A program made the position numbers and the translations under genes. This document shows positions 1 to 64,000 of a DNA stretch of 64,000 nt, one piece after another. The stretch is from Planctomycetota bacterium. GTDB taxonomy: Bacteria; Planctomycetota; Phycisphaerae; WQYP01. Positions within the stretch are counted from its first letter, which is position 1. Every line of letters starts with the position of its first letter. The DNA lies in the NCBI GenBank assembly GCA_021819825.1, contig JAKAEZ010000007.1, positions 1-64,000 on the forward strand. Direction: 5' to 3'. The notes under the pieces were generated by a model that ran no database searches, was not told the DNA's origin, and saw only the letters and a program-made list of their open reading frames with translations.

Positions 1-774
1 CTGGGTAAAACCCGTGATGCGGCGATGTTCCATCAGCGGGCCTTGTATTTCCGCAATGTTTTTGATCATAAGGATCATGATTTTCGCCCGCGGTTATCCA
101 ATGGTCAATGGCGTAAGCCGTTCAAACGTTCGCAAAGACACGGCTTCGTAGAGAATTCCTGCTGGCAGTATCAATGGCTGGCCCCATGTGACATGGATTG
201 GCTGGTTCATGCCGTGGGAGCAGCGAGGTTTAACCGTCGGCTGGAAGCATTTTTCAACTATAAGACGCCCGACTGGAAGCTCCTGTACTACTGCCCATAC
301 AATGAACCAGACTTGGAAGCTCCTTTTGAGTTCAATTTCTCGGGTAAACCTTGGAGAACACAATATGTGATTCGGCGCATACTGCGACAGAATTATACGC
401 TGTCTCCCAACGGTGTTCCGGGTAACGATGATTGCGGAGAAATGTCCTCCTGGGCGGTTATGAGCATGATGGGCTTATACAGCATCGATCCGGCCAGCAC
501 CGCTTATGAACTTTGCAGCCCGGCGTTTCCCAAGATCACAATCCATCTGCATACCCCATATACCGGGGGGAGATTTGTCATCACCACAACGCCAACCCCG
601 ATGTTTACCCCTTACATTCAAGGGGCGCGGCTCAATGGCGTCGTCCAGAAAGCTGACTGGATCAAGTTCAGCGATATAACCAACGGCGGGAAAATGTCAT
701 TCACTCTGTGTAAAAACCCCGATAAAAATTGGGGTTCCGCCGCGTTGGAGGCACCGCCATCATTGACGAATTGA
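1..774 (+). CDS. GH92 family alpha-mannosidase, C-terminal part (5' end outside window)
   Basis: Frame is open from base 1 (LGKTRDAAMFHQ...). Contains GH92-like GNDDCGEMSSWAVMSMMGLYSIDP. Confidence 0.85.
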   Translation: MGKTRDAAMFHQRALYFRNVFDHKDHDFRPRLSNGQWRKPFKRSQRHGFVENSCWQYQWLAPCDMDWLVHAVGAARFNRRLEAFFNYKTPDWKLLYYCPYNEPDLEAPFEFNFSGKPWRTQYVIRRILRQNYTLSPNGVPGNDDCGEMSSWAVMSMMGLYSIDPASTAYELCSPAFPKITIHLHTPYTGGRFVITTTPTPMFTPYIQGARLNGVVQKADWIKFSDITNGGKMSFTLCKNPDKNWGSAALEAPPSLTN

Positions 775-2492
775 AATATCACTGTCGAAGCACCGCATGT
801 CTTGCACTATTTGTTTTAATGACAATACCGGCGGCCGCGCAAGCGACGGTGCCGCCGCAATTTAGCGTGACTTTCCCAGCCTCGCTGCATAAGCAACCGT
901 TGCAGGGGCGGTTATATCTCATGCTTTCAAAAAATGGCAAAACGCAACCACGATTTCAAATCAGTGACAACATCCAGACGGGAGAAATATTCGCCACGCA
1001 ATGCAACGCCTGGAGGCCGGGCCAGGCGGTAATCGTCGGAGATCATGCGCTTGGCTATCCGATTGAGAACTTGCGGAATATTCCCGCAGGACACTATTTT
1101 GCGCAAGCATTATTCAATGTCTATACCTCATTCCATCGGGCCGATGGAATCACCGTAAAGCTGCCGATGGATGAAGGCGAGGGGCAGCAATGGAACCGGA
1201 AGCCCGGCAATCTTTATAGCATGCCGAAACGTGTGTTCCTCCATTCGGAAAACGGGGGCGAAATACATCTCGAATTAAGTCGTGTTATCCCGCCGCTGCC
1301 TGCGCTTCGGAGCACCCGCTATCTCAAATACTTTCGTATTAAAAGCCCGCGGCTAAGCCGCTTTTGGGGCCGGCCCATGTATTTGGGCGGAATGGTCATG
1401 TTGCCTTCCGGGTGGTATTCCCATCCCGCCGCACATTACCCTTTGATCATATACCAAGGCCATTTTCAGCGATATTTTGGTGTCCCCATTCCGATGTCTC
1501 GCCAAGCTCCATCCTCAAACCTGAAGGGATTCGCCCGAATCCGTGCCGACTATTGCTATCGCTTTTATCAGCAATGGAAATCCGGTCAGCTTCCGCACGT
1601 TCTTATTCTGATCATTCAAAGCGCCAATCCATATTATGACGATTCCTACAGTGTGAATTCGGCTAATCTGGGACCCTACGGCAGCGCTTTTGTTAAGGAA
1701 TTGATACCCTACGTCGAACATCATTTCCGCGGCATAGACCAAGGGTGGGCACGGGCGCTGTACGGCTATTCTACCGGCGGATGGGAGGCTCTTGCATCAC
1801 AGATATTTTATCCCGATGAGTTTAATGGAGCATGGGTTTCATGCCCCGACCCGGTTGATTTTCACGCCTTTATGGCGGTGAACCTCTATCGGGATGCCAA
1901 CGCCTTTTGGCGATTGGGGCAGTTTTCACGCGTACCCCGCCCGGCGGCGCGGCGCACAGACGGCACTGTTCTCACCACTATGGCACGGGAAATGCTGCGG
2001 GAACGCGTACTGGGATCAAAGGGCCGGTCCAGCCGCCAATTCGATGCCTGGCAGGCGGTCTTTGGCCCCATGGCCAAAGATGGGTATCCGGCTGAAATAT
2101 GGAATCCGCGCACCGGGCGGATTCATCGACGCGTGGTGCGCTATTGGCGAGATCACTATGATTTGTGTCATTACCTCAAAAAACACTGGGCAACATTGGG
2201 ACCGAAACTGAAAGGGAAAATCCATGTAACCGTGGGTACCATGGATACGTTTTACCTCAACAACGCGGTTCAACGGCTGCAGAAATTTCTCTCAGGCACG
2301 CGAAATCCACACTTCAACGGAATATTTGAATACGGCCCGGGCCAACCGCATGGCTGGTGGGGTGGCGGCCCCAACATGACGGCCGCTATGAGCGCTCTGA
2401 CCGCACCGGAACGGGAGATTCCCGAGATAGTGCGGCACATGCTGGCAACCGCACCGAAAGGTGCCGATACAAAGAGTTGGCGTTATAAATAA
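771..2492 (+). CDS. Secreted alpha/beta-hydrolase fold esterase-like protein
   Basis: ORF 729..2492. Signal-peptide-like LKYHCRSTACLALFVLMTIPAAAQA suggests a TTG start at 771 overlapping the GH92 stop. GYSTGGWEAL nucleophile-elbow-like motif. Confidence 0.6.
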   Translation: MKYHCRSTACLALFVLMTIPAAAQATVPPQFSVTFPASLHKQPLQGRLYLMLSKNGKTQPRFQISDNIQTGEIFATQCNAWRPGQAVIVGDHALGYPIENLRNIPAGHYFAQALFNVYTSFHRADGITVKLPMDEGEGQQWNRKPGNLYSMPKRVFLHSENGGEIHLELSRVIPPLPALRSTRYLKYFRIKSPRLSRFWGRPMYLGGMVMLPSGWYSHPAAHYPLIIYQGHFQRYFGVPIPMSRQAPSSNLKGFARIRADYCYRFYQQWKSGQLPHVLILIIQSANPYYDDSYSVNSANLGPYGSAFVKELIPYVEHHFRGIDQGWARALYGYSTGGWEALASQIFYPDEFNGAWVSCPDPVDFHAFMAVNLYRDANAFWRLGQFSRVPRPAARRTDGTVLTTMAREMLRERVLGSKGRSSRQFDAWQAVFGPMAKDGYPAEIWNPRTGRIHRRVVRYWRDHYDLCHYLKKHWATLGPKLKGKIHVTVGTMDTFYLNNAVQRLQKFLSGTRNPHFNGIFEYGPGQPHGWWGGGPNMTAAMSALTAPEREIPEIVRHMLATAPKGADTKSWRYK

Positions 2493-3343
2493 ACCAAGCC
2501 TTCTCGCTTTAACCAAAATAGTCACTAAAAGTGATGAAAATTCGGCTTATGATTTTGCCCTGATAATGGATTGATGCGGAATGGGCCTGAACCGCCTCAC
2601 CGACGACAACCCCCTCGTGGCACGCAGCATGCCTCAATTCAATTATGGATGACAAGGCGCGCAGTGGCCGTTGTTCATGTTCATGGCCAATTGTTGTTGC
2701 CTTTCAATGATTGCGGCAGGCCGGCGTTGGCCCGATCCACCGTGCCGTCCTCGGTCTTGATGACCGAGGCTATATTTTTCTCTGCGAGGATAAAATGTTT
2801 AACGCTAGTGGGTAAATCTTTGAGAAGTTGTTTTCCCGTTCAAATGTCGTCCGAACCATCGCTACAATTGCCGGCTTTATTGCCAGCTCCAATATTTGCC
2901 AGTGCAGCACTATCAACAATAGATCCGGATCAGATGTGAAACTTGGTAGCGCATTGGCTCGCATGATCACTACATTTTGTTGATTTTCAGAGGAAATATT
3001 TTTTCACCGGGTTCGATCCTTAGCGGCCTCATTTTTTCGTGGGGAGCAGAAACGCATTGATAATCAAACCTTTGCGCATGCCCATCTTGATGATTCCGGC
3101 TTTCCATCGACAATCACAGGTCGTCCCGGGCCACCGGAACATTAAATGTGCCGGCTAACGTTGACGGTTCGGTAAACCCAGCGCTGCGATGGGCGAACAG
3201 ATTCTATCAGCGAAGGCGATTGCTGTTTGATAAACGATGAGTTTTTTAAAGGTGAAGGCCATAGGTTATCCAGCAATGAAAGTAGAAAGTTGAGAGCAGA
3301 CCGCCCCGGCGCGCCGGGACTCTATTTTTGCCTGCGGCAAAAA

Positions 3344-3417
<74 letters not shown>

Positions 3418-3789
3418 ATGCCAATGTGCTTCCCGGCTCCATTGACGAATTCAACATTATCCTCAACTATTGCCGAAAAGCAAGGATTGGCCCATTAGCA
3501 TTGGCCGGCCGAAATCAGTATCAAAATAATTTCGAGATTTTCGATGCCAGCGATACCAGAACCGCTGATGAAGTCGGCGTCTTTGTGACGTTTTCCGCTG
3601 CGGCCTGGCGGAGGGAGATTATCGCCGTGTGTAATCCGAGTCGCAAGGCTCAGCGGCCCATGAACGTGCCGGCTAACATGGGGTTAACATGGGGTGGTTG
3701 CAGGGGCAACTTGTGTTACCCTAACCGGCGCAGACCCGGTATAGTATCGGCGGATTAGGTACACACTTCCTGGAAACGGGGACAGGATA

Positions 3790-6012
3790 ATGGGCTTAAA
3801 GATTTGCATCGCAATACCATCAGTGCCTGGGGCGTCCGCACCGGATGATGGCCAACAGGCGTGCATCAATTTAGCGAATACATTAGCAGCCAGTGGACAT
3901 GATCTTGTACTGTGTATATCTGCGTCAGACAAGGCATTAAAAGCGGATAACGATCTTTACGCCCGAATGACCGCCTCACCGGGCGTTCGCATAGTGACGC
4001 TGGATTGGCTTACAGAGGCACAGGTTATTGCAGGTTGGTTTCGCCGACGCAGTTATAAATTTTATCGCTGGCTTAAATCCCAGACCACTTCGTATGACTG
4101 CGTTATCACGCCCGCATGGCAGGGCATAGGCTATTACGCCATTCTGGCCCGGCAGCAGGGAATCGCGTTTGAAAAAACCCGATTTGTAACATATCTAACG
4201 GCTCCAACTCAATGGCGATACTACGCGCGGCAATCTATGCCGGCGAGTGTTGATGCCCTTGAGGTCATGTTTATGGAACGAGATACGGCACGCAGGGCGG
4301 ATGCGGCTGTGGTGGGCACCAACGAATTACGCGATTGGCTTGAAAGCACGAAATGGGTGCTGCCGGCCAACACCAGCGTGCTTCCGCCATTGCCCACAAT
4401 ATTAGCAAAGTCCGGCGCATCGCTGGAAACACCAAAGGTAACCGGGGCACCATCTCCTGCCTGCGCTACCGCCGAACCGCTGACCGAACTGGTTTTTGCC
4501 GGCCTGATGGATTCCATCGATGGAGTGGAATTATTTTGCCAAGCCATCAAACGATTACCGGTGTCACTTCGCGAGAAGCTGAAAATCACTTTTATGGGTG
4601 CTATCGGAGAGGTCGGACAACTGGCCGGCGACTGGTTTGTTCACAAGGCTTTACGTCGATCAGGTTGGCGATACAGCATTCTGGCGGAGGCGGACTTGGA
4701 GCGCCAATTGGCCTATATGCGGGCTGCCGGTCGGATGGCGGTATTTGCTGGACGCCCTGGAAGATTATCGCAACTGCTTGTCAATTGCCTTGCCGAAGGC
4801 ATTCCGATTTTGATCTGTGAAGATTGCGGCCTGCGGGATTTTCAAACAGCCGAGGTGTTTGAGAAAATCTCTTTTCCATCCAATGCGCAGGCTTTATCCA
4901 AAACAATTCAGGCCGTAATGCAACAGGGCATCACCGCTTTACAAACGCCTGCGCCAGTGCCCAACACCGCGCAACATTGGGAACGCCTGATCACGTCGAT
5001 AGTCCACAGGGAAACCCCGGCAAGCGAAAACGCGGAGAAAAAAGGGGGCACCGGGGGCAAGCAGACCGCAAACCGCGTTACGCCAATGATCAGCGTATGT
5101 CTGGTGCATTACAATCGGCCGGAAACACTCCGGCAGGCCGTTGATTCGCTGAAAGCACAAACCTACCGGAATTTTGAAGTAATCCTGGTAGATGACGGCA
5201 GCCCGTCATCGGAGGTACAGGCCCTTCTGAAAACATTGGATACTGAATTTGCCGCTTGCCAATGGCGCATTATTCGGCAGGAAAATCAATATATGTGGCG
5301 GGCGCGAAACAACGCCGCCAAACAGGCCCGGGGCGAGTATCTGGCGTTTATGGACGATGACAATATTGCCGTGCCCCATTGGCTGGACTGCGCCATGCAA
5401 GTGGCGCAAAGAACCCACGCCGACATAGCAACGTCCACCATGACACTTTTTGAGGGACACCCGCCGCCTGATCCGGACATAGAATTTCCAATGTGGGTGC
5501 CGCTGGGACCGGCGGCGGCGGTCGGAGCGCTTATGAATGTCTTCGGCGACGTACATTGCCTGGTGAAGCGAAGCGTCTTTGAAAAGCTTGGCGGTTTTGA
5601 AGAGCGGTTCAGCGGATATCAGGAAGACTGGGAATTTTTTGCGCGGGCGGTTCTGGCGGGGTATAAACTCGAATTGATTCCCGATGCGTTGCTCTATTAC
5701 CGCATCAGTAAAACCAGCGTTTCACGCAGCACCGGTCAGAACTGGAACGCGAATCGGGGATGCAGCATTCAGCCTTATCTCCATGCCATAGGTCCGCAAT
5801 TGCGTGATCTGATTCCGTTTATGCTGGAAAATCATCGCCTGCATTCCGGTGTGGCTGCAAAAAGAGCGGTTGGCCCTGGGAAAATTATCCGGCAGCTAAA
5901 TCGTTGGATTCGCGGCCGCGCAGCCGATGCGCCCGTGGTGGTACAAACAACTGCCGACGCCGTCCGTGCCGCCGGAGCAATCCCCCCCCGCCGCCGCTGC
6001 CCACGGAGATGA
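3790..6012 (+). CDS. Two-domain glycosyltransferase (GT4-like N-terminus, GT2 C-terminus)
   Basis: 740 aa. C-terminal GT2 core MISVCLVHYNRPETLRQAVDSLKAQTYRNFEVILVDDGS; N-terminal half resembles GT-B proteins and the paralog at 19620..22001. Confidence 0.85.
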   Translation: MGLKICIAIPSVPGASAPDDGQQACINLANTLAASGHDLVLCISASDKALKADNDLYARMTASPGVRIVTLDWLTEAQVIAGWFRRRSYKFYRWLKSQTTSYDCVITPAWQGIGYYAILARQQGIAFEKTRFVTYLTAPTQWRYYARQSMPASVDALEVMFMERDTARRADAAVVGTNELRDWLESTKWVLPANTSVLPPLPTILAKSGASLETPKVTGAPSPACATAEPLTELVFAGLMDSIDGVELFCQAIKRLPVSLREKLKITFMGAIGEVGQLAGDWFVHKALRRSGWRYSILAEADLERQLAYMRAAGRMAVFAGRPGRLSQLLVNCLAEGIPILICEDCGLRDFQTAEVFEKISFPSNAQALSKTIQAVMQQGITALQTPAPVPNTAQHWERLITSIVHRETPASENAEKKGGTGGKQTANRVTPMISVCLVHYNRPETLRQAVDSLKAQTYRNFEVILVDDGSPSSEVQALLKTLDTEFAACQWRIIRQENQYMWRARNNAAKQARGEYLAFMDDDNIAVPHWLDCAMQVAQRTHADIATSTMTLFEGHPPPDPDIEFPMWVPLGPAAAVGALMNVFGDVHCLVKRSVFEKLGGFEERFSGYQEDWEFFARAVLAGYKLELIPDALLYYRISKTSVSRSTGQNWNANRGCSIQPYLHAIGPQLRDLIPFMLENHRLHSGVAAKRAVGPGKIIRQLNRWIRGRAADAPVVVQTTADAVRAAGAIPPRRRCPRR

Positions 6013-6081
6013 TGGGCGGGAGAACATAACAACCCACCCACACCGGGCCAATAGTGCCCGTCGCCATAAGCTTCCACAAGC

Positions 6082-6360
6082 TTACGGCTTGGGCGCGGCC
6101 GAGTGAGGGCTGCGCTTGCGACCGCCCATTGAATTCAAGCGATTGGTCCCATGTGCCGGCCGTAGGCGAACCGCACGAGGCGACACGGTTGCTATTTTAA
6201 GCCCTAACCCGCTGCCCAATTTCCCTGTAGCCGCACGGGACTGTTGTATTAACATGTGGATATCACCGCCCGCTTCACGGTTCAATCGCTCGCGGACAGC
6301 ACGAACATCGTCAACGGGGGTTTCTTCCGAAACAATTTTCAGTTTTCTAACTCTGGGCAT
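6082..6360 (-). CDS. Short conserved hypothetical protein, possible antitoxin-like
   Basis: MPRVRKLKIVSEETPVDDVRAVRERLNREAGGDIHMLIQQSRAATG resembles short EVRxxRxxLxxExGxDxH proteins found near TA loci. Confidence 0.4.
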   Translation of the reverse strand: MPRVRKLKIVSEETPVDDVRAVRERLNREAGGDIHMLIQQSRAATGKLGSGLGLKIATVSPRAVRLRPAHGTNRLNSMGGRKRSPHSAAPKP

Positions 6361-6449
6361 CTTCAAACTCCTGTAGCATATCGGGTGTAACAATCTGCGG
6401 CGGCACCAACCCCAGCCGCATAGGGCGAAGCGTCGGCTAGCGACACTGC

Positions 6450-6690
6450 GCGCGACATTCCAGTGGTTTGATACGCCGGGTTATCACGGCAACACGATCA
6501 CAAGAATCAGTGGGAAACCCAAAGGATACCTCGCCGATACCGGATTAGCGTGCAGTCTCCAGAAAATTTCGACCGCATCGACATTATCCGGTCATCCGTT
6601 GACGGAAGCGCTTTTTGAAACCGCTTTATCCCGATCGGGCACAATTTGTTTAAACATGGTGGAATTATGGCCAGTTATTGACATGGTTGA
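6450..6690 (+). pseudogene. Internal fragment of a DUF4143-type AAA ATPase
   Basis: Frame reads WFDTPGYHGNTITRISGKPKGYLADTGLACSLQKISTASTLSGHPLTEALFETAL, the DUF4143 'KPKxYxxDTGLAxxL...HPLxxALFET' signature; no N- or C-terminus. Confidence 0.6.
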
Positions 6691-6699
6691 ATCAATTTG

Positions 6700-6800
6700 C
6701 TACCGAACGGGAATACATTGCAATAATTGCAATGAAAACATTCCCGATCAGGCATTTTATGGCAATTCTTATTGTATTTATTCCCGATCGGTAGTACTAT
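6700..6800 (+). promoter_or_regulatory. Predicted hipBST promoter/operator region
   Basis: Inverted pair CTACCGAACGGGAATA (6700-6715) and TATTCCCGATCGGTAG (6779-6794, one mismatch as inverted repeat). Inverted repeat CATTGCAAT-A-ATTGCAATG at 6716-6734. TTGTAT (6772-6777)-N17-TACTAT (6795-6800). Confidence 0.55.
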
Positions 6801-6807
6801 ATTGCAA

Positions 6808-7110
6808 ATGAAGCAATTGTCAGGCGACATCCCGCGAAATACTGTGATCGGATCGGCTAAAACGCTCGAACACCACCGTGATCCGCATGACAGTATTGGC
6901 ATGTACATTCGCAAACGTCGACGTGCGGCAAAACTCAGCCAGCGGGAATTGGCGCAACTTGCAGATGTCGGAACACGCTTTGTTTCAGAACTGGAGAGCG
7001 ACAAACCGACTGTCCGGATGGATGCAGTGAACAAGGTTTTACGCGTGTTCGGTAAAAAAGCAAGCTATGTCGATGTAACGCCAGATCAGAGGAGGACCGA
7101 TGCATTATAG
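6808..7110 (+). CDS. hipB: XRE-family HTH regulator, HipB-like antitoxin
   Basis: IRKRRRAAKLSQRELAQLADVGTRFVSELESDKPTVRMDAVNKVLRVFG; directly upstream of HipS/HipT; alternative start at 6901. Confidence 0.8.
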   Translation: MKQLSGDIPRNTVIGSAKTLEHHRDPHDSIGMYIRKRRRAAKLSQRELAQLADVGTRFVSELESDKPTVRMDAVNKVLRVFGKKASYVDVTPDQRRTDAL

Positions 7111-7423
7111 AACCGCAAAAGTATCCCTGAATGGCCGGGTAGCCGGGAAATTGGAAGAACTCCCCGGCGGCGCAACACGCTTTACCTATGGCAAACCGTG
7201 GCTTCGCGGCAGCGGTGCTGTGCCCATATCCTTGACTCTGCCCTTGCGGGAAAAGCCCTATGAATCGGAAGGATTACACCCATTTTTTGAAAATCTGCTC
7301 CCTGAGGGATGGCTGCTGGAAGTGTCGGCGCGAAAGCTGAAATTACCAAAGACGGATGCATTCGGTTTGCTACTGGCCATGGGTTCCGACTGCGTGGGAG
7401 CAGTGGAAATCGTTCCGGAATAA
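7100..7423 (+). CDS. hipS: HipS-like protein (stand-alone HipA N-terminal subdomain)
   Basis: 107 aa with ARKLxLPKTDAFGLLLAMGSDCVGAVEIVPE and LLPEGWLLE typical of the HipA N1 domain; ends before the kinase ORF. Confidence 0.8.
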   Translation: MHYRTAKVSLNGRVAGKLEELPGGATRFTYGKPWLRGSGAVPISLTLPLREKPYESEGLHPFFENLLPEGWLLEVSARKLKLPKTDAFGLLLAMGSDCVGAVEIVPE

Positions 7424-7495
7424 TCCGAAAGCGGGAGAGCTTTTTTAGTGCGGTGCAAGTGTGTTTTTGGCAATTTTACTTGAAGGGTACAGACG

Positions 7496-8422
7496 TTGGC
7501 GAGTTGTGGAATCTGTCTGAAGCCAACTGCGGACGCCGCGGATTATCACCCGCAATGCGCCATGAGACTCTTCGGGACCAGAAGGGTGCCGCATTTTGAT
7601 GTTGAGATGGCGGAACTATATGCCCAGGCGGCGAGACTGGCGGGGAAAATGTCGATTTCCGGGGTGCAAATCAAACTATCCATGAAAGTCTCCGAAGATC
7701 AGTCGCGGCTGGAGCTTGTTTCCGCAGATGGCCGTTACATCCTAAAGCCGCCGCAGGCTGTTTTTCCCAATCTCGCTGAAAATGAGAGCCTGACGATGCG
7801 TATAGCTGACATGGTTGGAATTGAAATTCCGCCGCATGGACTGTTGCGTCTGAAAGATGGAAGCATGGCATATATCATCAAACGTTTTGATCGGCCAGAA
7901 GGCGGCGGCAAATTACAGGTCGAGGATTTTTGCCAGTTGGCCGGCGTCTCGGCGGCGGAGAAGTACACTGGATCAGCGGAACTATGCGTGCGATTGTTGC
8001 GCCAATTTGCCGACGAACCGCTTATTGAAATCCGCAAGCTCTTCCGTTTGATGCTATTGAGTTGGTGGGTTTGCAACGGCGATCTGCACTTGAAGAATCT
8101 TTCCATGCTGACGTTGGGCGATGGTCGCCACCAGCTCTCACCAGCCTATGATCTGGTCAATACCCGGCTGGTGATTCCGGATGACTACGCGCTTTCCCTT
8201 CCGGTATGCGGAAAAAAAGACTCCATCACGCGTCGCACGTGGCTGGATTTCGCGAAGTATTGTGACCTTCCGGTCAAGGCTGCGGAAAGCCTGCTTTCCG
8301 CCCAAATAGACGCCCTCGGTGCGGCCACGGATTTGATCCAACAATCGTTTCTTCTGCCCGCTCAGAAAAACCAATATGCCCAAATGATTACGGAACACAC
8401 GCGCGTTCTCCAGGGGCATTGA
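7496..8422 (+). CDS. hipT: HipT-like serine/threonine kinase toxin
   Basis: TTG start. Contains MSISGVQIKLSM (SIS autophosphorylation motif position), NGDLHLKNLSM catalytic loop and LSPAYDLVNTRLV metal-binding motif. Confidence 0.82.
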   Translation: MASCGICLKPTADAADYHPQCAMRLFGTRRVPHFDVEMAELYAQAARLAGKMSISGVQIKLSMKVSEDQSRLELVSADGRYILKPPQAVFPNLAENESLTMRIADMVGIEIPPHGLLRLKDGSMAYIIKRFDRPEGGGKLQVEDFCQLAGVSAAEKYTGSAELCVRLLRQFADEPLIEIRKLFRLMLLSWWVCNGDLHLKNLSMLTLGDGRHQLSPAYDLVNTRLVIPDDYALSLPVCGKKDSITRRTWLDFAKYCDLPVKAAESLLSAQIDALGAATDLIQQSFLLPAQKNQYAQMITEHTRVLQGH

Positions 8423-8510
8423 TATAAAAATTATTTACAGCATCGGCAATTCACTCCGGAGTGCGGGGCGATTATAATATGTGTCGGTTGTAACGTTGGG
8501 TGTTTGTCTA

Positions 8511-8777
8511 GTGCCCTGTTCCAGCCATAATTACGAGGTGACGGATGGCCAGGGGTTTGTCGGCGCGAAGCGAGGAGGATTGCGTATGGATGCATACGTT
8601 GACGACGAGCGACAACGCCTGCGGCCTCTCGCCCCCGCCCGAAGGGTTGGCCTTAAACCGGCCATCTGCGGCGTCGCGTCGGCTCAAGGGGTTTACGAAC
8701 CCGGTTCTCGCCGCCGACTCCTTGCATCTGGCCGGTTTGAGGCCAATAACCCCGTAATTATGGCTGGAACAGGGCAC
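8511..8777 (+). mobile_element. MITE-like non-autonomous element with 25-bp perfect terminal inverted repeats and TA target-site duplication
   Basis: Left GTGCCCTGTTCCAGCCATAATTACG; right CGTAATTATGGCTGGAACAGGGCAC. TA at 8509-8510 and at 8778-8779. Confidence 0.85.
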
Positions 8778-8812
8778 TAAAGCGATGGCCCGTGCTATTG
8801 ATGAGGTGCACC

Positions 8813-9121
8813 GTGGAGACATTTGCAATACCGGTGGATTCGCAAAAGATTGCAGCCTACTGTCGGCACTGGAAGATTCGTAAGCTTTCTGTTTTCGGAT
8901 CGATATTACGCAATGACTTCTCGCCGACCAGCGATGTGGATTTGTTATTGGAGTTTGACCATGGCGGAGCCATGACGTTTGACAACCTCCCTGAGATGAT
9001 GGACGAGGCGTCTGCGGTTTTCGCGGGTCGTACAGTTGATCTTGTGGAGAACCGGTTTATTACCAATCCCTATCGCCGACAGGAAATTTTAAGGACACAA
9101 AGGGTTGTCTATGAGTCCTGA
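8813..9121 (+). CDS. mntA: MntA-like minimal nucleotidyltransferase (type VII antitoxin)
   Basis: VFGSILRNDFSPTSDVDLLLEF = GSx10DxD motif. GTG start after GATGAGGTG; ORF opens at 8792. Paired with a HEPN protein. Confidence 0.82.
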   Translation: METFAIPVDSQKIAAYCRHWKIRKLSVFGSILRNDFSPTSDVDLLLEFDHGGAMTFDNLPEMMDEASAVFAGRTVDLVENRFITNPYRRQEILRTQRVVYES

Positions 9122-9452
9122 CGTTTATGATCGCGCTCGACTCGAAGACATGCGGCGCGCAGTCACGCAACTGATTCGTAACGCCGTGGGACGGGAAAGA
9201 GCGGCTCTGGAAGATGATGAGGTATTCCGCGCCGCAGTTGAGCGCTGGATTGAAACGATCGGCGAAGCCGCGCGAGCGGTGTCGCCGCAGTTCCAAAAGG
9301 CCCACCCTGAAATTGAGTGGCGAAAAATTATTGCAACACGCCATATCCTCGCCCACGACTACGGAAGCGTGAATCCGGACGTCCTGTGGCAGGTCGCGTC
9401 GATTCACGCGCAGCGACTTTTGGACGCCATTGTCGTAATTCTTGACCAATAA
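9105..9452 (+). CDS. hepT: HepT-like HEPN (DUF86) toxin
   Basis: RHILAHDY (R-x4-H-x-Y) HEPN motif; overlaps the mntA 3' end. Confidence 0.82.
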   Translation: MSMSPDVYDRARLEDMRRAVTQLIRNAVGRERAALEDDEVFRAAVERWIETIGEAARAVSPQFQKAHPEIEWRKIIATRHILAHDYGSVNPDVLWQVASIHAQRLLDAIVVILDQ

Positions 9453-9565
9453 GGGTTCGCGCGAACCAAGTGCCAAAAACGCATTCCCGATCAGGATGGT
9501 TGAACGCCGGATTCTAAGCCCTTAATACAGCCCGCTACTGATCAGAGCAGTCGTGAACGGTTACG

Positions 9566-9952
9566 CTATTTCTTGGTATAAACGGGCCTGATCCCCGCCA
9601 GCATGGGATAATGTTTTGCGTTAAGTGTGCAGAGTTTCGCGTTCTCGCTTTGAGCGGTCGCCGCGATTATGGCGTCAGCCAGGCCAACGCCATGCGATTT
9701 CCCGAAATCCCGTTTCAGCAGACCGCCGGCCAGCGCGATGTGGGCAGTAACGGGTACCACCCGGAATAATGAAATCACGTTATCGAGTATTTCCTGCTCT
9801 GGCCCGTCTCTGACACCCACATACAACTCGGCGACGGTAATGGATGACAGGATAATATGATCGGCGTATTTCTTAATGAATTTCACCGCCTCCGCATAGC
9901 CGCGAAGATAATCAACCATCACATCCGTGTCGACAAGAATCCGTTGGGTCAC
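9566..9952 (-). CDS. vapC: PIN-domain toxin VapC
   Basis: ILVDTDVMVDYLRG...SSITVAELYVG...LADAIIAATA...LCTLNAKHYPML; GTG start just downstream of vapB. Confidence 0.82.
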   Translation of the reverse strand: MTQRILVDTDVMVDYLRGYAEAVKFIKKYADHIILSSITVAELYVGVRDGPEQEILDNVISLFRVVPVTAHIALAGGLLKRDFGKSHGVGLADAIIAATAQSENAKLCTLNAKHYPMLAGIRPVYTKK

Positions 9953-9956
9953 GGTT

Positions 9957-10190
9957 TTAACCCCGATCCCATTGGGAACGCAGGCGTGGAACGCTCGGTA
10001 ATTCCCTGCGTTTTGCCCACATCCCCGCAGCTTGATCCAACACCATGGCCTTTCGCTGTGCACTGAATTGCTCGATCAGGCGATCCACCGCCTCGCGCAT
10101 TAAATCACTTTGGTTCCGGCCCGTTGCCAGTGATAAAGCAGCCAAACCGTCGCGTTCCTGCGGTGTCAGATAGAGTTGCGTTCGCACCAT
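9957..10190 (-). CDS. vapB: Ribbon-helix-helix antitoxin VapB-like
   Basis: MVRTQLYLTPQERDGLAALSLATGRNQSDLMREAVDRLIEQF (RHH); adjacent to VapC. Confidence 0.75.
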   Translation of the reverse strand: MVRTQLYLTPQERDGLAALSLATGRNQSDLMREAVDRLIEQFSAQRKAMVLDQAAGMWAKRRELPSVPRLRSQWDRG

Positions 10191-10205
10191 CGCGCGACCT
10201 CCAAA

Positions 10206-10224
10206 GTATACACCTATAGTATAC
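10206..10224 (-). promoter_or_regulatory. Candidate VapB operator
   Basis: Two GTATAC palindromic half-sites (10206-10211, 10219-10224) 16-34 bp upstream of the vapB start. Confidence 0.35.
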
Positions 10225-10249
10225 ATTACCTTGACCCGCTTAACAAGGC

Positions 10250-10653
10250 AGGTAATAAGATTGAATCGTCATCCGGTGCCGGTCCAAAGTGCATCGATTA
10301 GAATCGCCCAGCAATCCGGGCCGAAGGGAAGTGTTTCATGGCCGTTGTACAGAATAACGCCGCGCAGAAAGTTTTGCCCCGCGGCTTGGCGAAGCACCTC
10401 CATACCGCGCAAATCAGCTTTAGAACCCACCCGGATCAGTACGGGCAGCGGCAAGCGTGGCGGCATCATCAAGCGATAGATAACGCCGCCCCGTCTTTTC
10501 CGAAAGCATTTTCACAAGCGTACTTTTGCCGGCCTGCCGAGGCCCTTGGATATAAACGGCAGGCGTATCAAGCAGTGCGGTTTCGAAGAGCGGTGTAATG
10601 GATCGTTGAACCAACATATTGGAATAATAACCTTTTTTGTGGTTGAATATCAA
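10250..10653 (-). pseudogene. DUF4143-type AAA ATPase with a large internal deletion
   Basis: N-terminus MLVQRSITPLFETALLDTPAVYIQGPRQAGKSTLVKMLSEKTGRRYLSLDD (Walker A). Then a frame change directly into the C-terminal DLRGMEVLRQAAGQNFLRGVILYNGHETLPFGPDCWAILIDALW; the central domain is missing. Confidence 0.7.
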
Positions 10654-11038
10654 CCGCTTTGTGGTGGAATTTCAGCCATTGACGACACTACATAACGGAG
10701 AAGGCATGGATCGACCAAGAAATAGGCCCTGATATAGCTATTTATGCTTGATTTCTAATGATAGGATCACAAAAATTCACGGTGGATTGGAATTGGCAGA
10801 ACTGCCAACGAGCAGTTGTGGCGCGGATTTTTACCCCAAGCCGATACCTTGGAGCGCGAATGGATAACACGGCGAGATTACTGCCTGCCATGGGACGGCG
10901 TTTAGGTTAGGTAATTATGCCGCCCGCCGCAGTCCCCGAGACAACCGCTGTAAAACCCACAGCTATTCACTGAAGCCAACTGGGTTGCGGATATATCCCC
11001 GTTTCATTCACCAATCCTAATGTGTAGGCTGGACACAG

Positions 11039-11728
11039 CTAACTGCTTTTTCGTGCGGACAAGGCGAGGGCTGCGGGAAAGTCAACGGTGTTGACCGTGA
11101 CGGAAGAAAAGCCAGCCTGAAGAACATACGTCCACATGTCGGCACCAAATTCTGTCTGAACGACGAAATCGTCGGTCGCGGTTTGGGGCGAGCCATGGAA
11201 GCTCTTCGGCAAACCGGCACGGCTGCGGGTAAGTCGTCCAATGATCGTTGGCACTGTGAAGCACACCCAGCCGCACGGGCGGAGCACCCGACGGCACTCC
11301 ATCAGGGCGTGTACCGGGTTTAGGACATGCTCCAAGGTGTCAGAATGTACGACCATATCAAACGTATTACTGGGATATGGCAGGGCGTGAATATCGACCG
11401 CTGGGTAAACGGCCAGCACGTGCCCAGGTAGCAGCCGCAGCGTCGGACTTAGGTGCCCCGCCTCGTTAATTTCCAATACTGTCAGGGTGCTAGGCTCGGG
11501 TTGCGTTACATAGGCCTGCAGCGTCAAATCCGTTCGCAGGACTCTGCGAATGGCGTCTGCCAATGCGATTGAACGAAGGTTTGATCCGCAATGGGAGCAT
11601 GATGTACCCTGCTGCCTGTCGACGTACGCTCTTTCGTTTGGGGCCAAGTGCCATTCGGCTGCCAGAGAATCCCACAGCACCGTTGTATGAGTAAATTTAT
11701 TGCCGCCGCAGACCGCGCACGTAATCAT
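11039..11728 (-). CDS. Zn-ribbon-containing class I SAM-dependent methyltransferase
   Basis: N-terminal CAVCGGN...CSHCGSNLRS; HALPYPSNTFDMVVHSDTLEHVLNPVHALMECRRVLRPCGWVCFTVP. Confidence 0.75.
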   Translation of the reverse strand: MITCAVCGGNKFTHTTVLWDSLAAEWHLAPNERAYVDRQQGTSCSHCGSNLRSIALADAIRRVLRTDLTLQAYVTQPEPSTLTVLEINEAGHLSPTLRLLPGHVLAVYPAVDIHALPYPSNTFDMVVHSDTLEHVLNPVHALMECRRVLRPCGWVCFTVPTIIGRLTRSRAGLPKSFHGSPQTATDDFVVQTEFGADMWTYVLQAGFSSVTVNTVDFPAALALSARKSS

Positions 11729-12212
11729 GTCAATATTCGTCCCATGTTCAGCCCAACGCCGTTGATTAAGTCAACCGTCCAGCATACGTTTTACATTCAG
11801 AACATCCGCAATAATTCGACGAGGTGCCAACCGACAGCACGAATCTAAGGCGTAAGTCAGCCTTGGCATCAATTTGCAACTGGGGCGTTACAGGCATTCA
11901 CCACCGGACCAAACGCCGAGTAAAGGGAGGATTGTATCGGCTGGATTCGGGCACCGCAATTAAGGAAATATTCATGGAAATATTCAGGTCGACGATTCCG
12001 CCCGAGGGCCTCGCCAGCCCCTTGGCGATGGGTGCCGGCTGTTGGGCATCGGCTTTGACCGGGCTGGTGGTTGATGATAGCATTTTGCAAAGACGATGCT
12101 CTTGATGGGAACCGTATGGCTTAGTAATCATTAAGATCGCGCAGACGCCTCGGTGGCGTTACGTCTATATGCCGGGTGGCGGCCAGCGCCCGGGCACTCG
12201 CGGGAGTACTTC

Positions 12213-15200
12213 ATGTCGGATGTTCCAGAGCTTCCATTCACAGGGGAGCGTTACGTTCCGGGAATCCATGGACAAATTGAGCTTGAGCACAGACACCGAT
12301 ATTACATGGCACGGCAACTTGCCGCGGGCAAGCGTGTGTTGGATATTGCATGCGGCGAGGGGTATGGGACGGACATTCTGGCTGCGACGGCGGCTTGCGT
12401 GGTCGGGGTAGACATTGACGCGCAGACGGTCGAGCACGCGCGCAAAAGGTATGTGCGTGAGAATCTTTCATTCGCTGTCGGGGCCTGTGAACAGATTCCG
12501 CTTCCGGATCGGTCAGTAGACCTGGTAGTGAGCTTTGAAACGCTCGAGCACACAGACCAGCACGAGCAAATGCTTTCAGAAATCACGCGCGTTTTGACAC
12601 TGGATGGGGTTCTTCTGGTTTCCACGCCTAACCGCGCGATATACCGCGCGGCGGGCGGTCTGCCCAATCCGTTCCACATGAAGGAGCTGGAGCTAACCGA
12701 GTTTACCGAGCTTCTCGGGCGCTACTTCGCAAACACACAACCCTTCGGACAACGCGTGGCTTACGGATCCCTGATTGCCCATCTGGAAGGCCGGCGCTCG
12801 CTGAACGAATTCTTGGCGGTAAATGGAGGTGCCATTTGGGGACCCGAGGGTCCCGAAAATTGGTGGCGCTATTTTCTAATGGCCGCAAGCAACGCCGTGC
12901 TCCCAGAGTTTCCTGTCGGCCTGGTTGGGTTTGCAGCCACAGAGGATTATGAAAATGGAGTAATCACGCGTCTATACAACTCGGAAGTGCACCTCCAATC
13001 ACAATTGACGGCCCGAGAACACGATCTCCAGGAGTTGGCGCGGTCCAATGGCGACATGCGGGCGGAACTGGGCGAGAAGGACCTGGCCATCGTCAAACTG
13101 CAAACCGAAATAAATCAACGCGACGAGACGATTGCTTCTTTCCAGGATCAGGCTTACAGGCGTGATGAATTGGTCAAAACTCTGCAGGAGCAACAGTGTC
13201 AATATTCCGCAGAACTGGAGCGGCTAACGGCGCTTTCGGCGTCAAAGGCAATTGATCTGGCGGATAAGGAACGTGATCTTGGAAAATTGGCGCAGTTACA
13301 CAGTGAATTGCGGAGGGAACTGGATCGGCAGAATTTGGCGATCGCAGACTTACGGGCCGAGGCTCAAAAACGCGATGAATTCGTTAGGCATTTGCAGGAG
13401 CAACAACGCCAATCTTCCGCCGACCTGGAGTACCTAAGGGCCGCCTCTTCGTGGAAGACGGCCGAACTGGAAGCCAAAACAGTCAGCATGGTTAGTTCGC
13501 TTTCCTGGCGGCTAACCCGCCCGGTCCGAGAAGTGCAGCGCTGGGTACGGAGGCTCATAAAGGGGTTAAAGATCCTCCGAAAACAGACCCGGCCCGTTCG
13601 CTATTTTTTGATGGCAAAAAAAATGCCCAAGGAGTATCGGGGGAGGAAGGCCCATATTTCCCAAGAGGTGCCGAAGAGGGAAGCCACACAATGGGGGGCT
13701 TCCACCGCCGCCTTTGCACCGTGCATCTCAGTGATAGTTCCGAATTATAACCACGCAAAATATCTGAGGGATCGACTGGATTCGATTTATCATCAGTCCT
13801 ATCCGAACATCGAAGTCATCCTGCTCGATGACGCGTCGGCTGATGGGAGTGTTGCAATTCTTAAGGAATATGCCGAGCGCTACAGGCAAAATACTCGGCT
13901 GATTTGCAATACCCATAACTCCGGTTCACCTTTCGCTCAATGGAAAAAAGGAATGGAAATGGCGCGGGGGGAACTAATATGGATTGCCGAATCGGATGAC
14001 AATTCCGAATCCGGATTCCTTTCAGAACTGGTGCCGATGTTTACAAATTCGGCTGTGACTTTGGCTTTCTGCAAAACACTATTCATTGACGACGGCGGAA
14101 AGGTAGTCTGGTCCACCGATGAATACTTGCACAACGTCGCCCCGGAGCTCTGGCAGAGATCGTTTGTCATGGGTGCCGCTACGCTTGTGCCGAGGGCATG
14201 GGTCGCGAAAAATATCATACCAAATGTCGGTTCCGCAATATTCCGAAAACCCCTTGACTTATCGAAGCTCTGTGCCCTGGGCTGGACTAATTTTAAAGTC
14301 TGTGGTGATTGGATATTCTACCTTAACATTTGTCGAGGTGGATTGGTTGGCTACTCGGAAAAGCCCATGAACCTTTATCGGCTGCACAGCGCCAACACCT
14401 CGGTAAATTTACACAAAGATGAGAGATTCTACCGTGAGCACGCGGATGTGCTGCGTTTCGCCCAGCAATACTACCATATCGCCCCGGACGATTGCCAACG
14501 CCACATGGACACAGTCGCGGCGCTTTGGAGATTAAACCGCCCGCAGGATCCGCTCGATTTTATTACTAACGAATATCGCGAACTCATGGTCCCGAAAAGC
14601 CACCGGCTCAATATCATGATCTGCGGCTTTGCGCTGACTTCCGGCGGAGGCGAGACATTCCCAACCGTACTGGCAAACGGGCTGCGTGATCTGGGTTGCA
14701 ACGTGACCTTTTGCAATTTTAACAGGGAGCCAACAATTCAGGCAGTCCGCAAACGCATCCGATCGGATATACCGGTGGTCGAAATCAGCGATCCTTCGCA
14801 GCTTCCGCAGTTGGTTGATGATATGAAGATTGATGTAATCCATACCCACCATGCGTGGGTGGATGTAGCGGTCGCCGACCTGCTGCAAACCAACAGCCGC
14901 TGCGCATTCATATGTACAACTCACGGAATGTACGACATGATGGACGGCCCCGAAATTTATCGCATTATTGCGCTGCTTGAGAAACGCGTTGACCGCTTCT
15001 GCTACGCGGCTGAAAAAAATCTGAAAAATTTTCCACCCCAGTTTCTCGTTGAGAAACGATTTACCAATATTCCAAATGCTGCGGAAATCCGCTCAATTTC
15101 GTCGGTATCGCGCGGCGACTTGGGAATTCCCGAGTCGGCATTTGTGGTATGTCTGATCAGCCGGGCAATTCCGGAGAAGGGGTGGCTTGAAGCCATCGCG

Positions 15201-15746
15201 GCCTGTACTGCGGCGAGGAACATCACCGGGAGGGACATTCACCTGCTGCTGGTCGGGAACGGACCCGAATCCGACCGTTTACTGGCCAAGGGAACGGAAA
15301 AACACGTTCACGTTCTTGGATTCCGCGATGACGTGCTTGAATTATTTAAACTTGCGGACACGGGACTTCTACCATCTCGCTTCGCCGGCGAGAGCTTTCC
15401 CCTGGTGCTCTTGGAATGCCTGGCCGCAGGTCGTCCAATGATCGCCACGGATATCGGCGAGATAAAGCGTATTATGTCAAGCTCCACCGGCCCGGCGGGC
15501 ATAATTCTCAGACTCGAGGGAGGCCAAATTCCGACTACCCAACTGGCGGAAAGCATTGGCAAGCTCGCGACAGATTCTGATTTATTGAGAGAATTGGGTT
15601 CTCGCACATCTGAACTCAGTGCTAAATTCAGCGTGCGAGCCGTAGCGAAAGGCTATCTTTCAGCCTATATCGCCTCATTCGTAGCACGGAATTCCGGTAA
15701 CACTCACGATATCCTGGATGACGAAATTCTGGCCGATTCTTTATGA
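12213..15746 (+). CDS. Multidomain SAM methyltransferase - coiled coil - GT2 - GT4 glycosyltransferase
   Basis: VLDIACGEGYGTDILA (MT), duplicated coiled-coil region, CISVIVPNYNHAKYLRDRLDSIYHQSYPNIEVILLDDAS (GT2), SRAIPEKGWLEAI...LPSRFAGESFPLVLLECLAAGRPMIATDIG (GT4). Confidence 0.85.
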   Translation: MSDVPELPFTGERYVPGIHGQIELEHRHRYYMARQLAAGKRVLDIACGEGYGTDILAATAACVVGVDIDAQTVEHARKRYVRENLSFAVGACEQIPLPDRSVDLVVSFETLEHTDQHEQMLSEITRVLTLDGVLLVSTPNRAIYRAAGGLPNPFHMKELELTEFTELLGRYFANTQPFGQRVAYGSLIAHLEGRRSLNEFLAVNGGAIWGPEGPENWWRYFLMAASNAVLPEFPVGLVGFAATEDYENGVITRLYNSEVHLQSQLTAREHDLQELARSNGDMRAELGEKDLAIVKLQTEINQRDETIASFQDQAYRRDELVKTLQEQQCQYSAELERLTALSASKAIDLADKERDLGKLAQLHSELRRELDRQNLAIADLRAEAQKRDEFVRHLQEQQRQSSADLEYLRAASSWKTAELEAKTVSMVSSLSWRLTRPVREVQRWVRRLIKGLKILRKQTRPVRYFLMAKKMPKEYRGRKAHISQEVPKREATQWGASTAAFAPCISVIVPNYNHAKYLRDRLDSIYHQSYPNIEVILLDDASADGSVAILKEYAERYRQNTRLICNTHNSGSPFAQWKKGMEMARGELIWIAESDDNSESGFLSELVPMFTNSAVTLAFCKTLFIDDGGKVVWSTDEYLHNVAPELWQRSFVMGAATLVPRAWVAKNIIPNVGSAIFRKPLDLSKLCALGWTNFKVCGDWIFYLNICRGGLVGYSEKPMNLYRLHSANTSVNLHKDERFYREHADVLRFAQQYYHIAPDDCQRHMDTVAALWRLNRPQDPLDFITNEYRELMVPKSHRLNIMICGFALTSGGGETFPTVLANGLRDLGCNVTFCNFNREPTIQAVRKRIRSDIPVVEISDPSQLPQLVDDMKIDVIHTHHAWVDVAVADLLQTNSRCAFICTTHGMYDMMDGPEIYRIIALLEKRVDRFCYAAEKNLKNFPPQFLVEKRFTNIPNAAEIRSISSVSRGDLGIPESAFVVCLISRAIPEKGWLEAIAACTAARNITGRDIHLLLVGNGPESDRLLAKGTEKHVHVLGFRDDVLELFKLADTGLLPSRFAGESFPLVLLECLAAGRPMIATDIGEIKRIMSSSTGPAGIILRLEGGQIPTTQLAESIGKLATDSDLLRELGSRTSELSAKFSVRAVAKGYLSAYIASFVARNSGNTHDILDDEILADSL

Positions 15747-15755
15747 GGAAATCCA

Positions 15756-15790
15756 ATGAGGAAACTCTTGCGATCTCTTTATTTCCTCAT
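15756..15790 (+). terminator. Possible hairpin downstream of the multidomain GT gene
   Basis: ATGAGGAAA ... TTTCCTCAT, 9-bp arms; no strong U-tract. Confidence 0.3.
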
Positions 15791-15833
15791 GATAAACCGC
15801 GTTAACTGTTAACATGGACCCGCAGGATGAAAT

Positions 15834-16058
15834 GTGTTCGTCGGCGTCATTGAGGACGTGCTGGGCGTGGCCATTACCCGGCGTTACCTGCCCGGGCGGC
15901 CATTCGATGTTCCAATCAGCATCTTGGACAACTCCCTGATCAGGCGGGAAATGGATTGGTCACCAAGGGTTTCATTGTGCGACGGAATCGCCCGCACCGC
16001 CGCGTGGCTGCGGCGGGAGTTGCAGGAATCTGGCGGCGGTCACAAACAGAACATCTGA
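15834..16058 (+). pseudogene. C-terminal remnant of an NAD-dependent sugar epimerase/dehydratase
   Basis: EDVLGVAITRRYLPGRPFDVPISILDNSLIRREMDWSPRVSLCDGIARTAAWLRR matches the SDR/GalE C-terminus; no Rossmann N-terminus present. Confidence 0.6.
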
Positions 16059-16240
16059 AGATAACTGCCGAGCATTTTCCGGCACGTTCGTGCCAGTGGT
16101 GCTGTCTGCGGCAATGAAACGCCTTTCACACCACTGTGCCCATAGGATCGCTAAGACGACTAGAACTACCGGATATAGACCCTACCTCAGCATCATCGTT
16201 GAAACAATGGAGGTTGGACACCGTCGCATTAAGCACCCAC

Positions 16241-18412
16241 TTATGCGATGTCGGGGGCCAATGACGCACCCGCAGGAATTGGTTCACTTATTTCCGCAGA
16301 GGCATTGATCAACTGCGTCTCGTACAGCCTCCGATACGGCGGGCAGCTTGTGAACAGTTCCTGATGCGTGCCGCAGCCGACGATTCGCCCGGCATCCAGG
16401 CATACCACCAGGTCCGCGGACATCACCGTGCTGAAGCGATGGGCGATGATAAAGGTGGTGCGGTCACGCATGAAGTCTTCCAAAGCTAAGGAGATTTTCG
16501 CTTCACTGTCGGAATCCACCTGACTCATCGCTTCATCAAGTATTAAAATGGCCGGGTCACGTAAAATGGCCCTAGCCAAGGCGATGCGCTGCCGCTGCCC
16601 GCCGGAAAGCCGGGCACCGCCCTGTCCTACTTGCGTCTGGTAGCCCTGGGGCAAATCACGGGCGAATTCATCCACATAGCTGCGCCGGGCAGCTTGCATA
16701 ATCTGGTCATGGTCGGCTTGGCGCATTCCATAAGCGATATTGTTGTACAGCGTATCGGAGAACAAGACTGTTTCCTGAGTCACCAGGCCGATCTGCCGCC
16801 GCAGGGAATTTACGGATACCGTGGCGGTATCAACGCCATCAATAAGAATTCGGCCCTCGGTAGGAATATACAGTCGGGGCAAAAGAGAAAGCAGCGTGGT
16901 TTTACCCGAGCCATTGCTCCCCACCACCGCAACCATCTGGCCGCGAGGAATCGTTATATTAATATCCTGCAAGACCCATTCATCGTGGCCGGGATATTTG
17001 AAGGAAATATTCTCGAACTGTACCGCCTGCGTATGACGCGGCAGTCTGGGCAAGCTCGGCGATAAATTTGGCTCCGGTGGAAGATCGATAATTTCAAAAC
17101 AGCGCTGGGCAGCCGAATTGGCAATCTGCACCTGGCTGTTAATATCATTGAGTTTCCGCAGGGGTTCAAAAATGGCAATCAGGCAAGCCAGCATCAGGAA
17201 AAATTCGTCGCGCCCAATGACATGGTGGAATGTCAACTCCGCCGCCCACATCAACGGTATGCTTACTAAGATGATCGACATGGTTTCAAACATGGGGCGA
17301 GATAGCGCAATGTAATGCTGCAAATGGCGAATGGCTTTGAACAAATCACGATTCGCTTTTGCAAAGCGCCGCCGTTCGTAACCGGCACCTGAATAGGCCT
17401 TGATTACGCGTATGGACTCCAGCGACTCGCTACTAATTCCCACAACCGCCGACCAACCCTGTAGCTGCATACCGCCCATATTCATCATTTTCTTGCCATA
17501 TTTGCGGATCACCACGCCCATGGCCGGCAATATCAGCAGCATGGCCACAAACATCTGCCAATCCACCATGACCGCCAGAATCGCCACGCCTAATGATTTT
17601 GTCGGCTCCAAAATCGCCTTCCCCAGCACAGTTCCCAAACCGCCGGCGACAAAGGTCGTATCTACGTTGACTCTGCTGACCAGGTCATGCGTGCCTTGGT
17701 TAGCGGTATAAGACAGCGGCAAATCCAAGATATGATTAAAAAGTTTGCGTCGCAGATCAACAATAACTTTATTGGCCACCACACCGCTGATAAAACTCTG
17801 AAGATAACGGAATGTACTGCCCACAATGCACAAACCGATAAAGACCATGACCACCCAAAACAGGCTCCAGATTCGGCGTTGCGGCATAAGCTTCACAGCC
17901 GACGCCCAGAGCCGCGTACTCCATTTCACCGGCGGAAGTGTCGCAGAAAGCGTTCGCGGAGCGGAGCCATCGTTAGCTGTTACAGTTAATTGCGCAGTGC
18001 TGCCCGGCGTGGCATTGGCTAACAGCGCCATCATTTGGAGCCAGGAATCGGCTGACCCCGTTGTCTGCCCAGTGGGTGAAATAATCCGCACGCTACGAAT
18101 TTGATCGCCAATTTGAATGCTATGCAAAGGCGTCTGGGCCTTGGCACCAACGCCAAGAATGCTGATGGCCAGTTTTCCCTTGCGGGCACTGGCAGTCAGC
18201 CCCAAGGTTTGGATGTGCAGGCGTTGCTGGGTGAGGGTCTGATCCCGCCAGCCATGGACCCCTTCCGCACCCATAAAAATTTTCATTACTGGATAAAGTG
18301 TTGCGACTCCGGACGCGTAGGACAAACTCACGCCGATGGCACACAAAAACGAAAATACAATCTGCCAGCGGTAGGGCCACGCGCCCCGCATCAATCGCCA
18401 AAATGGTTTCAT
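16241..18412 (-). CDS. MsbA-like ABC exporter (TMD-NBD fusion)
   Basis: VAVVGSNGSGKTTLLSLL Walker [17 protein letters not shown] signature, AILILDEAMSQVD Walker B. Start MKPFWRLMRGAWPYRW. Confidence 0.88.
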   Translation of the reverse strand: MKPFWRLMRGAWPYRWQIVFSFLCAIGVSLSYASGVATLYPVMKIFMGAEGVHGWRDQTLTQQRLHIQTLGLTASARKGKLAISILGVGAKAQTPLHSIQIGDQIRSVRIISPTGQTTGSADSWLQMMALLANATPGSTAQLTVTANDGSAPRTLSATLPPVKWSTRLWASAVKLMPQRRIWSLFWVVMVFIGLCIVGSTFRYLQSFISGVVANKVIVDLRRKLFNHILDLPLSYTANQGTHDLVSRVNVDTTFVAGGLGTVLGKAILEPTKSLGVAILAVMVDWQMFVAMLLILPAMGVVIRKYGKKMMNMGGMQLQGWSAVVGISSESLESIRVIKAYSGAGYERRRFAKANRDLFKAIRHLQHYIALSRPMFETMSIILVSIPLMWAAELTFHHVIGRDEFFLMLACLIAIFEPLRKLNDINSQVQIANSAAQRCFEIIDLPPEPNLSPSLPRLPRHTQAVQFENISFKYPGHDEWVLQDINITIPRGQMVAVVGSNGSGKTTLLSLLPRLYIPTEGRILIDGVDTATVSVNSLRRQIGLVTQETVLFSDTLYNNIAYGMRQADHDQIMQAARRSYVDEFARDLPQGYQTQVGQGGARLSGGQRQRIALARAILRDPAILILDEAMSQVDSDSEAKISLALEDFMRDRTTFIIAHRFSTVMSADLVVCLDAGRIVGCGTHQELFTSCPPYRRLYETQLINASAEISEPIPAGASLAPDIA

Positions 18413-18417
18413 TAATG
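18339..18417 (-). repeat. Direct-repeat copy A (5' end of ABC exporter)
   Basis: 79 bp GCACACAAAAACGAAAATACAATCTGCC...TTTCATTAATG, one mismatch to copy B at 19294-19372; weaker similarity continues upstream. Confidence 0.9.
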
Positions 18418-18602
18418 TTTCCTGGATACCATCTAACAAAGTTAGATTGTAGCAAATTTGGAGCTGGATTGGAATGGCGGTGCGGATCAACGACGGGGGT
18501 ATCTAAATACCACTGATGGCAGTGCCTTGCAGTGCGTCCACTACAAAATATTGTCCTTGCAGGCGGGATGAGTTTATTGCGCACAACGGGCCGATGGATA
18601 AA

Positions 18603-19029
18603 TCACGTCAAATCCAGTTGATCAAGCAGGGCAATATGAACACCCATATTATCGACAAACGACTTGTCGTTCGTAAGAAAACTTTCACACCCCTCCGATT
18701 TTGCAGTGGCAAGGGGAATTGCGTCCGGGAGCTTCAGCGAGGTTGTCGCACGAAGATGTGAGGCTGCGATCAGGATATCCATGGTGATCGGAACCATTCG
18801 CATTGCGCGCGAAGGCTGGAGAAATTGGAGATAGGCCGCCTCCAAGGCCGCATTTTCCCTCCTTTTTGGGTTTTACCAGAACCTCCGCCAATGTTAGTTC
18901 ACTTGTCGCAACGGTTAATTCTCCCCGGTCCATAGCGGCCAGAATATTCCGAAGCGCCTGCCCCGACTGGGCAAACCCTTCCAGCACATGGATAACGATG
19001 TTGGCGTCGAAATACGTCAGGCCTCCCAA
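18603..19029 (-). pseudogene. Frameshifted PIN-domain toxin (VapC-like)
   Basis: LTYFDANIVIHVLEG...LTVATSELTLAEVLVKPKK in one frame, then ITMDILIAASHLRATTSLKLPDAIPLATAKSEGCESFLTNDKSF in another; break near 18845. Confidence 0.7.
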
Positions 19030-19038
19030 TGCCCTGAT

Positions 19039-19272
19039 TTACGCTTCCCATCTGTCACGCTCCGCGCGAAGGAAAGTGTCCACCTCCGCCGGATTGGCGA
19101 AGGCCCCTCGGCCCGAGCCGAAACTTGCCAAATAGCTTCCATTTGTTGGAGCCGGCACGGAAGCCAACAACACAATCACCTCCGCCCGACTGCCGACCGG
19201 CAGTTCGTTGCTGACCAAGTCTACTCGCCCGCCCGGTTGAATTGTAACGAATCGCCGAATCGCTCGCACCAT
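19039..19272 (-). CDS. VapB-like antitoxin upstream of the frameshifted PIN gene
   Basis: MVRAIRRFVTIQPGGRVDLVSNELPVGSRAEVIVLLAS...FANPAEVDTFLRAERDRWEA; typical position for an antitoxin. Confidence 0.55.
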   Translation of the reverse strand: MVRAIRRFVTIQPGGRVDLVSNELPVGSRAEVIVLLASVPAPTNGSYLASFGSGRGAFANPAEVDTFLRAERDRWEA

Positions 19273-19293
19273 AAAAACATCCGAACACCGGTT

Positions 19294-19372
19294 GCACACA
19301 AAAACGAAAATACAATCTGCCAGCGGTAGGGCCATGCGCCCCGCATCAATCGCCAAAATGGTTTCATTAATG
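19294..19372 (-). repeat. Direct-repeat copy B (orphan copy of the ABC exporter 5' end)
   Basis: Same 79 bp as 18339-18417 with one mismatch; would encode MKPFWRLMRGAWPYRWQIVFSFLCA. Confidence 0.9.
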
Positions 19373-19619
19373 GTTCCCGTTAGCCTTCTAACCAACCAGA
19401 AATTATAACAAACTTAGAGCCGGATTGGAATGCGAATACGCGGATTAACCACGGGTTCACCACAACGACACAACGGCAGGACGCTGGGATCAAGGAACAA
19501 TGATCAATGCAATCCCTGCCCCTTGAATTAACGCCTTCCAGGTTCCAGGTTCCAGCCGCATGGGCGCGGGTGATCCGCGACAACAAGGCAGGCTCCCGGT
19601 AACGGAAAGCGGCGGATAA

Positions 19620-22001
19620 TTAATTCGCGGGCGGCGACTTTCCCTTGAATATATAGCGAATCCGCCGGGTTTTGCGGCGAATATCCTTCATGGTCTGCGA
19701 TATTTCCCGACGCAACCCGATACGCACCGGCCCCTGGCCCGGCCACAGCGGCAGGGCCATATCCGCCTTACGCTTCATACCACGGGCAATTAGTGGCAGA
19801 AGAGAGAGTTTGGGATCAAGCTGTTGGCGATAAATATCCGCCAGCAAATATTCAATCTCGGATGCACCGGTATCGGTATGTTCCACCTGGCATGCCCGCA
19901 GTACCGGCATCGGCAAACACTGCATCCTCAAGGGAGACAGGGCCGCCCGCGCATAAAACGCCCACCAGGCGGCATGATCTGAAATTATCTGCGAATTCTG
20001 TGTTGGCGCACGAAATCCGCCAAGCGCTTTATATGCCGCCGCCGTTATTAATACCGCGTGGCCGCCGAAAACATTTCTGTATAATCCCGCCGCCGGGCTG
20101 CCGGAAAATAATCGAATTCGCTGCGGCACAGCATTGTCATCCGGCGTGGGAGATTCCTTAAACAGGCCCACGGCACTGGTTAGAATATCCATCGCACCTG
20201 CCTGCATCGCATTTACCAGCGTGCGCAATGCATGTGGTGCCAGACACACGCTGTCGTCCATCAGCAGCAGCATTGCGCCTTGCGCATAGTGCGCGGCGAA
20301 ATCAAACTGAGATTTGCCAGACGACTCTGTAGAATGAAGAATTTTCCAGCCGCCGGCCAGAAGCCGCTTTTCCTCTTCCGGTGCCAAGTTGCCAGTGTCG
20401 GCCCCGCCAGTTGAGTTAAGCAGCAGAATAAACTGCGTAGAAGCATAATCCTGTGCGTGGAGGCTGCGAATGGCGGATAAAGTCTGGTTTTTGGCACCGT
20501 GCTGCACGAGACAAACGCTCAGCAAGGGAACTTGGACGGATGCGTCCGTCGGCAAAGTGCCATCGCCCGTTTCGCCGGGGTGTGACAGACGCCCGGCCGA
20601 CGGCCATTGTGTTCGCCCAGCGGCAGGCCCGGCGTTTATTGGGGAGATTGTACAGTCCGCTTTTTGTTCGGTGGCGCAGACCTTTGCTATACCAGTCCCG
20701 TCGATGGTGGCTTTTTCACACATGGCGTCGGCCTGCGCAAAGTGCGCGTGCCACCGATTCCAAGTTTCTTCATTGGCCGCAAAATCCATGACCGGATGCG
20801 CTGGAGCCGGGGGATTTTCCAAGGCCTGCTCCAGGTGTACCGCTAACGCGGAAACGTCCGCATCGCAAAGCACGCGCGGCCAATCCTCGGTTGCAATAAC
20901 TTCCGGAATGCCGCCGGTACGCAAGGCGATAAATGCAATGCCGTTGGACAGGCATTCATAGACGGTATTGGGAGAATTATCCGCCAACGACGCGATCACC
21001 GCCAACCGTCCCGGCCCGCGCAGATATTCCACCGCCTCGTCACGCCCCAAATCCGTTATCAGCTTCACCGGGCACTGCCACTTTTTACTTCTCCGGCGAA
21101 CAATTTCGGTTGAGGTTAATCCGTTGATATCCGCTGACCGGCCCAGAAATACAACGGTAACATCCGGCCTGTTGCGCAGATGGGATTGATCCATCGCGTC
21201 GCAAAACAGTTGCAACCCTTTGCGGATATCCAGTCGCCCGAAAAATACAATTTCGGTCATCGTGGTTTGGACCGCATGGCCGGGCTTCACCAACCCCATC
21301 CCCGCAGGCACAACATAAGGTTGTACATACGTGTCATGCGGAAACGTCCACCCTTGGCTCTGGCACCAGTGAACCATGTAGGCGCTGGGGCTGACAACGA
21401 CATCCGCCAGTGCGGCGCATTGGCGCTCCATAAAATCCAGTGTTAAAATATCCGTATCGAACACGGGTTCATTGTTATAGCGCATATTCCACAGGTGCGG
21501 GCTGTGCAAGCCCAGAACAATCGTGCTGTTCCGCAGAATCAGGGCCTGCTTTTTTCCCAAAATACTGTAGTAACCCAACGCCAGCCATTCCGGAAAATGA
21601 ACTACATCATAGCGCGACCCACACGTGCGAAAATACTCAAAAACCATATAACTCAGGCTCATCGCCTTACTGCCTTCCAGCGTGGTACAGGCGGGCAAAG
21701 AAAGCGGAATAAACTTTATGCCGTGCGCGGCATAAAATTCAATCCATCGGCTAATCGGGCCATCGTCGGAATGCGTGCCATGCGGATACAAAATGGTAAC
21801 CTCATGTCCGCCACGGGCCAGGGCCATAGCCAAAGCCTTGTAGGCGCTGCCGATGCCACCATTTTTAATCGGGCCGGAAATATCGGGGGATGCGATACAC
21901 ACCCGCGCTTTGCCATCCGCCACGCCGGCCGGGGCGGGCAAACTACAATAGGCGGTGCCGGTTGTTGAGGTCATAAAAGAATTCCAGGCATTTCTGACCA
22001 T
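19620..22001 (-). CDS. Two-domain glycosyltransferase (GT4 + GT2)
   Basis: ISGPIKNGGIGSAYKALAMALARGGHEVTILYP and TEIVFFGRLDIRKGLQLFCDAM (GT4); VPLLSVCLVQHGAKNQTLSAIRSLHAQDYASTQFILLLN (GT2-like). Confidence 0.85.
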   Translation of the reverse strand: MVRNAWNSFMTSTTGTAYCSLPAPAGVADGKARVCIASPDISGPIKNGGIGSAYKALAMALARGGHEVTILYPHGTHSDDGPISRWIEFYAAHGIKFIPLSLPACTTLEGSKAMSLSYMVFEYFRTCGSRYDVVHFPEWLALGYYSILGKKQALILRNSTIVLGLHSPHLWNMRYNNEPVFDTDILTLDFMERQCAALADVVVSPSAYMVHWCQSQGWTFPHDTYVQPYVVPAGMGLVKPGHAVQTTMTEIVFFGRLDIRKGLQLFCDAMDQSHLRNRPDVTVVFLGRSADINGLTSTEIVRRRSKKWQCPVKLITDLGRDEAVEYLRGPGRLAVIASLADNSPNTVYECLSNGIAFIALRTGGIPEVIATEDWPRVLCDADVSALAVHLEQALENPPAPAHPVMDFAANEETWNRWHAHFAQADAMCEKATIDGTGIAKVCATEQKADCTISPINAGPAAGRTQWPSAGRLSHPGETGDGTLPTDASVQVPLLSVCLVQHGAKNQTLSAIRSLHAQDYASTQFILLLNSTGGADTGNLAPEEEKRLLAGGWKILHSTESSGKSQFDFAAHYAQGAMLLLMDDSVCLAPHALRTLVNAMQAGAMDILTSAVGLFKESPTPDDNAVPQRIRLFSGSPAAGLYRNVFGGHAVLITAAAYKALGGFRAPTQNSQIISDHAAWWAFYARAALSPLRMQCLPMPVLRACQVEHTDTGASEIEYLLADIYRQQLDPKLSLLPLIARGMKRKADMALPLWPGQGPVRIGLRREISQTMKDIRRKTRRIRYIFKGKSPPAN

Positions 22002-22077
22002 TCGGCGGTGGCCGTTGTAGGGTCGAGAACGTCATTTTCCCGGAACCATTGGTAATTCTCAAGCGGCCGAATCCGAA

Positions 22078-23277
22078 TTATCTCTGCGGACCGGCAATTA
22101 ATTGATCCGGCGGTGCCGCCAAATTACCGGAAGCAATGGTGGCAGACAGTTCCGGCAAGCTTCGGAAAGCGGGCGGCTTGACGGATTGCCGCAGCAAGCC
22201 ACGCCAGGCACAAAGTATGATTCCCACGATGTTTCCGCGGGTTTTAGCCAAGCTGACCTGCAACTGCGCAGCCGCCCGCTGATTAAACGGAAATATCAGC
22301 AGCCAGCGCAGCGAACGTTCCAACCAACGCGGAATTTTCTTAACGAGATTAACCGCCAGTTCCTGGGGTTTGATATGCGGCGACATGAGATACTCGGCCA
22401 TGCCGACATCAAACGCCACCCGGCGCAGATATTTCACCGTCAATCTTGCCGGTGCCACGTAATGATCTACCTTCACACTGGGAGCATAAAGCACCCGGCC
22501 TTGGGCAGCCATCGCCCGCGCGATCATATCGGTATCCTCTCCCGCCGTGCGTTTGCCGCAACGTTCCAACGGACAACAAAATCCTCCGATACGTTGCAGC
22601 ATGTCCCGGGTTATCGCCAGATTGGCACCCGCCCCCAACGGATTCTGCAAAAGCATGGGATTTTCGCCGAGATCAACTTGCGCCAAATACTGCCCCATAC
22701 GGGCGTCGAACCACTTTGGCCGGGACAACTTATGCCAATCCAGATAGATTCGGCCCACCAGCACATCGGGCTGTTCGGAATTAAACGCTCTTACAAGTTC
22801 ACGCAGCCACTGGCGATGAACGACCACATCGTCATCTAAAAAAGCGATGATGTCTCCGCAGGCGTGGCGCAACGCCCGATTTCGCGCCGCCACGACGCCC
22901 GGTTCCGCCTCGTCCAGTGTTACCACATGAGCGGATATCCGCCTTTTGAAGGCATCAGCCACGCGCAGCGTATCATCGGTGCAGCAATTTGCGACGATAA
23001 TAATTTCCCAAGTCATATCCGGGCATGGCTCAATTGCGGCAAGGCTCTCCAGCGTCCGCTGCAATAAGTCTGCACGGTTATGCGTTGGGATACATATTGA
23101 GATGCGCGGTCCCACAAAATACTCGCAAACAGGCCTGACAACTAACCACCCCATGAGCAACCATGGTGCCGAATCGTCCGGAAAGCCACAGCCATGCCAA
23201 CCAAGTCGCTCCACGCCCCAAGGAGTCTTCCCGAGTGGGCGAAAACCATTATAACATGATACAACAGGCAAAAACAA
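22078..23277 (-). CDS. GT2 family glycosyltransferase
   Basis: RISICIPTHNRADLLQRTLESLAAIEPC...IIAFLDDDVVVHRQWL; the true start may be internal. Confidence 0.85.
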   Translation of the reverse strand: MFLPVVSCYNGFRPLGKTPWGVERLGWHGCGFPDDSAPWLLMGWLVVRPVCEYFVGPRISICIPTHNRADLLQRTLESLAAIEPCPDMTWEIIIVANCCTDDTLRVADAFKRRISAHVVTLDEAEPGVVAARNRALRHACGDIIAFLDDDVVVHRQWLRELVRAFNSEQPDVLVGRIYLDWHKLSRPKWFDARMGQYLAQVDLGENPMLLQNPLGAGANLAITRDMLQRIGGFCCPLERCGKRTAGEDTDMIARAMAAQGRVLYAPSVKVDHYVAPARLTVKYLRRVAFDVGMAEYLMSPHIKPQELAVNLVKKIPRWLERSLRWLLIFPFNQRAAAQLQVSLAKTRGNIVGIILCAWRGLLRQSVKPPAFRSLPELSATIASGNLAAPPDQLIAGPQR

Positions 23278-23643
23278 TCGCCGGTAATCCGCGTCGAAAT
23301 CCCGTCAGTTGTTCGTATTTTTTCCGGGTGGACGGTGGGTAAAGACCTTTGCCAGATTTCAGCGTAAAGGTCACAGCTTCTGTTGGCGGTAGATGCAGTC
23401 GGTGCGGTGCAGGCAGCCTCCGGCAGGTTGAGACCACCGGGCAAAATTGCACCCAAGGGCTTCCACGAAGCGCTTAATGCCTGACGCCAAAGATTCCGTC
23501 TGCCGGCTACGGCCTTTAGTGGCGATCAATATTGAATCAGCGGGTGCCGCGTTAGCGTTCTCTTTTCATCGCCGTGCCTTTATAATAAAAACATTCGGTT
23601 TCCGCCGGAAATGCTTTCGGCGGAGATCGCGAAGGACTCGGCC

Positions 23644-23976
23644 ATGGCATTTAAAAAATCACCGGCGGACGCTGAAATTAAGCGGATGGTGCGGCGGATT
23701 GTCCGCAAATTTGATCCGGAAAAGATTATTTTGTTCGGTTCGCACGCGCGTGGCGATGCCAACGTAAATAGCGATGTGGATCTTCTGGTGGTCATGGATG
23801 TAAAAGGCTCGAAACGCCTGAAGGCGGTTGAAATTGGCGTGGCGCTGCACGATGTGGATGTGGCCAAGGACGTGATCGTGGTTCGGCCTGGCGAGTTTGC
23901 CTGGCGAAGGAAAATAATCGGGACCATTGAGCGCCCAGCGGACCTCGAAGGCAAGGTGATGTATGCCCGCGGATGA
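23644..23976 (+). CDS. MNT-type minimal nucleotidyltransferase
   Basis: LFGSHARGDANVNSDVDLLVVM = GSx10DxD; overlaps a HEPN gene. Confidence 0.8.
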   Translation: MAFKKSPADAEIKRMVRRIVRKFDPEKIILFGSHARGDANVNSDVDLLVVMDVKGSKRLKAVEIGVALHDVDVAKDVIVVRPGEFAWRRKIIGTIERPADLEGKVMYARG

Positions 23977-24394
23977 GGCTCTGTTGGCCGTTGTTAGCGA
24001 GTGGATTTACCGGGCTGAGGGCGACCTGAAAAATGCGACACACGTTCTGATGTTGCGGCGGCAGTGCCCAACAGAGACGGTGGCTTTCCATGCCCAGCAG
24101 TGTGTGGAGAAATACATTAAAGCGGCCTTGACATTTTATGAAATTGAGTTTCCAAAAGTACATGATATCGAGAAGCTGGTTCGGCTGTTGCCCCCCGATA
24201 CCCTTGCAGTGTTCCCTGTAACGGAGCAGCGCACCCTGACCTCCTACGCTGTCACAGCTCGGTACCCAGGCGATTTCGATCCGATCTCGCTTGATGAAGC
24301 GCGACAGTCCGTACGAATCGCGCGACGGATTCGCGCGGAACTTCGCAAATTACTTCCAAAAGCGGTTCTTCTAAAACGCACGAATTTCCGGTAG
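23963..24394 (+). CDS. HEPN domain protein (PF05168-type)
   Basis: AFHAQQCVEKYIKAALTFYEIEFPKVHDIEKL; partner of the upstream MNT. Confidence 0.75.
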   Translation: MPADEALLAVVSEWIYRAEGDLKNATHVLMLRRQCPTETVAFHAQQCVEKYIKAALTFYEIEFPKVHDIEKLVRLLPPDTLAVFPVTEQRTLTSYAVTARYPGDFDPISLDEARQSVRIARRIRAELRKLLPKAVLLKRTNFR

Positions 24395-24458
24395 TGATAA
24401 ACTGACCCGGCAACCTGCGCCGTTCCATCGCAATCCCGGCCATTAGTCGGACAGGCTC

Positions 24459-25490
24459 CTACCGGGTTTCCCAGCAGGCCGCGAGATGTGTGGGATCGTC
24501 GCCTTTGATTTCCATGGGTGGCATTTCCCGTTTGCAGCGTTCCACTGCGATCGGGCAGCGTGGGTGAAACGGGCATCCGGAAGGTGGATTGGCCGGGCTG
24601 GGCACTTCGCCCTGCAGCACTGTGCGCTGTTGCTTCCGATCCACTTCCGGCTTGGGCACCGCGGAAAGCAACGCCTGGGTATAAGGATGTTTCGCGGAGC
24701 GCGTGAGGGTACGGGCGGCGGCGGTTTCAACAATTCTGCCCAGGTACATCACCGCAATGCGATCAGAAAAATGTTCCACCACGGCCAAATTGTGCGCGAT
24801 AAATAGATACGATAGCCCCATTTCACTTTGCAGATCACTTAATAAATTAAGCACCTGGGCCTGAATGGAAACATCTAATGCCGACACCGGTTCATCACAT
24901 ACAATCAACCGGGGATTTAAAGCCAGCGCCCGGGCAATGCCGATGCGCTGGCGTTGGCCGCCGGAAAATTCATGGGGATAGCGGTTGATGACATCACCGG
25001 AAAATCCGACTTTTTGCAAAATCTCCTGCACGCGGGCGGGGATTTCCGGCTTGGGTGCCAACCGATGAACCAGCAGGGGTTCACCAATCATCGCCCCCAC
25101 GGTCATACGCGGGTTTAACGAACCAACGGGGTCCTGAAAAATAACCTGAATATGCCGCCGCAACGCCCGGAGTTCCGCAGGCCGGGCGGCGTAAATATCG
25201 GTTCCTTCAAAACGTATCTGCCCGGAAATAATCGCGGTGCCCTTGGGAATTAAGCGAAGAATGGCGCGGCCCGCGGTAGTTTTTCCGCAGCCGGACTCGC
25301 CTACAAGACCCAGGGTTTCCTGCGGCTTAATCGCCAGCGATATATTATTAACCGCCTGAATTCGCCCACTGAGGCTTTGCAGCAGGCCGCTGCGGATGGG
25401 AAACGCCACCGACAAATTTTTAACATCCAGCAGCACGCCCTCTGCCGGGGGGTTTCCGAGGCGTTGAGTTGGCAGGGTCTGTGATTTCAT
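24459..25490 (-). CDS. Peptide ABC transporter ATP-binding protein, DppF/OppF-like
   Basis: [63 protein letters not shown]-terminal CPFHPRCP motif. Confidence 0.9.
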
Positions 25491-25550
25491 GCGGCACTCC
25501 AAAATATGCTTGCCCGCCGCGTTAACGGCCCATACATGCACGGGGCGATT

Positions 25551-26624
25551 TTACGCGACGATTTCCGGCGACTTTTTTGAACGTTGAAACGTCAGCGACG
25601 GTTCGGTCCCCGGCGCGCCATCAAAACCCGCGGCGGAAAAGGTGGCTACCCAGTGTCCCGGGAAAACCTCATTGAGCGGCGGCATGGCCTGTTTGCAGCG
25701 CTGCCTGGCCTGGCCCTGGCAGTGCGTGCAACGTGGTTCAAAGCGGCAGCCCGGCGGCCAATCCAGCGGACTGGGAACCATACCGGGGATCGCGGGCAGG
25801 CGCTGAAGTTCCTGGTTCAAACGGGGCACACAGGCCAACAGCCCACGGGTATAAGGGTGCAGGGGGTTGGCAAACAATTCATGAACGGCCGCGAATTCAA
25901 CAATTCTTCCGGCATACATAATCGCAACAACATCCGCATTTTCCGCCACAATTCCCAGATCATGCGTAATTAACAGTACCGCCATATTCGTCGCGGCCCG
26001 CACTTCACCCAACAGTTCCAGTATCTGGGCCTGAATGGTGACATCCAGTGCGGTTGTGGGTTCATCGGCAATTAAAAGCGACGGATTGCACGCCAAGGCC
26101 ATGGCTATCATCACGCGCTGCTTCATGCCGCCGGACATCTGATGCGGATAATCGCGCAAACGCCGACCGGCATCAGCCACGCCCACGCGGCGCAGGGCGG
26201 TTTCGGCAATGCCATAGGCCTGCGAATTGGATACTTTCTGGTGCAACTGAATGGCTTCAACAATCTGAAATCCAATGGTGAACACCGGGTTGAGACTGGT
26301 CATGGGTTCCTGAAAAATCATCGCGATTTTTCCACCCCGCACCCGCCGCATCTGCGATTCGGTCATGGATAATAAATCGCGGTTCTCCATGATGATTTGT
26401 CCGCCGACAATGCGCCCTGGTTCAGTCACCAGCCGCATCAACGACAGCGCCGTGACACTTTTTCCGCAACCGCTTTCCCCTACCAAAGCCAAGGTTTGCC
26501 CCGGATAAATTGAAAAGGAAATTCCGTCTACCGCGTTGAATACCCCCGCGGCGGTATTAAACCGCGTGATCAGGTTGCGGACAGTCAACAGCGGTACAAC
26601 GGCAGCGGGAGAATCTTGTACCAT
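25551..26624 (-). CDS. Peptide ABC transporter ATP-binding protein, DppD/OppD-like
   Basis: [64 protein letters not shown]. Confidence 0.9.
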
Positions 26625-26629
26625 GGCAT

Positions 26630-27871
26630 TTACCTCCGGCCCATCGTGGTGGGATCAATGGCGTCGCGCAGCGATTCGGCAAAAAGATTAAACGCCAGAA
26701 CCGTAATAAAAATCAACATTCCCGGCCCCAATGCCTGCCACCACCGAAATACGGTTGCCGGATTGCCTGCGGAATTGAGCATGGAACCCCATGAGGCGGT
26801 CGGCGGCTGCACGCCCACACCCAGATAACTTAAAGAAGCTTCAATGGTCACCGCGCCAGCCAAGCCAAAACCGGCGGAAACCAACACCGGTGTAACACCG
26901 TTGGGCAGCATATGTTTGAAAAGCACCCTCCACAGCGGCATACCGGATCCTTGCGCCGCCAAAACATAATCCAAGTTACGAATGCGGAAAAATTCCGCGC
27001 GCAGCAGGCGGGCATAACCCGTCCAGCCGGTAACGCCGATAATGACCATGATATCGAAAATATGTCGCCCATAAACGGCGACAAAGGTGAGGATCAGGAA
27101 AAAGGTGGGTATCGATTCCACCATTTCCACCAGTCTCATCAGGATAATATCAAATATTCCACCAAAATAGCCCGTTAATGCGCCGACAACAATTCCTATG
27201 GCCAAGGCAATTATCTGGCTTACAAACCCTACCCCCATGGCGATACGGGCACCCCAGAGCAAGCGGGAAAGTTCATCGCGCCCGTCTCCATCGGTGCCCA
27301 GCCAATGGCGATGCGATGGATATTGATTGATTAACCCTTTGCTCAACGGCTCCATTTCCGCATAGCCCCATGGCACCGGTGGAAATACAGCGTGCGTGAT
27401 AAGACCATGCCGCGCAAGGCTGCGATAATTAACGGCATCCAGCCGATTATGGTGCAGTGCGGCAATCAACGAGCCGACGATAATGGTAATACCTGTGATC
27501 GCAACAGCGCCAACGCGGCGGCGCATCATGCGTTGCACCTTAGGAAGCCGATGGGACAGGCTTATAACAACGCCCTGCGCGCCTAAGGCCGCCGCCACAA
27601 CCAATAAAATCCAGCTCACGGTGCTAAGGTCGCGGAACAACGGATATTCCCGCATGGCGGCATGGCCGGCGGTTGCTGGAACGATGCAGGTGTAAGGCTG
27701 TCCGTTGGCAATGAACGGTACCAACAGCGCGATCAGCACCAATACCGCCAAGTAAGCGGCGCACAGCCGCACCAGCAGCGGACGAAACAATCGTACCGCC
27801 ACCCAGCCCCAATAGGGTCGCGGGGCGGACAGCGCGGGCTGGTCCATCGGCGAAAGTGTCAGATCAGTCAT
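26630..27871 (-). CDS. Peptide ABC transporter permease, DppC/OppC-like with N-terminal extension
   Basis: [31 protein letters not shown] and [22 protein letters not shown]. Confidence 0.88.
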
Positions 27872-28874
27872 AGATCACCCGCGGATCAGCCAAGTGATAA
27901 CATATATCCACAGCTAGATAAGATAACAGTGTCAGCACCGACCCCACCAGGGCCAAATCCTGAATCACCGGCAGATCACGGGACAACGTTGAGGTATAGG
28001 CGAGGCGGCCCATGCCGTTGATGGAAAAAATCTGCTCAATAATGACCGACCCGCCCAGCAATCCCGGCAGCGACATTCCCGTGAGGGTTATCAGATTCAG
28101 CAGGCTGTTGCGAAATACGTGCCGCACCAATACGGTGGACTCCGGCAACCCCTTGGCCCGGGCGGTACGCACATAATCCTGCTGCAGATTTTCAAGTATT
28201 GATCCGCGAATCTGTTTACTTAAAAAGGCGAATCCGCCATACACTGAACAGACAATCGGCAGCACAATATGATAAAGATAATCGGCAATGTAACGGAAAT
28301 AGGTCATATCTCCGGTATTGGTTGAATGCAGGCCCGCCGACGGAAACCAATTGAAATATTGAGGATTGGCAAAAAACCCCAACAACGTGGATCCTAACCA
28401 TATAACGGGAAGGGAATACAGCGCCAGCGAAAAAAAGCCGTATCCTCGATCAATCAATCGCCCCTGATTCAGAGCCGTTATCAGGCCCCCCGGAAGGGAT
28501 ACCAGATAAATAACCGCCATGGCGATGGCATTGATGGTCAGTGTCACGGGCAGGCGTTGCTCAATGAGCGTCAGCACCGGTTCCTGATAGACAATCGACG
28601 TGCCGAGGTGTCCCTCGCAGGTGCTTTTAAGCCAGAGAATATATTGCATGACCAGATTGATGGGGTGGCCATTTTTATCCACCAGATGCAGACGACGTTC
28701 CATGATCTGCTGTTCCTGCTTCTGGGCCTGGCGAGACTGCATAATGCCGGCGGAAAATTGCCCGCCCCCCGTTGTCAGGCCCGGGGCAAACCGCACCACG
28801 GCAAACAGCATAAAAGTCATGCCCAAAAGGGTGGGAATCATCAGCAGCAAGCGGCGGATAATATAGGTTGTCAT
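27864..28874 (-). CDS. Peptide ABC transporter permease, DppB/OppB-like
   Basis: MTTYIIRRLLLMIPTLLGMTFMLFAVVRFAPG; DYVRTARAKGLPESTVLVRHVFRNSLLNLIT. Confidence 0.9.
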   Translation of the reverse strand: MTTYIIRRLLLMIPTLLGMTFMLFAVVRFAPGLTTGGGQFSAGIMQSRQAQKQEQQIMERRLHLVDKNGHPINLVMQYILWLKSTCEGHLGTSIVYQEPVLTLIEQRLPVTLTINAIAMAVIYLVSLPGGLITALNQGRLIDRGYGFFSLALYSLPVIWLGSTLLGFFANPQYFNWFPSAGLHSTNTGDMTYFRYIADYLYHIVLPIVCSVYGGFAFLSKQIRGSILENLQQDYVRTARAKGLPESTVLVRHVFRNSLLNLITLTGMSLPGLLGGSVIIEQIFSINGMGRLAYTSTLSRDLPVIQDLALVGSVLTLLSYLAVDICYHLADPRVIYD

Positions 28875-28926
28875 GCCTGAATTCCATCTTGGTGCTTCGA
28901 CCGCGTCAGCCTGGCAGCCGTGATAC

Positions 28927-30783
28927 TCACTGATACTTCTGAAGTTTTAACGGTACAAACCAGTTCGCCTCCAGCGGCCCGAACTTGCCCACCGGGGCGG
29001 TATTGTGGAAACGCTCATTGATAAACATCAGCGCATCCGAGGTAAATAAGAACATATAGGGCTGCTCATGGTACACAATGGCTTGAAATTTATGCCAGAT
29101 GGCCATGCGTTTGGCCGTATTCATTTCGCGCCGGCCTTCGGAAATAAGCTTATCCGCCTGTGCATTGTCAAAATCGCCGGCATTACTGCCCTTGTCGGCG
29201 TAAGAGGCGGAATCCCAAATCTGATAGGGATCATTTTCTATGCCGCCGCTCCACCCCAGAAAAAACGAAGAGAACTGGCGGTCATCAATTTTTTCAATCA
29301 TCACGGAAAATTCCAGCGGTTGCACGCTCATATCAATGCCGGCTTTGGCAAATTGCTGCTTCATATAAACGCAGATTTTCTGAATCAGCGGATCACGCGA
29401 AGGCAACAGTATCTGAAACTTAAAAGCTTTGCCATCCCGATGCAGGATGCCGTCGGTTCCCATTTTCCAGCCGGCCCGCCGCAAAAGCACTCGGGCCTTG
29501 GCCGGGTCATAGGCAATGGGTTTAATATTTGGATTATTCTGCGGAGAAAGCGGATTAAACGGACCGGTCATCGGCTGGGCCAGCCCATACATAAAGGTTT
29601 TAATAATGGCGTTGCGATCCACGAGCATACACAGCGCGGTTCGGGTAAGACGATCCTTAAATTCCGGCTTTTTGAGATTCCAGCACACAAACTCGTAACC
29701 CGCCGCCGGGGTCAGGAATTTGTAGCAGTGATGGGTTTGCGTAAATTTCGGTTGCTTGATGTATTTAACCCACTGCGACGGCTCCGGAGGATCGGTATCC
29801 AACTGCCCACCGAGAAACGCCTGCAAGGCCGCCTGGGGATTCTGGATAACGCGATAAATAATGCGATTGAATGTGGGCAGCGGTCCCCAGTAACGCGGGT
29901 TACGCACCAGCACAATTTCACCGCTGGTCCATTTATCAAACATATACGGCCCGCTGCCTACCAGCAATCGGCCGCGTTTGTTGAACTGGCCGGCTTTTTT
30001 AAATTTGTAGACGCTTTCCGGCAATATGCTTAATCCCCCCACCACTTCCAGCGATTTAAAATACGGATGCTTAAAGGTAAAAATGACGGTATGTTTGCCG
30101 ACGGTCCGGCAGGATTTCACATCATTAAAGTAAACCCGCTGGGGCGCGTCATCTACGCCGGGGTTCATCATCGTGTTATAGCTGAACAGCACGTCCTGCG
30201 CGGTAACGGGGTGCCCATTGCTGAAACACGCCCGGCGGCGGATTTTGAACGTGATCTTCAGGCCATTGGGAGACACGCGGTAGCTTCGGGCCAGCCAAGG
30301 CTCCCATTTCAATGTGACTGGATCGCGCGAAAGCAATGATTCCTGAACCCAGCCTTGCACGACGGTAGCACCCTCATCACGCGCGACAAAGGGCGTTAAG
30401 GTCCGTGGCTGTTCACCAAGGTTTTCCACCAACCAATCACCACGGGCGTAATCCGGAAGCGAATACGGATTGTGCGGCAGCAACGGCGGATTGGGGTAAC
30501 AGACATAACGTGTTCCATCCGGCAGGGTTTCACGAATGTCTTTTTGCGAGGTCTTTGCGGTTTGCCCGGCACCGGATTGTATCCGCAGGCCATGGCGCAC
30601 AATTTGCTGCAGCAGTTGCGTCTGCGCCAACTGTTGTTCATTGAGAGTTTTTATCTGACTGGATAATGCAATGACCTGCTTATTAACATAATTGAATTGC
30701 CCCATCGCCAGGACCGCGGCACCAATAATCAGCAGCAATAGAACAGTGAAAATGAAATCTTTGAGCGTAAATCGATTATCCAT
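28927..30783 (-). CDS. Peptide ABC transporter substrate-binding protein (SBP family 5)
   Basis: N-terminal TM/signal anchor; LKITFKIRRRACFSNGHPVTAQDVLFSYNTMMNPG typical of SBP_bac_5. Confidence 0.88.
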   Translation of the reverse strand: MDNRFTLKDFIFTVLLLLIIGAAVLAMGQFNYVNKQVIALSSQIKTLNEQQLAQTQLLQQIVRHGLRIQSGAGQTAKTSQKDIRETLPDGTRYVCYPNPPLLPHNPYSLPDYARGDWLVENLGEQPRTLTPFVARDEGATVVQGWVQESLLSRDPVTLKWEPWLARSYRVSPNGLKITFKIRRRACFSNGHPVTAQDVLFSYNTMMNPGVDDAPQRVYFNDVKSCRTVGKHTVIFTFKHPYFKSLEVVGGLSILPESVYKFKKAGQFNKRGRLLVGSGPYMFDKWTSGEIVLVRNPRYWGPLPTFNRIIYRVIQNPQAALQAFLGGQLDTDPPEPSQWVKYIKQPKFTQTHHCYKFLTPAAGYEFVCWNLKKPEFKDRLTRTALCMLVDRNAIIKTFMYGLAQPMTGPFNPLSPQNNPNIKPIAYDPAKARVLLRRAGWKMGTDGILHRDGKAFKFQILLPSRDPLIQKICVYMKQQFAKAGIDMSVQPLEFSVMIEKIDDRQFSSFFLGWSGGIENDPYQIWDSASYADKGSNAGDFDNAQADKLISEGRREMNTAKRMAIWHKFQAIVYHEQPYMFLFTSDALMFINERFHNTAPVGKFGPLEANWFVPLKLQKYQ

Positions 30784-30848
30784 TGATTCACCTGCTTACA
30801 CCGCGCCGGCCGGAACGGGCCGATCACACCATTTATACGCCGTGAATT

Positions 30849-31796
30849 CTATCGCGTTCGCACGTCCAATGCATCGCGCAGGGCGTCACCGAGAAAATTT
30901 AAGCATAACAGCGCCAGCGTCAAGCCCACGCATGGCCAGGTAATTAGCCACCATTGCGTATGGATCGGGTTGATCGCCTCCACGCCCGACGCCGCCAGAT
31001 TTCCCCATGTCGGCACCGGTGGCTGAACTCCCAACCCCAGAAAACTCAAAAATGATTCGGCCAAAATCGCATTGGGCACGGTCAGAGCGGCATACACCGC
31101 GACCGAACCGATCAGATTGGGCAGGATATGCCGCAGCAAAATGCGCGATGGTTTGGCACCGGTAGCGCGCGCCGCTTCCACATACGGCTGATTGACCAGG
31201 CTCATAGTCTGGCTGCGAATCACCCGCGCCATGGTCAGCCAGCTTACACCCCCGATGCCCACCAGCACCACCACAATTCCCGCCAGGCCCTGGGCGTGCG
31301 GCAATGCCAGTGCGTTGAAAAAATGCGAGATCCGGTCTACCAAGGCCACCCGCAGCAGAATCACCAGCAGTATGTAGGGTAAACCATAGAGCACATCCAC
31401 GCCGCGCATCAGCAGCGCATCCAGCCGGCCGCCCACATATCCGGAAACCAGCCCGACCGTTAAACCAATTCCCACCGCAACCAGCGCCGAAAATATCCCA
31501 ATCAGCAGAGAAATGGCTCCGCCCAGCAAAAACCGCGAAAGCAAATCCCGCCCCAGCGTATCGGTGCCCATCCAATGCTGCCACGACGGCGGCTCCAGCG
31601 CCTGCCGGAGGTCCTGATGATTGAAGGTATGCAGTGTCCAGGGCAATGATCCGTAGCAGGCCAGCACAAAGAAGCACAAGCCAATAAATCCCGCAACCGC
31701 CAGACGATTGGCTAAAAAGCGATCCAGCGCCAGGCGCAACGGTGACCGCGGGGCAGCCGGGCTGTGGTGACGCATGGGTAATTCAATGCTGCTCAT
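30849..31796 (-). CDS. Second DppC/OppC-like permease
   Basis: HWMGTDTLGRDLLSRFLLGGAISLLIGIFSALVAVGIGLTVG; ESFLSFLGLGVQPPVPTWGNL. Confidence 0.88.
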   Translation of the reverse strand: MSSIELPMRHHSPAAPRSPLRLALDRFLANRLAVAGFIGLCFFVLACYGSLPWTLHTFNHQDLRQALEPPSWQHWMGTDTLGRDLLSRFLLGGAISLLIGIFSALVAVGIGLTVGLVSGYVGGRLDALLMRGVDVLYGLPYILLVILLRVALVDRISHFFNALALPHAQGLAGIVVVLVGIGGVSWLTMARVIRSQTMSLVNQPYVEAARATGAKPSRILLRHILPNLIGSVAVYAALTVPNAILAESFLSFLGLGVQPPVPTWGNLAASGVEAINPIHTQWWLITWPCVGLTLALLCLNFLGDALRDALDVRTR

Positions 31797-31842
31797 ACGC
31801 GCCGCACGCTTATGAAAATATTACCCCGGGGGCCGGTCTGAA

Positions 31843-33129
31843 TTAACGCTGATCCAGAGGCACATAGTGGCGATCCACCGGCCCCGTATATATCTGCCGG
31901 GGCCGCGCGATTTTGGATGCCGGATCATCATGCTGTTCCTTCCAATGGGCGATCCATCCCGGCAGTCGCCCGATGGCGAAGAGCACCGTAAACATATTGG
32001 TTGGAATGCCCATCGCCCGCATAATCATGCCGCTGTAAAAATCGACATTGGGATACAGTTTTCGGGCGACAAAATATTCATCCTTGAGAGCCAGCTCTTC
32101 GAGCTTCCGGGCAATGTCCAAAAGCGGGTCTTTGACATTAAGTTTCTTCAGCACGCGCTCACAAACGCTTTGCAGCATTTTGGCCCGTGGGTCATAATTT
32201 TTATACACCCGATGACCAAAGCCCATCAGACGGATGTTGTTATCCTTCTTTTTGGATAGCTCGATATATTTTTCCGCCGTCATGCCGCCGGCATGAATTT
32301 TCTCCAGCATGTCCAGCACTTCCACATTGGCTCCGCCGTGCAGCGGCCCCCATAAAGCGCACACGCCCGCGGCACAACTGGCAAACAAATTAGCCTTGCT
32401 GCTGCCCACCATGCGCACCGTGCTTGTGGAGCAGTTTTGTTCATGATCCGCGTGGAGAATAAAAATCAAATTCAGCGCATCTTCAATTTCCTGATCCACC
32501 AGATGCTGTTGATACGGCATGGAGAACATCATGTGCAGAAAATTGGCGCAATACCGTAATTTGGGATCCGCATAAATGTAGGGTAAACCATTAACACGCC
32601 GATAGGTAAAGGCCGCGATAGTTCTGATTTTGCTGATCAGCCGCGCGGCGGCAACTTCCAGCAATACTTCATCATCCAGTGAATATAGTTCCGAGTGAAA
32701 ACATCCCAGCGTGTTAATCATGGCCGAAGTAATAGCCATCGGCGGCGCGGTAATGGGGAATCCTTCAAACGTATGCTTCATCGCTTCATGCAGGTGCGCA
32801 TTGGCGGTGAGACGATCGCTGAATCGGTCTTTTTCCACTTTATTTGGCAGGCGGCCAAAAATCAGCAGCCAGGCAACTTCAATAAAATTCGGATGATTGG
32901 CAAATTCCTCAATGGGAATGCCCCGATACCGCAAAATACCTTTGTCCCCATCAATATAGGTAATCGCACTTTGACACGACCCAGTGTTGCCGTAGCCGGG
33001 ATCCAGCGTGATCAAACCCGTATCCGATCGCAGGCGACTGATATCAATACCGCGTTCATGTTCGGTTCCCGTGACCAGGGGATATTGGTAGGTTTTTCCA
33101 TCAAGGGAAAGTTGAATTGAATCTGCCAT
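31843..33129 (-). CDS. gltA: Citrate synthase
   Basis: LHADHEQNCSTSTVRMVGSSKANLFASCAAGVCALWGPLHGGANVEVLDML and MGFGHRVYKNYDPRAKML. Confidence 0.97.
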   Translation of the reverse strand: MADSIQLSLDGKTYQYPLVTGTEHERGIDISRLRSDTGLITLDPGYGNTGSCQSAITYIDGDKGILRYRGIPIEEFANHPNFIEVAWLLIFGRLPNKVEKDRFSDRLTANAHLHEAMKHTFEGFPITAPPMAITSAMINTLGCFHSELYSLDDEVLLEVAAARLISKIRTIAAFTYRRVNGLPYIYADPKLRYCANFLHMMFSMPYQQHLVDQEIEDALNLIFILHADHEQNCSTSTVRMVGSSKANLFASCAAGVCALWGPLHGGANVEVLDMLEKIHAGGMTAEKYIELSKKKDNNIRLMGFGHRVYKNYDPRAKMLQSVCERVLKKLNVKDPLLDIARKLEELALKDEYFVARKLYPNVDFYSGMIMRAMGIPTNMFTVLFAIGRLPGWIAHWKEQHDDPASKIARPRQIYTGPVDRHYVPLDQR

Positions 33130-33256
33130 GCGAAGTCCTTTTACCTCATCGTGTCACTCCTGCCCGCACAGAATATTACACAATTTTTTCCCATTTGGCG
33201 AACTCCGCATCGTTTTTCAATTCCCGCGCACCACGTCCATACTATCACCCCGCAAA

Positions 33257-33298
33257 TTAACTCAATGCGGCAGCGTTGAGTTTTTCGCGGAATAGGGT
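33257..33298. repeat. 42-bp hairpin-forming direct repeat, copy 1
   Basis: TTAACTCAATGCGGCAGCGTTGAGTTTTTCGCGGAATAGGGT; 3 mismatches to copy 2 at 33393-33434. Confidence 0.85.
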
Positions 33299-33392
33299 CC
33301 GCTGACACGGCACGCGTAGCCGCGTCGCGCCGGGCACAGTACGCGCCACACGGGAAAAAGGTGCCAAGTTCGCATCCACCCGTGACCGGCCG

Positions 33393-33434
33393 TTAGCTCA
33401 ATGCGGCAGCGTTGAGTTTTCCGCGGAATGGGGT
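33393..33434. repeat. 42-bp hairpin-forming direct repeat, copy 2
   Basis: TTAGCTCAATGCGGCAGCGTTGAGTTTTCCGCGGAATGGGGT. Confidence 0.85.
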
Positions 33435-33493
33435 TTGTTGGCACGGTGCATTTCCGCCCGTCGCAAATGGAAAATGCGATTGCCAGGGAGTGA

Positions 33494-34720
33494 TTACGGT
33501 ATTCCAAACTCCCCATGCGCCAGTTTCAACAGCAACAGCGCCGTCAGTTTCGCCCGCTGCGCCAGGGTTGAAATAGTGATCTGCTCGGCAGAACTGTGGA
33601 TACCAGTACCCACCGGCCCCAATGTGTCAATTGTCGGCAGCCCCGCCGCGGATAAACGATTTCCATCGCAGGCACCGCCGCTTTCACGCCAGGTGACAGG
33701 CATATTAAGTTGCCTTGAGCATTCGGCCGCGCGATTAAACCACCGTGCATGCGCATCATCAAGAATTCTCGGCGGCGCATGAAATTCACCGTGCAGGTCA
33801 ACGGTGATACCGTCCAACTGGTCTGCCTGTCTGATAATGGCATCAAGCTGCTGACGGATTTCCTGTTGTTGTTGCGGCAACCGACAACGGATGTTGACTC
33901 GGGCAATCGCCAGGTCCGGCACAATGTTCAACGCTCCGCCACCCTCAATGCGGCCAATGTTCACCGTTATGTCCGGTTGCCGATCATTAAGCTTATTTAC
34001 CGCCAGAATGATATGCGACAAAGCGACGGTCGCACTGCGGCCCGCGGAGAAGTCCCTGCCGGCATGGGCCGCTTTTCCTCTTACGACAAAAACAAAATTA
34101 CCTGAACCCTTCCGTGCCCCCACCAGGCTGCCATCCGGCAACGCGGGTTCAAAAAGCAACGCCAGAGTTTTCCCTTTGGCCGCATCCAGAAACAGCGAAG
34201 CCGAGCCAGGAGAGCCAAGTTCCTCATCCGGATTCAGCAGCACTTCCCAGCCGATGTTGACCGCCCCGGATGATTGCTCCATCGCCTCCAATGCGACAAG
34301 CATGACAGCCAATCCGCCCTTGGCATCTGCTACACCCGGCCCGCAGAGGGTCTGCGAGTCAATGCGCTGCACCTGTTGAAATGGACTGTTCGCTGGGTAC
34401 ACCGTGTCAAAATGAATCCCCAACAATACCTGCAACGGCAGTTGCGGACGAGCCTTCATGGACAAAACCGGCCCCAGCGGAACCGCGACCATGCGGCCAT
34501 CGGCCCCAACGATTTGTCGCGGCGGCAGCGCGACGCGATTAAGCGGTTGTCCCAATACGGCAAACGCATCCATCAGCACTTCGGCCATGCGGTTAAGACC
34601 GGCGATGTTGCTACTGCCGGAATTGATGGCCGCCCATTGCGAGACCAGCATTTCCATGCGCGGTTGCTGGGCGTCAATCCAGGCCAGTATCGGTGCGTAA
34701 TCCGCCATCAAAGCGCTCAT
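33494..34720 (-). CDS. M20 family metallopeptidase (carboxypeptidase G2-like)
   Basis: LLGIHFDTVYPANSPF, GPGVADAKGGLAVML, NPDEELGSPGS, ESGGACDGNRLSAAGLPTIDTLGPVG. Confidence 0.9.
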   Translation of the reverse strand: MSALMADYAPILAWIDAQQPRMEMLVSQWAAINSGSSNIAGLNRMAEVLMDAFAVLGQPLNRVALPPRQIVGADGRMVAVPLGPVLSMKARPQLPLQVLLGIHFDTVYPANSPFQQVQRIDSQTLCGPGVADAKGGLAVMLVALEAMEQSSGAVNIGWEVLLNPDEELGSPGSASLFLDAAKGKTLALLFEPALPDGSLVGARKGSGNFVFVVRGKAAHAGRDFSAGRSATVALSHIILAVNKLNDRQPDITVNIGRIEGGGALNIVPDLAIARVNIRCRLPQQQQEIRQQLDAIIRQADQLDGITVDLHGEFHAPPRILDDAHARWFNRAAECSRQLNMPVTWRESGGACDGNRLSAAGLPTIDTLGPVGTGIHSSAEQITISTLAQRAKLTALLLLKLAHGEFGIP

Positions 34721-34754
34721 AATACGTTAAATCGGATCCCCGGATCAATGCGAA

Positions 34755-35255
34755 TCAATGCTGATCTTGCCTGCGGTGCCCGCGATCACCCCCGGGGCCG
34801 CGCCGTTCGGGAGCGCCCCGCGGCGGATGCGGCAGCCCACCGGGACGCGGACCATGCCAGAACCGCGCCTGCTGCGGCGGATGTCCCGGATAATAGCGCC
34901 AATGATTATCCGGTCCCCGGTAATAATACACATGGCGATCCGGATCAAAATAATAATTGAATCCCACAACCGGTGCCGGTTGAGGCAAAAACCGGGGTGC
35001 CGGACCACGCCAGAATACAGCTCCGGGCGGCGGTGGCGAAGGACAATAGCGCCAACCGTAACTGGGGTAATAACAATAATATGCCTGAAGTTCCGGGTCA
35101 TAATAATACTCATAGGCATACGGACCGGGTTGCTGCACCACAACGCCGCCCCGCCAATATCCCCCCTCCCAATAACTGCCGCAGCCACCCAGCATCATGG
35201 CTCCAATCCCCATGACTATGAATGGAAAAATCCGTTTTATCTGTTTTGTCCACAT
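34755..35255 (-). CDS. Small Tyr/Pro-rich lipoprotein
   Basis: MWTKQIKRIFPFIVMGIGAMMLGGCGSYWEGGYWRGG lipobox; two YYYDP..YYYxYYP-like segments. Confidence 0.65.
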   Translation of the reverse strand: MWTKQIKRIFPFIVMGIGAMMLGGCGSYWEGGYWRGGVVVQQPGPYAYEYYYDPELQAYYCYYPSYGWRYCPSPPPPGAVFWRGPAPRFLPQPAPVVGFNYYFDPDRHVYYYRGPDNHWRYYPGHPPQQARFWHGPRPGGLPHPPRGAPERRGPGGDRGHRRQDQH

Positions 35256-35670
35256 TGTGATCCATCCTTTCGCTAATACCCTATGGCACACTATTATACC
35301 CGACTGGTGCTCTGTCACGCCTAAATATTAGGATTGACGGAGGGCCGGGACGGGGCGGAAATGCTTCGCATGTGCGATGCGCCGGTTAATGATCCATCGA
35401 AATAATCTTTAGCCATAGCCAGATATGAGACCTTGCGACTAATAAGACGCGACGCGGCACACGGCTTACAACTGATGGATCGCGGCGGCGGCATCAAAAT
35501 CAAGGCACAATTGTTGTATTCCAAAGGCGATTCGGAAATATCGCCGCTTCCACCTATGCGTTCGCGCGATTGCGCGTGGCCACCGCCAATAGGCGTGGAA
35601 CAACTGCGGTTGATTCGCGGTAGCAAAAAAAAGGGAATGCCATGGCAACGATCAACGTTCTTTGCGAATT

Positions 35671-35719
35671 TCAACTTGCTCAAGTTCGGGCGGCAAGGTG
35701 CTCAAGTTGAGCAAGTTGA
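35671..35719. repeat. Inverted repeat (13-bp perfect arms)
   Basis: TCAACTTGCTCAA (35671-35683) / TTGAGCAAGTTGA (35707-35719). Confidence 0.7.
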
Positions 35720-36492
35720 TGGGAGCTTTGATTTTAGCGGGTTTGGTTCAAGGTGCTCCAGATGCTCAAGATGTTTTTTTTGGGGGGGGGCGGCTGCCGG
35801 CATTCAGAATCTAGAATTTGGGAGTCCTTTTGCAGTATTGGTCAGTATTATCAGTATTATCAGCAATTGCAGTACTGCGCAATATTTGGCATTTCGCTTC
35901 CACGGGTAACGAGGTTGGTGTTGCAGTGGTGGCTGCGACGTGTGCCGGTTCCCATTTAGGATTCTTTTCCGCGATCACTGTGGCGGCATATTATTCACTT
36001 TTCAAACGGCGGCAAGCCGCCTTAATGATCAATGAGCAAAGATCAAAGATCAAAAATTCGGAAAGCGCCGTGGGGCGTCGCTTGAGAATCCAGAATCAAG
36101 CGGTGCCGTTGACATGCCATAGGGGGGAGCGGGGGGAGATAAGAGTTTTCACTGGTCAAAGAACACTGATCACGGATCAATTCCTTTGCAGTATTGGTCG
36201 GTATCTGTCAGTAGGTTCAGTATTGATCAGTATTACTCCATAGAATCAGTAACGGGATGGGACCACCCCAGCGCGCACGAGGTAGACTCCGGTCACCGAG
36301 ATCACCGCGGTTTTTTTCATCCACAGATTGCGCAGATTTCACAGATTAGCGCGGGAAAGGTTACAGGTTGTAGGTTACGGGTTACGGGTTTCAGCGGTAA
36401 CCCACGCCGGGAGCGGGGCGATGTTTTCCCGTCACTTCTTCGCGAGGCGGCGGCGGGGTTTTCCTACGCGCGTGGCGGTGTACAATAGGGGG

Positions 36493-36744
36493 ATGATTTA
36501 TCTTGATTACAACTCCACGACGCCCGTGCTTCCAGAAGTTCTGGAAGCCATGCTGCCGTATTTCACACAGGAGTGGGGGAACCCGTCGAGCACCTACCGC
36601 TTCGGTGCCAAGCTCAAAGGCGTCGTTGAGACGGCGCGTGCGCAGGTAGCGGAACTGATCGGGGCATCGCCGCGGGAAATTATTTTTACATCCTGTGCGA
36701 CGGAGAGCAACAACGCTGCGCTGGCGGCGGCTTCCATCCCTTAG
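36493..36744 (+). pseudogene. Truncated cysteine desulfurase (IscS/NifS/DndA-type), N-terminal 83 aa only
   Basis: [80 protein letters not shown] then an abrupt stop at the island boundary. Confidence 0.85.
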
Positions 36745-37655
36745 TCAAACTTGTGTTGTCGGCGGTGCCACGCCAGGCATTGCAGGTCGGGCAGGTAGTG
36801 GTCGTCAACGGGTCGCAGTAATTCTCGGCCCGCCATCTTTTTCAGCAGGTATGCTTCCTCACCTGCCTCCTCAAAGCGGCTCTGGGCAACAATGATTCGT
36901 AAATCCGCCGCTATGGACCAGAAGCCATGGTCAAATAGCCAGTGGGCCGTTTTGCTTAGCGCAATCCCGTTAGTCGGATGGTTGTTACCGCCCTTCTTGA
37001 ATTGGTGGATGTGTGCCGCGTCCACGGAAGTTGTTCCGTCTTCCGCCATCATCCGGTATCGCGTCAGGGCGCAAGTATAGTTGTATGCGGGCAGCACGCG
37101 CACCGAAAACTTTGCATCACGCTTGGCCTCCGACTCGTTTGATCCCAAAAACCGGGTGGCATCCGCAGTGGCGATATCGTCAGGTGGCACCTCCAGCCCG
37201 GCCAAGCTGTATAATTCGGCCCGTTCGCTGGGCTCAAAATACCTTGCGATCAATGTGCGGCGGGCAAGCGTGCGAAAGGCCGCGTCGTTGAGGCAGTGCC
37301 AGAAGGACGCGTCTATCTGGGCAGTTACCGCGCGGCTGCGATCCTGCGCGGGCCTTCCGTCGGCCTCCAGCGGCGTCCAAACCCCCGCCGTGCGCAGGTG
37401 AAAGAATGGAAGTTTCGTGTCCGGTCTCGTGCGCCGTCGCTCGGCAACGATTCTCCAATACGCACTGAAGCGGAAAGCCAGGTCTCCATCACGGCGCAGA
37501 ATCGCTCCGGCGAGTTTACCCGCTTCGGCAAGGTCGCATACCACGAGTAACAAAAGTGGTTTGTGCGGCGCAACGCCGCTGGCGGGATCGTACCGTAGGT
37601 GGCCCAGAACATTCAGCCACCGCGTAAATTCCGGGGGTGTTGGTCCGTCGTTCAT
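36741..37655 (-). CDS. HNH endonuclease, possible modification-dependent restriction enzyme
   Basis: C-terminal [58 protein letters not shown]-terminal [21 protein letters not shown] segment resembles sulfur-binding-domain/HNH (ScoMcrA-like) proteins. Confidence 0.75.
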
Positions 37656-37698
37656 CCTTGGTGCCTCCGTCAAATGCGGTGAAAAAAAGGCATCGCCG

Positions 37699-38817
37699 TC
37701 AGTTCAGGTGCCAGCAGCGATTGTACGGTTTAAGCATGTCGAGAAAGTGGGCACCATATTGTCCGCTGTGGCCCAAGCGATTCACGATTTCATCAGCTTT
37801 CGGGTCGATAATGTGGATGGCCTCCAGTGCAACGTTCTCGGCGAGGGATGCGCCAAGGAAGTAACGCATATATGCGTCGGTTTCGGGGAAACTATAGCCA
37901 ATGAAGACAAGCTGTGTCGCCGCCGCCAGAGCCTTCGCGGCTTCGCGCCATTGCTCGGCGTAAGGGCCGTCCGCCTGGTGCTTGAAAACGGTTGGTGCCA
38001 CGATGATCGGTGCTGTGGGATTCTCGGCGTAGAATTGCCGCCGAATCGCCCATGGTATTTCACCGCCGGGGGCTATATTAGAGGTAACACGGAATTTGTA
38101 GGTTCTGTTGTTCAACCCGTACCCTGGCGAGTTCCAGTTAACCGCACCGTGAAGCCTTATGAGCTTTGCGGGCGATTTGGGATTGTATATCCCCGATCTG
38201 TCCCGGTCCCCTTGGGGATGGCCCTCGGCCGAGATCCAATCGCCAATTAGGTTGAGCTTAAGTTGCGGGTGCATTGATAAGAGCTGTGTTTCAAAGCAAA
38301 GGTCGTAGTTCGTGGTAATGAATGTTGATGATGGGAAGTTCGGAAGGGAAAGATTTTTATTGGGGGTAGCGGGGAAAGATCTTCGTTGCGCTGGAGGAAA
38401 TTGTAAGCAGGGATTGTCCCCATCAAAGCCAAACAAAGCAAAAGCCCTTTGACTAAGTTGGGAGGGGAGCGTGAGCTGGGTGGAGTCGAATGGACCGTAG
38501 ACCCGTGCGATGATAGACCTGAGCAACTCCAGTGGGGGGACGGCATTGTCGCCTACGTTGGCCAGTTCGGTCAGCCGCTGGGGCACCCTGCCGGCCTGCT
38601 CGGCCATTTCCAAGAAGGAGAGTATCTCCTCCATGTTGTTGCGGGAGATGGTTACCAGCCGCACGCCCATGTGTGCGAAGCGCTGCACCTCGGCGAGAAA
38701 TGTCTTTTCCTCCGAGCTCAAAAGTGCCGATTGCCTGGCGACGGAGAAAAACTGGTTCATCACCGGCAAGCCATACGCGGCGGAAAAGCCCGCGCCTAAG
38801 AAATATACCAAACTCAT
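37699..38817 (-). CDS. SIR2-like domain protein (putative NADase effector)
   Basis: VYFLGAGFSAAYGLPVMNQF, STFITTNYDLCFE, LIRLHGAVNW, LVFIGYSFPETDAY. Confidence 0.8.
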   Translation of the reverse strand: MSLVYFLGAGFSAAYGLPVMNQFFSVARQSALLSSEEKTFLAEVQRFAHMGVRLVTISRNNMEEILSFLEMAEQAGRVPQRLTELANVGDNAVPPLELLRSIIARVYGPFDSTQLTLPSQLSQRAFALFGFDGDNPCLQFPPAQRRSFPATPNKNLSLPNFPSSTFITTNYDLCFETQLLSMHPQLKLNLIGDWISAEGHPQGDRDRSGIYNPKSPAKLIRLHGAVNWNSPGYGLNNRTYKFRVTSNIAPGGEIPWAIRRQFYAENPTAPIIVAPTVFKHQADGPYAEQWREAAKALAAATQLVFIGYSFPETDAYMRYFLGASLAENVALEAIHIIDPKADEIVNRLGHSGQYGAHFLDMLKPYNRCWHLN

Positions 38818-38865
38818 ATCTGCTCCGGAAGATTGCCAACTGCAAAAAACGGACGCGCGGCACCG

Positions 38866-41382
38866 CTACGCTTTCTTCATCACATTCTCAAACGTATCCC
38901 GATATTCTCCCCGACGTAGCACGGTGTCATAAAGGCCGACATCATCGCCTTCATGGCGGTTGATGCCGATGTATTGGAGGCTGGCGTCTTCGTAGCGCTT
39001 GAATTTGTATACTGCATCATTCATCAGGGCGCTATTAAATACGCCTAAGCTCACCAGAAGCTCAAAATCTTTTACTGACAGACCGGTCACCTTCTTAAAC
39101 AGCGACGGCTCCAGTTGCTTAATAACGTCCTTGAGGCAGCGTTCCCGGTAGTCCGTGAGATACATGAAAATGGGTATCCGCGTGGCGAACTTAATGAGCT
39201 TTTCCTGGATAAGCTTCCGTTTGCTCTTATACTCCTTTTCCTCTTCTGAAAGCGTTCGCTTTTCCGCGTCCGTCATGCTTTCATCATTCTTCTCCCGGCG
39301 GACCTTGTTAACGGCCTCGGATTTATTGATGATCGTTTCAATTTCCTGATTCAGATTGCGGAAGCCTTCAATGTTGCTAAGGGCCTCCATCGCGGCTGGG
39401 CTGGCCATGAGCCGCTGCAAAGTCGCGTTATCCACATTCACCAGCAACGCACTTTCCCACCGGCGGGCCAGCAGTGTGGCTGATGTACCGCTCAAGGCGA
39501 TATCAAGAACCCCCGCGGCATCAATTTGTTTCATCGAACTGCCATCATAAGCCAACACCGGCAGGAAGCTGATGAACTCCGCCACCTTCTTTTCAGGATT
39601 GCTTTCATCAATATTTAGGCGGCAACTGTAATCCGCAATCTGGCGTAAGGCCCGTTCCGGTGCAAAGTCAAAGACATAGCATTCCTGTTTAACAATCAGC
39701 TCGGCGTTGGGGGACTTGCCATCCGGGTTCCGCACGGTCCATGGCGACTGCACGCGGAAGGCGGCTTGAAAATAGGTTTCCGGGCTGGAAGAATTTCGCA
39801 ACATGAATATGCCGGTCCATGGCCGCACCGTCACGCCGGTGGTCAGCTTGCCGCAGGAAAGTGTAATGGTTTTGGTTTTTAGTGGTTCATCCATGGCCTT
39901 GAGCACTGGTGGCAGGGCCTTGACGCCCAGCCCCGCCCCGCTGCCCGCGGCCACAACGATTTTGTAATCTTGGTAGAAACGATTTTGCTTCTGCGCCAGC
40001 AGGTTCCGCATGGCGTGGCAGGAGGATACGCTGGGCAGGAACCAGAACGTGTGCGAGAGGATGTTCAGGAGCCGCACATCGGAAAACGGCATCGGCGGTT
40101 TTTTGGCCCCCAGTTTCAGGTTATCAACATTGGTTCCCTGAAAGGCACCCCGGATCAGATCCAGCCACTTCTGAACCTCATCCTGGTATGTGAATACCGC
40201 ATCCTCGCCCGATCCCTCGGCCAGGAAAAATGCGTTCAGGTCAAATTCATTGAATTCCCCCTGCTTGGCAATTTCCCTGATCGCGTCCGGTAGTTGATAG
40301 GTCATCAGCACCATGCGGGGCAGACAGGCGTACGGATTTTGATCACCTTTCCATGCTCCCTTGGCTCGCTGCTCATCAGAATAAGTCCAATTATAGACTT
40401 GTTCTTCAATGAACTCGCCCGACGCAATAGCCCGGAACGGCGTACCGGAAAGATAAAGATAAGCGCCGGTTTTGATCGGCATGATTGCTTCATTGAAATC
40501 CTCAATGCCTTGCCCCTCGCCAAGCTCAAGCTCCCGCGTGCCCTCAGCCGCAAAGAGATCCTTGGCGCTCTCCCGCCAGGCTCCATAGTGGTATTCATCC
40601 AGTATGACGCAATCCCAGGGTGTGTCATGCACCCACCGGTTTTTCGGCTTGATGCCGCCGGTGCTGGGGTTATGCCCCAGATAATCTTGAAATGACCCGA
40701 AGCAGACCAGCGGCTTAGATTTGTCCGCGGCTTCGTAAGCCAGTCCGCCGGGTTTGACAAACTGCCAGCCCTTGAAATCCACGTGCTGCGTAATGTCCGA
40801 CTCCCACGCGCTTTGCACCGCCGGCTTAAAGGTCAGCACCAGCACCCGCCGCCATTTCAATTTTCTGGCCAGTTGGTATGCGGCAAAAGTTTTGCCGAAA
40901 CGCATTTTGGCATTCCACAGAAAGTGCGGCGGCTGATTCCGGTTTTCTCCGCGGATACTGCTGAAATAGGCCGCTGTTTTCTCCACCGCCTCTGATTGCT
41001 CCGGCCGCATGGCAAAATCAAGGGTCCGGTTTTCCTCATTGAATTCGCCGGTTCGCAGAGCGATCACCGCCGCCTTGACGCGCTTTACTTCACATTTGAA
41101 CCATTCGCCTTCAGGATTCCGCACGCCCCGTTCGCGCAGCCAGCGATGGACGTCGTGATCGGTGAATACTGTACCGTCGCTGCGCATGGCTGATTCTTCC
41201 AGGACGATTTCGTAGGGCGGTTTTCCTGGCTTTTTTGTGGGATACTGTTGTGCGACACGCGTTTGCGCGTCCAGCGTGGTGTAGCCGACCTTGAGCAGCC
41301 CGGCGTATTGCGGGTTGCTGTCACTGTAGGCGTAAATCTTCGGCCGGAAGGCTGGCCTTGGTGGGAAGAAATCTTTATTCAC
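38866..41382 (-). CDS. DEAD/DEAH-box restriction helicase with GIY-YIG (T5orf172)-like N-terminal domain
   Basis: N-terminal KIYAYSDSNPQYAGLLKVGYTTLDAQTRVAQQ; WNAKMRFGKTFAAYQLARKL (Walker A-like), ILDEYHYG (DEYH box). GTG start at 41382, a few nt after GGAGG. Confidence 0.8.
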   Translation of the reverse strand: MNKDFFPPRPAFRPKIYAYSDSNPQYAGLLKVGYTTLDAQTRVAQQYPTKKPGKPPYEIVLEESAMRSDGTVFTDHDVHRWLRERGVRNPEGEWFKCEVKRVKAAVIALRTGEFNEENRTLDFAMRPEQSEAVEKTAAYFSSIRGENRNQPPHFLWNAKMRFGKTFAAYQLARKLKWRRVLVLTFKPAVQSAWESDITQHVDFKGWQFVKPGGLAYEAADKSKPLVCFGSFQDYLGHNPSTGGIKPKNRWVHDTPWDCVILDEYHYGAWRESAKDLFAAEGTRELELGEGQGIEDFNEAIMPIKTGAYLYLSGTPFRAIASGEFIEEQVYNWTYSDEQRAKGAWKGDQNPYACLPRMVLMTYQLPDAIREIAKQGEFNEFDLNAFFLAEGSGEDAVFTYQDEVQKWLDLIRGAFQGTNVDNLKLGAKKPPMPFSDVRLLNILSHTFWFLPSVSSCHAMRNLLAQKQNRFYQDYKIVVAAGSGAGLGVKALPPVLKAMDEPLKTKTITLSCGKLTTGVTVRPWTGIFMLRNSSSPETYFQAAFRVQSPWTVRNPDGKSPNAELIVKQECYVFDFAPERALRQIADYSCRLNIDESNPEKKVAEFISFLPVLAYDGSSMKQIDAAGVLDIALSGTSATLLARRWESALLVNVDNATLQRLMASPAAMEALSNIEGFRNLNQEIETIINKSEAVNKVRREKNDESMTDAEKRTLSEEEKEYKSKRKLIQEKLIKFATRIPIFMYLTDYRERCLKDVIKQLEPSLFKKVTGLSVKDFELLVSLGVFNSALMNDAVYKFKRYEDASLQYIGINRHEGDDVGLYDTVLRRGEYRDTFENVMKKA

Positions 41383-42880
41383 CGTTGGCCTCCATGGGGC
41401 GGATTTTTGATTCGATAAATGCGATCTCTTCACGGTCGAGTCCGTAGCGCTCATACAGTTTTTCATCGGTCCACTTCTGTGTCATATCGAGAATGGGGAT
41501 GAACGTAAACGTGTCGCGCGTGATGCCATGCGAGTACATGAACAGCGACATAAGGAAGCGGAAGAACTTGGTCTTCATGTAGGCGAGGAGGTTGCGAGCC
41601 TCGGTCTCGGTCGCGTAGCTCCCGAGGACGAGATAGGTTTCGGTGCAGACGGTGCCAGGTGGCAGTATATCCACACGCGCGAGGACTCGTCGCGATCCGT
41701 CGGTGCCGGGGTTGCCGGCGTGTTCGTGGCCCGAGCGGGAAGCAATGACCTTCCATTTGTCGATCATCTCCACACCAACTGTAATCTCACTGCGCTGATA
41801 CGGCCCCTTGCCCTTTTGCCAGTAAAGAGTTATGTCGCCAGCGTCCATCGGTTTTACATACGTCCGGAGGCCGAAGGGCTTGTAAGCGCAAACCTGCTCA
41901 TGCATCCGCCCTTCGCCTTTTTGGGCAATCTTTCTGATTATGGGGACAGCCTGGCCGTGCCGAACGAAGGTGTCAAACTCGTTGAGGCTCCGCTTTGAAG
42001 TCGCGCTGCCTCCGCCGCGCACGTTGGTGACCTCGCAGGGGCCATTGTAGTCCTTTTCCCACAGAAAATAGCAGATGCCGCCGGCAATGCTGACGCCCGG
42101 AAAAACTTCGTTCGCGTCTTCAAAGTCCACTATCTTGCGAATATGCGGGTCGTTGAGCATTTCCTCGCGGAAATCGTCCAAGCCCTTACCGCCCCCAAAC
42201 CATCGCGATGGGATAATCATGGTGAGGTAACGCGGGCTTAACTTTTTGGCCTGCTGCACAAATTTCTGGTAAATCGGTGATGCACTGCGGCCAAAGCCAC
42301 CGTCGCTTAACTGGTATGGCGGGTTGCCGATGATGACATCGAATTTCATCTTGAATATCTCCTCTGGCTTTTCCGTGTGGATGAAGCGGTAGGCGTGGCT
42401 TTCCAGCTCTTCGCCACGCTCGTAATTTTCCTGACTGGCACCGCAGAATACACAATGGGCGTTTTCCCATGTGTGCGCAACGCGCTCAAAAAGCACATTG
42501 CCGGCTTCGTTGTTAAAGCCGCTGCATACCGAATATTTCCCATTGGCGGCCTTGGAGCAATAGACGGAACGGCGGGATAAAAGGGCGGTTAATTCGGTAA
42601 TGGCCAGACCAAAAAGTTGTTTGGTAAAAATATGGTTTATCCGTTGCTGCCTGTCGGGTATCCGTTTTTCCAGCCCGGCGTTGAGGCGTTTGGCGATTTC
42701 CCGCAGGAATACGCCGGTCTTACAGACCGGATCAAGAAACGTGGCTTGGGGATCGCTCCAAAGTTCTTCAGGCAGCAGATTGAGAATATCGTTGGCCACC
42801 TGCGGGGGCGTAAAAACCTCATCGCTGCTGAGGTTTGCCAGGCAAGTCAGTACGTCCGGATTGTAGTTATTCTTGTCCAT
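41375..42880 (-). CDS. Eco57I-like N6-adenine DNA methyltransferase
   Basis: NDEVFTPPQ-like N-terminus (SSDEVFTPPQVANDILNLLPEELW), FDVIIGNPPYQLSDGGFGRSASPIYQKFVQQAKKL (NPPY). Confidence 0.9.
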   Translation of the reverse strand: MDKNNYNPDVLTCLANLSSDEVFTPPQVANDILNLLPEELWSDPQATFLDPVCKTGVFLREIAKRLNAGLEKRIPDRQQRINHIFTKQLFGLAITELTALLSRRSVYCSKAANGKYSVCSGFNNEAGNVLFERVAHTWENAHCVFCGASQENYERGEELESHAYRFIHTEKPEEIFKMKFDVIIGNPPYQLSDGGFGRSASPIYQKFVQQAKKLSPRYLTMIIPSRWFGGGKGLDDFREEMLNDPHIRKIVDFEDANEVFPGVSIAGGICYFLWEKDYNGPCEVTNVRGGGSATSKRSLNEFDTFVRHGQAVPIIRKIAQKGEGRMHEQVCAYKPFGLRTYVKPMDAGDITLYWQKGKGPYQRSEITVGVEMIDKWKVIASRSGHEHAGNPGTDGSRRVLARVDILPPGTVCTETYLVLGSYATETEARNLLAYMKTKFFRFLMSLFMYSHGITRDTFTFIPILDMTQKWTDEKLYERYGLDREEIAFIESKIRPMEANGE

Positions 42881-43517
42881 CGGCCAACCTCAAATAATGG
42901 GTCAGGGGATAATCACGAATCGGTTCCGGGAAATAGGCTTCTTCGCCCAAATCAGAGAACAGCGGTTTTCCTTTTATCCCGGCAAATGACAATAACTCAT
43001 GAAATTCAAAATCGCGGCGCTTCACCATGCTGCCATTTACCAATGACCATTCGGAAAAGATAATGGGGTGCGGGGGGTGCGGCTGGTCCCCGACGGTTTT
43101 CAGTGAGAGCGCATCGCCGTGGATAATATTCCGCTGGAGAACGAATTGGATCGACGCCGCCAACGCTTCACTGAGCTGCCCCGGAAATTTTGTTTTCACT
43201 ATTTCCAGCAACCGCCGACGACATTCGGTCACGTTGTCCAACAGCAGATCAATACCGTAGATGGATGTGACCGCCAGCAGGGTGTAGCGTTCCAATTCAA
43301 TGGGGCTTTGCCGATAGCGGCTTTCCACGACGCCAAGTTTGCGGGTAAGTATCTCGGCAAGGAAGTTACCCGTGCCGCAGGCCGGTTCGAGGAAGCGCGA
43401 GTCGATTCGCTCGGTTTCATGCTTCACCATATCCAGCATGGCGTTGACCTCGCGCTGGCTGGTAAAAACTTCGCCATGGTCCGCGACCCGTTTTTTTGAG
43501 ACGATCTGTCCGATCAT
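42867..43517 (-). CDS. Second N6-MTase-like subunit (motif I present, no NPPY seen)
   Basis: KKRVADHGEVFTSQREVNAMLDMVKHETERIDSRFLEPACGTGNFLAEILTRKL; overlaps the next gene by 14 bp. Confidence 0.85.
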   Translation of the reverse strand: MIGQIVSKKRVADHGEVFTSQREVNAMLDMVKHETERIDSRFLEPACGTGNFLAEILTRKLGVVESRYRQSPIELERYTLLAVTSIYGIDLLLDNVTECRRRLLEIVKTKFPGQLSEALAASIQFVLQRNIIHGDALSLKTVGDQPHPPHPIIFSEWSLVNGSMVKRRDFEFHELLSFAGIKGKPLFSDLGEEAYFPEPIRDYPLTHYLRLADGQE

Positions 43518-43985
43518 CCAGAGCCTTTCTTTGGTTCGGTTGCCGTTCGCGCCCGCCCAGGGAACTACCAGAACCCACCAGGCCGGGCGTCCTTCGAGCA
43601 GCGTTGATCAACAGCGGGAATTGTACCGCTTTGGTCTGTGTTACGCGAGCCGCGGGGTGCCGATAGCGGTGATCAGCGCATGCGATAATTCATCTCGCGT
43701 ATGATATCTGCGTGGTCACCAGTGCTACGTTAGCTCGGTCATAATCTCCCCCGAATTCCGCAGGGTTATCAAGCGGCTGGAATCGCGGCGGAAGACCCAA
43801 AAATAGAATTGCCAGAATACACGTCAAGATGCAATCGTTTTCTGGCGGGATTTTTCCGGACATTGCGGAACCGTTGATTTTCCCTGCCTTGGTGTACATC
43901 TGCACGGTCGCCGCTGGATGCCAGAAATGCGCCCGGAATTTCTGCCTGTCAACGTCTGTGATACTTCCTCGGTGGCCCCTGCAAT

Positions 43986-44396
43986 GTGTTGGGGCGTTTT
44001 TGGAGAATCCCTATGCGTAACACCACCTCGAAAGTTTGCAGGCAATCCCCGCCCAAGCAGGAACCAAGTTCCATCCACCGGTTCGTGAATGGCGACCGCC
44101 ATGCGGTTGATTGCGATAGCACAAAATGCTATCATGCCTCCACGGCAAAAGTGGAGATGACTGCGGCCGCGATGGCCGACTTTGGCGAGTTGCCCAAGGG
44201 CATTCGGGATCGCGTTTTGGCGGTGACGCTGAGGTTGGCAAACTGGCCGGAAGTAAGCGGAGCCAAGCCCCTGCGGGGCGAAGTGGCTGGTGCGTTTCGT
44301 GTTCGCACCGGCGTCTACCGGATTGTCTTCCGGCCACACGGCGACCGTGTCGTGATTGAAGCTATCGGCCACCGTAAGGATGTCTACGAGGATTAA
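43986..44396 (+). CDS. RelE/ParE superfamily toxin (true start likely about 44.1 kb)
   Basis: AAAMADFGELPKGIRDRVLAVTLRLANWPEVSGAKPLRGEVAGAFRVRTGVYRIVFRPHGDRVVIEAIGHRKDVYED. Confidence 0.75.
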   Translation: MLGRFWRIPMRNTTSKVCRQSPPKQEPSSIHRFVNGDRHAVDCDSTKCYHASTAKVEMTAAAMADFGELPKGIRDRVLAVTLRLANWPEVSGAKPLRGEVAGAFRVRTGVYRIVFRPHGDRVVIEAIGHRKDVYED

Positions 44397-44400
44397 TACT

Positions 44401-44760
44401 ATGCTGGCAGAAGTGGAAAATAAGAAGCGGAGTAACACCGGGACTCTGACCGTCAACGGCAAGAACTTTGTTCTGGTTCCGGCATCGGAGTACCGCGCCC
44501 TGATTCGCCGCGCATCGGCCAGTGACGCACGATTGCCCCCCAAACCTAAGCCGCAGGCAAACGGCAACTATGATGCCATTGCCACCATGCGGGCGATAAT
44601 CGCGCGCGATCTCATCCGCGACCGCCGGAAGGCCAAACTTTCCCAGCGGGATCTGGCGCTGGCCGCCAAGGTTCCGCAATCCACCGTTGCCCGAATTGAA
44701 TCCGGCAAGTTCAGCCCGCGGCCAGGAACACTGAAAAAACTGTATTCTGTCATGCGTTGA
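44401..44760 (+). CDS. XRE-family antitoxin paired with the RelE-like toxin
   Basis: IRDRRKAKLSQRDLALAAKVPQSTVARIESGKFSPRPGTLKKL HTH; starts 5 nt after the toxin stop. Confidence 0.8.
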   Translation: MLAEVENKKRSNTGTLTVNGKNFVLVPASEYRALIRRASASDARLPPKPKPQANGNYDAIATMRAIIARDLIRDRRKAKLSQRDLALAAKVPQSTVARIESGKFSPRPGTLKKLYSVMR

Positions 44761-45051
44761 ATAAGCCACCCGATTCGCGCCTGTGACAAATGCCCCTATA
44801 ACCTGTCACCTGTATCCCAATTTGATCCGTGCTAAGTGAAAACGACTCGCGCCGCCGCGGCGCTCCACACATTTTAAGTGGTGCGCCGCACCGCACCTCA
44901 TTAAGGCTACGGTCCCGCGCGGGGATCTCATTACTCGTTGTTCATTGAGCGCAGCCCCGCCAATCAAATTACCGGCTTAGCCGATTGCGGAAATGCGCCC
45001 GTCACCTCGTCCGGTTACGGTATGCGGGACCTTTGGGATAGAATATGGGTT

Positions 45052-45717
45052 ATGGCGCGGATAAAAATTAAGATTTGTGGTATTACACGGCGTGAGGATG
45101 CTTTGGCGGCGTTGGAGGCGGGGGCGGATTTTATTGGATTGAATCTGTTTGCCGGGCCGCGGAAAATTACAGTTTTACAGGCGGCGGAAATTCTCGCGGG
45201 TGTCGGTGATGCTGGTGCGGCGGTGGCGCTGGTTGACTTGAGCACGGCGGACGATTTTGCGGCAGCGAATCAGTTGGCCCAAGAGTATGGCGTGCGGACT
45301 TTTCAGCTTTATGGGGATTTGGCCAACGTGCGATGTTTGCCGGGGGCTGATGTGCATTATTGGCCGGTATTTCGTATCGCCCAACGCGCTGATTTGCGGT
45401 CACTTACGGCAGCTTTACCGCAAATGCCGTTCCCGGCCGGTGCCATACTGCTGGATGCTTATTCCCCGCGCGGCCATGGCGGCACCGGTGAGCAGATTGA
45501 TCTATCTTGGATCTCTGAAGCACAAAAGGCTGACGAACTGCGTACCTTGCCGCCCATTATCCTCGCCGGCGGCCTGACCGCCGAAAATGTCGCACACGCC
45601 ATAAACACGGTGCATCCCGCGGCAGTAGATGTTTCCAGCGGCGTGGAAGTGGCAGGGCAACCCGGCATAAAAGATCATGCCAGAATGCGCGCATTTATCA
45701 AGGCCGTTGGCTTGTGA
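45052..45717 (+). CDS. trpF: Phosphoribosylanthranilate isomerase
   Basis: KIKICGITRREDALAALEAGADFIGLN...LLDAYSPRGHGGTGEQIDLSWI...PIILAGGLTAENV...VDVSSGVEVAGQPGIKD. Confidence 0.93.
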   Translation: MARIKIKICGITRREDALAALEAGADFIGLNLFAGPRKITVLQAAEILAGVGDAGAAVALVDLSTADDFAAANQLAQEYGVRTFQLYGDLANVRCLPGADVHYWPVFRIAQRADLRSLTAALPQMPFPAGAILLDAYSPRGHGGTGEQIDLSWISEAQKADELRTLPPIILAGGLTAENVAHAINTVHPAAVDVSSGVEVAGQPGIKDHARMRAFIKAVGL

Positions 45718-45784
45718 TATAATTCATAGCTTATATCCGTTCAGCCAGTAGCCGCTGCCGGATGGGTTTGAACAGGATAGGTTT

Positions 45785-46705
45785 GTGACTGCTCCCATTT
45801 CATTACCGTTAGCCGTTGCGGAAAACCGCCCCGATTACATGCAGCCGGGCCGCAAGCCATCCTGGTTGAAAGTGAAACTTCCCGCAGGCCCCGGTTACAC
45901 GCACGTGCGGGGAATTATCGACGAGCATCGCCTGCACACCGTTTGCGAATCCGCCAAGTGCCCGAACATGGGAGAGTGCTGGGGTCGGGGTACCGCGACG
46001 ATTATGATTTTAGGGGATGTCTGCACGCGGAGTTGCGGATTTTGTCATATTAAAACCGGCCGCCCCCCCATTTTGGACCTTGATGAACCGCGCCGCGTGG
46101 CCCAGTCGGCAGCGATTATGAAACTGCGGCACATTGTTATTACCTCGGTGAATCGCGATGAACTCAAAGACGGCGGCTCAACCATCTGGGCACAAAGCAT
46201 CCTGGGCGTGCGGGAAGCGTCGCCGAGTACCACCATTGAAGTGTTAATTCCGGATTTTTGCGGGCACTGGGATGATCTGAACCGCGTGCTGGACGCCCGT
46301 CCCGACATTCTGAACCATAACATAGAGACAGTCCCCAGCCAATATTTCCGTGTCCGCCCGCAAGCCAAATATGCCCGATCCCTGGAACTGCTGCGTCGGG
46401 CGAAAGAACGGGGCTTTACCACCAAAACAGGGTTAATGCTAGGCATCGGCGAAACCGATACTGAACTCGAGCAAACACTGAAAGACATTCGCGCAGTCAA
46501 TGTGGACATCCTCACACTGGGGCAATATCTGCAACCCACGCGCGAACACTTGCCCATTGATCGCTGGGTAACGCCAGAACAGTTTGCCCACTGGAAATCA
46601 GTGGGGCTTAACCTCGGATTTTCCGTCGTCGAATCCGGCCCGCTGGTACGCTCCAGCTACCACGCCGACGAACAAGCCGCCAAAACCGTCCCCGCCTCCG
46701 CGTAA
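45785..46705 (+). CDS. lipA: Lipoyl synthase
   Basis: [36 protein letters not shown] radical-SAM and auxiliary cluster motifs; GTG start. Confidence 0.96.
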
Positions 46706-46882
46706 GCCACCGTCCAATCCCTTCGAGAAACGGCGTACACGCTCATAAGACGCGGTATTCACGGACCCAACACAGGGAGGGGAACTCGTCTCGCAGGAAA
46801 TTACCCCCGGGCGGCGCTGAGCCTCTCTATCGAATGACCCAAGTGAAGCCACATGATCTCGATGCTCGCCAAGCCCCGGGGT

Positions 46883-47045
46883 GTGGCAATTTTTCCGGGC
46901 GGGGTCAATATCGTTGTTTAATGGGCGGGATCGCGTCGGTGATATCCGGAACTGTCGGCTGCGGCGGGTGCCCTTTCCGCGACGCGGCGGCACATTAAAT
47001 GTGCCGGCTAACATCACGGATGAGGTCGCCCGGAAAAATTGCCAC
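46883..47045. mobile_element. Possible small non-autonomous element bounded by 19-bp perfect inverted repeats
   Basis: GTGGCAATTTTTCCGGGCG (46883-46901) / CGCCCGGAAAAATTGCCAC (47027-47045). Contains CGGCACATT-A-AATGTGCCG inverted repeat (46988-47006). Confidence 0.5.
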
Positions 47046-47403
47046 GCCCAAGCCCCGAATGGTATAGCTCCGCCGCTGGCCGGAAAATAGATTTGGCGTA
47101 CAATTTCCGCTTATGGTCAACTATCGAACTAAACTCGAACCCACTTGGATATCCGGCGATTCAGTGGGCTTGCCATCATGGAAACCCGGCATGCTTCACC
47201 ATCGCCAGTCGCCTGGAACAGAACCTGGCGCTTAGCCAACTTTTCCTTTTTGCCCCGCATTGAGCCTGCCTCCGCGACAACCAGCCCGCCCACCACCGAG
47301 ATGCCATACTGTCGCCGGAACCTGGAATTTGGAACACGTTAATTTGCAACGAACAAGCGGAGGCGTCGCCTTTTTTCTTGCCTCTGAGCCTCTTGGCATC
47401 CGT

Positions 47404-48972
47404 TCAGTGGTTCTGCATTTGAAAAGAATCGAAATCGGCCTTGATACGCGTGCCACGCAGGTCTTGTACGCACAGGCCGGCGAAGGCTCCGGTGAAGCCG
47501 CCCGCATAATCCGCGGAAAGTTTGGTAAAGTCGCAGATTACTGGAAAAGCGTGCCATATCCGGCCGTCATCAGAGGCGTGGAATTCAAGGGTCTCATCAC
47601 GTATGATCGCCTTTAGAAATACTCTCGACCAATCGGAAATCGCGATCTGGCATTGCGAATGTTCAAGATATACGCCGGCATCCGTCTGCACGATGCCGAC
47701 AACTTTTCCGAGCTTTTCATCATGCGTTACCCGCAAATAATAGTGATGGCGGGAATCGTAATAAATGATCAGCCCCGCACATTGGGAATAATGCTCCGGT
47801 TCAAATTCCAGCACGCATTGCACGGTCACGTTAAAACTTTGCACCCGCTGTGCCAGCAGACTTTGTTGAAACAGGCTATGCGGGGATTCACGGCCACGCA
47901 AACGAAGAAATCCGGGGCGCTCGGTGGTGCTGATCCAATCCGGCGCCGTCGGCTGGCGCAAAGATTGCCAATGCGGACTTAGCTGCGGGGAATTAAAATC
48001 GTCGCAGTCCGGTTCCGTGGGCCAGGGATGGGGATTTATTTCCTCCGGCACATCGCACTGATTCTGCGGATCAGTTCCACCCGATTTTAAGCGTAGCCAA
48101 TGGTCGGTTGACCAGATTACTTCTTGAATGGCGGTTTCACGGCCCAACGGGCAGCGCCGATACGGGTACAAGGGGCGGCTGCACAAATGCGCCAAATACC
48201 AGCGTCCTGATTGCGTTTGTATCAGTTCACCATGCCCGGCTTTTTGCAGCGCGACTCCGGGACTTTTTCGGCTTGTCAGCACCAGGGGTTGCGGGTCAAT
48301 GTCATAGGGGCCGCAGATGGATCGCGATCGTGCCATGGAAATGCCATGGTTCCAATCGGTGCCACCCTCGGCAAGCATGAGGTAATAGAAGTCGTTGGCT
48401 TTATAGATATTGGGTCCCTCTATCAGAGGCACCTTGCGGAAGATATTAAACATCGGGCCGATGAGTCGTCGTTCTGTTGGGGAATATTCCTGTAGAACGA
48501 TTCCAGCAAATCGCGAACGATCCGGCCGGTGGTTCCATTGCACATTGACCACCCACTTGCGGCCATCGTCATCATGAAACAGCGAAGGGTCAAAACCGCT
48601 GGAATTAAGAAAAATCGGTTCAGACCATGGGCCGGTAATTTCCGGTGCCGTGACCAGGTAATTATGGACATCTCTAAATGCCCCCACCCGGTTCCGCACA
48701 ATGGTGTATACAAGATAGTAGACGCCGTCGTGCATGCTTAGCGCCGGTGCCCAGATCCCACCGGAATCCGGTATGCCGGTCATATCCAACTGACTTTTGC
48801 GTGTTAAACCGTGGCCCAGCATCCGCCAGTTCACCAGATCACGGGAATGATAAAGCGCCACACCCGGGAACCATTCAAAGGTGCTGGTGGCGAGATAATA
48901 GTCGTCGCCCACCCGCAAAAAACTGGGATCCGGGTTAAAACCCCGCAATACCGGGTTCTGCAGTTGCATCAT
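47404..48972 (-). CDS. GH43 family glycosidase (beta-xylosidase-like)
   Basis: QNPVLRGFNPDPSFLRVGDDYYLATSTFEWFPGVALYHSRDLVNWRMLGH; GGIWAPALSMHDGVYYLVYT. Confidence 0.9.
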   Translation of the reverse strand: MMQLQNPVLRGFNPDPSFLRVGDDYYLATSTFEWFPGVALYHSRDLVNWRMLGHGLTRKSQLDMTGIPDSGGIWAPALSMHDGVYYLVYTIVRNRVGAFRDVHNYLVTAPEITGPWSEPIFLNSSGFDPSLFHDDDGRKWVVNVQWNHRPDRSRFAGIVLQEYSPTERRLIGPMFNIFRKVPLIEGPNIYKANDFYYLMLAEGGTDWNHGISMARSRSICGPYDIDPQPLVLTSRKSPGVALQKAGHGELIQTQSGRWYLAHLCSRPLYPYRRCPLGRETAIQEVIWSTDHWLRLKSGGTDPQNQCDVPEEINPHPWPTEPDCDDFNSPQLSPHWQSLRQPTAPDWISTTERPGFLRLRGRESPHSLFQQSLLAQRVQSFNVTVQCVLEFEPEHYSQCAGLIIYYDSRHHYYLRVTHDEKLGKVVGIVQTDAGVYLEHSQCQIAISDWSRVFLKAIIRDETLEFHASDDGRIWHAFPVICDFTKLSADYAGGFTGAFAGLCVQDLRGTRIKADFDSFQMQNH

Positions 48973-49001
48973 GGTATGATTCCATCAGGCCGCCAAGGCG
49001 A

Positions 49002-49937
49002 TCATATCTGAATTGTCGCCACGAGTTGCCGCACATGATCCACAGAGGCATCCATAAGTTTTTTCTCATCGGTGGTCAACGGCACTTCGATAATCTGTTC
49101 AACACCCTGGCTGCCCAGCTTAACCGGGACGCCCACAAAATAACCGCCCACGCCGTACTGTTTATCACAATAGGCCGCACATGGCAGCACGCGCTTTTTA
49201 TCTTTAATGATGGACTCAGCCATCTGCACCACGGCCGCGGATGGTGCGTAATAGGCGGAGCCGGTTTTCAGAAAATTGACAATTTCCGCGCCGCCGGAGC
49301 GGGTACGCTTTACGATGGCTTGAATCTTTTCCGCAGAAAGCAGTTCGGGCAAGGGGATGCCCGCCACGCTGGTATAGCGCGGCAGCGGCACCATGTCATC
49401 TCCGTGGCCGCCTAGCAGCAGCGCCTGAATATCTTCCACACTTACATCCAGTTCGGCCGCGATAAAGCAACGATAACGGGCGGTGTCCAGCACGCCGGCC
49501 ATGCCAATGACTCGCTGGGGTTCAAAACCACTGGCTTTATATGCCACATACACCATGGCATCCAGCGGATTAGATACCACCAGCAGGATGCTTTTGGGCG
49601 AATATTTTACGACCTGTTGCGTGACGGATTTTACAATTTCCGTATTTTTAATCAGCAGGTCATCGCGGCTCATACCGGGCTTGCGGGCCAGACCGGCGGT
49701 GATGATTACCACATCGCTGTTGGCGGTGGCTTCGTAGCTCGTGGCACCGGTCAGGCGGACATCATAGCCTTCAATGGGGGCGGCCTGGGACAAATCCAGC
49801 GACTTGCCCTGCGGCACGCCGTCAATTTGTGGTACGTCCACAAGCACCACGTCGCCCAGTTCTTTCGCAGCCGCCCAATGCGCCGCGGTGGCTCCCACAT
49901 TCCCTGCTCCGATGATACTGATTTTTGCACGTTTCAT
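49002..49937 (-). CDS. mdh: Malate dehydrogenase
   Basis: [75 protein letters not shown]. Confidence 0.95.
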
Positions 49938-50054
49938 TTTTCAACTCCGTTTTGGTTTACACACAACCAACTATAACGCCAGTGTTGTAAACCATTACGG
50001 CGTTGCGTGCAAATGGTTCTAGGCAAATATTGTCGGGAAATATCGCCTGCCACC

Positions 50055-51413
50055 TTAGGCCGCTGCGCTGATGTTATCCGCGACTTCATGGGCGGATTGC
50101 CAACGCGGATTAATTAAATGGATCAGCAATAATGCCACAAGATATGCTGAACTGGCGATAGCAAACAACATGATGTAGTTGTCATGGGTGGAGTGCAGGA
50201 ACCAGCCTACACCGGCGGAGACAAACATACTGATGCCTGAGGCCACAAAGCCACCCAGGCCGACCAGTGATCCAACCACTTTCCCCGGCATGGTGTCCGA
50301 GGCCATGGTAAACAAGTTGGCGGAAAAGCCCTGGTGGCCCGCGCAGGCCAGCCCAATCAGCACAGACGCCACGAGATAGTTACCCACCGATGCCGCGGCA
50401 AATACGGGCACCACCAGCAAGGCGCAAATGAGCATGGCGGTTTTGCGAGCTTTGTTCAGCGACCACCCCTGTGCCAAAAACCAACTGGACAACCAGCCGC
50501 CGCCGATGCTGCCCAAATCCGCCATGCCATAGATGAGAATCATGGGCAAAATCATGTTCTTAATATTCAGATGATGTTTGGTATTAAAAAAATCAGGAAT
50601 CCAGAACAGCCAGAACCACCACACCGGGCTGGTTAACATGGTGGCGATGATAAAAGCCCAAGACTGTTTATATCCCAGCAGCGTACTCCAGCGAATGCGG
50701 TGCTGCCGTTCCGGAGGATCGCTGCGGATATATGCCAGTTCTTCCGGGGATAATTTCGGATTCTTATTCGGTTCTTTGTACCGCAAAAGCCACCAGATAA
50801 CCCACACCAATCCCACCAGCCCCGCGGTGATAAAACCCGCGCGCCATCCAAATGTTTTGGCGGTCAAGCCCACGATAATAGGAGCCGCCACCACGCCCAG
50901 ACTTGTGCCGGCATTAAAAATGCCCGTGGTCAGCGCCCGCTCTTTTTTGGGAAACCATTGGCCCACGGCTTTAATTGCGCCGGGGAAATTAGCGCCCTGC
51001 GCTACACCCATGATTCCCTGTATCACCATGTAACCCGCGACAGTTGTCGCAAACGCCATGCCCATTTCCGCGCCGCTGAAGATCACCACGGTTAGAGCGA
51101 AGCCCAGCCAAACTCCGGCAGCGTCCATGAACCAGCCGCACAGGGCGTAACCGATGGCATACGTTGCGCTGAATACCGCCATGATGTTGCCGTAATCCAC
51201 CTGCGTGAAGTGTAAATTATGAATCAGGTTCGGCTCCATAAGCGAAATCATGAACCGATCCATGTAGTTGATCGTGGTAATTAGAAATAACCCCAGGCAG
51301 ATCGCCCAGCGGTAACCGCGCCAGTGAAAGCCTCTGGATTGCGTTAAGTCCGGCGGGGATGCTTGTGAATTAGACATCGTGTCCTCCGTAAGTTTTTGTG
51401 TGCAGACGGTCAT
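50055..51413 (-). CDS. MFS transporter (anion:cation symporter/hexuronate-type)
   Basis: ICLGLFLITTINYMDRFMISLMEPNL; GVAQGANFPGAIKAVGQWFPKKERALTTGIFNAGTSLGVVAAP. Confidence 0.88.
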   Translation of the reverse strand: MTVCTQKLTEDTMSNSQASPPDLTQSRGFHWRGYRWAICLGLFLITTINYMDRFMISLMEPNLIHNLHFTQVDYGNIMAVFSATYAIGYALCGWFMDAAGVWLGFALTVVIFSGAEMGMAFATTVAGYMVIQGIMGVAQGANFPGAIKAVGQWFPKKERALTTGIFNAGTSLGVVAAPIIVGLTAKTFGWRAGFITAGLVGLVWVIWWLLRYKEPNKNPKLSPEELAYIRSDPPERQHRIRWSTLLGYKQSWAFIIATMLTSPVWWFWLFWIPDFFNTKHHLNIKNMILPMILIYGMADLGSIGGGWLSSWFLAQGWSLNKARKTAMLICALLVVPVFAAASVGNYLVASVLIGLACAGHQGFSANLFTMASDTMPGKVVGSLVGLGGFVASGISMFVSAGVGWFLHSTHDNYIMLFAIASSAYLVALLLIHLINPRWQSAHEVADNISAAA

Positions 51414-51519
51414 TACACGCGTGCCATCGCGCTATAATGCGGTCAATAATAACCACGCACCGCGCCCACGGGAAGCGCACAAAGAATAAACTTTCTAAAT
51501 TTTTTTTCGGAAACAGATT

Positions 51520-51535
51520 AATTGTGCGCACAATT
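51520..51535. promoter_or_regulatory. 16-bp perfect palindrome, candidate operator upstream of the MFS gene
   Basis: AATTGTGCGCACAATT about 107 bp upstream of the MFS start. Confidence 0.5.
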
Positions 51536-51831
51536 TAAACTGCCGCCCACGCCCACCATCCTCCACACTTGCTTTATTGCTGCTGTGCGTGCGATTTGGG
51601 GTCTGGAAAACAAGGGGCATCCTATAAAAAGGCCCTGTAAAAACAGCGGCATATAAAGCGCAATGCCATTGGTATTTTCCTCAACTTCAGGTCCCCAATG
51701 AACCGAAAATTATTGAGGCTCAATGAATGAGCGGACCGGTAATCCCAGACGGGTAGGGACATAGGTAAGACGTTTTCCGAACCCGTACGGATCGAAAATT
51801 TGCCGGCAGTTGATCCATCAGGAGATGTACA

Positions 51832-52242
51832 ATGGATACAGTTTCACAAATGGAATTGGTTCGCGAAGTCGTGCGAAACGGCGTGATTGAAGTTCTTGCA
51901 TGTCCGGAAAGCGGCACGCGCAGTTCTCTGGTGCTCGAAGAGACGTATGATCCCCGCGGCCATGTTCCACCGCATTACCATGACTGTGAAGAAATTCTCG
52001 TGTTTTTAGAAGGCGAGGGCATTGTTTTTATTGGCCAGGATCCGCGCAGCGTCGCGGCCGGAACCACCGTTGTTGTGCCGCCGGGCAAGCCGCATTGCCT
52101 TTATAATACCGGCTTAGGACGCCTGCATTTGCTGGCGTTTCATCCTAAGGCCAATCCGGAGTATCATTTTGTGCCCGGATTGTTTACCGATGAAACTAAT
52201 TGCTGCAAAAGCCCCGAGGATCTCCTGGCCAAGGCAATGTAA
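51832..52242 (+). CDS. Cupin domain protein
   Basis: PRGHVPPHYHDCEEILVFLEGEGIVFIGQ...TVVVPPGKPHCLYNTG. Confidence 0.85.
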   Translation: MDTVSQMELVREVVRNGVIEVLACPESGTRSSLVLEETYDPRGHVPPHYHDCEEILVFLEGEGIVFIGQDPRSVAAGTTVVVPPGKPHCLYNTGLGRLHLLAFHPKANPEYHFVPGLFTDETNCCKSPEDLLAKAM

Positions 52243-52243
52243 T

Positions 52244-53146
52244 TCACCGCGCATCGCGTCGGGAAAGCAGAGATTCATGCCGTTGCTTGGCCAGTTGCAG
52301 AAATTCCAGAACCGCTTGCTGATCTTCGCGACGAATGGCCAACTGGAGTTTCCGCAGCGATTGTATAGCCACATTCAAATTTCTATTGACTTGCACACGA
52401 TTGGTTAAAAATATATCGGTCCACATCGCCGGATCGCCGGAGGCCACGCGCGTGGTATCCACAAACCCGCCGGCAATCGCCCTACCCGCTTCCTCATTGC
52501 GCCCGGCCACTAGTGCGGTCATACATGCCGCGGCGTGGGGAATGTGACTGATCAGGGCCACCCATTGATCATGCTGCTGGGCATCCAAGAGGTGCGTCCG
52601 CATCGCCATGGCCTGCCAGAATTGTTCAATTTTTTTCGTGGCGGCTGACACACGGCTGCCGGTAAACGCGCCGCGACCGCGCAGCTTCGGCGGGCAGATC
52701 AGGCACAGGGCATCGCGATATAAATCCACCCGGGCATTTTCCGGCCCGCGCTTTTCCGAGCCTGCCATAGGATGAGAACCAATAAAATCAACCGTAGCGG
52801 GAAGTAATTTGCCGGCCCACTTCATCACCTGCTGCTTGGTTGAACCGACATCGGTTACCAGGGTGCCGGGTTTTAACGCCGGGGCGATGGCCGCCATCAG
52901 AGCCGGAAACTGCCCCACATTGGAAGCCAGAATAACCAGATCGCTTTCAGGCACCGCGGCGGCTGGATCGGTAAAAATCTGATCGATGGCCCCGATTTCC
53001 AGGGCCTTTTGATTGGATGGCGATCCGGTGCGGCCCACGCCATTGACGCGCGCCGCCAGGCCATGGTGTTTAATTGCCAGACCTAGGGAAGCGCCCAGCA
53101 AACCCACACCGATGATCGTAACACATTGAAATTGCGTTTCCTGCAT
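52244..53146 (-). CDS. Prephenate dehydrogenase (TyrA-like)
   Basis: VTIIGVGLLGASLGLAIKHHG Rossmann; VTDVGSTKQQVMKWA; FIGSHPMAGSEKRGPENA. Confidence 0.9.
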   Translation of the reverse strand: MQETQFQCVTIIGVGLLGASLGLAIKHHGLAARVNGVGRTGSPSNQKALEIGAIDQIFTDPAAAVPESDLVILASNVGQFPALMAAIAPALKPGTLVTDVGSTKQQVMKWAGKLLPATVDFIGSHPMAGSEKRGPENARVDLYRDALCLICPPKLRGRGAFTGSRVSAATKKIEQFWQAMAMRTHLLDAQQHDQWVALISHIPHAAACMTALVAGRNEEAGRAIAGGFVDTTRVASGDPAMWTDIFLTNRVQVNRNLNVAIQSLRKLQLAIRREDQQAVLEFLQLAKQRHESLLSRRDAR

Positions 53147-53253
53147 GGGTAGGAAGTGTATACGAAGTCACGTCGGAACTCTACAAAAGGTCACGTATAA
53201 CTCGCATGGATAACAGCCGCGGCTTGGCTTGCCGTGCTTCTGCGGAAAATGGA

Positions 53254-54144
53254 TTACAGAATATTATTTTTCCGGATGTAAACCATATAGGGCTGCAAAT
53301 TGTGGCCGGGACATTCCGTGGCGACCAGTTCGCGGTGGGTGTAGCAATGATAAATGGGAATGCTGTAAAGCCGGCGCAACAGGGCACCAAAACGCAGAAT
53401 GGTCTGACGTTGCTGCACCGTGGGCTCCTGCAACATGAAATTACCGATGGATGCTACGCCGATGTTATGCGCGTTCCAGATATATCGCCCGTGCACCGGT
53501 TGCGTGGGGGAATTGCGATATTGTACATATTCCATAAGCCAGTGTGGCGGCGCAAAGCCGTCGCGGACATGTTCTCCACGATACTGTAAATCACGCAACT
53601 GCCACACCCGGCCCATCCGGTCAATGCCAAAATGGTAGGCTATGTCCTCAAATCCGACACGACGTTCATACTCACGAATAAGCTCCCAATACTGGGCGGT
53701 CTGTTCTAATGAATCAAAATAAATCGGGTGCGGATCACCGGTGTGATGAAATGTAATCAGATGCACACCGGCCATCGGCTGAATGGTTCGCATATTGGGT
53801 CCGGCGGTAGTCCAGGCGCTGCGCGGGATAATGCCAAAGGCACCCACGGGAACAATTTTATGGGCCGGCACCGGCGGATGATACACCACCCGCGGCTTAA
53901 AATTCGCGGGCGGAGCGTATCCTGTATCCATCCGGCCAGGGGCCATGTTCGCATCCGGCGGCAGGACGCCGCTGGGCAGGTAACTGATACTGCTATTGGA
54001 TTTTGGCGGAGCTGCAGCACACCCAGCTAACGTGGCGGCGGCGGCCGTGCCGACGACCCCGGCCAGCAATCGCCGCCGCGACATCTTTGTGGGAAATTCA
54101 GGGAACAATACTTCGGGTATGTTATTAAGATCCATGGTCAGCAC
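53254..54144 (-). CDS. Tat-exported N-acetylmuramoyl-L-alanine amidase/PGRP-like protein
   Basis: SRRRLLAGVVGTAAAATLAGC Tat/lipobox; ITFHHTGDPHP...DIAYHFGIDRMGRVWQLRDLQYRGEHV. Confidence 0.8.
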   Translation of the reverse strand: MLTMDLNNIPEVLFPEFPTKMSRRRLLAGVVGTAAAATLAGCAAAPPKSNSSISYLPSGVLPPDANMAPGRMDTGYAPPANFKPRVVYHPPVPAHKIVPVGAFGIIPRSAWTTAGPNMRTIQPMAGVHLITFHHTGDPHPIYFDSLEQTAQYWELIREYERRVGFEDIAYHFGIDRMGRVWQLRDLQYRGEHVRDGFAPPHWLMEYVQYRNSPTQPVHGRYIWNAHNIGVASIGNFMLQEPTVQQRQTILRFGALLRRLYSIPIYHCYTHRELVATECPGHNLQPYMVYIRKNNIL

Positions 54145-54544
54145 TCCGTCTTAACTACAGGAAGTTCCATTTCCTGTTTGAAAAACTGCGTATTCGTATT
54201 TACTGCGTCTTGCTCCGGGTTCACGATGGTCCCTACGTCTCATACGGCTTTACCTGTGGACAGGTTCAACCGTATTTTACAAAAGAATGATGAAAAATGA
54301 AAATCTGCAACCACCGCGCGCAATAACCTATACCAGTGACGCTAAAAACAACAATAACGCCGCAACTCTCACGTTATCGGCATACCAGTTATAGGCCTTG
54401 AGAAAAAATTCAGAAAATTTCCTGCGGCGTCCCGCCAATGTTCTAAATCCCTCACTCGCCATAATTCGGCATTCCCGCAGTGGAGTTAGCGCGTAAAATC
54501 GATAATAAGCACCACCCCAGTTGGCACACGGCAAGTGCAGGCCA

Positions 54545-54578
54545 TTTTCACGTTCCTTTCATGTTGTTGTGCTAACTT
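54545..54578 (+). promoter_or_regulatory. Pho-box-like direct repeat plus -10, promoter 1
   Basis: TTTTCAC-GTTC-CTTTCAT, 10 bp, TAACTT. Confidence 0.6.
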
Positions 54579-54688
54579 CGACTCGGCAGCATGCTTTCAT
54601 TTGGCGATTTCCGACCCGGATTTCCGGCGGTGGCAGATTGGTTGGAAGCGTGATGCCAGCGGTGTTTCTGGCAACGAAAGGAGCAACC

Positions 54689-55366
54689 ATGACACCCTGT
54701 GACCAAACTAATTCCACATATCGGGATAATCGGTGGAAGGCTCTGACGGTTCTGACCGTCGTATGCCTGATGGCATTTCCCTTGTGGCTGCATCAGGCAG
54801 TCGGCAAAGACCAAGCAATTGGTTTTGTGGTTATTGATCCAGGGCATGGCGGAATTGATCCGGGAACACGCAGCAGCACGGGTGTGGATGAAAAGACGAT
54901 TGTTCTGGCGGTGGCAAAGGATATGGTTCCCCTGCTTCGGCATGACCATATCAAGTTTGTCTTAACACGCGACCGGGATAAATATGTGAGTCTCAGTGAT
55001 CGCGTGCAGATCGCCAATCGCCCGGGCGATCGCCTGCTGCTAAGTATTCATTGTGACTATTTCCAGCAGCGCGGCATGGAGGGTTTTACCGTGCTTTACG
55101 CGCAAGGCGCTTCACATGATTCCCAGGTGGCTGCCCACCTCATCGCGGCAGGGCTGATCCATGAGGGTTTTAACTGCCATGACGTCCGTATGGACACCCG
55201 CAGACTGGAGGTTCTGGATAAAACCAATTGTCCAGCGGTGCTGGTGGAGCTGGGGTTCATGTCTGATCCGCATGATTTACGCTATCTCACGTCACAATCA
55301 GGCCGGCAAAAGCTCGCTGCCGGCCTAGTGCGAGGCCTTAAGGCCTATTTGCATGTGACACGATAA
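54689..55366 (+). CDS. N-acetylmuramoyl-L-alanine amidase (Amidase_3)
   Basis: AIGFVVIDPGHGGIDPGTRSSTGVDEKTIVLAVAKDM; ALVELGFMSDPHDLRYL-type C-terminus; AAAGGAG RBS. Confidence 0.9.
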   Translation: MTPCDQTNSTYRDNRWKALTVLTVVCLMAFPLWLHQAVGKDQAIGFVVIDPGHGGIDPGTRSSTGVDEKTIVLAVAKDMVPLLRHDHIKFVLTRDRDKYVSLSDRVQIANRPGDRLLLSIHCDYFQQRGMEGFTVLYAQGASHDSQVAAHLIAAGLIHEGFNCHDVRMDTRRLEVLDKTNCPAVLVELGFMSDPHDLRYLTSQSGRQKLAAGLVRGLKAYLHVTR

Positions 55367-55399
55367 AGCATCGCACGGCAAAATATCGGTGCAATCAGC

Positions 55400-55433
55400 C
55401 TTTCACGTTCCTTTCATGGAGGGATGTTAAGTT
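55400..55433 (+). promoter_or_regulatory. Pho-box-like direct repeat plus -10, promoter 2
   Basis: CTTTCAC-GTTC-CTTTCAT, 10 bp, TAAGTT. Confidence 0.6.
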
Positions 55434-55485
55434 AAGTCGATGCGGATTGAATTGTTCGATCCGTGATTTATTCAGGGGTGCGGTT

Positions 55486-56148
55486 ATGAATCGTAAAGCA
55501 TGTCTTATTATCGGGGTTGTTGGATTGGCTTTAGCAGCCAGAGGCACGCTGCCCGTGCGGGCCGATGCGCCGGACCATGGGGAATCCAAGGTGACCATGG
55601 CGCAATTGCCGACTGCTGTGGCTAAGACGCTTACGCAGGAAGCTGCGGGCGGGCAAGTTGGGGAAATTGATATGGCCGTCGGCGACCACCGAGTCACATA
55701 CGAAGCCGATGTGGTTATCAGCAAAATGCCCTATGAAATTAAAATATCCATGGATGGCACGCTGCTGAAAAAGCACCTAAGCGATATGGATCTTACGATG
55801 GCTGAACTCCCCGCTGCCGTTGCGGCAACAGTCAAGCAGGAAATGGGCAGCGGCAAGGCCTCCGATATCGAGGAAGATTACACTGATGCTGGAAGTGCTT
55901 ATTACAAAGCGACCGTGAAGATCGGCGAACACGCGTATAAGCTCAAAGTGCTGCCCGACGGCACGTTGCTGAAAATCAAACTCAAGAAAGAAGATCACGG
56001 CGACCATGAACATGGCGATCATGCGGATCACGGTGACCATGGGGATCATGGCCATGCGGATAAAGATCATGGAGATCACGGAGATCATGGCCACGGTGAT
56101 GGTGATCATGGGGATCACCATCATGGCGATCATGGCGACAACCACTGA
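55486..56148 (+). CDS. Exported tandem PepSY-like protein with His/Asp/Gly-rich C-terminal tail
   Basis: Two ~65-aa repeats (KVTMAQLPTAVAKTLTQEA...MDGTLLKKHL and DLTMAELPAAVAATVKQEM...PDGTLLKIKL), tail HGDHEHGDHADHGDHGDHGHADKDHGDHGDHGHGDGDHGDHHHGDHGDNH. Confidence 0.8.
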   Translation: MNRKACLIIGVVGLALAARGTLPVRADAPDHGESKVTMAQLPTAVAKTLTQEAAGGQVGEIDMAVGDHRVTYEADVVISKMPYEIKISMDGTLLKKHLSDMDLTMAELPAAVAATVKQEMGSGKASDIEEDYTDAGSAYYKATVKIGEHAYKLKVLPDGTLLKIKLKKEDHGDHEHGDHADHGDHGDHGHADKDHGDHGDHGHGDGDHGDHHHGDHGDNH

Positions 56149-56177
56149 CCGCCGGACATAAAAGCATCCTCCTCCCT

Positions 56178-56221
56178 AAGCAGGGCTGGCCCGTGGCGCT
56201 ATGGGCTGGCCCTGCTTTTTT
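56178..56221 (+). terminator. Rho-independent terminator-like hairpin
   Basis: AAGCAGGGC...GCCCTGCTT followed by a T-run. Confidence 0.7.
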
Positions 56222-56461
56222 CAGTCATTTACGACATTAATGCCGCAGATCAGCTTATGCAGGCTCGATCGCGCTTAGATTTGACCCCGGTACAAACTGG
56301 GTAGGTACATCGCACACTTCAGATTTCCTCTCCAGGGGCCTGGCCGAGTAATTGTCGGGTTACAACAGCGATTGCTGGGACAGGCTTCTGGCAACTGAAC
56401 ATGAAGATCCGATTAAAGTGATATTCTTTGGTCCACGCCCGACCGGATCGTGATCATGGGC

Positions 56462-56495
56462 TTTTCATCTTCCTTTCATAAACTTCCTTTATAAT
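56462..56495 (+). promoter_or_regulatory. Pho-box-like direct repeat plus -10, promoter 3
   Basis: TTTTCAT-CTTC-CTTTCAT, 10 bp, TATAAT. Confidence 0.65.
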
Positions 56496-56557
56496 TATGT
56501 GCTTGGTCGCAGTTGCCGTTTGCCTGCTTCCAAGGATGGGTGTTGGCAGGTGCGTTC

Positions 56558-57232
56558 ATGCGGGTACTGGTGGTTGAAGATTTTAAGACGCTAAGGGAAT
56601 CCATCGCGCAAGCTCTGCGCGAACAGACCTACGTGGTCAATGAAGCCGGTGACGGGCGGTTGGCCTTATGGCACCTGCAGAGCGGACATATTGATGTGGT
56701 CATACTGGATTTAATGATGCCGGGGATCGATGGCTTTCAGATACTCAAGGCCATGGAACGCATGAAAGCCCGACCTGCGGTACTGGTTCTGACAGCACGC
56801 GACACTGTGGATGACCGGGTCAAAGGATTGGATGCGGGAGCCGATGATTATCTCACCAAGCCCTTTGCCCTGGAGGAAATGCTGGCCAGAGTCCGAGCCT
56901 TAACGCGGCGGCGGTATAAAGTGGCATCATCGAAACTGACCATCGGAACCTTGGCCATAGACCTCAACGCCCGGCGGGCTTTCCGGGCCGGGGTGGAAAT
57001 TGAATTAAGCGCCCGGGAATATGCCATACTGGAGTATCTGGCCATGCGGCAGGGGGAAATTGTCTCACGGGCTGAAATTTGGGAACATGTGCATTGCGAC
57101 GATTCGCCGCCGGAAAGTAATGTCGTGGACGTATTTGTAAGCTTGCTGCGCAAGAAAATTGACGCGGATTCGCCGGATCGACTGATTCACACGCGGCGCG
57201 GACAGGGCTATATGCTTGGGGCAGGCGTTTGA
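56558..57232 (+). CDS. OmpR/PhoB-family response regulator
   Basis: MRVLVVEDFKTLRESIAQAL...VVILDLMMPGIDGFQIL...LTKPFALEEMLARVRAL; winged-helix C-terminus VVDVFVSLLRKKID...IHTRRGQGYML. Confidence 0.93.
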   Translation: MRVLVVEDFKTLRESIAQALREQTYVVNEAGDGRLALWHLQSGHIDVVILDLMMPGIDGFQILKAMERMKARPAVLVLTARDTVDDRVKGLDAGADDYLTKPFALEEMLARVRALTRRRYKVASSKLTIGTLAIDLNARRAFRAGVEIELSAREYAILEYLAMRQGEIVSRAEIWEHVHCDDSPPESNVVDVFVSLLRKKIDADSPDRLIHTRRGQGYMLGAGV

Positions 57233-58773
57233 TGGGGTCCATCCGACTACAGTTGACGCTCTGGTGCGGAGTGGCCATCGCACTGATGCTTGCGGTGCTC
57301 GGCGTAAGTTTGTATCTGACGCTGCAACATTCTTTGCAATCGCAGTTTAACGCCTCGCTTGTCGCTCGAGCCACCCTGCTTGTGGATACGCTGGATTGGG
57401 ACCCGCACCGCGGATTCCATGTCAGTCCCGATTTTACGCCCGTCGCCGGCGGCGGCGCGGAGGGGACGCCCCGCTATTTTCAGATATGGAGCCTGCAGGG
57501 AAAATCAGTGCTGCATCCGGCCACGCTGGGCAAACGCAATTTGAAATTTCTCACGCCGGCTCGCAATGCCGCCAAGTTTGCCGCCGTTGACTTGCCGGAT
57601 GACCATGATGGAAGAGAATTGGCGATCCGCTTTCGCGAGGGAAATAGTGATGGTGATGAGCATGATCATGATCATGATCATGCTCATCACCATGACCGCC
57701 ACGACCCTCTGGGCGATACTCACAAAAACCGTTCGATCCACACCTCAGCGGCCGAACATATTGGACAAGATTATATTCTCGCCGTGGCCCGTCCCACGGA
57801 TGATCTGGACAATGCGCTTTCCAGTATCGCCTGGTCGCTGGCGGTTTACTGTTCTTTGGCGACATTATGTTCGGCGGCTCTCATTGCGTGGCTTTTAAAC
57901 CGTGGATTACGCCCGGTAAATACGATTGCCCAGCAGATCGCGGGCGTGGGTGCCGCGCACCTGAAAGATCGCATAACCGCGGAAAATATTCCGCGTGAAC
58001 TGATTCCCATTGTGGATCGTCTTAATAAGTTGCTGGAGCGCGTGGAAGCGGCGGTACTCCGTGAAAAGGCGCTCACCGCCGATATGGCCCATGAGCTGCG
58101 AACGCCCCTGGCCGGCCTGCGCACCGGCGCGGAACTGGCGCTAACGCGCTTACGCACCTGTGAAGAATACCAGCGAACATTGCGGCAGTCGCTGGATATC
58201 AGCATTCAGATGCAGGAGATGGTGGAAAATCTGCTGACTCTGGCCCGGCTGGAAGCGGGAGCTTGGGGGCAGGCGGCGGAGAACTGCCGACTGGATCAAA
58301 TGACCGATCAGCAATTGAAGGGCTGTACCGCGAGAATTAATTCCCGCGCTGTGACGTTGGATAGTAGTGGTATTTCTCCGGCCGTTGTTAAGGCCCCGCC
58401 GGAGTTGGTGCTGCTGGTACTCCGCAATGTGCTGGACAATGCGGTCAGTTATGTTAATCATGGAGGCACGATTCGCGTGGTGCTGAAAAGTGAATCCGAC
58501 GCGGTGACATTAACGGTGGCTAACACGGGCAGCGCGATTTCAGTGCAGCAGTCGCAGCAGATATTTGAACGCTTTTGGCGCGGTGATGATTCCCGCACGG
58601 ATCAGGGCCGGCACAGCGGCTTAGGATTATCCATTGTGCAGAATGTCATGCGGCAAATCGGCGGCAGGGTGATCGTTGAATCCGCCGTCGGCCAGTGGTT
58701 TACTATTGTATTGTTATTTCCAAAGCATGGAGGCGATGGATCGCATGACAATCCGGGACATGAACGCCTGTAG
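57229..58773 (+). CDS. Sensor histidine kinase with His-rich extracytoplasmic loop
   Basis: DEHDHDHDHAHHHDRHD in the sensor region; HAMP; TADMAHELRTPLAGLRTGAELAL H-box; LDNAVSYVNHGGTI N-box; GLGLSIVQNVM. Confidence 0.9.
   Translation: MMGSIRLQLTLWCGVAIALMLAVLGVSLYLTLQHSLQSQFNASLVARATLLVDTLDWDPHRGFHVSPDFTPVAGGGAEGTPRYFQIWSLQGKSVLHPATLGKRNLKFLTPARNAAKFAAVDLPDDHDGRELAIRFREGNSDGDEHDHDHDHAHHHDRHDPLGDTHKNRSIHTSAAEHIGQDYILAVARPTDDLDNALSSIAWSLAVYCSLATLCSAALIAWLLNRGLRPVNTIAQQIAGVGAAHLKDRITAENIPRELIPIVDRLNKLLERVEAAVLREKALTADMAHELRTPLAGLRTGAELALTRLRTCEEYQRTLRQSLDISIQMQEMVENLLTLARLEAGAWGQAAENCRLDQMTDQQLKGCTARINSRAVTLDSSGISPAVVKAPPELVLLVLRNVLDNAVSYVNHGGTIRVVLKSESDAVTLTVANTGSAISVQQSQQIFERFWRGDDSRTDQGRHSGLGLSIVQNVMRQIGGRVIVESAVGQWFTIVLLFPKHGGDGSHDNPGHERL
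57650..57693. repeat. 44-bp perfect palindrome inside the histidine kinase gene
   Basis: ATGGTGATGAGCATGATCATGATCATGATCATGCTCATCACCAT equals its own reverse complement. Confidence 0.95.
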
Positions 58774-58855
58774 GCCGACCCTGCCGCATTGGCTGAATCA
58801 GAAAAGTTGTACCGCCTGTATCGGCGAGGGACTATTGCCAGATATTTTCCGCGTG

Positions 58856-60286
58856 ATGTTTTCCGCCCCGCGAAAACGCAAGATTTATATGCTTAGCGCC
58901 GGGCTTTTTTCTTGTTTTCTGCTGTTGGCGGGTTGTCAAAGTTATCATTCCATTCCGCTGACGGAGGCGCGGGTCAATCAGGCACTAAAAGTTCCGGTAT
59001 GGAAGCAGTTGCGCATTTCCGCCCAACGTATTCGCGGCATCGGGCTGCCGCCGCTGCCACTGCGGCCGACGGGCGGCATCACGCCTAATGAGGCGGCGGT
59101 CATCGCGGTGATACTTAATCCATCGCTGCGGGCGATACGGGATCAGCGCCATGAGGCCGCCGCACAGGTCATACAGGCCGGCATTTTGCCCAACCCGCAA
59201 GTGTCGGAATCAACGGCGTTGGTGACTGGAGGGTATCGTACCGGCACATTTACAGGTTACGGTCTTGGTGTGAACTGGGATGTTACACGATTAATTGATC
59301 ACGATGCCCGCGTGGCCTCGGCCCGATACCACCGCGGACAAGTGGATCTGGATGTGGCTTGGCAAGAATGGCAAACGGCTCAGGCGGCCCGGCTGGCGGT
59401 CTATAATCTCGCGGCGACAGAGGCGCAGTTGCATCAGGCTCGCCTGGCACAGCGCGAGCTGCAAAACAATGAACACGTGGTTCAGAAAGCCTATAATGCA
59501 AGTCTTAATACTATTCTGGATTTAAGCGCTGCCCGTGCCGCCAGCCAACAGGCACAAGCGCTGGTGGAGTCTTTAACACAAAAACGTGACCAAAATCTTA
59601 TTCGCCTGCGGATGGTTATGGGCCTGCCGATTGATGCGCCCATCCGCTTAAGTCGCACCATTCGGTTTCCCGCACGCATTGCCTTACCACCGGAGCGCGC
59701 TATTTTAAAAGATTTGCCGCGACTGAGGCTGGACCTGGTGGCGTTAAAATTGGGATATAAAAGCCAGCAGGAAGCCCTGCGGGCGGCGGTGCTGCGGCAA
59801 TTTCCGCGTTTAAGTCTGGGGTTTCAGCAGGCCAGCGACACGACCAATGTGCACACGACGGGATTCGGCGTCACGATTGACCTGCCCATCTTCGATCGCA
59901 ATCAGGGGAATATTGCCATTGCGAAAGCGACGCGCAAGTTTCTTTATGACAGCTATATTGCCCGCGAATTTGCCGCCCGATCCGCTGTGGCCATGGCCTA
60001 TTCCGATATTCATGCGTTGGGGGCGCAAATTGCAGCCAGCGATGCGGCGGTAAAAAGTCTGGCGGAGCTTGTGCAAACGTATCAGCAGGCGCTGAAGTTC
60101 GGCAATGTCGATATTGTCAGCTATTACACGGAAGTGGACCAATTAATTCAAAAGCGGATCAATGTCATTCAGCTTAAAAACCAACTTGAACGCAATCGTA
60201 TTGCACTGGCTCTGGCCGCCGGCACGTATGTGCCGGAAATGCGATCCAACCGGGCACCTGCGCAACAAGGAGCAACCAAACCATGA
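58856..60286 (+). CDS. TolC-family outer-membrane efflux lipoprotein
   Basis: LSAGLFSCFLLLAGCQ lipobox; TPNEAAVIAVILNPSLRAIRDQRHEAAAQVIQAGILPNPQVS; ORF opens at 58676 inside the kinase gene. Confidence 0.88.
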   Translation: MFSAPRKRKIYMLSAGLFSCFLLLAGCQSYHSIPLTEARVNQALKVPVWKQLRISAQRIRGIGLPPLPLRPTGGITPNEAAVIAVILNPSLRAIRDQRHEAAAQVIQAGILPNPQVSESTALVTGGYRTGTFTGYGLGVNWDVTRLIDHDARVASARYHRGQVDLDVAWQEWQTAQAARLAVYNLAATEAQLHQARLAQRELQNNEHVVQKAYNASLNTILDLSAARAASQQAQALVESLTQKRDQNLIRLRMVMGLPIDAPIRLSRTIRFPARIALPPERAILKDLPRLRLDLVALKLGYKSQQEALRAAVLRQFPRLSLGFQQASDTTNVHTTGFGVTIDLPIFDRNQGNIAIAKATRKFLYDSYIAREFAARSAVAMAYSDIHALGAQIAASDAAVKSLAELVQTYQQALKFGNVDIVSYYTEVDQLIQKRINVIQLKNQLERNRIALALAAGTYVPEMRSNRAPAQQGATKP

Positions 60287-61386
60287 CTCGATCCATGATT
60301 AGACTATCCTGGGCATTTGTGCTTATTTCCGCACTGGGAATCGGCGTTGTAGTCTGGCGACAAACAGGTCCCCGGACCTTCGCGGCAAGTACGGCGCACG
60401 CACCGGCGAGCCACCAGCGTCCACGGGTGATTGCCTATGTCAAAACCGTGCCCGTGCGCAGGCTGAATATCTCCGCTTCGGTGGTGGCTTATGGCACGGT
60501 TGTGGCGCGGGCCAGCTCCATTCGCAATGTAGCGGTTCCATTTAATGCGCAGGTGCTCCGCATTCTGGTGGCCGGGGGGCAGCACGTCAGAAAAAACGAA
60601 CCGCTGCTGCAACTGGAATCAACGAATTCCGAGCTGCTGCTGCTGGCGCAGGCCCGGAGTTCGGCACTTTCCGCGGAAGAACAACTTGCCGAAGTCAAAC
60701 AAAAATTTGCCTTGCATCTGGCTACACGGCAAAGCCTTCTGGCGGCCCGGCAGGCCCGGAAACTGGCACAGTTGAATTTAACAAACCTCAAAACGCTGGG
60801 GATCGGTGGGCCGCGTTTAATAAAAGCCCCCGCCGGCGGTGTGGTATCGAAGATACTTTCCGGACCTGGACAGATTGTTTTGCCCGGTGCCCCCCTTCTA
60901 CAACTGGTGTCCTCTCGAAATATTGAAGTCCAGTTAGGCCTGGAACCGGAGGACTCCATAAAAGTACGGCGCGGGCAAGCCGTAGCGTTGACACCCGTAG
61001 GCGAACCGGCAACGCACCAAATTCTGGGCCGCATTTCCTTAATTACGCAGCGCGTCAATCCGCTGACCCGGCTGGTGGATGTGTTTGTCACGCCGCGGAT
61101 ACACTCGGGGCTGCTGCTGGGGCAGTATGTGGAAGGAAAATTAATTATCGCAAAAGCTACGGGACTGGTGGTTCCGCGGGCGGCAGTGTTACCGGTGGGA
61201 AATGCCCAGGAATTATTTACCGTGCGCAATGGCCGGGCGGTATTGCATCTGGTGCATATTGGATTAACCAACACGCGGTATGTGCAACTGCTTAACAGCA
61301 GCGTGACGGCGGGTGAGCCGGCGGTGGTTGTGGGTAATGCGGAATTAACCAACGGAATGGCGGTTACAGGGACGTTTAAGCCATGA
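60283..61386 (+). CDS. RND efflux periplasmic adaptor (MFP)
   Basis: NAQVLRILVAGGQHVRKNEPLLQLES; IKAPAGGVVSKILSGPGQIVLPGAPLLQLVS. Confidence 0.9.
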   Translation: MTRSMIRLSWAFVLISALGIGVVVWRQTGPRTFAASTAHAPASHQRPRVIAYVKTVPVRRLNISASVVAYGTVVARASSIRNVAVPFNAQVLRILVAGGQHVRKNEPLLQLESTNSELLLLAQARSSALSAEEQLAEVKQKFALHLATRQSLLAARQARKLAQLNLTNLKTLGIGGPRLIKAPAGGVVSKILSGPGQIVLPGAPLLQLVSSRNIEVQLGLEPEDSIKVRRGQAVALTPVGEPATHQILGRISLITQRVNPLTRLVDVFVTPRIHSGLLLGQYVEGKLIIAKATGLVVPRAAVLPVGNAQELFTVRNGRAVLHLVHIGLTNTRYVQLLNSSVTAGEPAVVVGNAELTNGMAVTGTFKP

Positions 61387-64000
61387 ATTTTAATCAATGG
61401 ATTCATAAGCACACCCGGTCAGTGCTATTTATCATGCTGGTGCTGGCAGTGGGCGGAGCCTTGGCCGCTCTGGGGCTGCCGGTGGCGCTATTTCCGCGGG
61501 TAAGCTTTCCGCGTATTGAAGTCTCGGTGGATTCCGGCGAACAACCGGCCCAACGGATGGCGGTAGCGGTGACTTACCCGGTGGAGCAAGCGGTGCGGTC
61601 CATCCCCGGAGTGCAATCGGTTCAAGCTCGTACCGGCCGAGGGTCATGTGAACTGAAAATTGGCTTCGCCTGGGGTTCCGACATGGCGCAAGCGCTGCTC
61701 GAGGTGGACTCCCAAATTAACGGCATTCTACCTCGACTGCCCGCCGAGACGAGCTTTCGCGCCAAACGCATGGACACCACCAACTTTCCGGTATTGGGAT
61801 ACAGCCTGACATCCTCCACGGTTTCTCCCAGCCGCCTGCGCACGATTGCTAAATATCAGATTGAACCGGTGGTTTCCACGGTGCGCGGCGTAGCGCGGGT
61901 GCAGGTGCAGGGCGGGGCGATTCCGGAATATCATGTCATTGTTGATCCGGCCCGCCTGCAGGCCTTTAACATGACGCTGGCGGATGTTTCCCAAGCCCTT
62001 AGCGCGGCCAATGTACTTAGTGCGGTGGGCAAATTTGAAGACCATGACAAACTGTATCTGATTATTTCTAACACCAGCTACCGCAGCATCCGGCAGATTC
62101 AACAGGTCGTTCTCCGCACGGGTGCCAACGGGCTGGTTCGGCTGGGTGATGTGGCTACCGTTAAGCTTTCCACAAAGCCTCAATGGACGCGCGTGGATGC
62201 CGATGGACACCCCGCCGTGCTCCTACAGGTTTTCCAGCAGCCGGGCGGCAATACGGTGCGCATTGCCGCGGCCATTAAAAGAAAAATAGACAGTTTTAAG
62301 AAGAATCTTCCAGCGGGCATTCACATCGCGACGTGGTACAATCAAAGTCAGCTCATTCTGGCTTCGGCGGCATCGGTGCGGGATGCGGTACTCATTGGAA
62401 TCGTTCTGGCGGTGGTGGTGCTGCTGCTATTTTTGCGCAACTGGAAAATTACGCTGATTGCCGCGCTGGTGGTGCCGGCGGTACTCAGTTCCACCATTCT
62501 GCTTTTGTATCTGTTCCACATGACGTTTAATATCATGACGCTGGGCGGTATGGCGGCGGCGGTGGGGCTGATTATTGATGACGCGATTGTCATGGTGGAA
62601 CACATTGTGCGGCGCACCCGTGGAGCCGCCGGTGACATGCGTGGGCGGGTGATTAAAGCCACGCGGGAATTTACCGGCCCGCTGGCCGGATCATCCACTT
62701 CCACGATGATTATTTTCGCGCCGCTGGCCTTCCTTTCCGGCGTCACGGGTGCGTTTTTTAAAGCCTTGTCGTTGACCATGGCGGCGAGCCTGCTGATTTC
62801 GTTTTTTATGGCTTGGCTGGCGGTTCCGGTGCTGGCCGCCGGTTTTCTCGATCAACGCGATGCCAACCAGCCTGAAGGCGGTAGAATCACCGCCTATCTT
62901 CATCGCATCTATGGATGGATCATGGTGCGGATTCTTCGCGTGCCGGGGCTGGTGCTGGTGGTGCTGATCCCCATTCTGGTGCTTGGATTTGCCGCCTATA
63001 AGAATGTCGGAAGTGGTTTTATGCCCCACATGGACGAGGGGGGCTTTATTCTTAATTACGTGGCAAATCCAGGCACCTCCCCCACAGAAACCAATCGGCT
63101 GTTGCTGGAAGTGGAAAAAATAATTCTCGCTAATGAATATGTCGATACATTTTCACGCCGAACCGGATTACAACTCGGCGGCGGCACCACACGATCCTAC
63201 ACCGGTGATTTTTTTATCCGCCTCAAGGGATTTCCCAGACCACCCATTGAGCAGATTATGACGGCGATTCGCCGACGAATCCGCCGGCGCGTGCCGGGGC
63301 TGAAAATTGACACCGCCCAGATGATGCAGGACCTGATCGGGGATCTGACCGCGGTACCACAGCCCATTGAAATAAAAATTTTCTCGGACAGCGGCCCGAT
63401 GCTGGATGCACAGGCCCTGAAAGTGAAACGCGCCATATCGTCGATTCCCGGCGTGGTGGAAGTGCGCAGCGGCATTCAGATCGCGGGCGATGCGCTGCAG
63501 ATTCGCGTGAATCGCATCAAAGCCGCCCTGCAGGGCATGACCGCCGGCGCGATTACCACCGCGTTAAATCAGTATCTTTCCGGCACGGTGACCACGCGAA
63601 TCCAACGCGGCCCGCAGATGATCGGCGTGCGCGTGTGGGTGCCCCAGGCCGACCGCGCCACGGAACAGGATATCGACAACCTGCTGTTGCGCGCACCCGA
63701 TGGACATTTATTTCCGCTCAAAGAGGTGGCGTCGATTGAAACACTCACCGGTCAGCAGGAGATATTCAGCGATAATCTCAAACGCATGATTGCCGTTACC
63801 GCCCGCATCAACGGCCGCGATATGGGTTCGACCGTTGCGGCGGTGCAGCAGGTGCTTAATAAACCGGGCATGTTTCCGCACGGGATGTATTATGCGATGG
63901 GCGGGTTGTACAAACAGCAGCAAATCGCATTTAAGGGCCTCTTGGTGGTGATGATCGCCGCGGTTTTGCTGGTTTTTCTGGTGCTGCTATTTCTTTATGA
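61383..64000 (+). CDS. RND efflux inner-membrane permease (3' end outside window)
   Basis: Own translation: MNFNQWIHKHTRSVLFIMLVLAVGGALAALGLPVALFPRVSFPRIEVSV...FNIMTLGGMAAAVGLIIDDAIVMVEHIVRR. Open to window end; absent from the ORF track because no stop is reached. Confidence 0.93.
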   Translation, partial: MNFNQWIHKHTRSVLFIMLVLAVGGALAALGLPVALFPRVSFPRIEVSVDSGEQPAQRMAVAVTYPVEQAVRSIPGVQSVQARTGRGSCELKIGFAWGSDMAQALLEVDSQINGILPRLPAETSFRAKRMDTTNFPVLGYSLTSSTVSPSRLRTIAKYQIEPVVSTVRGVARVQVQGGAIPEYHVIVDPARLQAFNMTLADVSQALSAANVLSAVGKFEDHDKLYLIISNTSYRSIRQIQQVVLRTGANGLVRLGDVATVKLSTKPQWTRVDADGHPAVLLQVFQQPGGNTVRIAAAIKRKIDSFKKNLPAGIHIATWYNQSQLILASAASVRDAVLIGIVLAVVVLLLFLRNWKITLIAALVVPAVLSSTILLLYLFHMTFNIMTLGGMAAAVGLIIDDAIVMVEHIVRRTRGAAGDMRGRVIKATREFTGPLAGSSTSTMIIFAPLAFLSGVTGAFFKALSLTMAASLLISFFMAWLAVPVLAAGFLDQRDANQPEGGRITAYLHRIYGWIMVRILRVPGLVLVVLIPILVLGFAAYKNVGSGFMPHMDEGGFILNYVANPGTSPTETNRLLLEVEKIILANEYVDTFSRRTGLQLGGGTTRSYTGDFFIRLKGFPRPPIEQIMTAIRRRIRRRVPGLKIDTAQMMQDLIGDLTAVPQPIEIKIFSDSGPMLDAQALKVKRAISSIPGVVEVRSGIQIAGDALQIRVNRIKAALQGMTAGAITTALNQYLSGTVTTRIQRGPQMIGVRVWVPQADRATEQDIDNLLLRAPDGHLFPLKEVASIETLTGQQEIFSDNLKRMIAVTARINGRDMGSTVAAVQQVLNKPGMFPHGMYYAMGGLYKQQQIAFKGLLVVMIAAVLLVFLVLLFLY

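Follow-up and report, generated by a model that had tools for sequence, protein, structure and literature searches.

Candidate operator boxes of an OmpR/PhoB-type regulator precede amidase, PepSY-like and RND efflux genes in a family of Planctomycetota

Introduction

Response regulators of the OmpR/PhoB type bind direct repeats head-to-tail. The PHO box of Escherichia coli consists of 7-4-7 direct repeats that are read in tandem by a winged helix of this type, that of PhoB (PMC4415409), and the operator of the activator BqsR (TTAAG-N6-TTAAG) of a pair of direct repeats whose period is 11 bp, the downstream repeat overlapping the -35 and the two promoter-proximal repeats being critical for expression in the promoter dissected there (PMC4682146). 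The cre/blr tag (TTCAC-N6-TTCAC; CreB/BlrA) likewise has an 11-bp period and is linked to cell-wall stress (PMC3660660), while the Bae envelope stress response combines regulator-controlled multidrug efflux with the periplasmic protein Spy (PMC6863773).

PepSY proteins provide a second line of precedent. In the part of a recent account drawn on here (PMC12714742), they are >60-fold enriched over chance beside two-component systems in bacteria, and DbfQ of Vibrio cholerae is described as binding the sensor domain of its kinase, which it shifts toward phosphatase activity. According to the same part, a small secreted PepSY protein is encoded beside a regulator and a kinase in DbfQRS (V. cholerae) and in PA2658-BqsRS (P. 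aeruginosa), and the operon of such modules is positively autoregulated and activated by outer-membrane stress; Planctomycetota, the lineage studied here, are not named in it. UipA is a tandem PepSY protein that binds uranium/metal ions (PMC8963506).

Here we describe a locus that resembles each of these systems in part, within a 64,000-nucleotide stretch of planctomycetal DNA (the window). Its half-site, TTTCAY, is nearly identical to that of the cre/blr tag (TTCAY), but its targets differ and its regulator falls below the CreB cut-off (NF008296, 139.4 bits against 273), so that CreB membership was rejected. The half-site also differs from that of BqsR, and there are few sites per genome, whereas BqsR has hundreds of candidate sites at up to two mutations. 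A small secreted PepSY-like protein is encoded adjacent to the regulator and kinase, within four genes of them; unlike the protein of DbfQRS, as far as that partial account goes, it is tandem, has a His-rich tail and possesses its own promoter and terminator, and the module adds amidase, TolC-MFP-RND, PAP2 and DUF347 genes. In contrast to the Bae response, the regulated periplasmic protein is PepSY-like and not Spy, and the metal binding known for UipA is putative here. The principle is known, but no description of this regulon, its operator half-site or its target set was found in the literature.

Results

The original prediction held that three promoters share a 7-4-7 direct repeat with a TANNNT hexamer 10 bp downstream, and all three sites (3/3) were recovered at their positions with 0 mismatches:

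54545..54562, + strand: operator box 1, amidase promoter, TTTTCAC-GTTC-CTTTCAT (sequence reading, footprint alignment)
54573..54578, + strand: -10 of promoter 1, TAACTT, with TG at 54570-54571
55400..55417, + strand: operator box 2, pepSY promoter, CTTTCAC-GTTC-CTTTCAT (sequence reading, alignment)
55428..55433, + strand: -10 of promoter 2, TAAGTT, with TG at 55425-55426
56462..56479, + strand: operator box 3, promoter of the response regulator operon, TTTTCAT-CTTC-CTTTCAT (sequence reading, alignment)
56490..56495, + strand: -10 of promoter 3, TATAAT

In full, the sites read TTTTCAC-GTTC-CTTTCAT-GTTGTTGTGC-TAACTT (54545-54578), CTTTCAC-GTTC-CTTTCAT-GGAGGGATGT-TAAGTT (55400-55433) and TTTTCAT-CTTC-CTTTCAT-AAACTTCCTT-TATAAT (56462-56495). 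Two features had been overlooked in the original prediction: the TG lies one base before the -10 of promoters 1 and 2, making these extended -10 elements, and a sigma-70 -35 consensus, looked for at all three promoters, is present at none.

Three perfect matches to YTTTCAY-N4-CTTTCAT-N10-TANNNT lie in the window; when up to 3 mismatches are allowed there are 4 matches against 0.34 expected, and 0/100 shuffles reached 4. Third-order Markov copies of the window, 300 in all, never contained the full pattern (mean and maximum 0). A genome-wide scan, proposed at the outset as a check, covered the assembly of 2,492,035 bases (2.49 Mb; 72 contigs, 67.6% complete) and found a slightly shorter exact pattern only at these three sites, with 0 hits for the reversed-pattern control. 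A chance or low-complexity origin of the repeats was rejected by the shuffles, the Markov copies and the whole-assembly scan. Two other perfect repeats of the assembly (C3:14109 and C33:3131) lack the -10 at N10, and the repeat at C3:14109 is found at the beginning of a coding frame outside the six target types defined below. As the assembly is incomplete, more targets may exist.

Profile matches bore out the gene identities proposed behind the boxes, namely an Amidase_3 protein, a His-tailed PepSY-like protein (its match being below cut-off) and an OmpR-type regulator-kinase-TolC-MFP-RND operon:

54689..55366, + strand: N-acetylmuramoyl-L-alanine amidase (Amidase_3), secreted (Pfam PF01520, E=9.7e-45)
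55442..55464, + strand: stem-loop at roughly +1 of the pepSY transcript, conserved (10 pairs, with 87.8% of cells paired across 9 promoters)
55486..56148, + strand: secreted tandem PepSY-like protein with a His/Gly/Asp-rich C-terminal tail (PF11396, E=0.001, below cut-off)
56178..56217, + strand: intrinsic terminator between pepSY and the regulator operon (18-pair stem plus T tract)
56558..57232, + strand: OmpR/PhoB-type response regulator, the candidate for box binding (Response_reg + Trans_reg_C)
57232..58773, + strand: sensor histidine kinase with a His-rich stretch in the sensor region (HisKA + HATPase_c)
58760..60286, + strand: TolC-type outer membrane efflux protein
60283..61386, + strand: RND periplasmic adaptor, MFP (TIGR01730, above cut-off)
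61383..64000, + strand: RND permease with DD motif IIDDAIVMVEH, extending past the window end

A strong terminator separates pepSY from the regulator gene, so transcription of the regulator operon probably depends on promoter 3. The regulator combines a receiver domain with a Trans_reg_C winged helix (Pfam E-values 6e-31 and 2.9e-22), and the nearest NCBIfam models of the regulator and of the kinase are cztR_silR_copR and cztS_silS_copS, respectively, each matched below cut-off. Membership in the CusR/CzcR/SilR group was rejected, as the best-scoring models reached only 211.3 of 279.2 bits for the regulator (TIGR01387) and 234 of 292.6 bits for the kinase (TIGR01386). Since the regulator lies below every curated family cut-off given here, its binding specificity is not readable from a known relative. 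A scan of named genomes yielded only three near homologues, all of them Planctomycetota MAGs.

To follow the boxes among relatives, 60 genomes were searched for the regulator and, separately, for the box, which occurs in exact form in 15/61 genomes (reversed control 0). Regions were taken around regulator orthologues and separately around box hits, gene calls in the relatives being open frames, and to avoid circularity the spacing test was restricted to the regions fetched by regulator homology (L085-L104). In these regions a half-site spacer of 5 was present in 11 exact and 31 one-mismatch boxes (any other spacer in at most 2 and at most 11, respectively), and the gap between box and TANNNT was exactly 10 in 28 boxes with at most 1 mismatch (any other gap in at most 2). 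These boxes, 28/28, precede six gene types: amidase (8), PepSY-like protein (8), regulator (4), short secreted His-rich protein (4), PAP2 phosphatase (2) and DUF347 membrane protein (2). In genus-level alignments of the amidase and pepSY promoters, upstream conservation is strongest in the box and the -10, which stand out as identical stretches where the remainder has diverged, and the per-column information of 39 sites, which were selected by the pattern, peaks at TTTCA of both half-sites and at the -10. The original prediction had made conservation of the repeats and their spacing in orthologous promoters decisive, and both are conserved. The operator fits the tandem OmpR/PhoB type, with direct repeats of about 11-bp period over the -35 position, a preferred spacer of 5 and gap of 10, and no -35 consensus.

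The boxes are not confined to the vicinity of the regulator gene. In G005 the amidase and pepSY boxes sit on a contig other than that of the regulator, and in G024 a DUF347-TolC-MFP-RND operon, also on another contig, carries its own exact box, so that the link between regulator and box works in trans. That an RND operon detached from the regulator has its own box (L108) agrees with the proposed membership of the RND unit in the regulon. Relative G006 lacks the amidase gene, and a pepSY copy there follows immediately on an amidase-type box identical to window site 1 (L086, 6522-7078). The claim that the regulator autoregulates held in part: a box precedes the regulator gene here and in G002, G003, G005 and G018, but it has been lost in G004, G006 and apparently G007, and autoregulation through an own box is therefore not universal. 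G003 has two copies of the regulator-kinase pair (L089 and L091, on contigs C217 and C14). Region L105 has two identical boxes 227 bp apart (6282 and 6509, - strand) on either side of a stretch of N, upstream of a PepSY-like gene; this arrangement probably stems from a recent tandem duplication or from an assembly join.

Box presence was also compared across 298 genomes of the class. The exact box occurs in 14/28 genomes of the family versus 6/270 others of the class (p=3e-12, kinship ignored), on a background of a handful of reversed-control hits in the class-wide scan. Within the family, 14/20 genomes with a regulator orthologue (>=52% identity) carry it, versus 0/8 without one (p=0.002, relatedness ignored), and these eight genomes hold 8-44 other regulator-like candidates each; as the genomes are related to each other, both p-values are indicative only. 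The box thus tracks this regulator and not other OmpR paralogues, which supports the proposal that the 56558 product probably controls the three units. Upstream of distant regulator homologues (52-54% identity) in other families, no such box was found. Two of the six exact boxes outside the family (G037 and G145) directly precede PepSY-like genes, a hint that the link to PepSY is older than the family. These two boxes, in two other families (L241 2183 and L242 3260, both - strand), have no regulator orthologue nearby, and the PepSY-like protein at L242 3260 has an Asp-only tail.

In G037 the same box precedes a PepSY_like protein that passes the cut-off, and the PepSY-like protein of the window shares 32% identity with it. 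The secondary structure of the window protein was predicted, with low confidence, as alpha-beta4 twice (AlphaFold model pLDDT 48.6 from a 3-row alignment), and a PDB sequence search with this protein returned nothing meaningful. Across nine pepSY leaders, two or three pairs of the stem-loop at the start of the pepSY transcript have changed in a compensatory manner (A-U/G-C, U-A/C-G). Possible roles of this stem-loop are those of an mRNA-stabilising hairpin at the 5' end or of an inverted-repeat operator. In four regions (L094, L097, L099 and L102) the PepSY-like protein is absent from this position and the box precedes short secreted proteins with C-terminal HGDHEH-type repeats. One might go further and see a lineage-specific envelope regulon in which secreted, metal-binding PepSY/His-rich proteins are among the regulator's own targets and signal periplasmic conditions back to the kinase, the tandem-PepSY and simple His-rich versions being interchangeable feedback ligands at the same locus, but we consider this extended reading doubtful.

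The link to metals contained in the original prediction fared unevenly, being suggested by the His-rich tails but not by the RND permease, which has the DD signature of drug-type pumps: its TM4 motif, IIDDAIVMVEH, is one that we take to be drug-type DD and not a metal-pump signature. The permease, incomplete at the window end, reached 388.6 bits with TIGR00914 (cut-off 701), and the kinase varies in its His-rich stretch. A metal involvement is suggested by the tails and by analogy with UipA.

Could the boxes be PHO boxes of a separate PhoB, with the genes behind them in a phosphate regulon? They share the 7-4-7 geometry of the E. coli PHO box, and CTTTCAT is one base away from the PHO repeat CTGTCAT (PMC4415409). 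However, the box is absent from the strongly conserved leaders of the pst operon (pstS) in G004, G005 and G006, its presence follows the regulator beside it, phosphate genes were not found behind any box, the genes there being envelope genes, and the regulator scores 172.5 bits with the PhoB model TIGR02154, far from the cut-off of 296.2. Its recognition helix (NVVDVFVSLLRKKI) also differs from what we take to be the helix of E. coli PhoB. Since the pst promoters of these three relatives are boxless, the boxes do not mark a phosphate regulon, and with the PhoB cut-off missed as well we rejected this reading as very unlikely. The pstS leaders of the same three relatives (L219-L221) share a long conserved block with TTAAC repeats, which may be the lineage's real phosphate operator.

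A slightly better case can be made for another OmpR-type regulator, encoded elsewhere, that binds the boxes and has the local regulator merely as one target, as this regulator family has many members, with 14 first-look candidates in this assembly, and binding by the local regulator is itself deduced. Against this, the exact box is absent from the family genomes that lack the orthologue despite their many OmpR paralogues, the one near-match checked, in regulator-less G023, falls inside a coding frame, and boxes cluster around the gene of the local regulator in most genera of the family; we thus hold a distant regulator to be improbable. Least credible of all, to the point of being dismissible, is a resemblance of the three sites that stems from recent duplication of one promoter or from chance, without a common regulator. 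It is true that boxes 1 and 2 agree at 17/18 positions and that G002, G003 and G005 have pepSY paralogues whose promoters are similar, but the three promoters have unrelated flanking sequences, the box persists across genera whose flanks have diverged, orthologous promoters do carry it, and non-homologous targets (PAP2, DUF347, regulator, His-rich proteins) have it with identical spacing.

Discussion

The three repeats are, with high probability, operators of one OmpR/PhoB-type regulator, most likely the product of the gene at 56558, that would activate a small envelope regulon. As three envelope genes have a common box whose spacing is kept in relatives, they very probably form one stress-response circuit under the adjoining regulator. 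Two regulator molecules would bind head-to-tail on half-sites 11 bp apart (TTTCAY-N5-TTTCAY), over the usual position of the -35, and this pair would bring sigma-70 RNA polymerase to the -10, which begins exactly 10 bp downstream and belongs to the extended type at two of the three promoters. Such a geometry fits activation of the BqsR kind. The peptidoglycan amidase, the secreted tandem PepSY-like/His-rich protein and the regulator-kinase-TolC-MFP-RND operon would in this way be switched on jointly, and in relatives the boxes would also control PAP2 phosphatases and the DUF347 membrane protein.

The presence of amidase, PAP2, efflux and PepSY genes among the targets points to an envelope-stress response. 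We infer that the regulator binds and activates at the boxes, that the kinase senses envelope stress, possibly metal-linked, and that it is subject to feedback from the PepSY-like protein; a feedback like that of DbfQ is plausible by analogy.

Regulatory sites are seldom defined in uncultured Planctomycetota. Here, sequence alone yields a cis-element, a spacing rule, a likely regulator and six target gene classes, all of which a heterologous reporter could test. Among the targets, cell-wall hydrolysis, PAP2 phosphatases and efflux come together with a PepSY-type periplasmic protein, and the locus would add a further phylum, and a defined operator, to what was recently described of PepSY-two-component modules.
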